A stretch of 64,000 bases of DNA from Chimonanthus salicifolius (taxonomy: Eukaryota > Streptophyta > Magnoliopsida > Laurales > Calycanthaceae), in assembly GCA_013350335.1 (NCBI GenBank), contig CM023535.1, positions 26,876,617 through 26,940,616 on the forward strand, written 5' to 3'. Under the pieces are notes generated by a model. The model was not told the DNA's origin. It saw only the letters and a program-made list of their open reading frames with translations, and searched no databases. The translations under genes and the position numbers were made by a program. Positions 1-64,000 of this stretch are shown piece after piece; the stretch's first letter is position 1; the number at the start of each line of letters is the position of its first letter.

Positions 1-189
1 ACCCCGTAAACGAAGATGCATGCACGACTTTCAAGTAAAACAGTTAGGTGTTTGTCACCATATGACCAGCTATTGCAGCCTTGTCATTGCACAATTTTCA
101 TGCACGACATTTTAGGTGTAGAGCTTTGTCAAGTGAAATCCAATCATTTGAAATTGTCGATCTAGATCAAGAGATCCTGTCCCTTTTTC

Positions 190-712
190 AGATCAGAGAT
201 TTGTCTTGAAGAGGGTTCTACTCGTGATCCATCACCAAACACCTGGGCAGCTGCTCCATCGTATCATGGAGGGACCCAACAATGATGGGATCGTAGAACT
301 TGTGGTGCCTATCAGCTCCCATCGACAGAGACAACTCCCAGAACAAGTTGTTGATGGGCAAGGGGATGGCAACGCCTTTGGCCAGCCTCAACTCGGTATC
401 ATTCCTCTAGGTGCCACGGAAGAAGGGCTTGTTGAGAATGAGGCCAGCGAACTTGAAACGAGGAGTTTGGAGGTGGAGCATGCGAAGAGCTGCATGGAAG
501 ATGATGTTGTCGCCGACCTAGCAGATGGTGTCGATGGCATCATCATAGGTAGTGGGAAGTCTCTTCTTCGACGCTGGGCAGTACTAGACAGTGACGATGA
601 TGGCATGTATTTGGAGGGCTATGTTCTCACACATCTTGTGAAAGGGCTCAGTGGCGGCGTTGAGGAGGATGAATCCACCTCCATGGTAGTTGATGATGAT
701 GGGTAGGGTGGT
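190..712 (-). pseudogene. Carboxylesterase (CXE, alpha/beta-hydrolase) pseudogene
   Basis: Read on the minus strand, this stretch is a broken plant carboxylesterase of the GID1/CXE type. The N-terminal side has LPIIINYHGGGFILLNAAT (about 706-650), which contains the HGGG oxyanion-hole motif. It is followed by a decayed match to the usual V-x-Y-R-L-A-P-E-H-R-L-P-A-A-Y-D-D-A block (seen as RLPTTYDDAIDTI). Then come FKFAGLILNKPFF and LAKGVAIPLPINNLFWELS, both in the family's usual order. In-frame stops lie where the VDYRLAPEH block should be, after the DDAIDTI block, after LNKPFFRGT and near the end. The nucleophile G-x-S-x-G segment is deleted, and the extreme N- and C-termini are missing. A live enzyme would hydrolyse small ester substrates; this copy cannot. 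Identification rests on motif order by eye; family-level confidence is good, subfamily is uncertain. Confidence 0.75.
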
Positions 713-935
713 GGCGGTGGTGGTGGAGTTTTGAGTGGTGGCAGGTGGAAAGATCCAAAGTTATGAACGGGTTGAGGGGGACGTATTTCTAGAGAACGGG
801 AGAAGAAGAAGAGTTTGGAGGAGAGACACAAGTTGAGGCATAAGGCAAAAAAATGTAAACGGGCCTTCTTTGTATTTAACATATTATTATAAGTACTATT
901 TAATTAAAATTTTAACTATATATAATAAAAAGAAT

Positions 936-2288
936 TTATCTAAAATCTACTTTTCTTGCTTTTTGAGATGCAAAATTACTAATTATATCTTTGTATTCAA
1001 GTTTGGCTAAAATATCATTTTCAATTGATAATATGACTGATTCACTTAATCTTTCTTTTGACATTATTGATCGTAGATAAGATTTTATCAATTTTAATTT
1101 TGAAAAACTTCTTTCTGCAGAAGCAATTATCACCGTTATTATCAATAATATTTGGTATACAATATAAGTATTTGCAAAATAATAATTTAGTCTTTTAATA
1201 TAATTCAGAATTTCAATTGGAGTTATTACTTTTGTTTGTAAAATTTCACTTAAGACTTCTAACTCTGAAAACAAATCTAAACCATCTATATCAAAAACTT
1301 TGTTATGTTTCAAAACACATTCACGATTAAGACAATATTTTTTTCAAACTATCATCATTTAATGATTTTTAATTTTCTTAAATCAAATAAAAACCAAAAA
1401 TATCTTCATATTTTTGAAATTGTTCAAACCTATTTTGAATTGAAGAAATTGCATGATCTACTATATTTAAAAAAATAACTAATTTTAAAATATTCTTTGA
1501 CTGATTGCATTGATTCATCATCTACATTTTGATCAAACTGATTTTTTTCCACAAATTTTACGTCTTTCATTAAATACAGGTTCTATATCCATTTTAGTTG
1601 CAATATCTTTAGCTTCAATCATAGCTGATATAAATCCATTTTCTATATAGTTATTAAAAAGACAAATAAGACATTTTAATTGATCTATAGCAACATCAAT
1701 ATGCATGTCTATACCTTGTAATTTCTTACTAACTAAGTTAACAACAAATAATATATCATACCAAATAGTCATACATAATAAAAATTCAAACCTCATATAT
1801 AGCTAAACTTTCAACTTCACTTTTTGTTTTAGGGTCTTCACTAGTTTCTGCTAATTGAAGTAGAACATCTCTAATTTCTAGAGCTTGAAATTTTATCACT
1901 TTAACATTTTCAATTCGACTTTCCCAACGTGTTTATGACAATGGTTTTATAGTTAAAATAGATACATTAACTTGTAAAATTTTCCACCACTTTATAAAAG
2001 AAGAAAATAACGAATATATATGTTGTACTACTCCAACAAAGGATATACCTTTAGAAAGCTCTAGGATTTGTATCTAATAGTCTTTTTTGTACACCTTGGT
2101 GTTTTCCTTTCATATTTGATCAATTATCATACCCTTGTCTTCTTACATCATTAATATCAAGTCCTAAATTTTTTATTACATTTAAAAGTTCATTAAAAAG
2201 CCATTTTCCATATGTATCGTCTACTCTTAAAAATTCTAAAAAATATTCTTCAATTTTTATTGGATCTATTGAAACATTCACTTTAAAT
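936..2288 (-). pseudogene. hAT-superfamily transposase remnant (ZMYM1/TTF-type)
   Basis: The minus strand carries fragments of a hAT transposase in correct order. From about 2270 downward there is YFLEFLRVDDTYGKWLFNEL, then the RQGYDN-stop-SNMKGKHQGVQ block that holds a conserved catalytic-region Asp; its Gly codon has become a stop. Next come FEFLLCMTIWYDILFVVN and DIDVAIDQLKCLICLF (1796-1533). The C-terminal dimerisation segment is an open frame of 125 residues (1313-936), with IIASAERSFSKLKLIKSYLR and MSKERLSESVILSIE, the hAT dimerisation signature. Stops and frameshifts separate the parts. No terminal inverted repeats or 8-bp target duplications were seen, so this is a decayed internal fragment. 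Confidence 0.85.
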
Positions 2289-2289
2289 C

Positions 2290-2974
2290 TAAAAAATTAA
2301 ATCTTGCAAACCAACTAGAAATCTTGAGGAAGGACTATGACTCCCTAATTTTAGAGCTGAAATCTTCAAATGAAGAAGTTTTGAAAATCAAATAAATTTA
2401 AGTATTTCTTCAAGAATCATTGAAAAGACAAAGGGATGATATCAAGTTACTGATTAACACCAAACAAAGTCTTGAAAAACATGTGGTTGAACTAACTATA
2501 GAAATGTAAGACTTAAGAAACCATAAAGAAAAGTTTCATGATAAATTTACCCAAGGCGAAGAAAAACTGGAAAGACTTTTAAAAATTGGTAAAAGGTTTG
2601 GTGACAGGTCAGGTCTCGGTTTTCTGGAAACCAATGAACCTATCAACCAAAGGGTGTTTGTTAAAGGACAAGTGTTTAAAACTCACAAGGGTAGGTGTTT
2701 CTATTGCCATAAGTTTGGACATTACTTAATAGAATGCAATCTTAGAAAAAGGCACATTAAAAATAAAGCCCAAAGACAAACTCCCGATCTCAATGTTAGC
2801 AGATACTTCCAAACCCTAAGATAAACTTTAAAAGATACCCACCAAGACCAAATAGTAAGATTCTTCAAATGAAAATGAACCCAAGGGAGGATCACTTGTT
2901 GAGACATCTCAGCCAAGTTTTGAAGAGATTAAGATGTCCAATGTTTGGACCTCCAAGAATTGCCCGAAAGAATG
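2290..2974 (+). pseudogene. Copia gag fragment with CCHC zinc knuckle
   Basis: The plus strand reads a coiled-coil-rich gag segment including HDKFTQGEEKLERLLKIGK and then the knuckle CFYCHKFGHYLIEC (C-x2-C-x4-H-x4-C, about 2698-2740). The same gag type occurs at 42125-41901 on the minus strand (QDKFTQGEEKLEKLLNFGKK). In-frame stops occur near 2395 and 2507 and after the knuckle. Gag would package element RNA into virus-like particles in the cytoplasm. The frame is cut at 2979 by the solo LTR. Confidence 0.75.
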
Positions 2975-2979
2975 TGTAT

Positions 2980-5900
2980 TGTAATACCCTTACCCAGATT
3001 AGGTTTAGTTTAACTTAATAAATCTTGTTTGACCGATTAATCTTGAAGATTACGGTTAGGGCTTTGAAATCAGCCCACGTGTGGCCCAATCCGAACTCGT
3101 GAGCTCAGTGATCCAGCTCGTCTAGCTGGAGCGGCATTTTGGTAATTTACCGTTTACAGTTATTATTTTATAAATTGTGTTGTTATGTGAATATTATTGG
3201 ATAATATTATTCTCCTTAATAAAGGATTTGTAATTCTGATTTTAAAATATTTTTATCTTCAGAAAATAGTATTTAAATCCGCCCATCAAAACCCCGAAAG
3301 GAAATAATAATTATTTTAAATGGTTTTGAAAATGAAATAAATTTGGAAACTAGTATTTTGTGGTAGACCATTCTCATGGTGGTCTAGTTATTCTTTAAAA
3401 CTCCAAAATGAGGTCTCTAAATTGTCTATTTTAACATTTTTTTAATTAAGTAAATAGTATTAAATTATGATTTTGTTTAAATCAAAGATTTCTAGTGAGT
3501 TTTATATTCAAAATTTTTATGGTGACTAGAGTTTTTAAAACCCAACTCATCGGTGAGGTTGGATTAAGTTTTTGAGTTTTCAAAATCTTATGTTTAGTCA
3601 AAAAAAAATCGAGTTTTTATCTAACCAGGGACTTATTTGCAAAATGGGAAAATTTGGAGGGACTGTTTTGCAACCAATGCCCGAACAGTGTAACCACTGT
3701 AGCGGACGTTGGCAGCTGCTGCATGCAAATGCATGCAGTGGCCGGATGGCCACCTTTCCCGGCCAATTTTCTATAAATTGGCCATTAGTTCAGCCTGATC
3801 AAACTCCCATTTCTCTATCTCTCTCTCTCCCTCAATGCTCTCTGGTTTTCAGCCGATCACCCCTTATTGTTCTTCCCTGGTTTTCACCCGTAACTGAAGA
3901 AAGGAAGATTTTCAAAAGACCGCATTTTAGCCCAGGAACTCCAGTGAAGGTAACCACTGTGTTCCTCTTTTAACTCTAGGTAGTTTAGAATCAAGTAAAA
4001 CCAGTTCTGGTTTAGTTTTGAGCAAAAAAAATCATTTCAAAGTTTAAGGAAAAACCCGATTTTTAATGTACCAGCGAGGTTTCAGTGTTAAAATCGGATG
4101 GCCTAGTGAGCTTCAAGACTCCAAACTATTCCCTATGGAAAGAGGACTCCCAGAGGAGTCCATCGGACAGGTTAGATGTGGAAACTGAATCCGGGAAACC
4201 TATTGTTTCCGGATTCGCATTTCACTGTGCTTCTACCGCCACTGTCTGTTGTTGCAGACAGTGGAGGAAGATGACTCTCGGACGGTCCGAGAGCACCCCT
4301 CGGACGTTCCGAGCTTCACCCGAAGCCCAGTTACGCCCGAGGCTAGCCTGACCCATTCGGACGTTCCGAGCCTCACTTCGGATGTTCCGAAGTGCACTGA
4401 CCCATCGAGACCCTTTTTTCAGATCTTTTTGGTTCGGATGGACTTCGGACGATCCGAGACCCGATCTTCGGACGATCCGAAGTCAAACCCAAGATCCGAG
4501 GTCGGTGACTAGTTTAGGTGTGGTTTGGTCGATCTGAAACCACAGTACCTAGTTCCGAGGCATGTTCCGAGGGACCCAGTTTTTAAGTGAAAAATGTTCT
4601 TGTTTGATTGTTATTGATTGCTTGTGATGTTAGTACCCGTTGTTAATCTAAAAATGTACTAACCCTCTTCTCTTATTACTATAGTGTATCTACTATTGTA
4701 TTCACTTCCAGGCCGACTCTATTGGTCGGGCGCTGAGTGATCTCACTTTCAGGCCGACGTTATATTTGTCGGGCACTGAGTGACCTCGAGGCCTTACTCA
4801 AAATGTCAGATCTGGTCCTATCCAGAAGACAATCGAGAAATGACCCTAGAATCTAGACCTAACTCAATAAGTCAATCTGGTCAATGCCCAGAAGACAATA
4901 TGAGTTTTAGACTGAGCACCCCTTTTTATTATTATTTTGTGAATTATTATAATTTAAAAAGGATAAGAACCAACTAGGAGACTCAATTCCATGTACCTTG
5001 GATATTTTTGGGAAAACGTGGGATTTTGAAATACTAATTGTGTGTATGTATTTGATGCTATGTATATTGATTGTGCACTTGTCTGTTTGTCTGAACAGAG
5101 ACCGCGAAACCACACATATACTGTGAGGGGACTTGACTTTGTAGTAAATATAAACAGGTTTTGTTACTTGAGATGGATTTTGGAGCAATGAGTGGTTTCA
5201 AGTTGATGAACTCAATCATGTGTCTAAACATGATGCACTATGGTAAGAGTGCTTATGATGATGGTGAATATTATGATATTGATCATATGAGATGTGATAC
5301 TGCTTACACGTACCTTTACTATTGAACCATCGCCGAGCTGAGGTGTCGGTTACGTCTAACGGACTAGGTGGGTCGACAGTGATTGGCAATGTGTGTCAGT
5401 GCCGGTTTTGAGGTGCATACCGGAGATGTACTTGTAAGGATGTATTTTGACCGTGTCGGGACTTAATACTATTGGTGTCAGGATAGTATTTAGGGGTTGC
5501 GGTGGATGACAGCAGTATTGGAAAGAAATGATGAATTATGGGACTAATGATGATATTATGCTAATTTGTTATCAAGCATGAGATGTTATTGCAACTGTTG
5601 ATTATTTGCTAATTTGTTGTTTACTTAACTACACTGTTATATTTCCTTCACTGGGCTAGTTAGCTCACCCCACTCACCTTTCAGGAGATGAACCCGAGGA
5701 GGAGAACCCTCTATTTCAAGCTTAGGGTGGATAAGCTGCGACGGTGTTTTCGGATTCCCACTGAGGGGAATACCCTTATCTTTGCTTTCTGGTTCTTCGA
5801 ACCATTAGTTTTTGTAAAGTACCGAGTGCGGTACTTAGTTTGTATTAATGTGATGTATTGAAAATTACTATGCTTCTGTAGTTACTCTGATGTGATTTTG

Positions 5901-6139
5901 AATGATAATTCAGTGTTGGATTTATGTGAACATGTTATGTGTTGCTGTTGTGCTCTTGTTGGTATCAGACTTATGGTATATGTTTGAGTCCACATGTTGG
6001 GATCATGTGTGACCTTTGGGCCCAACTGTTGATCTGGCCCAATTAGAACGCTTGAATGTTGTGTTAGTTTAGTCTTAGCTTAAAAAAAAAAAAAAAATCA
6101 GTCACGTTCCGGGCCCACCCTTCGGGTCGGGGCATGACA
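2980..6139 (+). mobile_element. Solo LTR, 3.16 kb (probably Ty3-gypsy type), with TSD
   Basis: The unit begins TGTAATACCC and ends GGGGCATGACA, the TG...CA ends of an LTR, and is flanked by a perfect 5-bp target duplication TGTAT (2975-2979 and 6140-6144). No coding domain lies inside, so it is best read as a solo LTR left by recombination; a very short non-autonomous element is the alternative. A TATA-like box (TCTATAAATTGG, about 3769) followed by a pyrimidine-rich leader indicates plus orientation. A short A tract lies near 6081-6096. The end resembles the start of the reversed unit at 26647 (TGTCATGCCCC), so the two probably belong to related families. The superfamily call comes from LTR length and end style, not from pol. 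Confidence 0.7.
4255..4520. repeat. Cluster of TCGGACGWTCCGA palindromes inside the solo LTR
   Basis: Within about 260 bp there are several near-identical palindromes: CGGACGGTCCG, TCGGACGTTCCGA (twice), TCGGATGTTCCGA and TCGGACGATCCGA (twice). They are separated by unrelated spacers. This cluster lies downstream of the TATA-like box, unlike the arrays in the other LTRs. Confidence 0.75.
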
Positions 6140-6555
6140 TGTATAAGAGTCAAAACTCAGCCATTTTATCTCCTATAAGATAGACCATGACTCATGTTTT
6201 GTTTTGGTTTAAGATTCACTTGCATATCTTAGACCATTACAGATAAACTCACAAGAGATTATGTGAGTTCACATAACACAAAATGATGTGACATAAGGAG
6301 AGAAAGATTGGCTTACTACAAGTCTAGAATGTACTCTTCCTAACTATAGTACATATTCTACTTGAAAAGCCATACATTTCATTCATATTTTGAAGTGTAT
6401 ATCTATTGGAATGATAATTTGTGATTATGTTTACATTTAATAATTTGATGGGTTATGAGTGGCATATCTATGCACTAAAATATATCTAAGTATACCATGC
6501 TTAGAATAGAAATCCATCAAATTACACATAATCAAGGATGATTGCTCTGCAATTC

Positions 6556-6722
6556 ATACCTCTCGATATGCTCGACATGTTGATAAATAGACTGGTTGAG
6601 GTGACAGACATGTCGATACTGTGCTAAATCAAGCACTGTTGAAAAAGGGAAAATGTCGAAAAAATCAACCTGTCGAATGAAGCCGACATGTCGGTTGGAC
6701 AGAAAAAATTAAGTTAAAAAAG
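6556..6722 (+). promoter_or_regulatory. Internal promoter-like palindrome array of SIRE-like copy 1
   Basis: A short run of palindromes (CTCGACATGTTGA, ACATGTCGA, CCGACATGTCGG at 6683-6694) is followed at once by TTAAGTTAAAA (6709-6719). About 45 bp further on is a CT microsatellite and then the accessory gene. The second pol-less element has the same order, with TTAAGTTAAAA at 45752-45762. I infer an internal promoter for the accessory gene. Confidence 0.5.
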
Positions 6723-6758
6723 ATATTTTCCGTGAAAACGAAAATCCATTCAAATTCA

Positions 6759-6760
<2 letters not shown>

Positions 6761-6792
<32 letters not shown>
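6761..6792. repeat. (CT)n microsatellite
   Basis: About 32 bp of near-perfect CT repeats in the presumed leader of the accessory gene. Pyrimidine tracts are common in plant 5' leaders. Confidence 0.9.
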
Positions 6793-6795
<3 letters not shown>

Positions 6796-6989
6796 AATGC
6801 TCTGGCGGAGTTCCTCTCTTCCTCCCGTGCCCTAGACTAGTCCTTAAACCTCTCGGAGCATTTTGACGACGAGCTTAGGGTTTTTGTTCTTCTTCTCTCT
6901 AGAAACCAAAGTATCGAGCGATTTCTTGCGATCAGGTAATCTCAGAAACTCATCCCTCCTCATTTTTTTTTCTTTATTTCGGAGTTATC

Positions 6990-8408
6990 CAAGCAAACCA
7001 TACCAAAAATAAAAGCTCCTAAGAGATTACGAACTCCTATTGTGGAGGAACAAGTTGGGGCTAGCTCTCCACCTCCCAAGAGACCAAAACCTCCTAGGGT
7101 AAAAACAATTGATGCCTCGAGACTAGTCATGTTCCTATAAGATTTAGGGATTCAGACTCTGAGAATACTCCTCTGGCTAAGCTACCCTGTGTCAGATCCA
7201 AGTCAGTAGGGCAAACGCATCCTCAAATCTCATCTAAAAGGGTAGAAGAACCAGTTGCCCAAGACCAAAATGACCAGGAAGAGGTCAGAGAAAAAGGGGG
7301 TATGGAAGAAGAAGAAGAAAGCACTAAAGCTAGGAATGGAGAAGAAGTTAGGGCTTCTGGGTAAGTGATAAGGAAGGAGAATCATCAGATGAAGAAGGAA
7401 TTGGTCCCTACCTTCAACCCTTAGTTCGACATAGATGCTTTAAAGACTTTAACATAGAACGAACTAGTTGTGCAGCTGATCTGCATAAATGTGGGGCTGT
7501 GCAATTACTACTTGACATGGGCTGGTCAAATTTGGTGCATTGGCGTAGAACAATGTATACTTCCTTAGCCATGAGAATGTACTCCTCAATCAGGGATGAC
7601 TAAAAAACAAACTGCTTCAAAATCTTATTCAAAAATTGAGAATCAGTACGAGTCTCTCCTCAGCTTGTCTCTGAACTTATTGGGATTCCTCTTGAAGCAA
7701 ATGCTCTACCCATCATTCCTCCAAAGATAGAAGTGACAGAAGTGCAGACTTGTTACCATGATACAAAGTTCTCCATCTTCTTTTCTATTCTAATCTATAT
7801 CCTAGACATGGGAACAGAGCTTATTTAAATCCTCCCATGATCATACTCCTAGACAGAGTTGCTCGCAAAAATAAATTTTGTCTGTCTACCTGGATGTGTC
7901 ATTCTATCTCTCAGTACTGCAGATCAGCGAGGAAAAGATATCCTCCCTTCTGCTATCTTATGTCTAAACTGGCTGAGCACTTCAAAATCAAGCAAAGGAA
8001 AGGGGAAGTGCCAAGATCCACCAGACCCATTGACGAGGCAATTCTTCAAAAAAACCTCACTAAAAGTTTAGTTGATTCCTTTTTTGGGGACAATAATACA
8101 TCTTCCTCTGACATTCTGTGTTTGAAAAACCTGAAGAAGAAGAAGAAGAAGCAGGTACAACTCAAACATCTAGATTGAAAGCTATAAAGGATCAGCTCAG
8201 TTATCAAAATAAGTTGCTCGCAGACATTGCAAACATACAAGATGAGCATGATCATCTTCTGAATCAACTCTTGGTTGCTATGACTTCTCTCACTTCCAAT
8301 CGGTCTTCTATTTACTCAGATCCTCAACCCTTTACTTCGGCTCCTCCTTCATCCCCTCATGTGTTGAAAAACTTTAAATTTCTATTAGTCTGGATGTGTA
8401 AACATTAA
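6990..8408 (+). pseudogene. Accessory gene with putative plant transposon protein domain (broken)
   Basis: The reading frame, interrupted by stops and frameshifts, starts with KAPKRLRTPIVEEQVGASS, then PPPKRPKPPR, a nuclear-localisation-like cluster. It continues through an acidic Glu-rich part and the domain segment CFKDFNIERTSCAADLHKCG and GWSNLVHWRRTMYTSLAMRM, and ends in a coiled-coil-like stretch (KDQLSYQNKLLADIANIQ, about 8190-8245). The order is the same as in the broken copy at 46014-47635 and, more distantly, in the intact MULE gene at 63098-61023. The molecular function of the domain is unknown. It sits between deleted pol and the 3' LTR, where SIRE-like elements often carry an extra gene. 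Confidence 0.6.
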
Positions 8409-8614
8409 ACACCTTTTGTGCAAACTTTCTTCTATGCATTAATGTTGGGGTGTGCTATGGGTTATTATCTGTGTGGATATTTGACTGTCTTCTATCCTCT
8501 ATGTTGAACATGCCTTTGCTAAATAGGCTAACATGCATATTTGAATGAGTTTGTTTTTGTATTGGCATGTCAAGGAGTGAAGGGATCGGGTTGTGATATT
8601 AAACGTATTCTTGG

Positions 8615-9332
8615 AGTATGGGGGAGCACAAAAGATGTGCTAATTAGATGTTGTCATTGATCATGACAGCTTGTGAAGAAATATGAATCCAAGCTTCAAA
8701 GCTTGGAGAAAAATCAACTTAGAAGTTGCTGAGTTTGTGGGGGAGCTGAGAATAATAAGCTAAGAAGATAGCTTAGAGAATGGAGGAGGAAACTCAAAAA
8801 ACTAGAAACATTAGCTTAACCCAAAAGCTTGATGCACGGCAAAGTACACTAATCCGTGGGGTGAGCCATGTGTAAGAATTGATCTTAGTTAAGCACCAAT
8901 GCAAGAAGCATGGGGGAGTGCTTAATCTTGATGCTTGGCTATTAATCCTTTGTCAATTGAATGACAAAATGGGGGAGAAAATAATAGAAGTCATAAGGCA
9001 TAAAAACCAATTAAGAGAATAATTGGTGAAAGGAAGACCCAACTCAAGGAGATTGGGGGAGTCTAGCAATTCATTGGTGTGTGAGGGAGAAAATCTTATT
9101 TAGTCCATGGATGTTTATGGTTTGGACTAACCCATGTAATGATTTTCTAGTGTTGCTTGCTTTTGTGTCTAAACAGGAAAATGAAAATGAAGCAAGCTGA
9201 GCAAGATTGTTAATCCATTTGAATATACATGTAATTGATGTAATGTTTTGTATTCAAATGTGTTGTAAAAAGGGTGGGCTTGTAATTGGGATAGCTTCTA
9301 GGTTTTGTCATGAAATTAACAAAGGGGGAGAT
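8615..9332 (+). repeat. Repeated polypurine-tract-like motifs ending in the 3' PPT
   Basis: The motif GGGGGAG recurs at about 8620, 8741, 8911, 8971 and 9055, and finally as the true tract AAAGGGGGAGAT (9321-9332) abutting the LTR start TGTTAGTGCC at 9333. The PPT primes plus-strand DNA synthesis in LTR elements. The upstream copies may be duplicated or alternative priming sites. Confidence 0.6.
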
Positions 9333-11012
9333 TGTTAGTGCCCCGGCTTGGCCGAGTCCCTGTTTGTCAATTCCATGACTCGGGAAGAAGCACTTGCTAA
9401 AAGAAGCTTGAAGACTCATGACGATAAAGGAAGAAAATCATGCTCCACCAAAGTCTCAAAGCTCATCATAACGGCAATCACAAAACGGCATTATGGCCAT
9501 AGATGACCTTATGTAGAACCCTCACCTAAGAGAGGACTATCCCTAGGCTTAGTTGAACAAAAGATAAAATCATATAAGGCCTAGAGAGGTTATTGTACAG
9601 TGAATTGAAAATAAACTTGAAAAATGAATTATGTTCAGTGTCAGCCCGACCAGTCTATTTCATTGACCCCTCGGTGGAGACAGGACCGACCCATCATGAT
9701 CAAGGATTGGTTGGCTAGTTTGACATAGGTTTTGGAACTTAAAACTATCATTCTAAGAATGCCTCTGACCAAGAGTCTCGTATGCATCAACCCCTCGGTG
9801 ATAAACTTAATCGACCCCTCGTGGTCAACGACTCATCGGTAAAAGAATTATGTGTCCTAGACTATGAATCAAAATAAGCTCTCGAGAAAACAAATATCTC
9901 GGTGATTCAAGACCGATCGAGAATAACAAGATCGACCCCTTGACAAAGGGCGACATGTCGTTCTGGGTTTGACTAGTTTCTGTCTTGAAACTCTGTCCGC
10001 ATGGAGTTGCCCCAGATCGAGCCTCTCGTAGGACCGACCCATCGGTGCCATGACTATCGACCCATCGGCGACACCGACATGTGACCGGGAAGTACTTATG
10101 CCTTTGGGAGTGCATTTAATGCGCAACAGTCGGGTGGTTGACCGTAATAAATATGAACACCAACCCATCGGTGCCACCAACCTGTCAGTCCTAGACAGTC
10201 CAAATGACAGTTAATAATTCTCTATAAATATGAATGTTGTATGATCATTTGGGTATCTTCCCTGAACTGAGAAAAATCATATATTTTAAGGAACGATCAA
10301 CTCTCTTGTGCATATACCAAAAATCAAATACCCAATCTTAGAATAAAGATTGAGAAAGAGAAAGAAAGAAGAGAAGATACAACATCTATTAGGACATGAG
10401 CTAATTATCCTAGTCTTATTGAAACTGTTATTGCTATACGACGTCTAGAAGAAAGAGAGTCATCATAACTTGAGTGAATCTTTGAGAAGCAAACATCATC
10501 AACGAGAAAGAGCTTTAAGGCAATAGCTTCTTGGTTTTAACTTTGCTTTTAAACCTGTAACCCGAAAGTGGATTAAGGAGAGGTACTCCGGAACCACTAT
10601 AAAACGCTCTAGAGCATCGTCTCCGACATAGTGGTGGGTGGAACTCCTAGCCGATTGAGTGAGGTGGAATTCCCACTCTACTTGTGAGGGTGTAAGTCCC
10701 CACTTAGTGAAATTTGGAGATAACTCAAGGTTGAGTGAGTTCTAACAGTGTATATAGGTTGGTTAATCGAACCACTTTATATTGTTTGTCCTTGAGATTG
10801 TGGTGTTAGAGCTAACCTCCTATATTGATTGTTCACTTTTGCTAACACACTTACTTGATTATTGTATCACCCTCACTTAGACTAATCAATCAAATTAATT
10901 TTAAAAAGGGACAACAATTTGAGATTGACTTATTCAAAACCAACACACCCCCCCCCCCCCCCCCCCCTCTCGGGGCTAGGATCAATTGTGTACTAGCACA
11001 TTGGGAATTTCA
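9333..11012 (+). repeat. 3' LTR, family A (copy A1)
   Basis: The LTR runs from TGTTAGTGCCCCGG, directly after the PPT, to ...CTAGCACATTGGGAATTTCA. Family members are a truncated copy at 40209-41830 (plus) and a copy at 48197-50122 (minus). It contains a palindrome array (9640-10190), a TATA box (10222-10230) and a run of 20 C (10948-10967) near the 3' end. Confidence 0.85.
9640..10230 (+). promoter_or_regulatory. U3 palindrome array (CGA-N4-TCG) and TATA box of LTR A1
   Basis: Exact CGA-N4-TCG sites lie at 9812-9821, 9829-9838, 9951-9960, 10035-10044 and 10058-10067, with many one-mismatch relatives of ACCGACCCCTCGGT around them. The array stops just before CTATAAATA (10222-10230). The position fits an enhancer-like U3 region. 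Which protein binds is unknown. Confidence 0.65.
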
Positions 11013-12286
11013 TCATCCATAGGAAATTTCTTTTTTTTAATCTCTAATTGGACATCTTTCTACTAATAAATCTCTTATTTTTGTATTTATAGTTTCCTAT
11101 CGTCGTAGATTATGACTAAATGTAGAAATAGAATCGGATATTTCATTTCTATTCTTATTTCTTTTTCTTCTAAATGTTCTTGAGTATCATTATAAATCTG
11201 TTAATTGTCATTCTTTTGTATCGTTAGTTCATCATATTTTAGTTATATTAAATGAATCAGTTGTTCATTTGTTAAATCTTTATTCAAATTACTTGTTAAA
11301 TTCTATTTATTGTCGGTAACAAATTTATCAAGAACCTCTTTTTGAGATTGAACTAGTTATTGAAAAGAGAGAGGAGAGAGAGAAAGAGAGTAGAATGATG
11401 ACTGCAATTGACAAGTTGCTGCATTGGGAAAGTCAATGCATACGTATTCGTGAAAGTACACCTTCCACAGAGTAAAATGGAAAAACGGGAAAAAGCATTG
11501 TATGTGATTAATTTTTTTTTGTAAAAATCAATACCCTATTTTTAGCACTCGAATTTGGTTCTGCCTCACCCAATGTAAATATGTTTATCGATTTTGACCT
11601 GCTTCAACAAGTAATAAATTGAAAAAAAAAAATTTGAGTTCAATGGCTTTAGCCTTACTAAAAAAAGTTACCTTCACAAACTATATTTTGAAAACAGACT
11701 TGACTCAATCTTTTCAAGTTGAATAACTCAGATGAACTTTTTGGACTTTAACTAAAAAAACTCAGTAAAACTCATTAACTCGCTTGACTCAAAATCCTAA
11801 TGTGTTGGCCAACAAAGGTTACACAGAACATAGTTTGTTGAATTTTCTTAATACGCCCATGGACAACACAAATTGCAACCACACAAATGAGCAACTGATC
11901 TGATGCTCTTCCAACATAAAACCATGTCACTGATTTGTATATGGGCAAACTTTCTAGTGACTCGAGTCACGCAATTTAGTTCTTGAACCAACCATATTGT
12001 CTTATGATTTATGAAAAAAATGAAAACGTGAGAACAAATGCAACAGATAATTATGATTTTCAGGAAAATCTACTACATTTCTGCATTACATATTCCTCAA
12101 CACGTGTAACAATTGTGGGCTGAAACAACCTTAGGACCATTCGCTCTTCAGGTTACTTTTGACGAAGACCCACCAAAAGGTGAAAAAGAAAAAGGAGAGA
12201 AGATATATACACTGTATAGATAAATAAATAAGAAAACCTCATCCTTCAACCGGGTGTAAAAAGAGAAAAAAGAAGAAGAGTAGAGC
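11013..12286. other. AT-rich spacer, no gene seen
   Basis: No coding frame or repeat structure that I recognise. The right part (about 12070-12286) is the 3' flank of the DnaJ20-type gene, probably including its 3' UTR on the minus strand. Confidence 0.6.
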
Positions 12287-12433
12287 CTATTCTGCTGATG
12301 GTGCATTCCTTCGATTGCGCATCTGAGCTCCCCATGATATGTTCTCTCCTGAATCCTTACCCATGCTCCTCCTCTTCAGCTCAGCAACTTGATTTTGCCA
12401 GTGATTCCTCCATCTATCTCTCTCTTCCAATCC
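12287..12433 (-). CDS. J20: DnaJ20-type chloroplast J-protein, exon 2 (terminal)
   Basis: This exon encodes the last 48 residues and the stop (TAG at 12289-12287). It begins GLEERDRWRNHWQNQVAEL, continues KRRSMGKDSGENISWGAQMR and ends NAPSAE. Trp-rich 'W-x3-W-Q', 'LKRRS' and 'SWGAQMR' correspond to the conserved C-terminal tail of Arabidopsis J20-type proteins, which follows the J-domain and a short linker. The acceptor is CTGTAG|GGA at 12435-12434, phase 0, matching the phase-0 donor of exon 1 at 20671. Together the exons give 204 residues, close to the size of known J20 proteins. The exon is far from exon 1 because the intron has taken in transposons. Confidence 0.88.
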   Translation of the reverse strand, partial: GLEERDRWRNHWQNQVAELKRRSMGKDSGENISWGAQMRNRRNAPSAE

Positions 12434-13481
12434 CTACAGTCCCATTGCACATAGAGGAATGAGAAATGAAACGAACAATCATAGCCCAATCGATTAACAA
12501 GATAAATTGATACTGACCTTTCAAAAAAAACAAAGATAAATTGATACTGAAAGTATAGAAGAAAACCAGAGTTTAGATAGCCCAAATTAATAATAAAGAA
12601 GGGAAATGAAAAATAAATCCAGACAAAGATGACACTGTACAAGTTGTAGAAAATATATTGATCAAACGCAGATTAACAACATGAAATAGAAAGGAAAAGA
12701 ACAGAAAAGTAACCAATACAAAAAGATCGCAAGCATAGCACCATCACAGCTCATAGCTGGTCTTCTCAAACTTTAGGCAGAAGCTTGAGATCCTAAAAGC
12801 ACTACTTCATTGGGTAACTTGTGCACTTCAATGGGAAGGCTCTGATTCATCCAATCTTGTGAGCTTTTTCCACAACACTAACCTTGGTTTAACAATCGGC
12901 TTAGTCTGAAACCTAGAACTCTATTTATTACCTCCATATTTGTTTAAGGTTTTATAAAGTAATGATATGTAAAACACTTTAGAAGCTCTAAGGATGCAGA
13001 TCTTACATTTCAAAAAATTTAAGAAAAAAATGGGATTAGGTGGACAAAAATAAAAGTTTGAACTGTAATAATTAGGATAACTGCCCTCACTATTTCTGGT
13101 CCAAAACCGTGCACTCTATACCAACGCTCCATCTGAAAAACCATGGACTCTTGGTTGTAACATAATTATGGTAGCAAAAAGGAATCAAACAAGACCATAG
13201 CAATCGTAACACATTGAAATCAACATATTATATGTATCAAAAGAAGAATGGTTACTGCCCCTAACAGATATCAATATGTCATACAATGAAAAAGAAAAAG
13301 AATTTACTTGTATTTTTGTGTATTTCCACACATAAGAAAGCTAAAGATGAAAATCAACTTTCCTATTCCCTTTAGGAAAGAAGTTTCCTTCAGAGACATT
13401 TTCATGAAAATCTTTTCTAGCAAACATAGAAAAATATAAAGTAGATTTAAAAACCAACTTACTTTTTTTTTTTGTAAAAAT

Positions 13482-14238
13482 TGTTGGGGAACCTTATGAA
13501 TTTTATCCCCTTCATGTGTGAATCAAAAGGTAAAACCAGAGAGAGAGAGAGAGAGAATGCACAAAATGTACAAATCACACACCATAAGATGGACACCGAT
13601 TTTAACGTGGAAATTGGAAAACCCTCCAAGATGGAGGGAAAAACCATGGGAAATCTACAAAAAATACCTCCACTAAGTGAAATAATGGGATTACAAGATA
13701 TTACACTCCAAAGTCCTATAGCTAATCAAGAGATTAAATTAGGATTAAGATAGGATTACACGTACAACTCTTCTAGCCAACAAGATTAGACTGGGATTGC
13801 AACATCAAGAAACTTAGAGCTCTTGGGTTACAAATACAATGTTACCTCTCACCAATGGTGGAAACTCTTGGCAAAGATGAATTGAATGGGCTTCCTTCTT
13901 CCTCCTCTTCTCTCACTCTCTCATCTTTCTCACCAAAGAGGGCTTCTCATGGAATGAGGCTTTCTATGAATTCTTCTCCAAAGAGAGGATTTCTACAACC
14001 CAATATCTGTGTTTTTGTATATAAGATGGAAAAGGGATGCATCACACATTCTTTCTTCAACTTACATACAAATGCCTAGTGTGTATGAGAGATGAGACCA
14101 CAACTTTTGCTTAAGGTATTCCAAGAATATTCCTTTTTACATTTCCATATGAGTTCACCACACCATAAGTAATGGCGAATTTCAAATTTCTTTCAATTAG
14201 TGGGCCACCACCTCCACATGAGGTGAACCCACCCAACA
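13482..14238 (-). repeat. 3' LTR of the intronic copia element
   Basis: Matches 19371-20072 along its length (for example the GTGTGAATCAAAAG and GGTGGAAACTCTTGGCAAAG segments). It is bounded by the PPT on its right (14239-14251). The two LTRs have diverged by many substitutions and small indels, so the insertion is not recent. Confidence 0.85.
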
Positions 14239-14531
14239 ACCTCCCCCCTCCACTTCATGTGGAAGAGGACTCCCCCTTGCTAAGAGTGAATGAAACATTC
14301 CCCATGCCCGCCAAGTCTTTGCAAAAGTAATGCTTTTCCTTGGGCACACATTTTGTCATCATATCCACTGAATTCTTGTCAGTATGGATCTCGCCAAAAT
14401 ACAAGCTTATTCTCTAATACAACCTTTATCCGATGATACCTCACATCTATGTGCTTGGTTCTTGAGTGGAATGCATTCTTACTCAAATTAATAACACTTT
14501 GACTGTAACACTTAGCCACATATTTTTCTTA

Positions 14532-15253
14532 GGCGCCCCATTCAGACACCTGGAAAATCTGTCTGTAGACACCCAATTTCAAATTTTCGGGTGAAGTTAC
14601 CATTTTGCCCTCCCGCATTTTATCATTCGAATGATTCTTCAGTTCATTTTTCAGATCATTCGAATGATTCAGTCGTCCAAAGGAACACATCAGTGGAAAA
14701 TGGGTTCCTTCGACGATCGCTTCCTGCGCAGTCGAATCGTTCGAAGGATCACTTAGGATACTTCGAATGATTCTACTTACAGCACGACTGTATTTTAATA
14801 TTCCTCTCAGTTAAAATCGTTCGAAGGATCCAATGTGATCCTTCAAATGATTCGAGTGTGCAGTCGAATCATTTGAAGGAACACATCAGTGAAAAATTAG
14901 ATCCTTCGAACGATCGATCCCTACACAGTCGAATATTCGAAGGATCACATTGGATCCTTCGAACGATTTTAACTGAGGGAAATCTTAAAATACAGTCGTG
15001 CTGTGAGTTAGAATCATTCGAAGGATCCTAAGTGATCCTTCGAACGATTCGACTGTGTATGAAGAGATCGTCCGAAGGAACCCATTTTCCACTGACGTGT
15101 TCCTTCGGACGACTGAATCATTCGAATGATCTGAAAAATAAACTGAAGAATCATTCGAATGATAAAATGCGGGAGGGCAAAATGGTAACTTCACCCGAAA
15201 ATTTGAAATCGGGTGTCTACAGACAGATTTTCCAGGTGTCTGAATGGGGCGCC
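14532..15253. mobile_element. Foldback MULE (non-autonomous) with 9-bp TSD
   Basis: The 722-bp element is almost entirely two inverted arms of roughly 340 bp. The ends begin GGCGCCCCATTCAGACACC on both strands. A perfect 9-bp direct repeat TTTTTCTTA flanks it (14523-14531 and 15254-15262), the hallmark TSD length of Mutator-like elements. The subterminal block (TTTCGGGTGAAG, TACCATTTTGCCCTCC) matches the ends of the large MULE at 56752. Inside are many TTCGAA-cored palindromes such as ATCATTCGAATGAT. There is no coding capacity; open frames here are chance readings of the arms. It interrupts the RNase H region of the host copia element. Confidence 0.92.
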
Positions 15254-15262
15254 TTTTTCTTA

Positions 15263-18200
15263 TTTCAAACCCAACTTTATAAGAAATCTTTTCAACCAAA
15301 GTATCTCTTACAAGCTTCAGTGGCAACAATGTATTCTGCCTCCATGGTTGACAAAGCGACACATTTTTGCAACTTAGCTTGCCAAGATATAATAGCCCCT
15401 TCAAAAGCAAACAAGTAACCGGATGTGGACTTCCTTCAGTAATGATCACCTGCCATGTCTACATTTGTGAACCCACTACTACAAGTGATGAACTTCCAAC
15501 CTTATTGTACCTCTCAAATACCTCAAAATCTGTTTCACAATTTCCTAGTGCTGCTTTCTCAGATTTGTGAGTTATCTGCTTACCATGCCAACCGCATGTG
15601 CTAGGTCCAGCCTCACACACATCATGGTATACATCAAACTCCCTATGTCAGATGCATTAGGGATTTTTGGCATTTCATTCTTTTCTTTCTCATTCTTCTG
15701 TCACATTGAAACATTCAACTTGAAATGACCAGCCACACGGGCTTGGCTGACTTCATGTTAAACTTCTCAAGTACTTTCTCAATGTACTTTTCTTATGATA
15801 GCCATAATTTCTTATTCTTTCTATTAAACTTGATCCTCATGCCAAAATTTACTTTGCAACCCCCAAGTCCTTCATGTCAAACAACTCTCTCAACTCCTTT
15901 TTCAACATGTTGATCATGTTAGTATCTTGACCAACGATAAGCATATCATCAACATATAGCAACAAAATAATAAAAAAGTTCTCAAATAACATAAACATGA
16001 TAATCTAAAGTTGTTCGTCTACCAATATGAATGAGTCAAATTTTATGTACCACTGTCCAGACACTTGTTTCAACCCATAAAGACTTTTCTTCAACTTACA
16101 AACCATGTGTTCTTTTCCATTGACTTTGAACCCTTCCGACTGCTCCATGTAGATTTCTTTCTTCAAATCACCACGTAGGAAGGCTTCCTTAACACCAAGT
16201 TGCTCAATATCAAGGTCTAGGCTTGTCCCTAGACCCAAGATAGCCCGAATGGAGGACAGTTTCACAACGGGAGAAAAGATCTAATCGAAATCGATGCCTT
16301 TCTTCTGCCAAAACCTTTTACAACGAGTAGTGCCTTGCATTCATATTCTTTTTGTCGGCTTCATTCTTTAAGTTAGAAACTCGCTTGCTTTTCAAAACTT
16401 TTAGGCCCTTTAGGAGTTCAACCAACTTATATGTGTGGTTCTTATGCAAGGATTGCATCTCCTCTTGCATAGCATTAACCCACTCATCTTCATTTTTGCT
16501 CATCTAGACCCAATGAAAGCATTCTGGCTTCACATATTCTGCTGAAGGATATCTTGTTGGTGGTTTTCTTACTTTTCCTAACCTTCTCACTGTAAGTGGC
16601 TCCTCTTGAGAGGGCTGCTCCCCCGCTTATCCTCACCCTGCACATGTTCACTATCATCATCAACTTGCTCTTCATTATCTTGAACTTGCCCATCATCATG
16701 AGGTACATGTGGAGGAACTTGTGTCATCTCTGGTACTTCATCTATGAACCTCTTTTGTGGTTCATCTTTCTCAAAGTCGGCCATTATTCCATTCTCACGG
16801 AAGACAAAATCTCGACTTCTACAAATCTCATAACTTGGATCCCATAACTTGTAGCCAAACTCATCACCACCATGATCCAAAAATATGCATTGGATCCAAA
16901 CACCTTCTAGTGTGAGTAGGACATGTTGCCTCTCCACACACTGTGAGGCACATCTTTCTCTAACGGAACCGAAGGTGACAAATTAATTAGGCAGCATGTT
17001 GTGTTCATTACCTTACCCCAAAACCCCTTGGATAGCTTTTCCGTTGAGATCATACTTCTAATCTTTTCAACAATGGTGTGATTCATCCTTTCTGCTACAT
17101 CATTATGTTGAGGTATGTAGGGAACTATCTTCTCATGTCTATGTCATGCTTAACACTATATTCTTTGAATCTTTTGGAGGTGTACTCTCTGTCATTATCC
17201 GTGCAGAGGCATTTCAAATGTTTGCATGTTTGTCTCTCAACCATGACATGGAAATTTTGAAAGCTCTCAAACACTTGATCTGTACTCTCAATGACATAAC
17301 CCCACACCTTTCCAGATACTTCATCAATGAAAGTGAAAGTATGATGCTCCACCAATAGAATTTTCCTCCATGGGACCACAAATATTGGAATAAACCAAAT
17401 CAAGGATATTAATTTTTCGGTTAGCACTATTACTAACAAATGAGACTCTATGATGATTGGCAAGTACACAATGATCACAAGAATTCAAGGACGTACATTT
17501 AACTGATGGGAGCAATTTCTTCTTTGCCAAGATCTCCAGCCTCTTTTACTCATATGGCCAAGTCGTCTGTGCCACAATTCATATGAGAATTCTTCAAGAG
17601 CATTCACCTCAACCTTGGATGGTTGAATTTCAGTCTTATAGAGGGTGGAGTGTTTCTTGCCTCTTGCCACTACATGAGAGCCTCTTGTCAACTTCCACTC
17701 TCCCCCAACTCAACTGTGATTCATAGCATTCATCATCAAGCTTGCCTATTGAGATGAGATTCAATCTAAGATCCAGAACATGTCTCACGTCCTTGAGCAC
17801 CAATGTGTAGTCTACATTGGTGACAATGCAAATTTCACCTTTCCTAACAATTTTGGAGAGACCACTATTGCCCATCTTCACAAAACTAAAGTCTCCCAAC
17901 TCATATGTAGTGAAGGAATCTCCATGAGATGCACAATTGAAAGATGCCCCCGTGTCAATCACCCAACTTGTGCCATTACAAACCATGCTAACACAATCTT
18001 CATCACACATGGATAGGATCATAATGTCACCACTAGCAACAACCGTAGTTTCCTCTTCTCTTTGCCTTTACCATTGCACCTTTCTTCACTTTTGTTCTCT
18101 TTTGAGCTTCGGACACTCCTTTTTCATGTGCTTGGGCCTCTTGCAATGGTAGCATGTGATCCCTTTTCGAGAATACAATCTACTCTTTGCTCTATCATTT

Positions 18201-18837
18201 TGTGGTGATCTCTAATCTTTGATCTCCCCCACTATCCGATGACCAATGCTTGTGAGTGGGAAGACTCAGATGTTTTTCTTCTAATTTTTTCATTCAACAA
18301 ACTACTTATGACTTGGCTCATAGTTCCAACCCATTTGAAGCGGAGTTGCTTAAGGGCACAACAAGGGTCTCCCAAGTGTCATGCAATGAGCTTAACAATA
18401 GCAATGCTAGGTGCTCATCATCTAACACCATCTTCATTACCACAAGTTGCTTCATAATATTTTGCATTTCATTCAAGTGCTCAGCAATCGACCCATTTTC
18501 CACATACTTCAAGTTTACAAGCTTCTGAATCAAGAACACCTTATTTCCGGCGCTCTTTCTTTCATATAATTCATACAACTTCTTACATAAGGAAATTGCC
18601 GTAAATTCCGTCTGGTGAAACACAAAATTATCTACCCATTGTCAAATACATGCAATGGCTTTCCAATCTAACTTCTTCCATTAATTATCGGATATGCCAT
18701 TAGGTTTTTTCACTATTCCCTCTATGGGTGTGTACAGATCTCTAGAATAGAGGAGGTCTTCCATCTTAGGCTTCCAAATTGACCAATTGCTTCCATTCAA
18801 GCTCATCATTCTACTTGAGATATTGACATCCATTTCT
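15263..18837 (-). pseudogene. Copia gag-pol remnant of the intronic element
   Basis: In minus-strand order: gag of the UBN2 type (18623-18318, with LVNLKYVENGSIAEHLNEMQ), the CCHC knuckle CYHCKRPKHMKKEC (about 18155-18110), protease with SWVIDTGASFNCASHGDSF (about 17965), the pre-integrase LWHRRLGHMSKRGW (about 17570), integrase core pieces including CTDNDREYTSKRF (about 17185), then reverse transcriptase parts ([54 protein letters not shown], down to 16005) and RNase H debris up to the foldback insertion. Frameshifts and stops separate every domain. The product would have been one polyprotein; none can be made now. Confidence 0.85.
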
Positions 18838-19306
18838 TCTTCTCTTTTTTTTTTGTTTTTTTTTTAAATAGTTCATATATATTAACAAATAAATAGAAGG
18901 CACCAGAGGTGTAGATACAGAAAATAAAAAGACCAAAAAGCTACAAGCCAAAAAACAGATATCTGAAGCGCCCACGAAAACCCCTATGAGCTCAAGCGAG
19001 ACCAGCACATTCTTTCCAAGCACGCAAGATATCTGACATAGAGATATTCTAGAATTCCTGGAGGGAGGCAGCCCACGACGCACACCTGGTGAGACTATGT
19101 CATGTAACCGACACACTGGACTCAGTAATACCTTTGCAGATCCTGTTATTACATTCCCACCATAGGGTCCAGGTAGTCGCAAAAAACGATAGCTGCCACA
19201 ATGAAAAGCATTTAGGAGAGACAGATGTAATGTCCCACGCAAACAACAATTTAGCCACTGACGAAGTCATAACCCAAGCCATACCAAACTAATCTAAGAC
19301 AAAGTC
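18838..19306 (-). mobile_element. 5'-truncated L1 LINE fragment with 17-bp TSD
   Basis: Direct repeats TATTGACATCCATTTCT lie at 18821-18837 and 19307-19323. The plus-strand T tract at 18842-18866 is the poly(A) end of a minus-strand insertion. The remaining coding piece (19282-19100) includes CFSLWQLSFFATTWTLWWEC, which fits the C-terminal part of plant L1 reverse transcriptase (zf-RVT region). Target-primed reverse transcription normally gives exactly this: a long TSD, a 3' A tail and a truncated 5' end. It landed in the gag of the intronic copia element. Confidence 0.88.
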
Positions 19307-19355
19307 TATTGACATCCATTTCTAATTCACACATGAATCAATCTTTTGCACCCAA

Positions 19356-19368
19356 GACTTTGATACCA
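19356..19368 (-). other. tRNA primer-binding site of the intronic copia element
   Basis: The minus strand reads TGGTATCAAAGTC two bases after the LTR end ...CTCAAACA, the usual position of the initiator-Met PBS (canonical TGGTATCAGAGC) with one internal change. Confidence 0.8.
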
Positions 19369-19370
19369 CT

Positions 19371-20072
19371 TGTTTGAGAACCTTAATAATTTTATCCCCG
19401 TCTATGTGTGAATCAAAAGCTAAAACTAGAGAGATAAATGCAGAAAATGCAAAAATCATACACCATGAAGTGGACAACCCTCTAAAGATTGAGGGAAAAA
19501 CCACGGGACAAGCTCCAAAAAATACTTCCACCAAGTGAAATAATGGGATTACAAGAGATTATACTCTCAAGTCCTCTAGCTAATCAAGAGATTAAGCTGT
19601 AATTACATGTACAACTCCTCTAGCAAACAACATCAGGCTAGGATTACAACATCAAGAAACTTGGAGCTCTTAGGTAACAAACACAATATTAGCTCTCACC
19701 AATGGTGGAAACTCTTGGCAAAGATGGGTTGAATGGACTTCTTTCTTACCTTATTCCTTCTCTCACTTTCTCTCACTTTCTCTCCTCTTTCTCAACAAAG
19801 AGGGTTTCTATGAACTCTTGTCTCAAAAGAAAGGATTTCTACAACTCCAATATTTGTGCTTTTAGTTTAGTGTATATAAGATAGAAAGGATGCATCACAA
19901 ATTCTTTCTGGAACTCACATATACATCCTTGTGTATGAGACCACAACTTTTGCTAAAATTATTCTAAGGATATTCCCTTTCACATTTCCATGAGTTCACC
20001 ACACCATAAGCAAACGGTGAATTTCAAATTTCAGTGGGCCACCACCTCCACAGGAGGTTGACCCACCCAACA
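19371..20072 (-). repeat. 5' LTR of the intronic copia element
   Basis: This is the partner of 13482-14238. On the minus strand it starts TGTTGGGTGGGTC and ends before the PBS. Its outer flank AAAAC pairs with AAAAT at the other side. Confidence 0.85.
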
Positions 20073-20671
20073 AAAACTACTTTGTTTGGCAAAGCCCCTT
20101 TCATTAAGAATCCTACTTCTCTTCAAAGAAAACACAAACATACTGGTGCATATCAGCATGCATCATTTTCCTTTATTTAACACTGAAATGTTGGAAAATA
20201 AGCATTCTCCACGTCCTCACATATTTTCCATTGAATTCATTTATTAAGGGCAGGAGATTTGAGTGCAGAAGAATAGGAAAATTGTGGAAAATTCCAAATC
20301 TTCCTGTCGGAGACACGGTCACTTACATTTTTTTACTGAAAACAGAGAGATGCTAATCCAAGGATTACAGAGGAAAAATCTGCCGATTCCATATGCAGAC
20401 GCTTTTGGGAATTTAAAAGCTCGTTTTTGTTCTATTTTGTACTTTTAAAAAAAAAATTGTAGCGAAAAATAGCAAACACATTAAGCAAGCACATGAAATC
20501 CTGACCAACGCAAACATAAAAATAATTATGTGACAAAATTCAAAGAAAACCAATAAATCAAAACTAAATTGGAAAAAAACACATATATTCCAAATCCAAC
20601 AAAAGCACAAAACCCATGGGAGTTCAAATCAAATTCAACGACAAGATTAACATCCTAACACCAAAGCATAC

Positions 20672-21139
20672 CTCATCGAAGCATTTCCGAGCAGAGAATG
20701 CAAGATGCAAGCCCCTAGCAAGATCTCTATCATACATCGCCCGCCTCCGCGGATCCGACAACGTTTCATACGCCTCCTGAACCTCGACAAACCTCTTAGT
20801 ATTCTCTTCCATCCGATCGGGTGGCGACACGTCCGGATGGTACTTAAGCGCCATCTGCTTATATGCCTGCTTGATTTCTGAGAAGCTCCCGCTCTCTGGA
20901 ATCCCCAACAATTCGTAGAAATTCGCCTTTGGTGAAACAAAGATGGACCGAACTCGGAAAACCGAACTATTTCTTCTTGTTCTTGTGTTCTTCTCGAGAA
21001 AGAACAAGCTAGTAGAAGCGTTTGGTTTGGTTTTGAGCAGATGGGTATTGAAGAACAGAGAAGGGGGAAGATTTGTATTTGGCTGTGTGGAAGAAAGATG
21101 AGGTTTTATGCAGAGATTTGGGTTAATGCAGCTGCTCAT
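20672..21139 (-). CDS. J20: DnaJ20-type chloroplast J-protein, exon 1
   Basis: Exon 1 encodes 156 residues. The first ~70, rich in Ser, Thr, Asn and basic residues with few acidic ones, look like a plastid transit peptide. Residues about 73-140 form a J-domain: NFYELLGIPESGSFSEIKQA, the HPD tripeptide at 101-103 that stimulates Hsp70 ATPase, and EAYETLSDPRRRAMYDRDL. The exon ends at ...RKCFDE with donor GAG|GTATGC and joins exon 2 (12433-12287) in phase 0, giving 204 residues. Family knowledge: Arabidopsis J20 works in the chloroplast stroma, delivering damaged deoxyxylulose 5-phosphate synthase to Hsp70 for repair or Clp degradation. The ATG at 21139 gives the full transit peptide. Without splicing the frame runs into the intron and stops at 20624. 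Confidence 0.92.
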
Positions 21140-21441
21140 CTCCTCCTCTTCTTCTTCTTCTTCCTCTTTTAGATTTGGGTTTATGGAAAATCAGTTTCTA
21201 CGAAATCTAATTTGATTTCAGATTAGTTTGGATGCAGAGAAAGCAAGCGAAAATGTTTCTAAGAGGAGAAAGATACACACTTCTTTAGCTTTTCGGTTCC
21301 TTCGTAGGAAACTAGTAAACCGTTATCCTGTGCACGAAATATAGGCTATACGGTTCCTTCGTCCTTCGTAGGCTATACGGTTCCTTCGTCCTTGGTAGGA
21401 AACTAGTAAACCGTTATCCGATGCAAGAAATATAAGCTATG
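21140..21441 (-). promoter_or_regulatory. J20 upstream region with tandem CGGTTCCTTCG repeats
   Basis: About 150 bp upstream of the start codon is a short tandem structure. CGGTTCCTTCG occurs at 21294, 21351 and 21378. The longer unit with GGAAACTAGTAAACCGTTATCC is present at both ends (21307-21328 and 21397-21418). A TCTTCC/CT-rich leader lies next to the ATG. Promoter identity is inferred from position only; no clear TATA box was assigned. Confidence 0.4.
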
Positions 21442-22629
21442 TCCACATTTAAATATTAATATCCATCAATTTAGTAATCGTAGAATCTCTTTTTTATTAT
21501 TTTTCAAGTTTTTATATTTTTAGATAATAATATGGTAAGAATAAACTAAATTCTTATAATTTATAATATGTTATTTTTTTTATTTTTTACTTGAGTTTTC
21601 CTCTTCTTTAATATTAATATGATAAAGGATATATCAAACCTTCCAAACTTAATAAATTAAATCTTAATGATCATTTTAAGTCATTTTTAACATTTTTTAT
21701 CAATATAAGCATATCCAAATCATTAGACATGTTGATTCATTTTATAGTCATTTTAAATAATTTATTTTATATTAAAAATGAATAATAATATTATATGAGG
21801 AGACTTATATAGCAAATAAAAAGTAAAAATGAATAATAATATTATATGAGGAGACTTATATAGCAAATAAAATGTAAACAAGACTCTAGAATAAGTAACT
21901 TGAAAGAAAAATTTAATCATCATAATTTTATAAAATGGGTTATACAAAATCAACAATTTACAATAAATAAATTTTTAGAATTAAAAAATACAAAGCAAAA
22001 ATGATCAAATGGAATTCATATTTTAACTATCCATTGTCTCATCAATCTCCTATGATATAAATTGTTAAGTGAGATTCTAAATTATATTGTTTGAATTATT
22101 CTATTGTTTCATATTAGTTGGATCAAAGAAGGGAATTGGGTTATTCATATAGTTGACTTACACGGAGGATTAGATGTCTAAGTAATGTTTCATATATTTT
22201 TAAGACTATCAAATTAGAATGTGGACTCCTATCCATTGTGTCACTTAACAAATTATCTAAATTTTTTATTCTAATTTTTATAAATTAAGCTATTAGATAA
22301 TTATATTATTTTCATGATATAATAAGAAATACAAGTCAAATAGAAATTAAATAAAATTCGATTCAAATCTAAAGAACATAATTGAGAGAACATAGCAATG
22401 CATCCATGCTCATCTCTTTTTAGAGAGGTGACCTAATTTTGGATAAATGTGAGTCCCATCGGACAACATTTTCTTTCAAAAATTAATAAAATATTAATAT
22501 TTTTAAGCGGATAAGAGGTCATTAAAAACATGAATTGAACATTAATGAAAAATAATAATAAATTTATTAATCTAGATTGAATGCATGTACAATGATGCCT
22601 TTCCCAAAAGTAGAGAATCTTCTCCACAT
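21442..22629. other. AT-rich spacer with a 51-bp tandem duplication
   Basis: There is no gene. The only structure noted is a near-perfect two-copy tandem repeat with period 51 starting at 21774 and 21825 (shared core TATGAGGAGACTTATATAGC). Confidence 0.7.
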
Positions 22630-22794
22630 GGGTGTAGCTCAATTGGTTGCCTCCTGCCTCAGGAAGTGAGAGATTGTGGGTTCGAACCCTCATGGTCTAA
22701 CCTTGGTATGCCCTAGGGGTAGTGGGCTTCCCCGTGGAGGTTTTATGCTGGATATCCCACGGTTTCCTACACGTAAATGAAAAAAAAAAAAAAA
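22630..22794 (+). mobile_element. tRNA-derived SINE
   Basis: The head resembles a tRNA gene: A-box TAGCTCAATTGG (22635-22646) and B-box GGTTCGAACCC (22679-22689), the RNA polymerase III internal promoter. A non-tRNA body and a poly(A) tail (22780-22794) follow. A diverged copy lies on the minus strand at 55527-55694 and a partial one at about 55700-55805. No clear target duplication was found. Confidence 0.75.
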
Positions 22795-24050
22795 CAACAT
22801 TAAATAAAATCTACTTTCGGAGCATTTCTCATTCTTATATAACAGAATATCTTAGATATTATATTTTAAATAATTTAAAACTTTCGTCTTCAGAACAAAT
22901 TTTACCAGTCATGTGTTAGCTCATTTTGTTTTTATAGGGTCACTCCATGGTCTCTATTATTCTGTACTTGGTGTGTGCAGATTATAAGATTTAGATTAGT
23001 CAAGTGAAACGGCCGAATACCAACAAAAAGATGATATAAAATTTTAAATATTTAATTACTTACCAAATTTCAACTTTGAGTTGATAACTTGCTAACCAAA
23101 TTGACAATTCGATTAAAAGAGGGCCGTATGTTTTAATAGATAAAATTTAAATTATTTAATTAATAAAATTAAATTTAGTCACAAGCCTTACAAAATTCAA
23201 ATTAACATGGGCGACTCCATATCAGACACATTCTAACTTTTACTTTTTACATTATTTAACCTAATCTTTTTCATAGCACATATTAGAAAACTATTAATTA
23301 TTTAATTAAATATGAAAAAAAATTATTTCTGTAACTTTTATTTACAATCTTTGTAAAATATAGTTATATCTAGTGAGATTTTTCAAGTGAGATACTTTAA
23401 TTAGACTTTTTATCAAATGGATCATAAGTCTAACATTATTGAATAAATCGAGTAAATGATTATATGAATAAGGAGTTTATAAATTTTTATCACCAATTGA
23501 TTACTCAAAATATGTAATCTTCGACTTTTAAATTTTAATGGACATAAGTCATTAATTTATAAAAAATTAAAATTTAGAAATAAAGATATTACACGTGCAT
23601 AAGTCTTCATAAAAACTTTATTTATATTATTTTCTTAAACACCCATTTTAAAATAGAGTCTTAGGGGAAAAAAAAATCATGTATGTGTTATTAATGAATG
23701 ATACAAATGTTGTGGGCCCTCTTGATATCTTGTGACACATGCCATACTAATTTTTAGTCTGGCATGGACACTTTGTGGATTGTAGGTTATTTGAAAAAAA
23801 AAATATGTTTTAATTTTTTCAAGCATTTGTTAAAAGTAGAAAATTAATTAGATATTTATAAAAAAAAAACCTTCAATCAGTAAAATGCAAATTAATACGA
23901 CGTTTTTATATAAATAAAAAAATTCAGTAAAAGTCCAAGATTATATAACAATTTGATATAGAGCCTAATGATAAATATGGAAGGTTAGAAATATAAGGAG
24001 ACATTTTTTGTTAATTTATTATGATTTAAATGCAATTATAAAATGATTAT
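22795..24050. other. AT-rich spacer, no gene seen
   Basis: Very AT-rich sequence with homopolymer tracts. No coding frame above chance and no element ends recognised. Confidence 0.6.
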
Positions 24051-24054
24051 TATC

Positions 24055-24520
24055 TCAAACTAAAACTTAATTATAGATATTTTTAATCATTTAAATATTT
24101 TAAAATAATATTTTTTATCTCTTAATAAAAATAGAGGGGCCAATCAATCTCTATAACCTAGGCACAAGTATCTATTTTAAAATAAAATAAATGAGGACAA
24201 CTAGGCAGCTTGCTGTTTTAGTCTTTTTCTCATGTGATGGCAGTCCACTTGTGAGATTTGAATCAATTGAATATTGTCCAAATCAACAAATGGGTAGGAC
24301 TGAGTCACACCCAATTATTAGATTTGGTACTTTGTCTGCACTGTTGAGGTGTTTGGACTCATTATCTATGTTGATGAAGCTGAATGGGATCTGTACAATT
24401 GTACAGACAGAGACCTTTGTCTTCTCTGGCCCAGACTGGTTCACTTAATCGAGAAGCCAAGTTGCAGGCTGTGGGTTGACTTAAAATCTCATTTAGTTTG
24501 GAATTTTAGTTATTTTTAGA
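24055..24520. repeat. Duplicated segment, copy 1 (partner at 55262-56030)
   Basis: Shared blocks include AAATGAGGACA.CTAG, GATGGCAGTCCACTTGTGAG, GTCCAAATCAACAAATGGGT and GAAGCCAAGTTGCAGG.TGTG. The second copy is split by SINEs and an (AT)n tract. Neither copy has recognisable ends or coding sequence, so this may be an uncharacterised transposon or an ordinary segmental duplication. Confidence 0.75.
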
Positions 24521-24900
24521 AAAAATTAAAAAACTTTATTATTCTCTCCTCTCAAAATCTTATCGAGTCAATCTGGCTCGTTCAAATTATTTTAAATTTT
24601 TATTAGAGAAATTGGGTCTCAATAAAATCTCTTTATATCGTATCATCTTAAGATAAATATAAAAAGAGAATATGTAAGATGATCAAACTCCTCGGACACT
24701 CTTCTCGTATACCTCTTCTAAATGTCTATTAAATGAGTATTGATTATTAATTTATGAAATTATTATCTATTTTCATCTATTATGATGGGCCTATTGTTAA
24801 GATGAGTGTACAACCTAAAATTATGTTCAACCAACTATAGAAGTTATTTTTTTTTTTTTTAACTTTTCATATTTTCTCACGTCATATTATTCTATATTTG

Positions 24901-25830
24901 GGCCAGCCATATAGACCCCTGGGTTTTCTTTCTAGAGACACTCCAATTCCAAATTTTAGATGAAATTACCATTTTGCCCTTCCACTTAAAACTACCGCAT
25001 CGACCAAATGAAACCTTTGATTTTCCCGTTCGGAGGATGTGGGCTACCGCATCTACCGAACGGCTTGCAGAGAGGGGGGAAAATCAGTCAAAGGCCCCAC
25101 CGTTGACCGAAACCCAAAGTCTTCCTTAAGCGTAGAGAGGTGGGTCAGGGGTGACCATATTGATGTCAATCTTAGGTGCAGAAGTGCATGATCCACTTAA
25201 ATCTAAGAAGAAAACCCACAAAACTGGATTTCTGTTGTCCCAAGCAGCAGCGGAAGAAATTGACCACAGGAGGGTCCCACGCGAGTCAGATCAGAAATTT
25301 GATAGTACAGATGGATACGCCGGCAGAAACTTTCCCGATCAACTGATCTAAGTCCAAGAAAATTTTCTGCCAGTGGGACCCCACCATACCCTTCCGTTTC
25401 TTGATGGTCTATCCATCTGTACTATCAGATCTTTGATCTGACTCACATGGGACCCTCTTCTCCCCAGTTTCTTCTGCTGCTACTTGGGACGATCAAAACT
25501 CAGTTTTGTGGGTTTTTTCTTAGATCCAAGTGGATCATGCACTTCTGCACCTAGGATCGACACCGCCATGGTCGCCCCTGGCCCACCTCTCTATGACTAA
25601 GGAAGACCTTGGGTTTCGGTCAACGATAAGGCCCCTTTGATTGGTTTTTTTCCGTTCCCTGCAATCCGTTCGGTCGATGTGGCAGCTCACATCCTCCGAA
25701 CGAAAAAAATCAAAGGTTTCATTCGATCGATATTGGCGGATTTAAGTGGAAGGGCAAAATGGTAATTTCACCTAAAATTTGGAAATCGGGTGTCTCCGGA
25801 AAGAAAACCCGGGTATCTATATGGCTGGCC
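24901..25830. mobile_element. Foldback MULE (non-autonomous) with 8-bp TSD
   Basis: The ends are GGCCAGCCATATAGA on both strands. The arms (24901 to about 25316, and about 25404 to 25830) are inverted copies of each other with scattered differences, around a short unpaired centre. TATATTTG flanks both sides (24893-24900, 25831-25838); the match could be read as 9 bp if the terminal C is shared. The subterminal block (GTGAAATTACCATTTTGCCC type) matches the foldback at 14532 and the MULE at 56752. No gene is inside. Confidence 0.88.
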
Positions 25831-26367
25831 TATATTTGCAGTACTTTTACATTATACTATGTGGATCCCAACTTTGTCCTATATAAAAGGTGTTTTAAAT
25901 GATTCCTTTTATTCATGAGCAAGATACTAAAAAATCATGTAAATGTTAATTATATTAAATTATTTTTAAATCCTAATATTTTGAATCGTGCATGAGATTT
26001 GCATTCACTCTATTTTGGAGTTCATTGAAATTATTTTTATGAAACAAACATTCACTTGATTCAATCATAGAAACTATGTTTTTTAAGTTCTTACCATATT
26101 GATTAATTTAAACTATATTTTGAACATCTAATATTTTTAGATGCTTTTTTCTTTTTCTTTTTTTAATAATTTCAAAGTAGCTAATAGTTACACTTTGGAA
26201 GGGACTCATTTAGGTCCAATGCTATTTTTTTTTTGAAATCTTCCTTTTATAGTTTATTTTTATTATTCCTATAAACTATAGTGTTTATATTTTTTTTTTT
26301 TTACCATTCAATTCAAATTAAACATGTATCATATTTCTTGATGCTATTTGTGCAGGGGTTTTGCATC

Positions 26368-26412
<45 letters not shown>

Positions 26413-26646
26413 AATATGTCATTAGACTTTTACGAGAGCTTTGGTTTATAGGATTCGCAATAAACTTTATGCCAATTTCCCCATCACACCTACACTTACC
26501 CCCTTATGAATTGTGCTCATATCTAATTCAATACCAATTTGACTTTAAAAATCCATTCATTTAACTCGATGAATTCCATTATTAAATAAATGTAAAATCT
26601 TGAGGGTCTTAAAGAATATGACTTCTCTCATTCAATTAAGACGAAA
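25831..26646. other. AT-rich spacer with (TA)n
   Basis: There is no gene. A perfect TA microsatellite of about 38 bp lies at 26372-26409. Confidence 0.75.
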
Positions 26647-29309
26647 TGTCATGCCCCAACCCAAACGGGCACATGACATGATTATTATTATTTTTTGACA
26701 AGATCTACACTAATCAATATATTCAACATGTGGGAAGCACACATGTGATCTCAACACAAGGACCATAGACCTATCTAGGGATTTGGGCTTCCTATCGAAA
26801 TTTCGACAGTCTCCCCTAAAAGTAAGACAGTTGGACTAATCATGTTCTCCACAAGAACACCTGTCCATACAATCCATCTATTCATATCTAACCATAGTGA
26901 ATGAAGATAAATTCCAAATATTACAACAACTTATCTCCCAGTCTAAGAGTCTCAAAGCATAATTATACATGGTTTAGAATACACATAATCCATCATTACA
27001 TAACCATGTAAGCAAAACATCAAAACAGAGAATAGTCATGTGAACGGTGTGTGGAAAGCTCCAAGGTGTAGTCTAAGCTCATCCCTATGGTTCCTTGGAT
27101 CCGGCTGGTGCAATGTTACCTGAAATTGCAAGGATGAGCACATGCTAGCCCAATGAGGAAATCAATGCATGCTACAGACTCACGCACCCATATGGTGATG
27201 TATGAAATAGAATATAAATAATGCTATACCCCCGACAAGACTTAGGACCTATGTCTGACTAAGCGGGTGACTCACGCCTAACGTGCACTAGTACAGCTCG
27301 CCCTGCATGCCCTTCACCACATCGGGGTGATACAACCTCGCTCTTGGGTGGTCGAAAAATGACTTACCCGGCTAGCACGACACCTGAGGTGCATGAAAGT
27401 GCCTAGCCTTGCATATCCTGCACACTTCGTGTGCTAACAAACCTGTGAGGGACGTCACATTTACCACATGACATGTGAGGTACATGTTCCTCCACGGTGT
27501 CTACAGGACCGAATCACCGTAGTCAACAACTACCGTTCCCATATGGATCTGTTGAAGGCCATAAGGCTTTATTGTCATTCCAACCTCCTTTGAGGAATTT
27601 GTTATCCGCAGTAATGGGTCCAAAAGAGGGGAAGGTACAACAATCATGCCCTCTCTACTCCTTAGGCAAACACCCAAGCCTAGTGATGTTAGAGTCTAAT
27701 GCCCGTCTGCTCATCCTTCTACTCACACTTTAGTTAACCTATGCTAGGTCCAACATGAGCGGGTATTATACATGGGATTCTCATATTCATGAAATGGGCA
27801 TTAAATCATACAATTTGCTCCATATCGACACAAGATAGCACTCATAGCAGTTCTATATGACTTCATACAATCATCTTAATTTCAAGTTTGGGATTGACCT
27901 CGGGATGTTGGCCAAATTCTAGCCTCAGGACATACAAGTGGGCTTAGTTATGCATTTACTATATTTTCCTTGCAATTCAATTCAGTGCAAGCTCATCCCA
28001 TGGTGGGTCATCCATCACCTTGGGTCCCACTACTCCCATTGTGTGGTCCAAAACCAACATTCATCTTTCATAACCATTTCATAACCAAGTGAGGACACAC
28101 ATTTCCAAGCCATCACCTGGTAATCCACAATGCATCATACACATTCATATAATGATAAATTAGGAATCAGAGCCTAACATGAAGCGCATACAAATCATCA
28201 TGATAGGGGGTATAATATCAAATTTAGAATTCCTACTTTGCATGTAATCACCAAAAATCAATTTCAATGTGTGTAGCGTTCCTCACCTAGAGATTCACAA
28301 AGCTTCAGGTTGAATCTCAGGTTGTCCAACTCTGGGTTCAGGGTTAGAGGGCTTTAATCATACCAAAGAACACAATAATCACTAATCAGTCCATTCATTA
28401 GGCCCAATTTACTCTAAATCACAAATACCCAAGGTTTGATTCTAATTTCGGTCAACCAAGCTCAACCTAAGGAGAAACTTCAAATTTCTCCAACATTCTA
28501 GCTCAAAATCGACCATACATTACCTTACTCCAAATATCTACCTTCAAATGGGTTCCTACACCCAAATCCAACTCAACCCTAGCCCAAGGAAAACTCCATT
28601 TTCAAAATCTCCTAGGAATCTTCCCCAAATTAAGCCCAAACGGCCATCTCCACTTCACTCCCACAAAACCCTACTCCAAACCCACCAAATAAAGGAGAAT
28701 GAGAGGTTAGAAGATGAAGGCATTACCTTTCGGGGAGAAAAATTTGTGAGAACTGAAGCTTAGGATGAGCTCCACTCGAATCTAACACATGCACGGGCGA
28801 AAATGGAGGGAGAGAGGAAGGAGAAGGCAGGGGTTCAGCTTGGAATGGAAGGTTTCCAGCAACTGGAAGGAGAATGGAAGAAAAAAATGGGACAAATCGT
28901 GAGAGTTGGGGTTTAAATATCCAACTTAAGTTCCGCGTCAGTCACATCGACAACGCGCAAATAACCCCAAGGTCTAACTCTCCACCGGTCGCACTATGAT
29001 TCTCATCAATCTTGCCGACAAAATACTGCTTGCTGTTGTTCACACCAACTGAAGTGTCGATCGAACCAACAGTAGCCTCCATTCCCTCGGATCCAGTCCT
29101 CATCAATTCGACACCAACCTTGGTCCCACCAATACCATCTGTCGGTCTGATAGGGTTGGTGGGTCGCACCGATAGACCCACCAATACACCTGTTTAACTT
29201 TTCTCCAATTAGGATTTGTCAACTGTGGTCTTTGGAGGACACGTGTGCTCAGGTGGGAACCATATGTGACCCTCAAACACCTTTCACATGTACACAATTA
29301 ATTATTACA
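26647..29309 (-). mobile_element. Long LTR-like unit, probably a gypsy-type solo LTR
   Basis: The left edge TGTCATGCCCCAACCC mirrors the end of the solo LTR at 6139 (GGGTCGGGGCATGACA), and the right edge ...TTATTACA gives TG...CA ends on the minus strand. No pol domains lie inside. A minus-strand TATA-like box sits at 28911-28920. No matching target duplication was found (CGAAA versus TCATT), so the right boundary is approximate. Confidence 0.5.
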
Positions 29310-30030
29310 TCATTAAATAATTTTAAGGGTTGGGCCGCTAAATGAAATTTTATACACTATTTACAAGATAAGGTCAACCCAAAGGAGTTGGAGTAATGGC
29401 TAAGAACCCGCATCATGAAGCGGGAGTCCTGAATTCAATTCTCACTCCATCTCAAAGGGCCACTCCCCGTATCGTTATCCAGTGTGTGTGTGGGGTAGTG
29501 AGGCTTGCACATGCTCCGAAGATTAGCCCAGTACTCTAAGAGACCTAAACACCGTAGTCATAAAGGTTGGCCTAAGTGGAGCCTTTGCCCGTTGTTATGA
29601 AATTGACGTGGTCCTAAGGAATTTTTATTATACGAATGTTTTAAGTATAAAATTATATTAGTAAAATTATAGTAGTTAAAGCACAAAGGGCAATTAAAGT
29701 CCCATTTGCCATGAAGCCTAAAGTCCCAAGTGCATGTTTAGGAGCAACTTAATTTTTCTAATCATATTTGTTTAGATACTTCAAAATGTATGTAGATTTG
29801 TAAATTTATGCATTTGTTGCATCAATATTAATAATATACAACAAAAATCAATGAAAGATAAAAATGTATTAACAATTAAGCTTTCTAAGTATATTAAGTG
29901 AGTAGTGTTATATAGATACATAACTATATTATTGAAAAGTTAAAATTATTTATTATGTATTATTAATAATTACTTTATTTTAACTTTTATATTTACTTAC
30001 TATTAAAGAACTTAGTGAAACAATTTAGTT
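29310..30030. other. Spacer with a possible SINE at about 29384-29620
   Basis: The stretch 29384-29448 (GGAGTTGGAGTAATGGCTAA ... CTGAATTCAATTCTCACTCC) folds like a tRNA-derived head with weak A- and B-box matches, followed by a GC-richer body. It has no poly(A) tail or TSD that I can define. The rest is AT-rich with no gene. Confidence 0.35.
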
Positions 30031-30185
30031 AAGACCCAAGTACAAAACAAGTCCTTCAGGGATTGGAGGTGTGCTTCATAATCATACGAGAGAAACTTAT
30101 ATTATGTTTAATGAGTCGGTTGGCATCATGGACTCAAACGAGGGGGAGATCCGTAGTATCAGGAAGGCACTAATCATTTGGAAGG

Positions 30186-33100
30186 ATCATGGTCACCAGT
30201 GCCAATGGAACCACCTCTCCCGTTCTGGGAGAAGGGTCCCTATCTTTTACATCATCATTTAGTCTATCTCATGTCTTGGTTGTCCCATCACTCGATTATG
30301 ACTTATTATCTGTTCCTCAAATTATTGATTCCCTTAATTGTACTGTGTGTTTTTGGCCCTTGTATTGTCTATTTCAGGACCTTCTCACCAGGGCCGTGAT
30401 TGGATGTGGTACTAGGAGGGGCAAGTTGTACTATCTGGACTTGACAGAAGACTGCAGTTAGAGATTGGGTCAAGCACATCATGTTCGAGGCGATGAGTCA
30501 GTCCGGATGAAAACAATTTGGTTGTAGCATAGACGATTAGGGCATGCTTCTTTTGGTTATCTAAAACTTTTATTTCCAGATTTGTTTTCCCATTTTACTG
30601 AATCAGACTTTCATTGTGAAACTTGTATTTTGGCAAAAAGTCATCGTATTTCTTATCCATTAAGATTGAATAAAAGTTCTATGCCTTTTATGCTTGTCCA
30701 TTCTGATGTTTGGGGACCGTCACGAGTTTCTACATTTAGTGGTTTGAAGTGGTTTGTGACATTTATAGATGATTGCACCAGGATGACATGGGTTTTCCCC
30801 ATAAAGCAGAAAAACGACGTCCCTGCGAAATTCATACAATTTCATCAATATGTTGCTACTCAGTTTGATAAGAAGATCATAACACTTCGGTCTGACAATG
30901 GTGGCGAGTTCGTCAACAATGACTTCCGTCATTTTTTGAGCCATCATGGTATTGTTCATCAAACCTCGTGTGCCTATACGCCACAACAGAATGGTGTAGC
31001 CGAACGTAAGAACCATCATATTCTTGAAGTTGTTCGTGCCTCTTTATTTGAGGCCCATATGCCCCATCATTTTTGGGGGGAGGCTCTTTGTTCGGCTGCT
31101 TATCTTATCAATAGAACACCATCCAGTACCCTTCAGTATCAGACTCTATTCCAGACATTGACCACTCTCCTCACCTTGCCGTCCACACCAAATCTCTAAC
31201 CACGTGTCTTTGGCTGCGTTGCTTATGTTCAGGTCTATCCGCACCAGCGTGGTAAACTTGATTCGTGTGCCCTAAGTTGTGTCTTTGTTGGGTATGCTGC
31301 CACTCAGAAGGGTTATAAGTGTTTTCATCCCCCTACTCAGACTTTGCACGTTACAGCAGATGTTATTTTTCACGAGAGTGAATTCTATTACTCAGGGGGA
31401 GATTCTGACCATCCCCTGTAGGGGGAGCGCTCTATATTTGCAGAAGGTACTCAGAATCAGATCTACCAAGTTTCACAGACTGTGTCAGACCAGCATCAGC
31501 CAACACCTGAGGATGTGGTGATGACTACTGACTAACCAACTACAGTGATGCAACAAGAGCAAGAGACTTAGTCGGATCATTTCCCTCTTACAGCTCATCC
31601 TACAGTACCACCACCTCCCATCCAATCAGGTCCTGAAGATCGCCCTGAAGATCCAACACAGGTACCTGAACACTCAAACTCAATCACTTTACCTGAGTCA
31701 AGTCATACAGGAAATGCAGGTTATCAGTTACCCCCTCGTACGACTAAAGGTATCCCTAGACAATAATATGACCCGACCCTAAAGCAAATGTTAAATACCC
31801 TATTGCTAATCATGTGTCTCTACATAGGTTGTCTCCGTCATGTGTATCATTTGTATGTCAATTATCCATTGTATCTATTCCAAGTAATGTGCAGGACGCT
31901 CTAACTCATCCTAGGTGGACTCAAGCAATGAATGAAGAAATGGAGGCCCTCTAGAAAAACTCCACCTGGGAGATGACTACCCTTCCTAAAGGGAAGAAAA
32001 CAGTAGGTTGCAGATGGATATATACAGTAAAATTCAAGGCAGATGGCACCATTGAACGATACAAAGCAAGACTAGTGGCGAAAGGCTACACTCAAACTTA
32101 TGGGATTGACTATGGGGAGACCTTTGCTCCTGTAGCCAAGATCAACACAATTCGAGTGCTCCTTTCTCTTGCAGCAAACCTTGACTGGCCATTACACCAG
32201 TTAGATGGAAAAAATGCATTCCTACATGGCGACCTAGAAGAAAAAGTTTATATGGATCCCCCTCTAGGATGTAAGATGGGGTTCAGTCAAAGTAACATGG
32301 TGTGCAAACTTAGAAAGTCTCTTTATGGATTGAAACAATCACCCAGAGCGTGGTTTGGACGGTTTAGCAAATCAATGAAGAATTTCGGCTACAAGCAAAG
32401 TAACTCAGATCATACTCTTTTCCTGAACATAAGAAAGGTAAGGTCACTGCCCTTATTGTATATGTTGATGACATGGTAGTTACAGGGAATGACCCAGAGG
32501 AAAAGGCAGCATTACAGCGCCATTTGGAAAGTGAGTTTGAAATGAAAAATCTTGGTGCTCTGAAGTATTTCTTAGGCATTGAAGTGGCTCGCTCAGAACA
32601 AGGAATATTTCTATCACAACGGAAATACATTCTTGACATCTTGACTGAAACTGGAATGTTAGCCAGCAAGCCAGCAGATACTCCAATGGAGTTGAATCAT
32701 CAGCTTGGTGAATATCCTGATCAGGTACCCACCAACAAAGAAAGATATCAACGCTTTGTGGGTAAGTTAATCTACCCAGCTCACACCAGACCTGACATAG
32801 CATATGCAGTAAGTGTGGTGAGTCAGTTCATGCATGCACTAAATGAAGCCCCCATGGGGGCTGTAACCCGAATTCTGAGATACTTGAAGTCAGCTCCTGG
32901 AAAAGGTTTGATGTTCTCACGACATGGTCACTTACATGTTGAGGGTTACACTGATGCAGACTGGGCTGGTTCTGTTATTGATAGGCGATCTACTTCTGGA
33001 TACTTTACCTTTGTGGGAGGCAATCTGGTCTCTTGGCGAAATAAGAAGCAGAAAGTGGTCTCAAGATCAACTGCTGAAGCAAAATATAGGGGTATGGCGC

Positions 33101-33417
33101 ATGGAGTAGGTGAGCTACTCTGGATAAAGGAGTTGTTGGGTGAATTGGGATTCAAATCCCAACGTGCCATGCAACTGCATTGTGATAACAAGGTCGCAAT
33201 AGACATTGCACATAATCCAGTGCAACATGATAGAACCAAGCATGTTGAAATTGACAAACATTTCATCAAGGAGAAACTCGAGGAGAAGATCATTGATGTA
33301 CCATTCGTTAAATCCGAAGATCAACTTGCAAATGTTCTCACCAAAGCAGTTACAGGAAGAGTTTTTCACAGCTCACTTAGCAAGTTGGGCATAGACGACA
33401 TATATGCTCCAACTTGA
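30186..33417 (+). pseudogene. Copia pol (integrase, RT, RNase H), frameshifted
   Basis: Pre-integrase and integrase lie at 30582-31199: HCETCILAKSHRISYPLRL, the core TFIDDCTRMTWVFPIKQK, and RSDNGGEFVNNDFRHF up to PQQNGVAERKNH. Reverse transcriptase starts at 31973 ([40 protein letters not shown]). A single-base loss near 32428 moves the frame. The next frame (32473-33417, 314 residues without a stop) holds the rest of RT (GALKYFLGIEVARSEQGIFL) and a complete RNase H (GYTDADWAGSVIDRRSTSGY to LANVLTKAV). The YVDD active site spans the frameshifted junction and is readable in the downstream frame. Further stops lie at 31197-31970. The 3' part is well preserved, so decay is moderate. Confidence 0.88.
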
Positions 33418-33424
33418 AGGGGAG

Positions 33425-33607
33425 TGTCAAATGAGCTGTTATACATTCCTAGAATAGAACTTTCTCCATTTACAATATTGGGGTTACATTGTAATTAAAT
33501 TGTCTTCCTTATTTGTAATTCATCTTTTCCTATATATACAGTGAATCAGGGTCTCTCTCCCCATTACATTGAGAGAACATATTTATCTCTACTTTCATAT
33601 TCTAACA
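33425..33607 (+). repeat. 3' LTR of the copia element (183 bp)
   Basis: Starts TGTCAAATGAGC directly after the PPT and ends CATATTCTAACA. It contains TATATATA (about 33533) and a short pyrimidine-rich leader. Confidence 0.75.
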
Positions 33608-33997
33608 GAAATTTGGTCATTGAAGGGGACTCGGCTAATGCACTTAAATGGGCGTCCAGGTTGCGGCGTCCACCGTGGAGATTGGTCAGTGTGGTTAGAG
33701 AGGTGAAATAATTAGTAAAAGAGTTGGGAGTATCTTTTTCTAAAATTGGCCGTTCGGCTAATGGAGTGGCTGACTATTTCGCCAAATCGGGAGTTGACAA
33801 TCATTTTGCAGGAGTGTTCTTTTTATGATTTTTTTTTTGTTTTTCTCTCTTCCTCTTTCTTTTATTTGAGTTTTTTCTTTTATTTCTTTTTGGTCTAATT
33901 CTTTTAGACCTTTTTTTTTTTTTCTCTTTGTATCTCTTCTCTCTATTTAATGAAGTTTTTTTTTGTTATCGTACGAAAGCAAGACCCAAGTGCAAAA

Positions 33998-34436
33998 GCC
34001 GCTAAAAAAAGTGGAAAATGAATTTAGAGCTCAAGTAAAAATTTAAGTGCAGTTAAAATATACTTTTGACTATTATGGATAAAATTAGTATTGTGACCAA
34101 TTGTTTTTTGGCGACTAGGGACAAGTATGTTCTCCATTGGCCTTGTAAGTATAAATTAATTTCTAAAATTAATTTTATCAAACTTTATTATTAAATCAAA
34201 ACTATTTAGGATCATCATTGAATAGTAATCTTGGGAAAGTGATTTATGCACCAGTACAATCAAAATTTTCTTTTCCTATTTTATACTTTAATCATTATTT
34301 ACATATTCCTTTTTCATGCTTCTCTTTCATTGTTGCCGGTCCATGCATGAGGTTTCTCAATCTCTCTTTTGCATGTTTTTTTAAAAAAAATTAGTCTGCA
34401 GTATTAATTTTTTATTAAAAATTATGGTTAAGACTA
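33998..34436. other. AT-rich spacer, no gene seen
   Basis: No coding frame or recognisable element. Confidence 0.6.
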
Positions 34437-34626
34437 CTCCCTGTGTCCCAAATTAGTTGTCCTATATGGATTTTGGAATTGTCCCAAAATAGTTATCTCA
34501 TTTATATTAGAGTAGTATAAAGTGTGTTGAAAATAGATGAGATCGCATGAAGTGCTAGCCTTATATAGAGAGTCCTTAAAAAATACAAATATTTCAAATG
34601 AGACAACTAAAATGGGACAGAGGGAG
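34437..34626. mobile_element. Stowaway MITE
   Basis: A 190-bp element with inverted ends: CTCCCTGTGTCCCAAATTAG at the left and the complement of CTAAAATGGGACAGAGGGAG at the right. It is flanked by the dinucleotide TA (34435-34436 and 34627-34628). Stowaway elements are non-autonomous Tc1/mariner derivatives with this terminus and TA target site. Confidence 0.92.
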
Positions 34627-34997
34627 TATTTAATATTAGATCTGAGTTATATTAAATATGTGGAAAAAATATAAATAAAATTGTAAACGAATTTTTATTT
34701 ATTATTTTACACTTATAATTTAAACTTTTAGATTTTGATAAATATAGTCTATACAATTGAAAATTTTAAAAACATGGCCTAATCTATTCAATTAAGATAC
34801 ACTCCAAATTTTTTATTAAGGTGATTTATTGTGGTTCTCACATATTTTTAAAATTCATATAAGTTGAAAGATTAAAATTAAAAATAATAATTTAAAATAA
34901 TTACAAGTTAAAATGTTTAAAAATATCTTTATTTTCATTGAGACTCATTTTCATATATAGATCTTAGTACTAAACACATTACCTCAAGTTCATATAT
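34627..34997. other. AT-rich spacer, no gene seen
   Basis: AT-rich; nothing recognised. The homology of the SIRE-like LTR begins at about 34998, so this spacer abuts a truncation point. Confidence 0.6.
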
Positions 34998-36427
34998 AGA
35001 TCTAGTCCACTTCATAATGAAGAATTGAAAGATACAAAGAAACACTTGCCTTCGAAGCTCAACCTTGGTGAAGTATTGTTTCTTGAAGAGTCCTCCCTTT
35101 GATATTGTTGATGATGAAGATGTACCTTCGTATGGAGCAATCACAAGATAGGAGGAGGGTTTCTAGGATGTATGATTTTCCAATGTAAATCCTAGACTAG
35201 ATTTCTTCTTCTCTCTTGATCTCAATCAACAGGGTGATTGAATCTCTAAAAGATTTACCAAATGTATATATTAGAGAGAGTGAGGGAGGAGAGGAGTCTC
35301 AAGATCTTTCTTTACGTTTTTCTAATTTAAAAAATGAAAGCTCTCTCTCCCTCAACAATTCTTGGGACTTAAATAGAGATTTGAAAAATCTCGGCACGGG
35401 CGATCGATCGGTCTACACGATAGATCGTGTATTCAAATTTTACAGTGGCAAAATGACCGTTGCGCATTAAATGTTCTCCCAATGGATAGAAAAATCTTTT
35501 AGCGCCCGATTGATCGTGTCGCACAATTAAGTGTCTGTGTTCACTGGCGATAGATCACGACTTGGCGAATGTATCGACTTGAGACTAACTGTATTTTCGT
35601 AGACATGTCATGTCCAAACCCAGGGCGATAGGTCGTACAACTGATGTGTTTCTGCCCTATCTCGCTGATAGGTCGTGCGACCGATTGATCGTGCACTACA
35701 ACACATGAAAGGTCGCCGCTAGATGAATGCATCATCCTGAGCCTAACTGTAATTTCTTAGAGGGTGTTCAACCCATGCTCTAGGCGATAGATCGTGAGGG
35801 CGATTAGTCGGCCCTGTACCCAGGTGAAGAATCGTCTGCATGATTGGTCGTCCTGAGACATGACTGTGAATGATAGTTCAGATTATATCCTAGGCCCTGC
35901 CAATGTATTGTAATGCACGATTGCATCAGCCCTGTCCCAGCGATGCATTGCCACGATGAATGTATCTTCCTGTGACCACAGGTGTTTGACAGACCATTTC
36001 CAACCAAAACCTTTGTTTTCCAGGACGATTGGTTGTATGACGGCGACAGATCGTCCACTGTCCAATGCGATTGATCGCCAGACACGATGTGTCCACATGA
36101 CAGTAAAATCAATGATTTTTCATATTAAATTCATGTTCTAATTATGGGTCAAACACTCACTAGGCTACTTAAATTTTCTTGATGTGATCTCTAAGACTAG
36201 GCAAGGTCATCCTAAGGTGTGGGGTCCACCTAGAGTCTCCTATGGCCAAATTACCTTGGGTGATTGTCATACACTTTGATGATCTGTTGAATCTTGATTG
36301 ATCTTCCAACTTGAGCTTGATTCAACCACCACTTGATTCTTGATTCTTAAGCTTCTAACTTCAAGAGAGTGTTTCACTCGAGTCATGGATTTGACAAACA
36401 AGGGACTCGGCAAGCTGGGCACTAACA
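34998..36427 (-). repeat. 3' LTR of element B, with intact palindrome array
   Basis: Aligns to 43335-44320 but is about 440 bp longer because it keeps the array region (about 35400-35840). It lacks the first ~410 bp corresponding to 42924-43334. It starts TGTTAGTGCC on the minus strand next to the PPT. Confidence 0.85.
35367..36090 (-). promoter_or_regulatory. U3 palindrome array (CGA-N4-TCG) of element B
   Basis: Exact sites lie at 35401-35410, 35418-35427, 35507-35516, 35682-35691, 35785-35794, 36044-36053 and 36068-36077, with many near matches (CGATTGATCG and CGATAGATCG types). On the minus strand the array ends upstream of a TATA-like CTATTTAAG (35375-35367). Confidence 0.65.
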
Positions 36428-36680
36428 ATCTCCCCCTTTGTCAAATTCATGACAAAACCTACAAGTTAAGAATTACAGACTCAATGGACTTCCCAAAACC
36501 CAAAATACATCATTTGAAAGTATATGATATACAAATTACACTGCAAATTCAAATGACACAAAAACTTGCTTAACTTGTTCCAACTTTGATGTTTACCTGT
36601 AAAACACAAACAAGCAAGCAAAATGAAATCTAGAAATTCCCATTAGTATGTTAGTCCAAAAAATAAAAAATTACCACCCC

Positions 36681-36700
36681 CCCCCCCCCCCACCCCCCAA
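36681..36700. repeat. Poly(C) tract near the PPT of element B
   Basis: A run of C interrupted once by A (about 36678-36699) lies in the non-coding region between RNase H and the PPT. Confidence 0.85.
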
Positions 36701-36930
36701 CAATGTATGGACTAAACATTATTCTAACTCCCCTATAAGTATGGTTACTCCATAAATGCTTAGCTTCTCCAAAAATTCTCCCCCATTTTGTCATAACTTG
36801 GCAAAGGGCTACCAATATGCTCAAATAAGTCCCAAATGTTGGACAAAACATGGAGAAGAGGGGAAAGGGACAAAGGATAAGACATGCAAAAATATGCCAA
36901 AATTTGATGAAATGCATGTAAACACTCAAG

Positions 36931-39900
36931 CTAGGGTGAAACACAAAGTCCTATGGACTTCCTAAGAAAGAGAAATCGGGTTGAGTCCAAGGGTTTGGTC
37001 ATGATATCCGCCAATTGGTTCTTTCTCCCAATGTGTTCAAACTCAATGGTTTTCTCTTCCATTAGCCCCCTAATGAAGTGATGCCTTATGTCAATGTGCT
37101 TTGTCCTTGAGTGTTGAACTGGATTCTTGGAGATGTTGATTGCACTTGTATTATCACAAAATAAGGGCATCTCCTCTTACTCAATCCCATAATCTGCCAA
37201 CATTTGCTTCATCCAAATTAGTTGTGTTCAACAACTCGCAGCTGCAATGTATTCTGCCTCAGCCATAGAGAGGGAGACTGATCATTTCTTCCGACTATGC
37301 CAAGCCACTAAACAATTTCCTATGTAGAAGCATCCTCTACTTGTTGGTTTCCTATTATCAATGTTTCCAGCCCAATCTGCATCTGTAGATCCGGCAATTT
37401 GGATGAGATGTCAAATGGAAACCAAATCCCATACAAAGTGGTACCTGACACATACTTGATTATCCTTTTGGCAGCCTTAATATATGACTCCTTGGGATTT
37501 GCTTGAAATCTTGTACAAGCTCCAACACTGAAAAAGATGTCACGTCTACTAGCAGTGAGATATTGTAGGCTTCCAACCATACTTCTATAGAGGGGTCAAC
37601 ATCCTTTCCACTTTTATCTTTTGATAGTTTAACTGTGGTGCTCATGGGGGTAGTCGTATGCTTGCATCCTTCAAGTCCAAATTTCTTCACTAGCTCTTTA
37701 ACATATTTGGTTTGAGAGATAAAGAGCCCATCCTTGTGTTGCTTGATTGAAGACCAAGGAAATAAGTCAATTCCCCAATCATACTCATCTCAAATTCTGA
37801 TTTCATAAGTTTGGAGAAGGTCATTGCATCCTTTTCACACGTAGATCCAAAAAAATGTCATCTACATAGATTTGAGAAATAATAATGGATCTTTTGGTCT
37901 TTTTTGACAAACAAGGTTTTGTCCACACTACTTCTTTGAAAATCATGGTCTAGCAAGAATTGAGTTAACCTCTCATACCATGCTCTTGGAGCTTGCTTGA
38001 GACCATACAAGGCTTTCTTGAGCTTGTACACATGATCCGGAAAGTTAGGATCAACAAAGCCCTCACATACACTTCTTCGTTTAAGAGTCCATTCAAGAAG
38101 GCATTCTTAACATCCATTTGATATAGCTTGAACTTGAGAAAACAAGCTATGGAAAACACTATCCTAATAGATTCCAACCTAGCCATGGGTGCAAATGTCT
38201 CATCAAAATCAACTCCTTCAAGTGTACCCTTGGGCTACCAATCTTGTATTGTTTCTTACTATTGTTCCATGCTCATCCATCTTGTTATTGTATATCCACT
38301 TGGTTCCAATCACATTGGTTTTGTTGGGTCTAGGCACCAAGTCCCAAACATCATTTCTAGTGAATTGACCAAGTTCCTCTTGCATGGCATTCACCCAGTC
38401 CTCATCATTAATGGCCTCTTCAATTTTCTTGGGTTCTATTTGAGAGGTGAAGCATGCATAATTTGTTAAATTTTCCATTTGCCTTCTTGTTCTAACTCCA
38501 TCTCTAGGGTCTCCTATAATTTGGGCAATAGGATGATCTTTTACATTCTTGAGAGGTCTAGGTGTTGGAGGAGGTTCATGGGCTTCTTCTTAGACATCTA
38601 TAGATGGAGTCAGGGGAAAACTATCTTCATCCATTTGTTCTTGTTAAGGGGTAAGGACATGGTCATCCACTACTACATTCACAGTTTCTTGAATGGCCTT
38701 CGTTTCAAGTTCTTCACCCTATAGGCACGACTAGTGGTGGAATAACCTGGGAAGATACCTTCATCACTCTTGGACTCAAATTTCCCTAAGTGTTCTCTAT
38801 CTCTAAGTATATGACATTTACTTCCAAAAACCTTGAAGTACTTAGAGTTAGGCTTTCTCCAGTTCATAGTTCAAAAGTAGTTTTGTTTAACCCAGCTCTA
38901 ATGTAAACACACTTAATTATAAAGCATGAAGTGTTCATGCGTTCGGCCCACAGTGTTTTGCAAACATTTTTACTTTCAAGTAAAGTGGTGGCCATTTATT
39001 GAAGAACTCTATTCTTCCTTTCAGCTACTCCATTTTGCTGTGGAATTTTGGGAGCAGAATATTCATGATGTATTCCATGTTTTTCACAAAATTGGTCAAA
39101 GAATTGATTTTCAAATTCTTTACCATGATCAGTCATTATTCTATGAATGGTTCATTCTTTGGCATTCATAATACGTTTAGCAATTATTTTGAATACATGA
39201 AATGCATCATATTTCTCTCTTAGGAAGGCCACCCATGTGTATCTAATGTAGTCATCAACCATTACCATGAAATATCTCTTGCCTCCACCACTCAAGTGTT
39301 GGGTGGGTCCAACTTAGTCCATATGTATCAACTCTAAAGTGGCAACCATATTCTTATTTTTGTGGGTTGCTTTGCAGGCTGCTCTAAATTGTTTGCCCTT
39401 CAAGCAATCACCACATACAATTTTCTTATTACGATTAACATTTGTCAACCCCTTAATATGATCACTTAGTTTAGACAAATCTTTAAAATTACATGTCCAA
39501 GTCTTTGGTGCCAAAGTTTAGCCTCACTAATTTTGGACATAAAGCAATAGTGTTTAATGGGAGTGGAAGCACTGTCTAAAATATAACAATCATCAAAGTA
39601 AGAATGCCATTCAGAATAACTCTACCTTCTTTAGAGTATACCTTACAGTCATTTTTCCGGAAGGTAACTTCTCAATCTTTGGCACACAACTGAGATAGAC
39701 TAAGCAAATTATGTTTAAGACGATCTACAGGATAAACATCATTAATCACAGCTGATGATGACAAAGTCAAGTTACCTTACCCAATAATATTTTCCATGTT
39801 GCCAACACCAAATAAACTAAGCAACCATTGAAGTTTACCAAATCCGACATATATGAGCTATTACCAGTCATATGTGGAGAGCATCCACTGTCCAAGTACT

Positions 39901-39990
39901 ATTTTGATTGCCTTTCAACATTTAAGGCCGTATGAATCATGAGACTTTTGACATTAGGAATCCCTTCATAAAGAGTGGGAATGGTCATGG
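36931..39990 (-). pseudogene. Pol remnant of element B (integrase, RT, RNase H)
   Basis: Minus-strand order: GAG-pre-integrase and zinc part (39514-39314, LSKLSDHIKGLTNVNRNKK, VCGDCLKGKQFRAACKATHK), integrase core (IMTDHGKEFENQFFDQFCEK, about 39140-39080, and PQQNGVAERKN near 39020), RT (38478-38218; 38186-37965) and RNase H ending LADIMTKPLDSTRFLFLRKS (37170-36931). Many stops and frameshifts are present, so no polyprotein is possible. Protease is only faintly visible around 39900. Confidence 0.85.
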
Positions 39991-40208
39991 CCTTTTGTTG
40001 AACGTTTTATCCAGATTTGTAATACATTTTCCCATTGATAGTTTTAAGTTTTGGGTTCTCCAATTTCTTCAAAATAGTGCTCAACCTTTGATTCAAGGCA
40101 TTGAAGTTTGAATTTTCATTTTTCCTTTGCTTTCATGATTAACAAAATTATATTGATGGATTAGGGAATGTTTTCTCATATGACTTCTTCTTAAATGACA
40201 TTCAAATA

Positions 40209-41830
40209 TGTTAGTGCCTCGGTTTGGCCAAGCCCCTATTTTTGTCAATTCCATTACTCGCAAAGAAGCATTTGCTGAAAACTTGAAGACCCAAGATTAT
40301 TAAGAGAAAAAATCATGCTCCATCGGATTGAAGCTCATCGTTATGGCAATCATAAAACAGGTAAAATGGCCATAGATGACTATAGGTGGTACCCACACCT
40401 TAGAGAGGACTATTCCTAGGCTCAGAAGAACAAATGACTAAAATCATATCAAGCCTAGTGAGGAAGATTGACAGTGAATTGGAACTCAATTTGGAAATAT
40501 GTATTTGGTTTCACTGTCAGCTCGACCAGTCTTATCTCACCGACCCCTTAGTGCAGTCAGGATCGACCTATCGTGGTCAAAGACTGGTCAGCCCAAAATG
40601 ACATTAGGTTCTAGAACATTAAACTGTCATTCTGGGTTTGCCTCTGATCGAGAGTCTCGTATGCACCGACCCCTCGGTGAAAAGCTAAAACGACCCCTCG
40701 TGGTCAACGAATCGTCGATCAAGATCTTGAATTCTGAAACGTTGAACTCATGTGGACTCTCAAAGAAACATATATATCGGCAATCAAAGACTGATCGATA
40801 GTACAAGGACCGACCCCTAGGTAATGGGTGACAGGTCATTTTGGGTAACATGTTTCCAAAGTGGAAACTACTGTCAAGAATGTTTTGCACCAGAGCGAGC
40901 CTCTCATATGGACCGACCTCTCGATACCATAAGTGTCGACCCATCGGTGACAACGACATGTCGACCGAGAAAGAATATTACCATTGGGAGTGTACTTAAT
41001 TCACAATGGTCGGAATTGTAACGGTAACATTTCTAGTCACCGACCCCTCAGTGCGACTGACCTGTCGGTACATTATCGTTACTTCAACTGGCCGCCTTTG
41101 CTATATAAACCAATCCTTATGCAAACAGTTGGTATCCTTCGGACTGATCAGTTGGACCCTCATCTTTATCAGTGAGCTTAAACAAGGGTGAATAGAAGGA
41201 TCACTCTCTCTCATGTGCTTACACTAGGGGAATCAAATACAACCAATTAAATGGATTGAGTTGTGAGAGAAGAGGAAGGATAAAAACTCATAAACAATCA
41301 ATCTGATGATTGAGTTTGAAAGTGAGAAGGAGAGAACTATAAACTAGGAAACCTTTGATAGAACTAGTTTCCTTGACACCCTAGACTGTGATTGTTAAAC
41401 GACGGATAAAAGATGCAGCGTTGGCATACATGGGTGGGATCTCGAAGAAGCACACATTAGGAGAAAGAGCTTCAAAGGCAAGTGTTTTTTGGTTTTAATT
41501 TTCTTTAAAACCTTTGTTCCGAAAGTGGATTAAGGGGAGGTACCCCGGAACCATTATAAAAAATCTTAGAGCGTTGTCTCTGGCATAGAGGTGGGTGGAA
41601 CTCCCGGCCAAATGGATAGGTGGAATTCTTTTTCGACAGTGGTGGGTGAAATTCCCAGCCGATTGAGTGAGGTGGAATTCCTACTCTAAATGTGAAGGTG
41701 TAAGTCCCCACTTAGTGGATTTTGGAGATAACTCAAGGCTGAGCGAGTCCTAACAGTGGATGTAGGTTGGCTAACCAAACCACTTTAAAATGGTCTTATG
41801 GTGTTTGATCTTTGTGTGTTTGTATTTAAA
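40209..41830 (+). repeat. Truncated LTR, family A (copy A2), inside gag of element B
   Basis: Starts TGTTAGTGCCTCGG and follows the family A sequence to about 41830. It then stops roughly 320 bp short of the LTR end seen in A1 and A3 (no poly-C run, no ...ATTTCA). It is opposite in orientation to element B. A ~55-bp direct repeat (TTTCATGATTAA..AAAATT, GATGGATTA, GGAATGTTTTCTCATAT) lies on both sides, at about 40137-40192 and 41836-41890. Confidence 0.8.
40500..41109 (+). promoter_or_regulatory. U3 palindrome array and TATA box of LTR A2
   Basis: Exact CGA-N4-TCG sites lie at 40667-40676, 40691-40700, 40937-40946 and 40954-40963, with relatives between them. They are followed by CTATATAAA at 41101-41109. 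Confidence 0.65.
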
Positions 41831-42909
41831 ATGGCCTTTCATGATTAATAAAATTGGATTGATGGATTAAGGAATGTTTTCTCATATAAAATGTCCAAGT
41901 TTACCACAATAATAACACATTATTTAGGAGGATGGAGGATTTAATTTTGACAAAAGTAATAGGATTTTTTGGTTTGTTTTCATCTTCCTCATTGTAACCA
42001 AGCCCAAATTTATCCTTATATTTCTTTCCGAAGTTGAGGAGTTTTTCTAATTTCTCCTCACCTTGAGTGAATTTGTCTTGAAATTGAGATTTTTGTTGTT
42101 TCAATCTTTCCAAATCTGAGCTCAAAATTAAGATTTTGTTTTAAAGGCATCTCTTCATTTCAACTAAATTTTTGTGGTTCTTTTCACATAAGTCCACTTG
42201 GCCTTGAAGATTCATTTTTTCTCAACTTCAATATTTCATCAATTTAATTTTGTTAAGCTTCCTTCTCAGATTTCTAAATTTCAAGAAGGCTTGAAAGTTG
42301 AGCATTTTCATTTCTAAGTTCATGGAACTTTTTAGCCAATTCCATACTTTCAAACTACAATTCATTAAATGATTCTTGAAGGTCATCAGTATTTCCCTCA
42401 TCCTCTGATTCACTAATGGATTCATTTGGTTCAGATTGTAAGGAGGCTACAAAAATATTTAAAGTTTTACCTCTAGTGTACTTCTCCATATTTGATGCAG
42501 ACTCAGACTCTTCAAAGCTAGCCATTTTGGTCTTCATTTCTTCTTTATTTGAGTCACATTTTTCTTGATTGAAAGTGTCAGTTCCTACACTAGAGCTCAA
42601 AGAGACAGGAGTATCCATAGAGTATCATGCATCTATACAACGTGGGGAGAAAAGATTATCCATAGAAATTCATTTTTGATGGAGATCCAATCATCATTTT
42701 CCATTTCACTAGAGGACTTAGTAATTTTGATATTTGATTCCTTAATGTTTTCATCTAGTGAAACAAGAAGATTTTCCACTTTGTATTTCCATGAAAGAAT
42801 GTTTGATTGTGCAAAGATGGGAGAACCGGTGAAGAATGATCCCAAAGCAAAAGACATCGTTCTAGCACAGATCAACTCGGATGGTTAAATCCAAAGACAA
42901 GAGCACGAG

Positions 42910-42921
42910 GCTCTGATACCA
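42910..42921 (-). other. tRNA primer-binding site of element B
   Basis: The minus strand reads TGGTATCAGAGC, the exact initiator-Met PBS, two bases after the LTR end. Confidence 0.88.
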
Positions 42922-42923
42922 AT

Positions 42924-44320
42924 TGAAAGTCCTGGAGTGCTAGAACCCGATTGTCTAAAGGGAGGGGGGTGTGAATAGAACAATCTCTAATTTTTGGTCC
43001 TTTTTAAATTTCTTGATTAATTAGAGTTAGTCAAATGTAATAATGAAAATTACCAAGATGTTCCAATGTGTGTGAACAAGAGATGTGCCAATTAATAATT
43101 ACACACACATATAATCAAGCACATAGACAATCGACGTATAGTGGTTCGATTAAATAACATGCATCCACTATTAAGATTCAACCAACCTTGGGATATCTCC
43201 AAATCACTAAGTGGGGAATTAAACCCGCACTAATAGTATAGGACTTTCACCTACATACTCCTAGTTTTGAAAGGTTAAACCAATCCCGGCCTACGTCCTT
43301 GTCCCTTTATCTTTTATAGTGGTTTGATCTCCTTGATCTAGTCTACTTCACAATCAGGAATTGAAAATAACATACAAAGAAACACTTGCCTTTGAAACTC
43401 AACCTTGGTGAAGTAGTGTTTCTTGAAGAATCCTCCCTTTGATCTTGTTGATGATGAAGATGTACCTTCGTATGGAGCAATCACAAGACATGCAGAGGGT
43501 TTCTAGGATGTATGATTTTCCAATGAAAATCCTAGACTAGATTTCTTCTTCTCTCTTGATCTCAATCAACAATGTTATTAAATCTCTAAAAGGTTTACCA
43601 AATGTATATATTAGAGAAAGAGTGAGGGAGGAGAGGAGTCTCAAGATCTTTCTTCACGTTTTTCTAATTTAAAAAATGAAAGCTCTCTCTTCCTCAAAAT
43701 TCTCTTGCCTTAAATAAAGATCTGAAAAATCTCGGCACTATTACTCATCTTGAGACATGACTTTGAATGATAGTCCAGATTATGTCCTCAGTCCTGCCAA
43801 TGTATCGTAATGCACGATTGCATCAGCCCTTTCCCAACGATGCATCGCCACGACGAATGTTTCGCCCTGGGACCGCAGGTGTTTGACAGAACATTTCCAA
43901 CCATAACCTTGGTTTTCCAGGACGATTGGTTGTATGACTGCAATAGATCGTCTACTGTCCAATGTGATTGATTGCCAAACATGATGTGTCGACATGATAG
44001 TAAAATCAATGATTTTTCATATTAAATTCATGTTCTGATTATGGGTCAAACACTCACTAGGCTACTTAAATTTTTCTGATGTGATCTCTAAGCATAGACA
44101 AGGTCATCCTAAGGTGTGGAGTCCACCTAGAGTCTCTTATGGCCAAATTACCTTTGGTGATTATCATACACTTTGATGATCCATTGAATCTTGATTGATC
44201 TTCCAACTTGAGATTGATTCAACCACCACTTGATTCTTGATTCTTAAGCTTCTAACTTCAAGGGAGTGCTCGAGTCATGGATTTGACAAACAAGGGACTC
44301 AGCAAGCCGGGGCACTAACA
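42924..44320 (-). repeat. 5' LTR of element B, palindrome array deleted
   Basis: Aligns with 34998-36427. At about 43735 (CTCGGCACTATTACTC) it jumps over about 440 bp that in the partner contain most of the palindromes. The remaining distal sites (for example CGATGCATCG near 43839) are eroded. Confidence 0.8.
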
Positions 44321-44797
44321 CTTCTCTTGTTTGATTTATTTTTATATCATCTTGTTAAGTGGATTAAAGAGTGTTCTTAAACCACTATAAAAAATAGAGG
44401 GATAAGGATTAGACCGGGGTTGGTTGAACATTTCAAAATTAGGATTGAGTTGGGTGAAAGTCCCACTCTATTTGAGTAAGGTGTAATTCCTTCTCTATTC
44501 GTGTGGGCATAATTCCTCACATAGTGAATTTAGTATTGCCCAAGACTGGGTGAGTCCATCAGTGGATGTAGGAGGGATTTACTCTGAACCAATTTATATC
44601 GGGTGTATTGGACTTTGCATGTGTGATTGATTATTTGTCGTGTACACTCTTAAATCACACACTTGATTAATCTTGCTCATTCTGCTGCATATATTGTAGA
44701 TTAATCGAGAAATTTAAAAAGGCCATTAAAATTGGAGATTGCCCTATTCATCCCCCCTCCTCTAGGGTCAATAGTGTTCTAGCACTGGGAAATTTCA
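44321..44797 (+). repeat. Partial 5' LTR of family C
   Basis: Corresponds to the last ~470 bp of the LTR at 50131-51746 (shared CTTCTCTTGTTTGATTTATT start and CTAGCACTG...TTTCA end). The left part was lost where element B sits. Confidence 0.8.
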
Positions 44798-45654
44798 TGA
44801 GGAATAAAAAAAAAGGATAAAGAGAAAGAAGATGAAGTATCCATAATTACACAAAGAGTAAGAAGAATGTTAATGAGAAAGAAGAGCTTAGAAGGAATCC
44901 ATTCAAAAAGAAAGGCTTCAAGGGACACTTGAATGGTCAAGCCTTTCACAACCCACCTAAAGCTAAGATTACTATGCACAACCCACCTAAACCTAAGGCT
45001 TAAACACATAAACCTCCAAGGAAGGTGGACCAAAGGCAAGACTCATTGTTAAAACAATTGGATAAAGTCTTAAAGGAGTTGAGAAATCCAAGGTTGAGAC
45101 ATCAAAGGTATTGTCATAGGGGTGTGTATGAAACACCAAACTCAACCATTTGGGTATCTAAGAGATAGACCATCACTCATGTTTTGCCTTGGTATTAGAC
45201 TCACTTCTATATCTTAAGACCATTGCAATTGAACATCACAAGAGACTTATGTGAGTTCAAATAGCCGATGTGCTATGACATGGAACATTTGGGACATTAC
45301 AAGCTTAGACCATACTCTTCCTGGCTATAGTACTAGTCTTGCTTGGAAACCCATACATTAATGGACATTTGAATTTTAAAGTCCTACATTTAAGGCCCAA
45401 TGTGTTAAACATAATGTTGGTTTAAACATGTGAAATATGTATGGTGTGTTGCATTTTGTTCTTGCTTTTTAAATTCAATATATTGATGTGGTTATGTGAT
45501 ATTTGAATTTAATGATTGCAAGATGTTTTTTGGCATATTTGAGCTTTATTATTGTGAATATAATATGTGTATGTCATGCGTGTTTTGAAAATCAAAGAGA
45601 AGATTTCAAAACTGAAAAGGATGTCCAAAATGGAAAATTGTCATTTATCATGAC

Positions 45655-45762
45655 GTCAGATCGTCACCAGACAATGAATCGGTCCAACGACCGGTCATCA
45701 CCTAACGATCGCTTGGCTCAGCTAACGATCGTCCGTGTGCAGAAGGTTCTTTTAAGTTAAAA
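45655..45762 (+). promoter_or_regulatory. Internal promoter-like palindrome array of SIRE-like copy 2
   Basis: Contains CAGATCGTCACC, AATCGGTCCAACGACCGGTC and CTAACGATCG twice (about 45716-45732), then TTAAGTTAAAA at 45752-45762, the same order as in copy 1. It lies about 250 bp before the accessory gene's ATG. Confidence 0.5.
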
Positions 45763-46013
45763 CCCCATTTGCGAAAATCAAAACCTAAAATCGATTTCAC
45801 CTCTTTCCTCTTCCCCTATCCTAATCGTTCGTGCCCTAGTGTTTGGAAACACCCTCTCCGAGAGTTTACACCAAGAAATCACCTAGGAAAAGCTTCTTTT
45901 GGCGCATGGACTCCTAACTCTCACGGATTTGAGAGATTTCTCCGATTGGGTAAGCCCCAAATTCTTCCAAATTTTATTTTTTTGGTATATTGTGTGGATT
46001 GTCCTCAGAAATC

Positions 46014-47635
46014 ATGCCTAGCGTGAAGCTTCCCATAAACTATAAGACTCCAGTGAATGAGGATAACCCGGATGCATCGTCTCCTCCTCCCAAAAGGCCC
46101 AAGACTCGTCCTGGAAAGGAAATTGTCCAAAAACCTGGGCCTTCGGTTCTAACTTTTGAGGAAACCCCCTCCAGTGATGTACCCTTTGAGAGACCACCAA
46201 AACTTATGGTATCTAGGCATGGCTCCTCTTCTCGTCCTCAGCTCCAACCTCAACCCGAGGAAGAGATTGTAGAGGAAGAAAACATAGAAGAACAAAAGGA
46301 TGTAGGAGAAGAAGTAGAAGAAGAGAATGATGATGAGGAAGAAGAGGGAGATTAAGAAGATCAAGGCAGAAATAATAATAATGAGGGAGATGAGGAAGAT
46401 GTGGATGATGAGGAAGGTCCCCATCTTAAACCCCTAGTGGATTACGCCTCGTTCAAAAGTCTGAATATTGAACGAAATAATTGAGTAGAGGACTTGGCCA
46501 AATGCAAGGCCCTTCGCCATATCAAAAGAATAGGTTGGGAAAAATTGTTGGAGTGAGGTGGGAAGATACACCCTATTGTGACCAAGAGAATGTATTGCTC
46601 GTACAAGAGACACTCTGAGGACAACTACTTTGAGATAAAATTTGAAAATGGCGAATCACATGTGGTTACACCACAACTTTTGTCTGAACTGATTTGTATT
46701 CCAATGCTTGAGAATGGATACATTCCTACAGTCCTCAAAAATTTTGAAATGAAGAATAAGAGGAAGTATGAAAAGAAATTTTGTGGGAAACAAGTGGAAT
46801 GGAGAAAATAAATTTGGTTGAAAGGTGGAGATATGTTTCCAGAGTACATGATCTTGCACTTACTCTTTTGTGCAAATGTGTACCCAAGATTTGGAAACAG
46901 AGGTGATCTACATCAATTCATGCTATTTCACATGTATCATGCCACAACTGGAAAGAAAATTTGTCTTCCCACCCTTATGTGCTCGAAGATTAGCAATTAT
47001 GCAGATTCTGCAATGGTGAGCAATCCTCCTTTCTAATATCTCATTTATTAGCTGGCATTACATTTTGAGTGAAGCCTACCAAGAACCTACTCGGGTAAGG
47101 AATCCAAATGCCACTGCCATCAGGAAGTCCTTGGGTAAGGCTCTGTTCGAGTCAATTTATGGAACTACTGCATCTACCTCTATTGTCCCCTCCTCCTCTT
47201 CGATACCTGTGTTTGAAGAAGCCGAAGAAGAAGAAGATACACCTCCACCTCCTCCTGCTGCTGAGACTGTCAGTCGACAATATTTTGAAGAAAGAGTTGG
47301 TGCTATTGAAGGTTGTTTGGATCTCCTTCAAGCAGAGATGAAGGAAACCATCATTTCAGCCATTACCTCTTCCTGCAAGTCAAATGACACAGTCCCCCGT
47401 CGTCGTACACCTCCTTCTCCTCTTTTGTGTTTGAAAAACTATATTTTGGAATATAACCTAAAGAACCCATGGTGGAAACCTCTCTTTTGTTGCTATGAAT
47501 GGTATTTTGTTTTCATATGCAATGGTTTGTTTTATATGATGATGGTTGATTGCTCCATGTATGCCATGTTTATTTTTATCATGTTTATGTTTATATCATG
47601 TTTATTGAATGATTATTCTTATATGAATGCATGAG
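46014..47635 (+). pseudogene. Accessory gene with putative plant transposon protein domain (broken)
   Basis: The frame opens MPSVKLPINYKTPVNEDNPD, then SSPPPKRPKTRPGK (a nuclear-localisation-like cluster), and runs into a long acidic tract that stops at 46352. The domain continues past stops: DYASFKSLNIERNN, GWEKLLE, THE KRMYCSYKRHSED block, VVTPQLLSELICIP (46578-46811) and MILHLLFCANVYPRFGNRGD (46845-46905), with GKKICLPTLMCSKISNYADS after it. The C-terminal part (47065-47635) has a Pro-rich acidic linker and a helical stretch. Compared with the intact MULE gene, LSELICIP aligns with LDLLYNLP, and the MILHLLFCAN...GKKICLPTLM block aligns with RIIHHIVVNC...GKKISLSHII. Function unknown. Confidence 0.65.
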
Positions 47636-48196
47636 GTGTTTGGCTCTAAGATCGTTGTTCAAGGATACCTGTGTAGTTTGGGGAAGCACATACTATGTGC
47701 TTAAGAGCCTTTGTCAATTGATGACAAAATGGGGGAGAAATTTAGAAACTTGGTAATAAGCTTGTGGAGAAACATAGATGTAGAAGCTTGGGGATAAGCT
47801 TGATTTATGTGGGAGTTGCATAGAAGTTTGGGGACTGGAATCCAATTCAATCATTATGGGGGAGCAATGAAGTGAAATTGAGAAAGATCTCTCAATCCCC
47901 AGTCCATGTAGTTTAGGGGAGCATTATTGATACATTACTCATGTTTTTGACAAATGAACCAATAAGGAGCTCTAGTTTCTTTCTAGATTGCATGTTGTGT
48001 ATGTACACAAGAAACTCTTGTGAAATGAAGCAAGCTGAGAAAGAATGTGAAGCAAGTCTAAAGTGTGCAATGTCATTTGAATAATTTGTATAATTTGTGT
48101 ATTACTTACATCAAATGATTTGTAATGGGATGGGACAAGTACATTGAGTCTGTAATTCATAGCTTCACAGTTTTGTCACGAATTGACAAAGGGGGA

Positions 48197-48242
48197 TGAA
48201 AGTTCACATTTTCAATGTGCTAGAACATCGTGATTGACCCTA

Positions 48243-48286
<44 letters not shown>

Positions 48287-50122
48287 GAGTGAATAGGTCA
48301 ATCCCATTTTTCATGGTGTTTACAAATTTTTTTATTTAAAGTGCAGCGAAATGTTTATCAAGAGATTTGTTTAGTGTGATAATTTCATTAAGCGACACAC
48401 TAAGATTATGACCCTTTACATAAACTTTGATTATCGATGCTTGTACACAATGTGTATAATGAGATAATCAATATGCAAAGTGATGTATGCTAAGAAGAGT
48501 ACTTAAATACTAAATAAAACACACATAGATCAAACACCACAAGACTAATTTAAAGTGGTCTGGTTAACCAACCTACGTCCACTGTTAGGACTGGCTCAAC
48601 CTAAGGCTATCTCCAAAATCCACTAAGTGGGGACTTACATCCTCACAATTAGAGTAGGAATTCCACCTCACTCAATTGGCTGGGAATTTCACCCACCACT
48701 GTCGAATAAGAATTCCACCTATCCATTGGGCCAGGAGTTCCACCCACCTCTGTGCCGGAGACACCGCTCCAGAATTTTTTATAGTAGTTCCGGGGTACCT
48801 CCCCTTAATCCACTTCGGAACAAAGGTTTTAAATAAAATTAAAACCAATAAGCACTTGTCTTCGAAGCTCTTTCTTCTGATGTGTGCTTCTTCGAGAATC
48901 CACCCATGTATGCCGACGCTCCCCCTAGTAGCCGTCGTTTAGCAATCACAGTCCAGAGTTTCAAGGAAACTGTTCTACTAAAAGTTTCCTAGTTTATGGT
49001 TCTCTCCTTCTCACTTTTAAACTCAATCCTCAGATTGGTTGTATATGATTTTTCATCATTCATCTCTCTCTCACAACTCAATCCATTTGATTGGTTGTAT
49101 TTGATTCCCCTAGTGTAAGCACGAGAGAGAGAGTGATCCTTCTATTGGCCCGTGTTAAGCTCACTGATAAAGATGTGGGTCCAACTGATCCGTCTAAAGA
49201 ATACCAATTGGTTGCATAAAGGTTGGTTTATATAGCGAAGGCAACCAGTTGTAGTAACAGTATTGTACCGACAGGTTGGTCGTACTGAGAGGTCGGTGAC
49301 TCGAAATGTTACCGTTACAATTCCGACCGTTGTGCATTAAGTGCACTCCCAACGGTAATATTCTTTCTCGGTCGACATGTTGTTTGTCACCGATGAGTCG
49401 ATACTTATGGTACCGAGGGGTCGGTCCATACGAGAAGCTCGTTCTGGTGCAAACATGCTTGATAGTAGTTTCAACTTAGAAACATGTTACCTAGAACGAC
49501 CTATCACCCATTACCGAGGAGTCGGTCCTGGCTACTCTTGATCGGTCTTGAACTACCGATATGTCTATTTTCTGGAGAGCCCACCTGAGTTTAAGTTCCA
49601 GAACACATAAATCTTGATCGAGGAGTCTTTGACCACGAGGGGTCATTTTAGCCTTTCACAGAGGGGTCGGTGCATAAGAGACTCTCGATCAGAGGCTTCC
49701 GCAGAATGACAGTTCAATGATGCAGAACCTATGTCAATCTGGTCGACCAGTCCTTGACCACAATGGGTCGATTCTGACTACACCGAGGGGTCAGTGAGAT
49801 AGACTGCTCGTGTTGACAGTGAACATAATTCATATTTCCAAGTTTGCTTCCATTTCACTGTCAAGCATCTTCACTAGGCTTTTTATGATTTAACCATTTG
49901 TTCTTCTAAGCCTAGGGATAGTCCTCTCTAAGGTTTGGGTACCACCTAAAGTCATCTATGGCCATAATACCTGTTTTGTGATTGCCATGACGATGAATTT
50001 CAATCCGGTGGAGCATGATCTTTACACTTGATCATCTTGGGTCTTCAAGCTTCCTGCAAGTGTTTCTTTCCGAGTCATGGAATTGACAAACATAGGGTCT
50101 TGGCCAAGCCGAGGCACTAACA
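48197..50122 (-). mobile_element. Solo LTR, family A (copy A3), inserted in a PPT
   Basis: On the minus strand it runs from TGTTAGTGCCTCGG to ...TGTGAACTTTCA, full length at 1926 bp. Its flanks are the two halves of a polypurine tract: ...CAAAGGGGGA before 48197 and GGGAGGAT after 50122, followed by the family C LTR. GGGA is repeated on both sides, a probable 4-5-bp TSD. The array region (about 49260-49800) and minus-strand TATA box (49235-49227) are present, with exact sites at 49391-49400, 49414-49423 and 49515-49524. Confidence 0.8.
48245..48285. repeat. 41-nt poly(G) run near the LTR A3 end
   Basis: An uninterrupted G run, the same position in the LTR as the 20-nt C run in copy A1 (10948-10967) read on the other strand. 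Length may be affected by sequencing or assembly. Confidence 0.85.
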
Positions 50123-50130
50123 GGGAGGAT

Positions 50131-51746
50131 TGTTAGTGCCCCGGCTCTTCGAGTCACCTATTTATCAACTCCGTGACTTGAGAGAAGTCTTGCCTCGGAA
50201 GAACATTGACATGAATCAAGACTCAAGTGAAGGTTGAATCAAGTTCAAGATTGGAGAAATATTTGAAGATTCAACATCATCATCATCAGAGTATGACAAT
50301 AACTCAGGTAAATTGACCATAGATGACTCTAGGGTGGACCCCACACCTCTAGAAAGACCTTGCCTAGGCTTAGATATCATATCTGGATAATTTAATCAAG
50401 CCTAAGTAAACATTGACATCCAACAAAACCAAGTGGACTTAACTTGGAAAACTGATGAACTGTCAAGTTGATCTATCGTGTCCCGGCGATCTATCGCCTT
50501 GGATAGGGACGACCCGTCGTGGTCATACAATCAATCGTCCAGATTGATAAAGGTTCTGGTTGGAAAAATATTGTCAAACACATTCAGCCTCAGGCCGATA
50601 CTATCGTGGGAATCACGATCCATCATGCTGGACAAAACAGGACCCATCGTGTTGTGGCGACCTATCGGCATGGATTTCCAGAGTTCAATTTTGAAACAAC
50701 TTTGTAAAATGCAACTGGTCTCAGGACGATACTATTGTCAGAGCACGACCCATCAGCACTAGATGTCACGATCCATCGTGAAGCACGATCAATCGTGGGT
50801 AACCGTTTTCGAACCGTTGAGGTGTATTAATGTGCAACGGTCTGGTTGGTGGATGTCACTTTCAGAACCTCATGATCATTGTGTGCCAAGATCGATCACC
50901 GACTTACTGTTTCGAAAAATTCTGGTCTGCCTCTATAAATACTCCACTGTTTGGAAATTTGAAAAATCCTTTATTGAGCATTTATGAACCTTATCTACCA
51001 GGGTTAATTGGCAAATTCCAAAGGCTAAGATCAGTGATCAAATCTCTCTGTGTTCTTCAGTTGGTGAATCATTTGAATCCAATCATATATTGATTGAGAT
51101 TGAAAAAGAGAAACGCAAACAAATCTAGGATCAACTTGTATATCCATATGCTAGAAACCATTCCCAAGGATTGTGATTGCTCATTCATCGGCGCATCTAC
51201 GTCATTAAGCGAGATCACATTGGGAGAGACTCTACGGAAGCATATTTACATTTGCAAAGCTACAAAGGCAAGTGCTTCTCTTGTTTGATTTATTTTTATA
51301 TCATCTTGTTAAATGGTTGTTCTTGAATCACTATAAAAAATAGAAGGATAAGGATTAGATCGGGGTTGGTCGAACCTTTCAAAATTAGGATTGAGTTGGG
51401 TGAAAGTCTCACTTTATTTGAGTAAGGTGTAATTCTTTCTCTATTCATGCGGGCGTAATTCCGCACATAGTGAATTTGGGATAGTCCAAGATTGGGTGAG
51501 TCCATCAGTGGATATAGGAGGGATTTACTCCGAACCACTTTATATCGGGTGTATTGGACTTTGCATGTGTGATTGATTATTTATCTTGTACACTCTTGAA
51601 TCACACACTTGATTAATCTTGCTCATTCTGCTGCGTATATTGTAGATTAATCGAGAAATTTAAAAAGGCCATTAAAATTGGAGATTGTCCTATTCACCCC
51701 CCCTCCCCTCTTAGGGTCAATCGTGTTCTAGCACTGAGAACTTTCA
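50131..51746 (+). repeat. LTR of family C with U3 palindrome array
   Basis: Starts TGTTAGTGCCCCGGCT after the PPT half GGGAGGAT and ends CTAGCACTGAGAACTTTCA. Exact CGA-N4-TCG sites are at 50487-50496, 50510-50519, 50658-50667, 50769-50778 and 50786-50795, with the TATA box CTATAAATA at about 50933-50941. The array sequence differs from family A, but the half-site spacing is the same. Confidence 0.8.
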
Positions 51747-52110
51747 TGAGGAATAAGAAAATGATAGAGACATAAAAGATGATGTAGCCATAATTACACA
51801 GAGAATAAGAAGAATGTTAATGAGAAAGAAGAACTTAGAAGGAATCCATTAAAAAAGAAAGGCTTCAACGGACAATCAAGCAAGAAAGAATCCACTATAA
51901 TTTGCTTTGGGTGCAACAAAACTGGCCATTGAGAGTTGATTGTCTTCTATCAAAGAAAGAGGCAAAAAACTCAAGAAGAAAGCATTAAAAGCCTCATGGG
52001 ACGAATTCGATGAAAGTGGATCGGAGGGAGAATCAAAAGATCAAGAAATGGCAAATCTTTGTCTCATGCCACATGTCTTTCTTCTTACCTAGTGAGGAGG
52101 TGTTGTAGAG
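51747..52110 (+). pseudogene. Partial second internal region with gag knuckle
   Basis: The sequence matches 44798-45000, then carries ICFGCNKTGH, the start of a CCHC knuckle (about 51900-51930). It ends in unrelated sequence. It implies that this LTR was shared by two element units, as after unequal recombination. Confidence 0.65.
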
Positions 52111-53640
52111 TTGAGGAGAATGATTGAGCTTTTTTTGCCAGAAAAGATGTGTATGTCTTTTTATGAGAGATATCCTGCAAATGAGAGACAGGGCTTGGGA
52201 TGGAATCAAGCCGATGTAGTTTATGACCGGCCATACATCTATTAATAATATTCAATCTTGGTTCATCATTATAATCATAAGTTAGAATTCTGTGTCTGAT
52301 TTCTTTTAGTTTTACTTTTCTATTTAACGAGGTCAAGAATCATTTTGTTGATAACTCCATAATCTAACATATTTTTAAAGGTCTATTTCTCCTCCTTATA
52401 CTCGTGATTCGAATCCTCTCTTGTCTATGCAATCTTCAATGTTTAATCTTCAATCAAAATGTATAAAGTGGCGTAGGACAAATATAAAGAGGTAGAATAG
52501 AAAGTGGAGATGTTTGTGAACATGTGAGGTGTGAAGAGGACATTCCAACTTCAATCCAAAGCTTCATTTTCAGTGTTTCAAAGGATGAGGACCACCTAGC
52601 CGCAGCTTAATTTTGAGTGTTTCATAGGATGAGGACCACCTAGCTGCGGCTTCATTTTCATTTTCCATTCACAAATCAAATTACAGAGACAAGTGGTTTC
52701 ACATGTTGAAACTGTGGCTCGATTCAACACAGCCTGTGCTAAAACAGATTTGGCATCCAACTGAACAGCAGGGGCTGGAAAATTGGAGAAAATCTCTCTA
52801 GATTTTCTAGGATTTAACACCGTATTTTGCATGGGATTTAATTAGTAATATGCATACAAGTTGGAAAGGAAAGTTGCTTAATGAATTTTAAGCAAGCATA
52901 TCATCATAAGATATGCTGGACGTGCATGAGTTTGTGAAGCTCAATATAGGAAGCTTCAGTGGGCCCATGAGGTTTGACGTGGATGTGGGTAAATCTAAAA
53001 GATATATGTGGCTGATCTTGAGGTAATTTGTTGCCATATATGGATGGGTATTTTCAGTATGTTTCCATCATAAATGGATATGTCACATGGTGGGTGAGCT
53101 GGTTGGATATTCTCAGCATAGATGTGTAGCGTTATATTAAGGCACCTTCGTTGGGCACAGGCAGATGAGAGGAGACACACGGCAAGATGTAGATCTTGGC
53201 CGAGTGCTGTATGTGTGGAATCTCAGGAGCAACACACGGCAGAGAAGAACCAAAGAAGGGAACGGCCTTTTGGCCGTGGGCTTCTATGCCTTCGGGTCTC
53301 AAGCCTTTGGCCAAGTGTTGTATGTGATGAGGGCCTGACATGGCCGCATGCAGGAAAGGGTGTGTGAGGAATCACACCATCAACGGCAGAGGAGGACAGT
53401 CGATGGCCAGAGAGGGGCGTAAGCAACAGTGCAATACCGCTGCAGATCTGGGTTGTCAGATCTGTGAGTAGCAGCCAGCAGGAGTGCGGTTGGAGAGATG
53501 AAGCCCTTTCGCCAGAGCAGAGGTGGAGATCTGTGTGCGTGAGACACACCATCATCGGAGACGCTCGCGTTTGAGAAGCATATCGGGAGTTGCTCGTAGG
53601 ACGCAGGAAACGTAGAGGGAGGAACACAGAAGTTGGGTTC
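52111..53640. other. Spacer with a 44-bp tandem duplication
   Basis: No gene identified. A two-copy tandem repeat with period 44 starts at 52561 and 52605 (core GGATGAGGACCACCTAGC), with a partial third copy. The GC-richer part at 53130-53640 contains no protein I recognise. Confidence 0.6.
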
Positions 53641-55265
53641 ACTATTCTAGGTATGAGAGAGACTCACATCAACTGAGAGGTGGCGTCGATGTGTCTTATA
53701 GTTGGGTGTACAAGGGGCTCGGGACTTCGGGTTTGGGCTCATGACTCAAGGGAGTCATCTTATTGTACATGTATATTCTTTCTCTCTTTTATAGTGAATA
53801 TTTTGTCGCTCCGTGGACGTAGGCCAGGTGGGCTGAACCACGTTAAAATATTGTCTTGTGCTCTGTTTTATTTCCGTTCGAATTTTTCTTGTTTCCGCGC
53901 GTAACGCTAACATCAGATCCACTTCATATCTAATGAGTCAAAGTTGTATTGGCCAATCTAAAAGGTAAACTCTTCACTTGACATTTTATTTGACGATTCT
54001 CCTAGCATAGATGATTTGCATGAGCTATTAAATGCTACATGCAATGAGCTTAAAAGGTAAGGAAAGAAAAATGTTGTGCTAAAACAAGAGTCCTCACTCT
54101 CAATTGAAATCGAAAAATTGAAGAGCCTAGATGAAAATTTGAAAAGTGAGAATGAGGAACTTGCTTTGAAACTTCATGTCCATATAAATCTTGAATTGGA
54201 AAATAAGGGATTAAGAGAAAAAATTGAGAAACTCACCTCAAAGACCAAATCCAAATAAGCTTGAAAAAGAAAACATAAGGTTAAAAAAGAAAATTGAGGA
54301 CTTATTCAAATCCCTTACAAAATTTACATATGAGAAAGAAAATTTGAACATACTTCTAAACAATCAAAGATGTGTTCTCAACAAGAAAAACTTAGGATAT
54401 AATCTAAATATCAAAAAGTCTTCACTTCAAAAACTTCTTTATAAAAACCACATCTTCTAGCTCTGCGTCACAACGAACATGCAATAATTGTGGAGAATTG
54501 GGTCACATTCTTCAATCTTGCCCAAAGGACATGAGTCTTTCAAAACATGATTTAATGAAAGAACTTCCAAAAACTAAGTTTTTGAAAGATAAAATTTGTG
54601 ATGCATGTCAATTTTGAAAACAAATTAAAATCACATTAAAAAAGAAACAAGGATATCTCTACCACTAGACCTCTTGAATTGTTGCATATGGATTTGATTG
54701 GTCCTAGTATAATTGCTAGCTTGGGTAGTACATTTTATGCCTTGTGATTGTTGATAACTTCTCTAGATTTACATGGGTGTTGTTCTTTTTTCCAAAAATG
54801 AAGCACACATCATATTTGCCAAATTTTGTAAAAGTGTCCAAAATGAAGAAGGCTATTCAATTAACTACATTATGAGTGATAGGGGTAGAGAATTCGATAA
54901 TTATTGAAAAATTTTATGGCGAAAATGGCTTTTGAACACAACTTTTCAAACCCTAAAACCCCACAATAAAATGAAATAGTAATGTAGTGATAGGGTAGAG
55001 AATTCAATAACTATTGAAAAGTTTCGTGACGAAAATGGTTTTTGAACACAACTTTTCAGCTCCTAAAACACCACAATAAAATGAAATAGTCAAATGGAAG
55101 AATATGTCCCTCCAAGAGATGGATAAAACCATGCTCAATGAACATAGTTTTACCAAAGTATTTTTAGGTTGAAGTTGCGAACACAGCTTGCTATGTCATT
55201 AGTAGAGTTATAATTAGAAAACACTTGGATAAAACTCCTTTTGAGCTTTGAAAAGAAAGAAAATC
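53641..55265 (+). pseudogene. Degraded Ty1-copia fragment (LTR end, gag, integrase)
   Basis: An LTR-like end with the copia-typical stretch CTCCGTGGACGTAGGCCAGG (about 53810-53830) ends near CGCTAACA (53912). Downstream are gag coiled-coil parts (SIDDLHELLNATCNELKR; SLSIEIEKLKSLDENLKSEN, 54076-54258), a decayed knuckle region (about 54480-54530) and the integrase core (NFSRFTWVLFFSKNEAHIIF, then MSDRGREFDN near 54870-54900). RT and RNase H are absent and stops are frequent. The integrase contains a 111-bp tandem duplication (54875 and 54986). Confidence 0.65.
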
Positions 55266-55526
55266 GAACAAGTTAATTATGAATATTTTTATCATTTAAA
55301 TTACTAAAATAATAATATTTTATCTGTTTATAAAAATAGAGCGGCCAATCTATAACCTAGGCACATGTAAATATCTATTTTAAAATAAAATAAATGAGGA
55401 CAGCTAGCTGTTTTAGACTTTTTCTTATGTGATGGCAGTCCACTTGTGAGATTTCAATAAATTGAATATTGTCCAAATCAACAAATGGGTAGGTCTGAGT
55501 CACACCCAATTACTAAATTTGGTAAA

Positions 55527-55694
55527 TTTTTTTTTTTGAATTTATATGTGGAAAACTGTGAGATACTATACGTAAAATCCATACGGTGAGTCCACTACCC
55601 TTATGACACACCAATATTAGGTCATGAAAGCTAGAACTCACAACCTCTCACTTTCTAAAATGGGAGACAACCAATTGAACTAAACTATATCTCC
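55527..55694 (-). mobile_element. tRNA-derived SINE, same family as 22630-22794
   Basis: On the minus strand the head TAGTTCAATTGGTTG and the GTGGGTTCGAACC-like B-box (decayed to GTGAGTTCTAGC) precede a body matching the 22.6-kb copy (ATTGGTGTGTCATAAGGGTA). It ends in a T run (plus 55527-55537), its poly(A) tail. Confidence 0.7.
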
Positions 55695-55803
55695 TTTGAG
55701 GTAGCTTGGACCCGTTACCCATCATGTCGATAGGACACACTAAGATTAGACTATGAAAATTGAAATCCACAACCTTCCACTTCTTAACATGGAAGTGAAC
55801 CAA

Positions 55804-55805
<2 letters not shown>

Positions 55806-55889
<84 letters not shown>
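55806..55889. repeat. (AT)n microsatellite, about 84 bp
   Basis: A perfect dinucleotide run directly next to the 5' end of a partial minus-strand SINE. Confidence 0.95.
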
Positions 55890-55893
<4 letters not shown>

Positions 55894-56030
55894 CGTTATC
55901 TCATGTCGATGAAGCTGAATGGGACCTGTACCATTGTACAGAGACAGACCTTCGTCTACTTTCGCTGGTTCACTGAACCCAGAAGCCAAGTTGCAGGTTG
56001 TGGGTTGACTTAAAATCTAATTTACTACGG

Positions 56031-56751
56031 AATTTTTTATTAAAATCAGAAAAATAAAATAAGTGAAAATTAGGATCCAAAATTTACATATATTAGATAA
56101 TTTTATATTTAAATATAGTGCTAATAAAAAGAACACCTTAATTGAATTAATAGAATTATGTTTTTAAGCTCTAAAAAATTGATAGCTATAAATTTTTAAT
56201 AATTCTTTAACTTTTCAATTCAACGTACGCTCCACTTTGCTTCCATCTCAAGAGCTCATTTTATTTTTTGACCAAGAGAAAATTTCTTGTTATTTTTGAA
56301 AAATTCAGCCAAAATTTATTAATTATACATATTTGAATTGATATTCTGACTAAAAAGCTCGGTTGAAATTCATAACTGAAGTAATGGGTTTACTAGTAAG
56401 ATCTATGTATGAAAATAGATATTTTTAAATGCTATAAATTGTAATAATTTTTAATTATTATTTTAATTTTAATATTTTAACTTACATTAATTTAATAAAT
56501 CACCTTAGTAAAAAGTTCCAAGTGTATCTTAATTGAATAAATCAGGCTTTCTTTGTTGAATTTTCAAATCTTATAGACTATATTTATCAAAATCTAAAAG
56601 TTCAAATTACAAGTTTAAAATAATAATAAAAATTAAAAATTCATTCACACTTTATCTATATTTCCCCCACATACCTATCAGATCCAATATTAAACAGTGT
56701 TAATCATACATTTTAATATACTAATATTAACTCCTCATACTAATTTTTTTA
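56031..56751. other. AT-rich spacer, no gene seen
   Basis: AT-rich with no recognisable element. It abuts the MULE end at 56752. Confidence 0.6.
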
Positions 56752-58085
56752 GGGAGCACTTACACACACCCGGTTTTTCTGCCTCTACACACCCGAATTC
56801 GGAAATTCGGGTGAAATTACGATTCTGCCCCCGCGTTTCCATTCATTCGAATGAATTCCCAGTTCATTTTGTCATTCATTCGAATGAATGGATTCATTCG
56901 AATGAATCACCAGTTCATTTTCGATTCATTCGAATGAATCACCGGTTCATTTTGGATTCATTCGAATGAATGGGCTGAACAGTAACACGGAGTACTGTTC
57001 AGCCCGATCATTCGAATGCCCAGTCGTTCGAATCCGCCGAATGGATTCATTCGAATGAATGACCAGTTCATCTTGGCATTCATTCGAATGAATCAATTCA
57101 TTCGAATGACTGGACATTCATTCGAATGATCGGGCTGAACAGTACTCCGTGTTACTGTTCAACCCGATCATTCGAATCATTCGCACACGATTCCGCTGAA
57201 TACATTCATTCGAATGAATGACCAGTCATTCGAATACACGATTCCGCTGAATACATTCATTCGAATGAATGACCAGTCATTCGAATGAATGGGCTGAACA
57301 GTAACACGGAGTACTGTTCAGCCCGATCATTCGATTCATTCGCATACACAGCATTCATTCGAATGAATCAACTGATTCATTCGAATGAATGCCTTCAAAC
57401 GTGCATTCATTCGAATGAATCAGATGATTCATTCGAATGAATGTATCAGAGGCTGCCACGGAATGACAGTCCCTCTGGTTCAGCTGATTCATTCGAATGA
57501 ATCAGCCCATTCATTCGAATGAATCCTCTGTTATCGGGCATTCATTCGAATGAATGGGATGATTCATTCGAATGAATGCATCAGAGGCTGTCTGGGAATG
57601 ACAGTCCAGGCATTCATTCGAATGAATCAGCCCATTCATTCGAATGAATGCCTGAAAATGTGCATTCATTCGAATGAATGGGCTGATTCATTCGAATGAA
57701 TGCCCTGGACTGCCATTCTCAGGCAGCCTCTGATGCATTCATTCGAATGAATCAGCCCATTCATTCGAATGAATGCCTGAAAATGTGCATTCATTCGAAT
57801 GAATGACATGATTCATTCGAATGAATGCCCTGGACTGCCACTCTCAGGCAGCCTCTGATGCATTCATTCGAATGAATCAGCCCATTCATTCGAATGAATA
57901 CCTGAAAATGTGCATTCATTCGAATGAATGGGCTGATTCATTCGAATGAATTCCTGGACTGCCATTCTCAGGCAGTCTCTGATGCATTCATTCGAATGAA
58001 TCAGACCATTCATTCGAATGAATGCACGTTTTCAAGGCATTCATTCGAATGAATGGGCTGATTCATTCGAATGAATGAAACTTAT
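56752..58085. repeat. Left TIR, 33 copies of the palindrome ATTCATTCGAATGAAT
   Basis: The 16-bp unit is its own reverse complement. I count about 33 exact copies from 56840 to 58080 plus several partial ones. The inner part (about 57440-58080) is a higher-order repeat of roughly 125 bp that carries the spacer CTGCC.TTCTCAGGCAGCCTC or its inverse. The outer part has three copies of a hairpin-like GGGCTGAACAGTA...TACTGTTCAGCCC (about 56970, 57130, 57292). The array ends just before the TATA box at 58083. Confidence 0.92.
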
Positions 58086-58594
58086 ATATAAATCGATCCA
58101 CGAAATTTCACTCGTCTCATTCCATTCAAAACCCTAAACCCTCGTTTCCCTCTCCCTCTCCCTTCTCCCTTGAACCCCTTTCTCAATCCCTTCTCCCTTA
58201 AAACTTAAACCCCATTTTCAACACCCACTTTTCACCCTTAAACCCCTTTTGCAAACATTTCTCCCTACAACCTCATTTTCAACCCCCTTTTCAACTCTCT
58301 TTTCAATCCCAAACCCTTGAACCCCATTTCAATCCCAAACCCTTATACTCCATTTTGAACCACGTTTTTCAAATAATTAACCCTAAAACCTCATTTTCAA
58401 CCCCCCTTTTTAATCCCAAAACAATGAACCCCTTTTAAATCCCAAACCCTTAAAAAAAAATCATTCCCATTTTCAACACACTCACTCTCTCAATCTGTTA
58501 CCTCGGGTCGAAGTTATCTCTCTCAAGCTAATGTCTGGATCTCGTATCTCGAATCGAAGGTAAGTCCTATCTCAGTTTTTTTCTAGAAATCATT
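58083..58594 (+). promoter_or_regulatory. TATA box and pyrimidine-rich leader of the MULE transposase gene
   Basis: TATATATAA (58083-58091) follows the last palindrome. The next 500 bp are C/T-rich with repeated ACCCTTAAACCCC-like runs and no ATG-led frame of note, up to the ATG at 58595. Confidence 0.6.
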
Positions 58595-60782
58595 ATGGAG
58601 TTTGTTGAAGGATGTTTTGAAAGTCGTGAAGACCTTATAAATTATGTTAAGAATATAGCTCTTAAACAAGGATTTGTATGTACGATAAAGAGGTCATGTA
58701 AAAAGGAAAATAAATTAGTCCTTGGCTGCGATAGAGGAGGTAAATACCGCAGCACGGTTAGCTTGGATGACGATGACAGAAAGAGGAAAGCATACTCTCG
58801 CCAATGTAATTGTCCTTTTGAAGTTAAAGGAAAACAGATTGTTGATGGGTCATGGAAGTTGACCATAAAGAGTTTGGAGCACAATCATGATATATCGGAT
58901 GTATTATTAGGTCATCCAAGTACAAGATGTTTTTCAGATTCTGAGAAAAGAATGATCATTGAAATGAGGAGTAGCAATATACCACCACGGCAAATTTTGA
59001 CGACCCTTAGAAATCAAAATCCAGATATTGGAATATCAGCGGCTGATTTGTACAACTTTTGTTCTGCGCTTCGAAAAGAGCAACTAAGGGGTCGAACTAC
59101 AATTGAAGCTTTGATAGAAGATCTTCAACAAGGTGGTTATCAATACTTTCTTGACTATGACAGTGATGGTCATCTATCCCATCTCTTTTTCGCACATCCG
59201 AAGTCAATTTTTCTTACCGACAGATATCATAATGTGTTTTTGATGGATTGCACGTACAAAACCAACAGATATCATATGCCATTGCTTCATGTCGTTGGTG
59301 TGACAAGTTTCAATAAGAATTTCTGCTCATGCTTTGCATTTCTAAGAAATGAGAAATTTGAAGATTATGTATGGGCATTACAGATGTTTAAAAAGGTCTT
59401 CGGAGTGCACCATGATCGACAAGTTCTTTTGACTGATAGGGAATTGGCGTTAAAGAATGCCATTGATTTAGAGTTCCCTAATGCTGTACATATTTTGTGT
59501 TCCTGGCATATCAACAAGAATATTGTCGCTCGTTGTAAACCTTTGTTTAAGAGAATGGAAGACTGGAATGCATTTTTTACCGAATGGAATGGCCTGATTG
59601 AGTCCCCAACCGAAGAAGCATTCAATACAGCGTTTGAGGCATTCAAACAAAATTTTAGAGCTGATTCGCAGGCAGTGAATTACTTAACAAGGACATGGAT
59701 CCCACTTAGAAAACAATTCGTCAAGACATGGATCGGATGGAGTTTACATTTTAAAAATCGAGCTACTTCAAGAGTTGAGGGTGCACATGCTATTCTGAAA
59801 AGTTATATATCTACATCTACAGGTGATCTAGATGTTGTCAGAAGAAAGATAGCCCATGTCATTGAAAATCAATTTGAAGAGTTCAAGATTCAACTTGAGG
59901 ATGAGAAGATTCGGTTTGCATGTGATGTGTCTATTCTTTTCTTTGATGAATTGAAGGGCAAAGTTTCTCATTTCGCAATGAATGAGGTTTACAACCAATA
60001 TGATATGCTTATGAACCGATCATTGAAACCCATTTGTACGGAAGAGTTTACAGCTTCAATGGGCCTACCGTGTGCGCACAAAATGCAATGGATGGACAAA
60101 TTACATTTGGATGACATACACCCACAATGGAGAATAGACTTAATCTCATTGGCTGACTTGAGGATTGAAAGGAGGAGCCCTGGAGATGTATTAGATGTAC
60201 ACTTTGAAGGTATTAAGAACAAATATGGACATTTGTCTTCGTATGATCAAGAGATGCTCCTAAATCATCTTCAAAATCTTGCCATCCATGATAAGCCAGT
60301 CAGTCACCCTATTATGCAATATTCTAGAGGACGTCATCCAGGTTCAAGGAATTCATCACAGGGCCAAACATCTACACGTCTAGATCCTTCTGCATTTGAG
60401 ATTGTAGAGAATCAACTAAATGGAAGGAGATGTGGGTTATGCAAAAATACTGGTCATACGAGGAGAACTTGTCCGAATAGGCCACCTTCTTCACAGGCAT
60501 CTACGAGTGTAGATTTAAATGCTGATTATAATGTAGGTGATTTCATTGAATCAGAAACAACGAGTTTTCCACATGATAGTGGATCTTACAACTTTGGTGA
60601 CGATTCAACATATAACTCTACAGAAATGACCGAAGTAAGTTCATTCCTTAAAGAGTTTATATGTATTTACCAATCGACATATAACTTTTCCATATGTTCT
60701 AATGTCATTTTTTTAAAATGTTATGCAGTGGTCTGGTGATCTTAGAGATAATGACGATTTCTTGCAATGGTGGAATCAATGA
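58595..60782 (+). CDS. MURA-type MULE transposase (two coding exons)
   Basis: The product cuts and joins the element's ends in the nucleus. Exon 1 is 58595-60634 (680 codons); a 94-bp intron (GTAAGT at 60635, TTATGCAG at 60728) joins in phase 0 to exon 2, 60729-60782 (WSGDLRDNDDFLQWWNQ), giving 697 residues. Read without splicing, it would end at 60739 with unrelated residues. Residues about 8-100 form a FAR1-like zinc-binding DNA-binding region (C45, C71, C73, H96, H98). The MULE DDE core follows: FLMDCTYKTN (D218), LLTDREL (D281), CSWH (302-305) and SRVEGAH (E395). A SWIM-like GLPCAHK is partly degenerate, with one of its Cys missing. A C-terminal zinc knuckle CGLCKNTGHTRRTC (C-x2-C-x4-H-x4-C) is present. 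The gene is driven from the left TIR. Confidence 0.9.
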
Positions 60783-61022
60783 AGTGGAGATAGGATTGTC
60801 AATAGCTTAATTTTAAGTTAGGAATGCTGTTGAATGTACTTGTCAGCTTGAATGTATTCATTTTATGTGGAATATTTAAATGCTAATTTAGTTCAAAATA
60901 ACATTTTTAAAGTAACGACCCAATTCACAATGAGCATGAGATAAATAATATAACATGTTCATTCAAAATATGAATTTTACATCTGTTTTACATGTCAATA
61001 ACAAAAAAAAAAAAAAAGTACA

Positions 61023-63098
61023 TCAAAGACAAATAATATCCGGATCAGAGGTAGAAGGTGAGGCAGGTGAAGCAGCAGGAGGTGCATTAGGAGGTGCATC
61101 AAGAGGTGCAATATGTGGTGTAGCAGGAGGTGCATCAGGTGCAGCAAGTGGTGCAGCAGGAGGTGCATCAGGGGGCGCATCAAGAGGTGCAGCAGGAGGT
61201 GCATCAGGAGGCGCATCAAGAGGTGCAGCAGGAGGTGCATCAGGTGGTGCAGCAGGAGGTGCAGCAGATGGTGCAGCAGGAGGTGCAGCAGGTCGGGCAG
61301 CAGCTGGTGCAGCAGGTGGGGCAGCAGGAGGTGCAGCAGGTGGTGTATGAACTGGAGGTGCAGCAGGTGGTGCAGGAGGTGGTGCAGCAGGAGGTGCACC
61401 AGCTGGTGCATGAACTGGAGGTACATATGGAATAAGTGCAGTATGACGAGAACGGGGGCGAGAAACTGCTGGTGCTCGACTATGAACAGAACGAGAGCCA
61501 GTAGCAGCTGCAACACCAGTCGGACCAATACGGGGGCCAGAAGCTGCTGCTAATCCAGTCGGACGAACAGAGTGGCCAAAAGCTACTAATCCAATCGGTC
61601 TGACCTGGGGGCCTGAAACTGCTCCAAATGGACGAGCAGGGGTGCTAGATCCTGCTGCTGCTGCTGAAGCTGAAGCACCTGCTCCAGATGTAGGAGCATG
61701 GGTGCCAGCACCTGCTCCAGATGTAGGAGTATGGGTGCCAGATCCTGCTCCTGAAGGTGGAGCAGATGATCGAGATGGCCGAGCAGGAATGTCAGATGCT
61801 GAAGCTGAAGCTGAAGCTGCTGATCGAAATGGTCGAGCAGGGCTGCCAGATGTTGCTCCTAAAGCTGAAGCTGCTGATCCAAATGGACGAATAGGGACAA
61901 AAGCTGCTCCTGCATATTCTTTAGATACCCTTGCTCGTAAACTCCCATCTGCTTCTGCTCCTAATGCTGCTGTTATCCCCCTCTCTTGTGCTATAAGCAC
62001 AGCCAATCTCAAAGTATCGATAATCTGATTCTGCATCACATCCAACCTTGCAGAAACCTGATCATATCTCTGATCCATCTTCTCCTCCAAAGAAGAAATG
62101 CTATCAAGAATCTGTTGTGTGTTGATTCCAGTTGATCCTTCTTGAGGAGGAGTCCCTGCCTCGCGTGCCTCACGCGCCTCAGATGCCTCAGATGGCTCAG
62201 GTGGTGGTGGTACCTGAAGTTGAAGTGCCTCGACAACTTTGGGTACCCATTTCTTACTCACTGTGTCGAGTTGGAATCCCATCTTCTTCAATGTTGAATC
62301 ATTGAAATAATCAAATCGGTCTAAAGAAACTTTATCATCGGGGAGAAGAGGGATTCCGCGTTCTTCAAAAAATGAACATAGAAATAGACCGTACGGAAGA
62401 CTGCATCTTCTGGTCTTCCGGCAGGCGCGCATGTTACTAATGATGATATGGGAGAGGGAGATTTTTTTCCCATTCATGATGCACCAAATCAAGAAGACAT
62501 CGAACCATGTCACAGTAGTATGCCCTTTTCTAGGGCACACACAGTTGACAACTATGTGGTGGATGATTCGTGCCTCTAATGTCAAATTCGTCAGAGGGGG
62601 GGTCTTCTTCTCAGTAATATCTGTCCTCCCACAGATTTCGTTAAGGGCTACCAAAACGTCAAAGCCCTCAACATCAGTGGGCCATGTACGACTGTCGTAC
62701 TTTCTAATCGCATCTTTGGGCAAATTGTATAGGAGGTCTAACCTATCCCGTGTAATGACAATTTCTTGCCCTCGGACAGATGTTTTAACCGACTCATCGT
62801 CAATTCTTTCCACATTGGCATAAAATTCTTTAACGACCGTCGGATACATATCACTTTTTAATGCCAAAAATGACCCCCAACCTATTTTTTCAAATAAATC
62901 TTCAACTTTAAAACCAAATTGTGTGAAATATGAGAGGTCCACGATTTTACCGAATATGAAGGACCGTGTGGAGAAATCCTCTCTGTACATGGTCGCCGCT
63001 TCCGAAGATACGAAATAGGTGGGGTCGAATGCGGTATCCTTCTTTTGTTTTTTCCCTCCCCTTGTTGAGGTCGCTTTCCTTTTCGAGGACGATGCCAT
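61023..63098 (-). CDS. MULE second gene: putative plant transposon protein domain with Ala/Pro tail
   Basis: An uninterrupted frame of 691 residues starts at the ATG at 63098. N-terminus MASSSKRKATSTRGGKKQKK looks like a nuclear localisation signal. Residues about 50-290 resemble the 'putative plant transposon protein' family (Transposase_32-like): FKVEDLFEKIGWGSFLALK, RLDLLYNLP, RIIHHIVVNCVCPRKG, FLIWCIMNGKKISLSHIII and FEERGIPLLPDD. Residues about 325-370 are a probable coiled coil (SLEEKMDQRYDQVSARLDVM). The remaining ~320 residues are low complexity, rich in Ala, Pro, Ser and Gly, ending SPSTSDPDIICL. It faces the transposase gene tail to tail, as mudrB faces mudrA in MuDR, but no mudrB similarity was noticed. 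Relatives, all broken, are at 6990-8408 and 46014-47635. No catalytic motif is evident; a DNA- or chromatin-directed helper role is inference. Confidence 0.8.
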   Translation of the reverse strand: MASSSKRKATSTRGGKKQKKDTAFDPTYFVSSEAATMYREDFSTRSFIFGKIVDLSYFTQFGFKVEDLFEKIGWGSFLALKSDMYPTVVKEFYANVERIDDESVKTSVRGQEIVITRDRLDLLYNLPKDAIRKYDSRTWPTDVEGFDVLVALNEICGRTDITEKKTPPLTNLTLEARIIHHIVVNCVCPRKGHTTVTWFDVFLIWCIMNGKKISLSHIIISNMRACRKTRRCSLPYGLFLCSFFEERGIPLLPDDKVSLDRFDYFNDSTLKKMGFQLDTVSKKWVPKVVEALQLQVPPPPEPSEASEAREAREAGTPPQEGSTGINTQQILDSISSLEEKMDQRYDQVSARLDVMQNQIIDTLRLAVLIAQERGITAALGAEADGSLRARVSKEYAGAAFVPIRPFGSAASALGATSGSPARPFRSAASASASASDIPARPSRSSAPPSGAGSGTHTPTSGAGAGTHAPTSGAGASASAAAAGSSTPARPFGAVSGPQVRPIGLVAFGHSVRPTGLAAASGPRIGPTGVAAATGSRSVHSRAPAVSRPRSRHTALIPYVPPVHAPAGAPPAAPPPAPPAAPPVHTPPAAPPAAPPAAPAAARPAAPPAAPSAAPPAAPPDAPPAAPLDAPPDAPPAAPLDAPPDAPPAAPLAAPDAPPATPHIAPLDAPPNAPPAASPASPSTSDPDIICL
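61060..61420. repeat. GCAGGAGGTGCA-type minisatellite encoding the Ala/Pro tail
   Basis: Short GGTGCA/GGAGGT units (multiples of 3 bp) repeat across about 360 bp. On the minus strand they give APPAAP and APPDAP units. The reading frame is kept throughout. Confidence 0.88.
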
Positions 63099-63169
63099 GG
63101 GTTAAAGGGTGGGTTTTTCAAAATAAAGGAAGAAGTAGGGAGAATAGGGTGGGGTTTGGGATTGAAATG

Positions 63170-63325
63170 GGGGTGATTTGAATGAAAGGGGGGTGTGATT
63201 CGAATGAATGGGGTGTGATTCGAATGAATGGGGTGTGATTCGAATGAATGGGTGTGTGATTCGAATGAATGGGTGTGTGATTCGAATGAATGGGGGTGTG
63301 ATTCGAATGAATGAGGGAAGGGCTC
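63170..63325 (-). repeat. 20-21-bp minisatellite with the palindrome core in the second gene's leader
   Basis: About seven tandem units of GATTCGAATGAATGGGTGTG. Each holds the TTCGAATGAAT half of the TIR palindrome. It lies between the right-arm TATA region (about 63530) and the start codon at 63098. Open frames across it (SFESHTHSFESHTH type) are readings of the repeat. Confidence 0.85.
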
Positions 63326-63529
63326 GGGAAAGGGACTTCGGAATGAGGGAAGGCCGAGCTTAGATTGAGGAAAGGGAGAGCTAAGGATGAGAGAGACACG
63401 GCCGGAACCGGCGCCGGAGCAGGAGAGTGAAAGGGGGAGGGAGAGATTCGATCTAGGGTTTTGAAATGGACTCACGGCGAAGGAGGGAAGGGGTTAGGGT
63501 TCGGTGTCGATCGAATGAATCGACGGTTC

Positions 63530-64000
63530 TTATATATTAAGTTTGCATTCATTCGAATGAATCATGCCATTCATTCGAATGAATGCACATTTTCAGGCAT
63601 TCATTCGAATGAATGGGCTGATTCATTCGAATGAATGCATCAGAGGCTGCCTGAGAATGGCAGTCCAGGGCATTCATTCGAATGAATCAGCCCATTCATT
63701 CGAATGAATGCACATTTTCAGGCATTCATTCGAATGAATGGGCTGATTCATTCGAATGAATGCCTGGACTGTCATTCCCAGACAGCCACTGATGCATTCA
63801 TTCGAATGAATCATCCCATTCATTCGAATGAATGCCCGATAACAGAGGATTCATTCGAATGAATGGGCTGATTCATTCGAATGAATCAGCTGAACCAGAG
63901 GGACTGTCATTCCGTGGCAGCCTCTGATACATTCATTCGAATGAATCATCTGATTCATTCGAATGAATGCACGTTTGAAGGCATTCATTCGAATGAATCA
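63530..64000. repeat. Right TIR (inner 470 bp), cut by the window end
   Basis: Contains about 15 exact copies of ATTCATTCGAATGAAT. Its reverse complement reproduces 57373-58080, including the CTCTGTTATCGGGCATTC and CTTCAAACGTGCATTC spacers. The minus strand reads TTAATATATAAG (63540-63529) right after the array, the presumed TATA region of the second gene. Confidence 0.9.

What the first reader, a model, noticed from the sequence alone, without database searches (positions are those of the whole stretch)
56752..64000. MuDR-like two-gene MULE in which the second gene is not mudrB
The transposase gene and a second gene run tail to tail from two long inverted repeats, the plan known from maize MuDR. 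The second gene belongs instead to the poorly understood 'putative plant transposon protein' family, with a nuclear-localisation-like start, a coiled coil and an Ala/Pro tail. Both frames are intact. This looks like an independently assembled two-component transposon, and to my knowledge the combination is not widely described.
Basis: partly seen in the sequence, partly recalled or inferred. Interest (0 to 1): 0.9.

Follow-up and report, generated by a model that had tools for sequence, protein, structure and literature searches.

The report
Two-gene plant transposon, palindrome-packed ends
A transposon, apparently from a plant and likely a recent insertion, carries a predicted transposase gene and a second gene of a barely studied family, both reading inward from ends packed with 48 visible copies of one 16-letter palindrome, which the second protein would bind, likely to keep the element from being silenced.

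Summary
The anatomy is real. A Mutator-like element starts at 56752. Its arms share 456 nt at 100% identity up to the window edge; the right end, unseen, is predicted near 64621. ORF1 (697 aa, one predicted 94-nt intron) keeps the DDE triad; its model matches transposase ISCth4 and, at the N-terminus, DNA-bound AFT2. ORF2 (691 aa) carries PF20167, E=9e-27. MURB was not available for a test.

A 722-bp relative with a perfect 9-bp TSD carries related TTCGAA arrays.

'MuDR-like' fits the layout, not the transposase, which has an AFT/FAR1-type N-terminus and plant FAR1/cheA-like relatives. Opposite-strand second genes unlike mudrB are published (Abermu, antisense PMD), and PF20167 is known from Athila; ten literature searches did not show this combination.

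Best model (inferred): the transposase acts on CACCC motifs at the tips, and ORF2 binds the arrays as a VANC-like anti-silencing activator.

The parts
56743..56751 (.). candidate left target-site duplication, ATTTTTTTA
   Evidence: sequence next to the left end; its partner lies beyond the window, so unverified
56752..56836 (+). outer terminal domain, shared with four other element ends; CACCC at positions 16 and 39, GGGTG at 58
   Evidence: 22-bp core pattern 5 hits in the window, 0 in 100 shuffles
56841..58077 (+). left palindrome array: 33 exact ATTCATTCGAATGAAT, 39 ATTCGAAT cores; 125-bp higher-order unit in the inner part
58083..58090 (+). TATA box of ORF1, beside the inner edge of the array
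   Evidence: core-promoter role inferred
58595..60782 (+). ORF1, predicted transposase, 697 aa spliced: AFT/FAR1-type N-terminus, DDE (D218, D281, E395), zinc-knuckle-like C-terminus
60635..60728 (+). 94-nt predicted intron, GT..AG
   Evidence: no RNA evidence
61023..63098 (-). ORF2, 691 aa: basic N-terminus, PF20167 Transposase_32 (residues 71-250), possible coiled coil (about 326-375), Ala/Pro repeat tail
63099..63544 (-). ORF2 leader; no ATG; 9 CACCC (6 CACACCC); shares a 21-mer with the ORF1 leader
63188..63312 (-). six tandem 20-21 bp composite repeats joining ATTCATTCGAAT to a CACCC-containing stretch
63530..63536 (-). TATA box of ORF2, beside the inner edge of the right array
   Evidence: core-promoter role inferred
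63545..64000 (-). visible part of the right arm: 15 exact palindromes; 100% complementary to 57373-57828
   Evidence: true end predicted at 64621
14532..15253 (.). related non-autonomous fold-back element, 722 bp, 12 TTCGAA cores, flanked by the 9-bp TSD TTTTTCTTA on both sides
24901..25830 (.). second related fold-back element, 930 bp, flanked by TATATTTG on both sides, no TTCGAA

Best explanation
This is a two-gene Mutator-like element whose predicted transposase likely acts on the CACCC-bearing outer 62 bp or so of its ends, while the second protein would bind the palindrome arrays, likely to keep both promoters active against silencing. Shown here: two inward-facing genes, one per arm; arms made of a CG-centred 16-bp palindrome; a TATA-like box at the inner edge of each array; the DDE triad; an N-terminus whose predicted fold matches DNA-bound AFT2; a terminal domain with CACCC motifs, while the arrays contain none. 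Inferred: (1) the AFT-like domain reads CACCC at the tips and, by the same motif, the repeats in the ORF2 leader, so the transposase could also regulate ORF2; (2) the ORF2 protein, nuclear by its basic N-terminus and perhaps dimeric, recognises the two-fold symmetric palindrome, whose CpG centre is a possible methylation site; (3) many sites per arm give it specificity for its own family and let it exclude or reverse methylation at both promoters, as VANC proteins do with their motif arrays in VANDAL elements; (4) the arrays grow and change by tandem duplication, so related families drift to different motifs around a TTCGAA core.
Against: No binding, expression or methylation data. ORF2 shows no DUF1985, DUF287 or PMD match, and its fold could not be predicted (mean pLDDT 39), so it has no demonstrated DNA-binding domain. 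In the older fold-back relative 7 of 25 aligned CpG sites decayed to TG/CA between its arms: no sign of lasting protection from methylation. High CpG in the arrays may only reflect recent duplication of a CG-containing unit. The CACCC at position 16 is exact only in 1 of 5 ends, the one at 39 in 4 of 5, the inverted one in 3 of 5. At least six of the nine leader CACCC sites belong to one minisatellite and are not independent. The AFT2 row ranks 47th of 50 among rows of similar Z for another domain, and FAR1-type domains of host proteins are recalled to read a different motif. Helical phasing of the palindromes was not significant (p=0.11). Abermu without its opposite-strand ORF is still polymorphic in rice, so such second genes can be dispensable (PMC9168764, section 23).
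Confidence: 0.4

Rival explanations
1. The palindrome arrays are subterminal binding sites of the transposase itself, and the ORF2 protein is a MURB-like helper for integration.
For: Long Mutator arms are said to hold transposase sites and promoters (start of the abstract of PMC3310237), and 10 of 12 long-TIR mosquito MULE families have short subterminal tandem repeats (passage of PMC5225508). The 722-bp relative also has TTCGAA arrays and has a 9-bp TSD.
Against: The 930-bp relative shares the terminal domain and has 8-bp flanking repeats but no TTCGAA. The arrays hold no CACCC, the core expected for an AFT-like domain. Similarity to MURB was not tested.
Confidence: 0.25
2. ORF2 is a captured passenger from an Athila-type retrotransposon or a host gene and has no role in the element's life.
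For: PF20167 occurs in a sunflower Athila ORF (passage of PMC11728184); PMD genes were captured twice by MULEs (passage of PMC5418596); the Abermu authors suggest their opposite-strand ORF may be unimportant for transposition. The one other copy seen, P0121, has six substitutions in 168 residues and then leaves the frame.
Against: The frame is open for 691 codons with a complete domain and its own TATA box and leader tied to the right arm. The next relatives found are only 22-28% identical (limited to candidates of similar length), which does not look like a fresh capture.
Confidence: 0.22
3. The arrays serve no protein: as fold-back DNA they are mainly the source of hairpin RNA through which the host silences the family.
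For: Long MULE arms are reported as siRNA sources (passages of PMC10398659 and section 6 of PMC6446971); the region is full of inverted pairs (478 in 8 kb).
Against: Silencing should favour loss of such arrays (VANDALs mostly lack or have degenerate arms, section 7 of PMC6446971), yet here one exact 16-mer recurs 48 times while the sequence between copies varies, and TTCGAA arrays recur in an older relative.
Confidence: 0.1
4. ORF2 belongs to a separate element nested inside the MULE.
For: PF20167 is also a retrotransposon domain.
Against: No direct or inverted repeats bound ORF2 beyond its own coding repeats; TATA box and leader resemble the ORF1 side.
Confidence: 0.03

Closest known systems
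Maize MuDR (mudrA/mudrB)
   Same: two convergent genes, each starting at one long inverted repeat
   Different: second gene here is PF20167; transposase here has an AFT/FAR1-type N-terminus; arms here are palindrome arrays of about 1.3 kb on the left. No MURB sequence was compared
Abermu MULEs of monocots and dicots (PMC9168764, passages and sections 13, 16, 23)
   Same: transposase plus an opposite-strand ORF unlike MURB, 9-bp TSD, about 8 kb in barley
   Different: barley Abermu transposase is similar to MURA, its arms are 138-145 bp, and PF20167 is not mentioned in what was read
VANDAL elements with VANC (PMC5735166, PMC10398659, passages)
   Same: extra protein plus dense short-motif arrays in non-coding DNA, motif drift between families
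   Different: VANC has DUF1985 and DUF287; VANDAL arms are degenerate, short or absent; motifs are 8-9 bp (for VANC21 in one orientation), not palindromes
Hop clade, group 35 of PMC6446971, including Mutyl with MutB
   Same: FAR1 in half of the plant-containing subgroup, CCHC among its finger types, plants and fungi mixed; Mutyl has a second ORF
   Different: the plant-containing subgroup is listed with one ORF and arms of 30-220 bp; the paper gives MutB as antisense in Table 1 but as same-orientation in its introduction
Athila Ty3/gypsy aORF (PMC11728184, passages)
   Same: PF20167 domain and a nuclear-localisation signal
   Different: retrotransposon; different partner genes
Muta1 of Aedes aegypti (PMC5225508, passages)
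   Same: MULE with repeats filling the arms, 8-9 bp TSD
   Different: nine 12-bp direct repeats in 145-bp arms; only a transposase described in what was read

Membership tests
MULE (Mutator-like) superfamily | MULE-domain DDE transposase | tested here: met
MULE (Mutator-like) superfamily | 8-11 bp target-site duplication | tested here: inconclusive
   right end is outside the window; a related element with the same terminal domain has a perfect 9-bp TSD, another has 8-bp repeats
MULE (Mutator-like) superfamily | long terminal inverted repeats | tested here: met
   456 nt at 100% within the visible part
MuDR element proper | second gene of the mudrB family | not tested
   no MURB sequence or profile at hand; ORF2 passes only the PF20167 cut-off
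MuDR clade transposase | Mutator-type N-terminal DNA-binding domain (PF03108; accession and link to the clade recalled) | tested here: not met
   no match at E<=1; AFT (above cut-off) and FAR1 (just below cut-off) matched instead
VANDAL / VANC | VANC protein with DUF1985 and DUF287 | tested here: not met
   no match up to E=10 for residues 1-300 or up to E=1 for the whole protein
VANDAL / VANC | dense array of one short motif in non-coding DNA | tested here: met
   48 exact palindromes
VANDAL / VANC | second protein binds the motif and removes methylation | not testable with these tools
   needs binding and methylation experiments
PMD-carrying MULEs | plant mobile domain in the extra ORF | tested here: not met
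   no PMD match in Pfam
PF20167 Transposase_32 | profile match above curated cut-off | tested here: met
   94.5 bits against 45, profile positions 2-177 of 177
Hop clade (group 35) | phylogenetic position with Hop-group references | tested here: inconclusive
   in a midpoint-rooted tree of 38, ORF1 is sister to 16 sequences (14 from named plants), support 0.974, with the five named fungal sequences outside; no Hop or MURA reference was in the tree

The most novel reading that the evidence does not exclude
A second, independently evolved sequence-specific anti-silencing system of plant DNA transposons: a PF20167 protein, of a family shared with Athila retrotransposons, that recognises CG-centred palindrome arrays filling the ends of its own MULE and keeps them unmethylated, outside the VANDAL lineage and with a protein unrelated to VANC.
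Probability: 0.3. Interest if true: 0.85.

Novelty: new variant of a known kind. Interest (0 to 1): 0.56.

Why it matters
I know of no assigned function for PF20167, a plant-transposon protein family. Here it sits in an apparently intact, likely young element beside a conspicuous candidate target, a 16-bp palindrome seen 48 times. That makes the function directly testable: one protein, one probe. If it binds, VANC-type self-protection would not be a peculiarity of VANDALs but a strategy reached at least twice with unrelated proteins.

Tried and rejected
ORF2 protein search with residues 1-390 gave no hit at E<=0.001 among the 7997 candidates scored; with residues 1-300 and E<=10 it gave 7 of 838 candidates, one of them a near copy. 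The ORF2 model was too poor to use (mean pLDDT 39), so no fold search was made with it. PDB sequence searches gave nothing at E<=0.001. A scan of viral contigs and one of prokaryotic genome contigs for paired palindromes, and one of viral contigs for ORF2, found no relative; none of these collections is meant for plants. Helical phasing of palindrome spacings: not significant. CpG protection in the older relative: not seen. A nested-element origin of ORF2: no bounding repeats. A possible 5' exon of ORF1 from the ATG at 58531 was dropped because the gap between the donor-like and acceptor-like sites is about 27 nt, too short for a plant intron (sequence; own count; intron limit recalled). The host species was not identified.

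Literature: ten searches. 'PF20167' is in 1 paper of the library and 'putative plant transposon protein' in 2, seen as listings only; that phrase together with 'MULE' is in 0. One search (Transposase_32, MULE, transposon) listed 20 of 439 papers, none of the 20 holding Transposase_32, so it is not exhaustive. The library holds open-licence PMC papers only; absence from print is not shown. Eleven papers were opened; for all of them I saw passages, and for PMC6446971 (sections 6, 7) and PMC9168764 (sections 13, 16, 23) also whole sections.
Full report
Observation. The window holds the left end and most of a Mutator-like element. The left end, GGGAGCACTTACACACACCCGG at 56752, aligns without gaps with the ends of two smaller relatives in the same window. 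The arms 57373-57828 and 63545-64000 are 456 nt long and 100% complementary. With 0 differences in 456 sites the 95% upper bound on divergence is 0.65%, which points to a recent insertion or to conversion between the arms. By symmetry the right end would be at 64621, giving about 7.87 kb; this is a prediction. The arms also pair at shifts of 125 and 250 bp, and the left array is 250 bp or so longer before its TATA box, so the left side has about two more 125-bp units.

Arms. They are arrays of the perfect palindrome ATTCATTCGAATGAAT: 33 copies on the left, 15 in the visible right arm, none in the other 56.7 kb; a first-order Markov model expects 5e-5 in the element. The core ATTCGAAT occurs 60 times in the element (39 left arm, 6 ORF2 leader, 15 right arm) and 5 times elsewhere in the window. 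The palindromes cover 43% of the left array and 53% of the visible right array. Each array ends beside a TATA box, AAACTTATATATAA on the left and AAACTTAATATATAA on the right, so both genes start at the inner edge of an array. CpG observed/expected is 1.18 and 0.97 in the arms against 0.47 in 41.4 kb of surroundings; 57% and 75% of the CpGs in the arms are TTCGAA centres. Spacing showed no significant helical phasing (p=0.11).

Relatives in the window. At 14532-15253 lies a 722-bp fold-back element flanked by a perfect 9-bp duplication, TTTTTCTTA. It has 12 TTCGAA cores; 4 are in TCATTCGAATGA, the other 8 have changed flanks such as CCTTCGAACG. Only 8 TTCGAA lie outside both elements. Its arms agree at 329 of 357 aligned sites; of 25 aligned CpG sites 15 are conserved and 7 show TG/CA decay, so this older copy gives no sign of protection from methylation. 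At 24901-25830 a 930-bp fold-back (arms 79.5% alike) is flanked by TATATTTG on both sides and has no TTCGAA. The 22-bp terminal pattern, with up to 3 mismatches, finds 5 ends of these 3 elements and nothing else in the window; 0 in 100 shuffles. So the outer domain is the constant part and the array the variable part.

CACCC. The Aft consensus core is CACCC (passages). The outer 62 bp of the element hold CACCC at 16 and 39 and GGGTG at 58. Across the 5 ends the site at 39 is exact in 4, the inverted one in 3, and the one at 16 only in the large element. The arrays hold none in 1226 + 456 bp. The ORF2 leader holds 9 on its own strand (2.3 expected), at least six of them in a 20-21 bp minisatellite; the ORF1 leader holds 2 (1.6 expected). 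This suggests that the transposase reads the tips and may also act on the ORF2 leader. It is a hypothesis from motif and fold, not a binding result; host FAR1-type proteins are recalled to read another motif.

ORF2. 691 aa: basic N-terminus, PF20167 over profile positions 2-177 of 177, a stretch with weak heptad periodicity (p=0.064), then an Ala/Pro tail coded by a 12-bp minisatellite. No other Pfam family passes its cut-off. Relatives: P0121, 188 aa on a 1856-bp unnamed contig, 6 differences in the first 168 residues and then out of frame, evidently another copy; and six Stylosanthes PF20167 proteins at 22-28% identity with E-values of 1.2 or worse, so ORF2 is a divergent member, as far as searches limited to candidates of similar length show. 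The leaders of the two genes share an exact 21-mer, against at most 16 in 500 shuffles, and no repeats bound ORF2 beyond its own coding repeats; ORF2 looks like a built-in part of this copy.

Comparison, from passages and named sections. MuDR has mudrB, apparently needed for integration (PMC6446971). Table 1 of that paper lists PMD in antisense, in at least some members, for groups 42 and 47-50, and a plant-containing subgroup of group 35 with one ORF; it gives MutB of Mutyl as antisense, while its introduction says same orientation. Abermu has an opposite-strand ORF unlike MURB, fast evolving and perhaps dispensable (PMC9168764, sections 13, 16, 23). VANC has DUF1985 and DUF287 and is tied to 8-9 bp motifs in dense arrays; VANDAL arms are degenerate. 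PF20167 has been noted in a sunflower Athila ORF (PMC11728184). Ikeda et al. speculated that captured PMD proteins serve anti-silencing (PMC5418596). Muta1 and other mosquito MULEs fill their arms with short repeats (PMC5225508). Ten searches of an open-licence library did not show the combination seen here; several listings were capped.

Verdict. Anatomy confirmed; 'MuDR-like' fits the layout, while the transposase domains and relatives point to another branch; the second gene matches none of the accessory MULE families that could be tested (MURB could not). The most useful new point is the palindrome array beside a divergent PF20167 gene, which gives that family a concrete candidate target. 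Function remains inference.

Noticed in passing
14532-15253: 722-bp fold-back MULE relative with a perfect 9-bp TSD TTTTTCTTA and 12 TTCGAA cores in a drifted motif.
   Followed up: yes
24901-25830: 930-bp fold-back relative sharing the terminal domain, flanked by TATATTTG, without TTCGAA.
   Followed up: partly
30582-33417: Copia-type retrotransposon pieces (integrase core and reverse transcriptase in separate ORFs; Pfam rve and RVT_2).
   Followed up: partly
20624-21139: DnaJ-domain ORF on the minus strand (PF00226), a likely host gene.
   Followed up: no
48245-48285: Run of 41 G in AT-rich surroundings; may be an assembly feature.
   Followed up: no
55806-55889: (TA)42 microsatellite about 0.9 kb left of the element.
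   Followed up: no
58531-58594: Upstream ATG followed by a donor-like AAGGTAAGT in the ORF1 leader; no workable intron found.
   Followed up: partly
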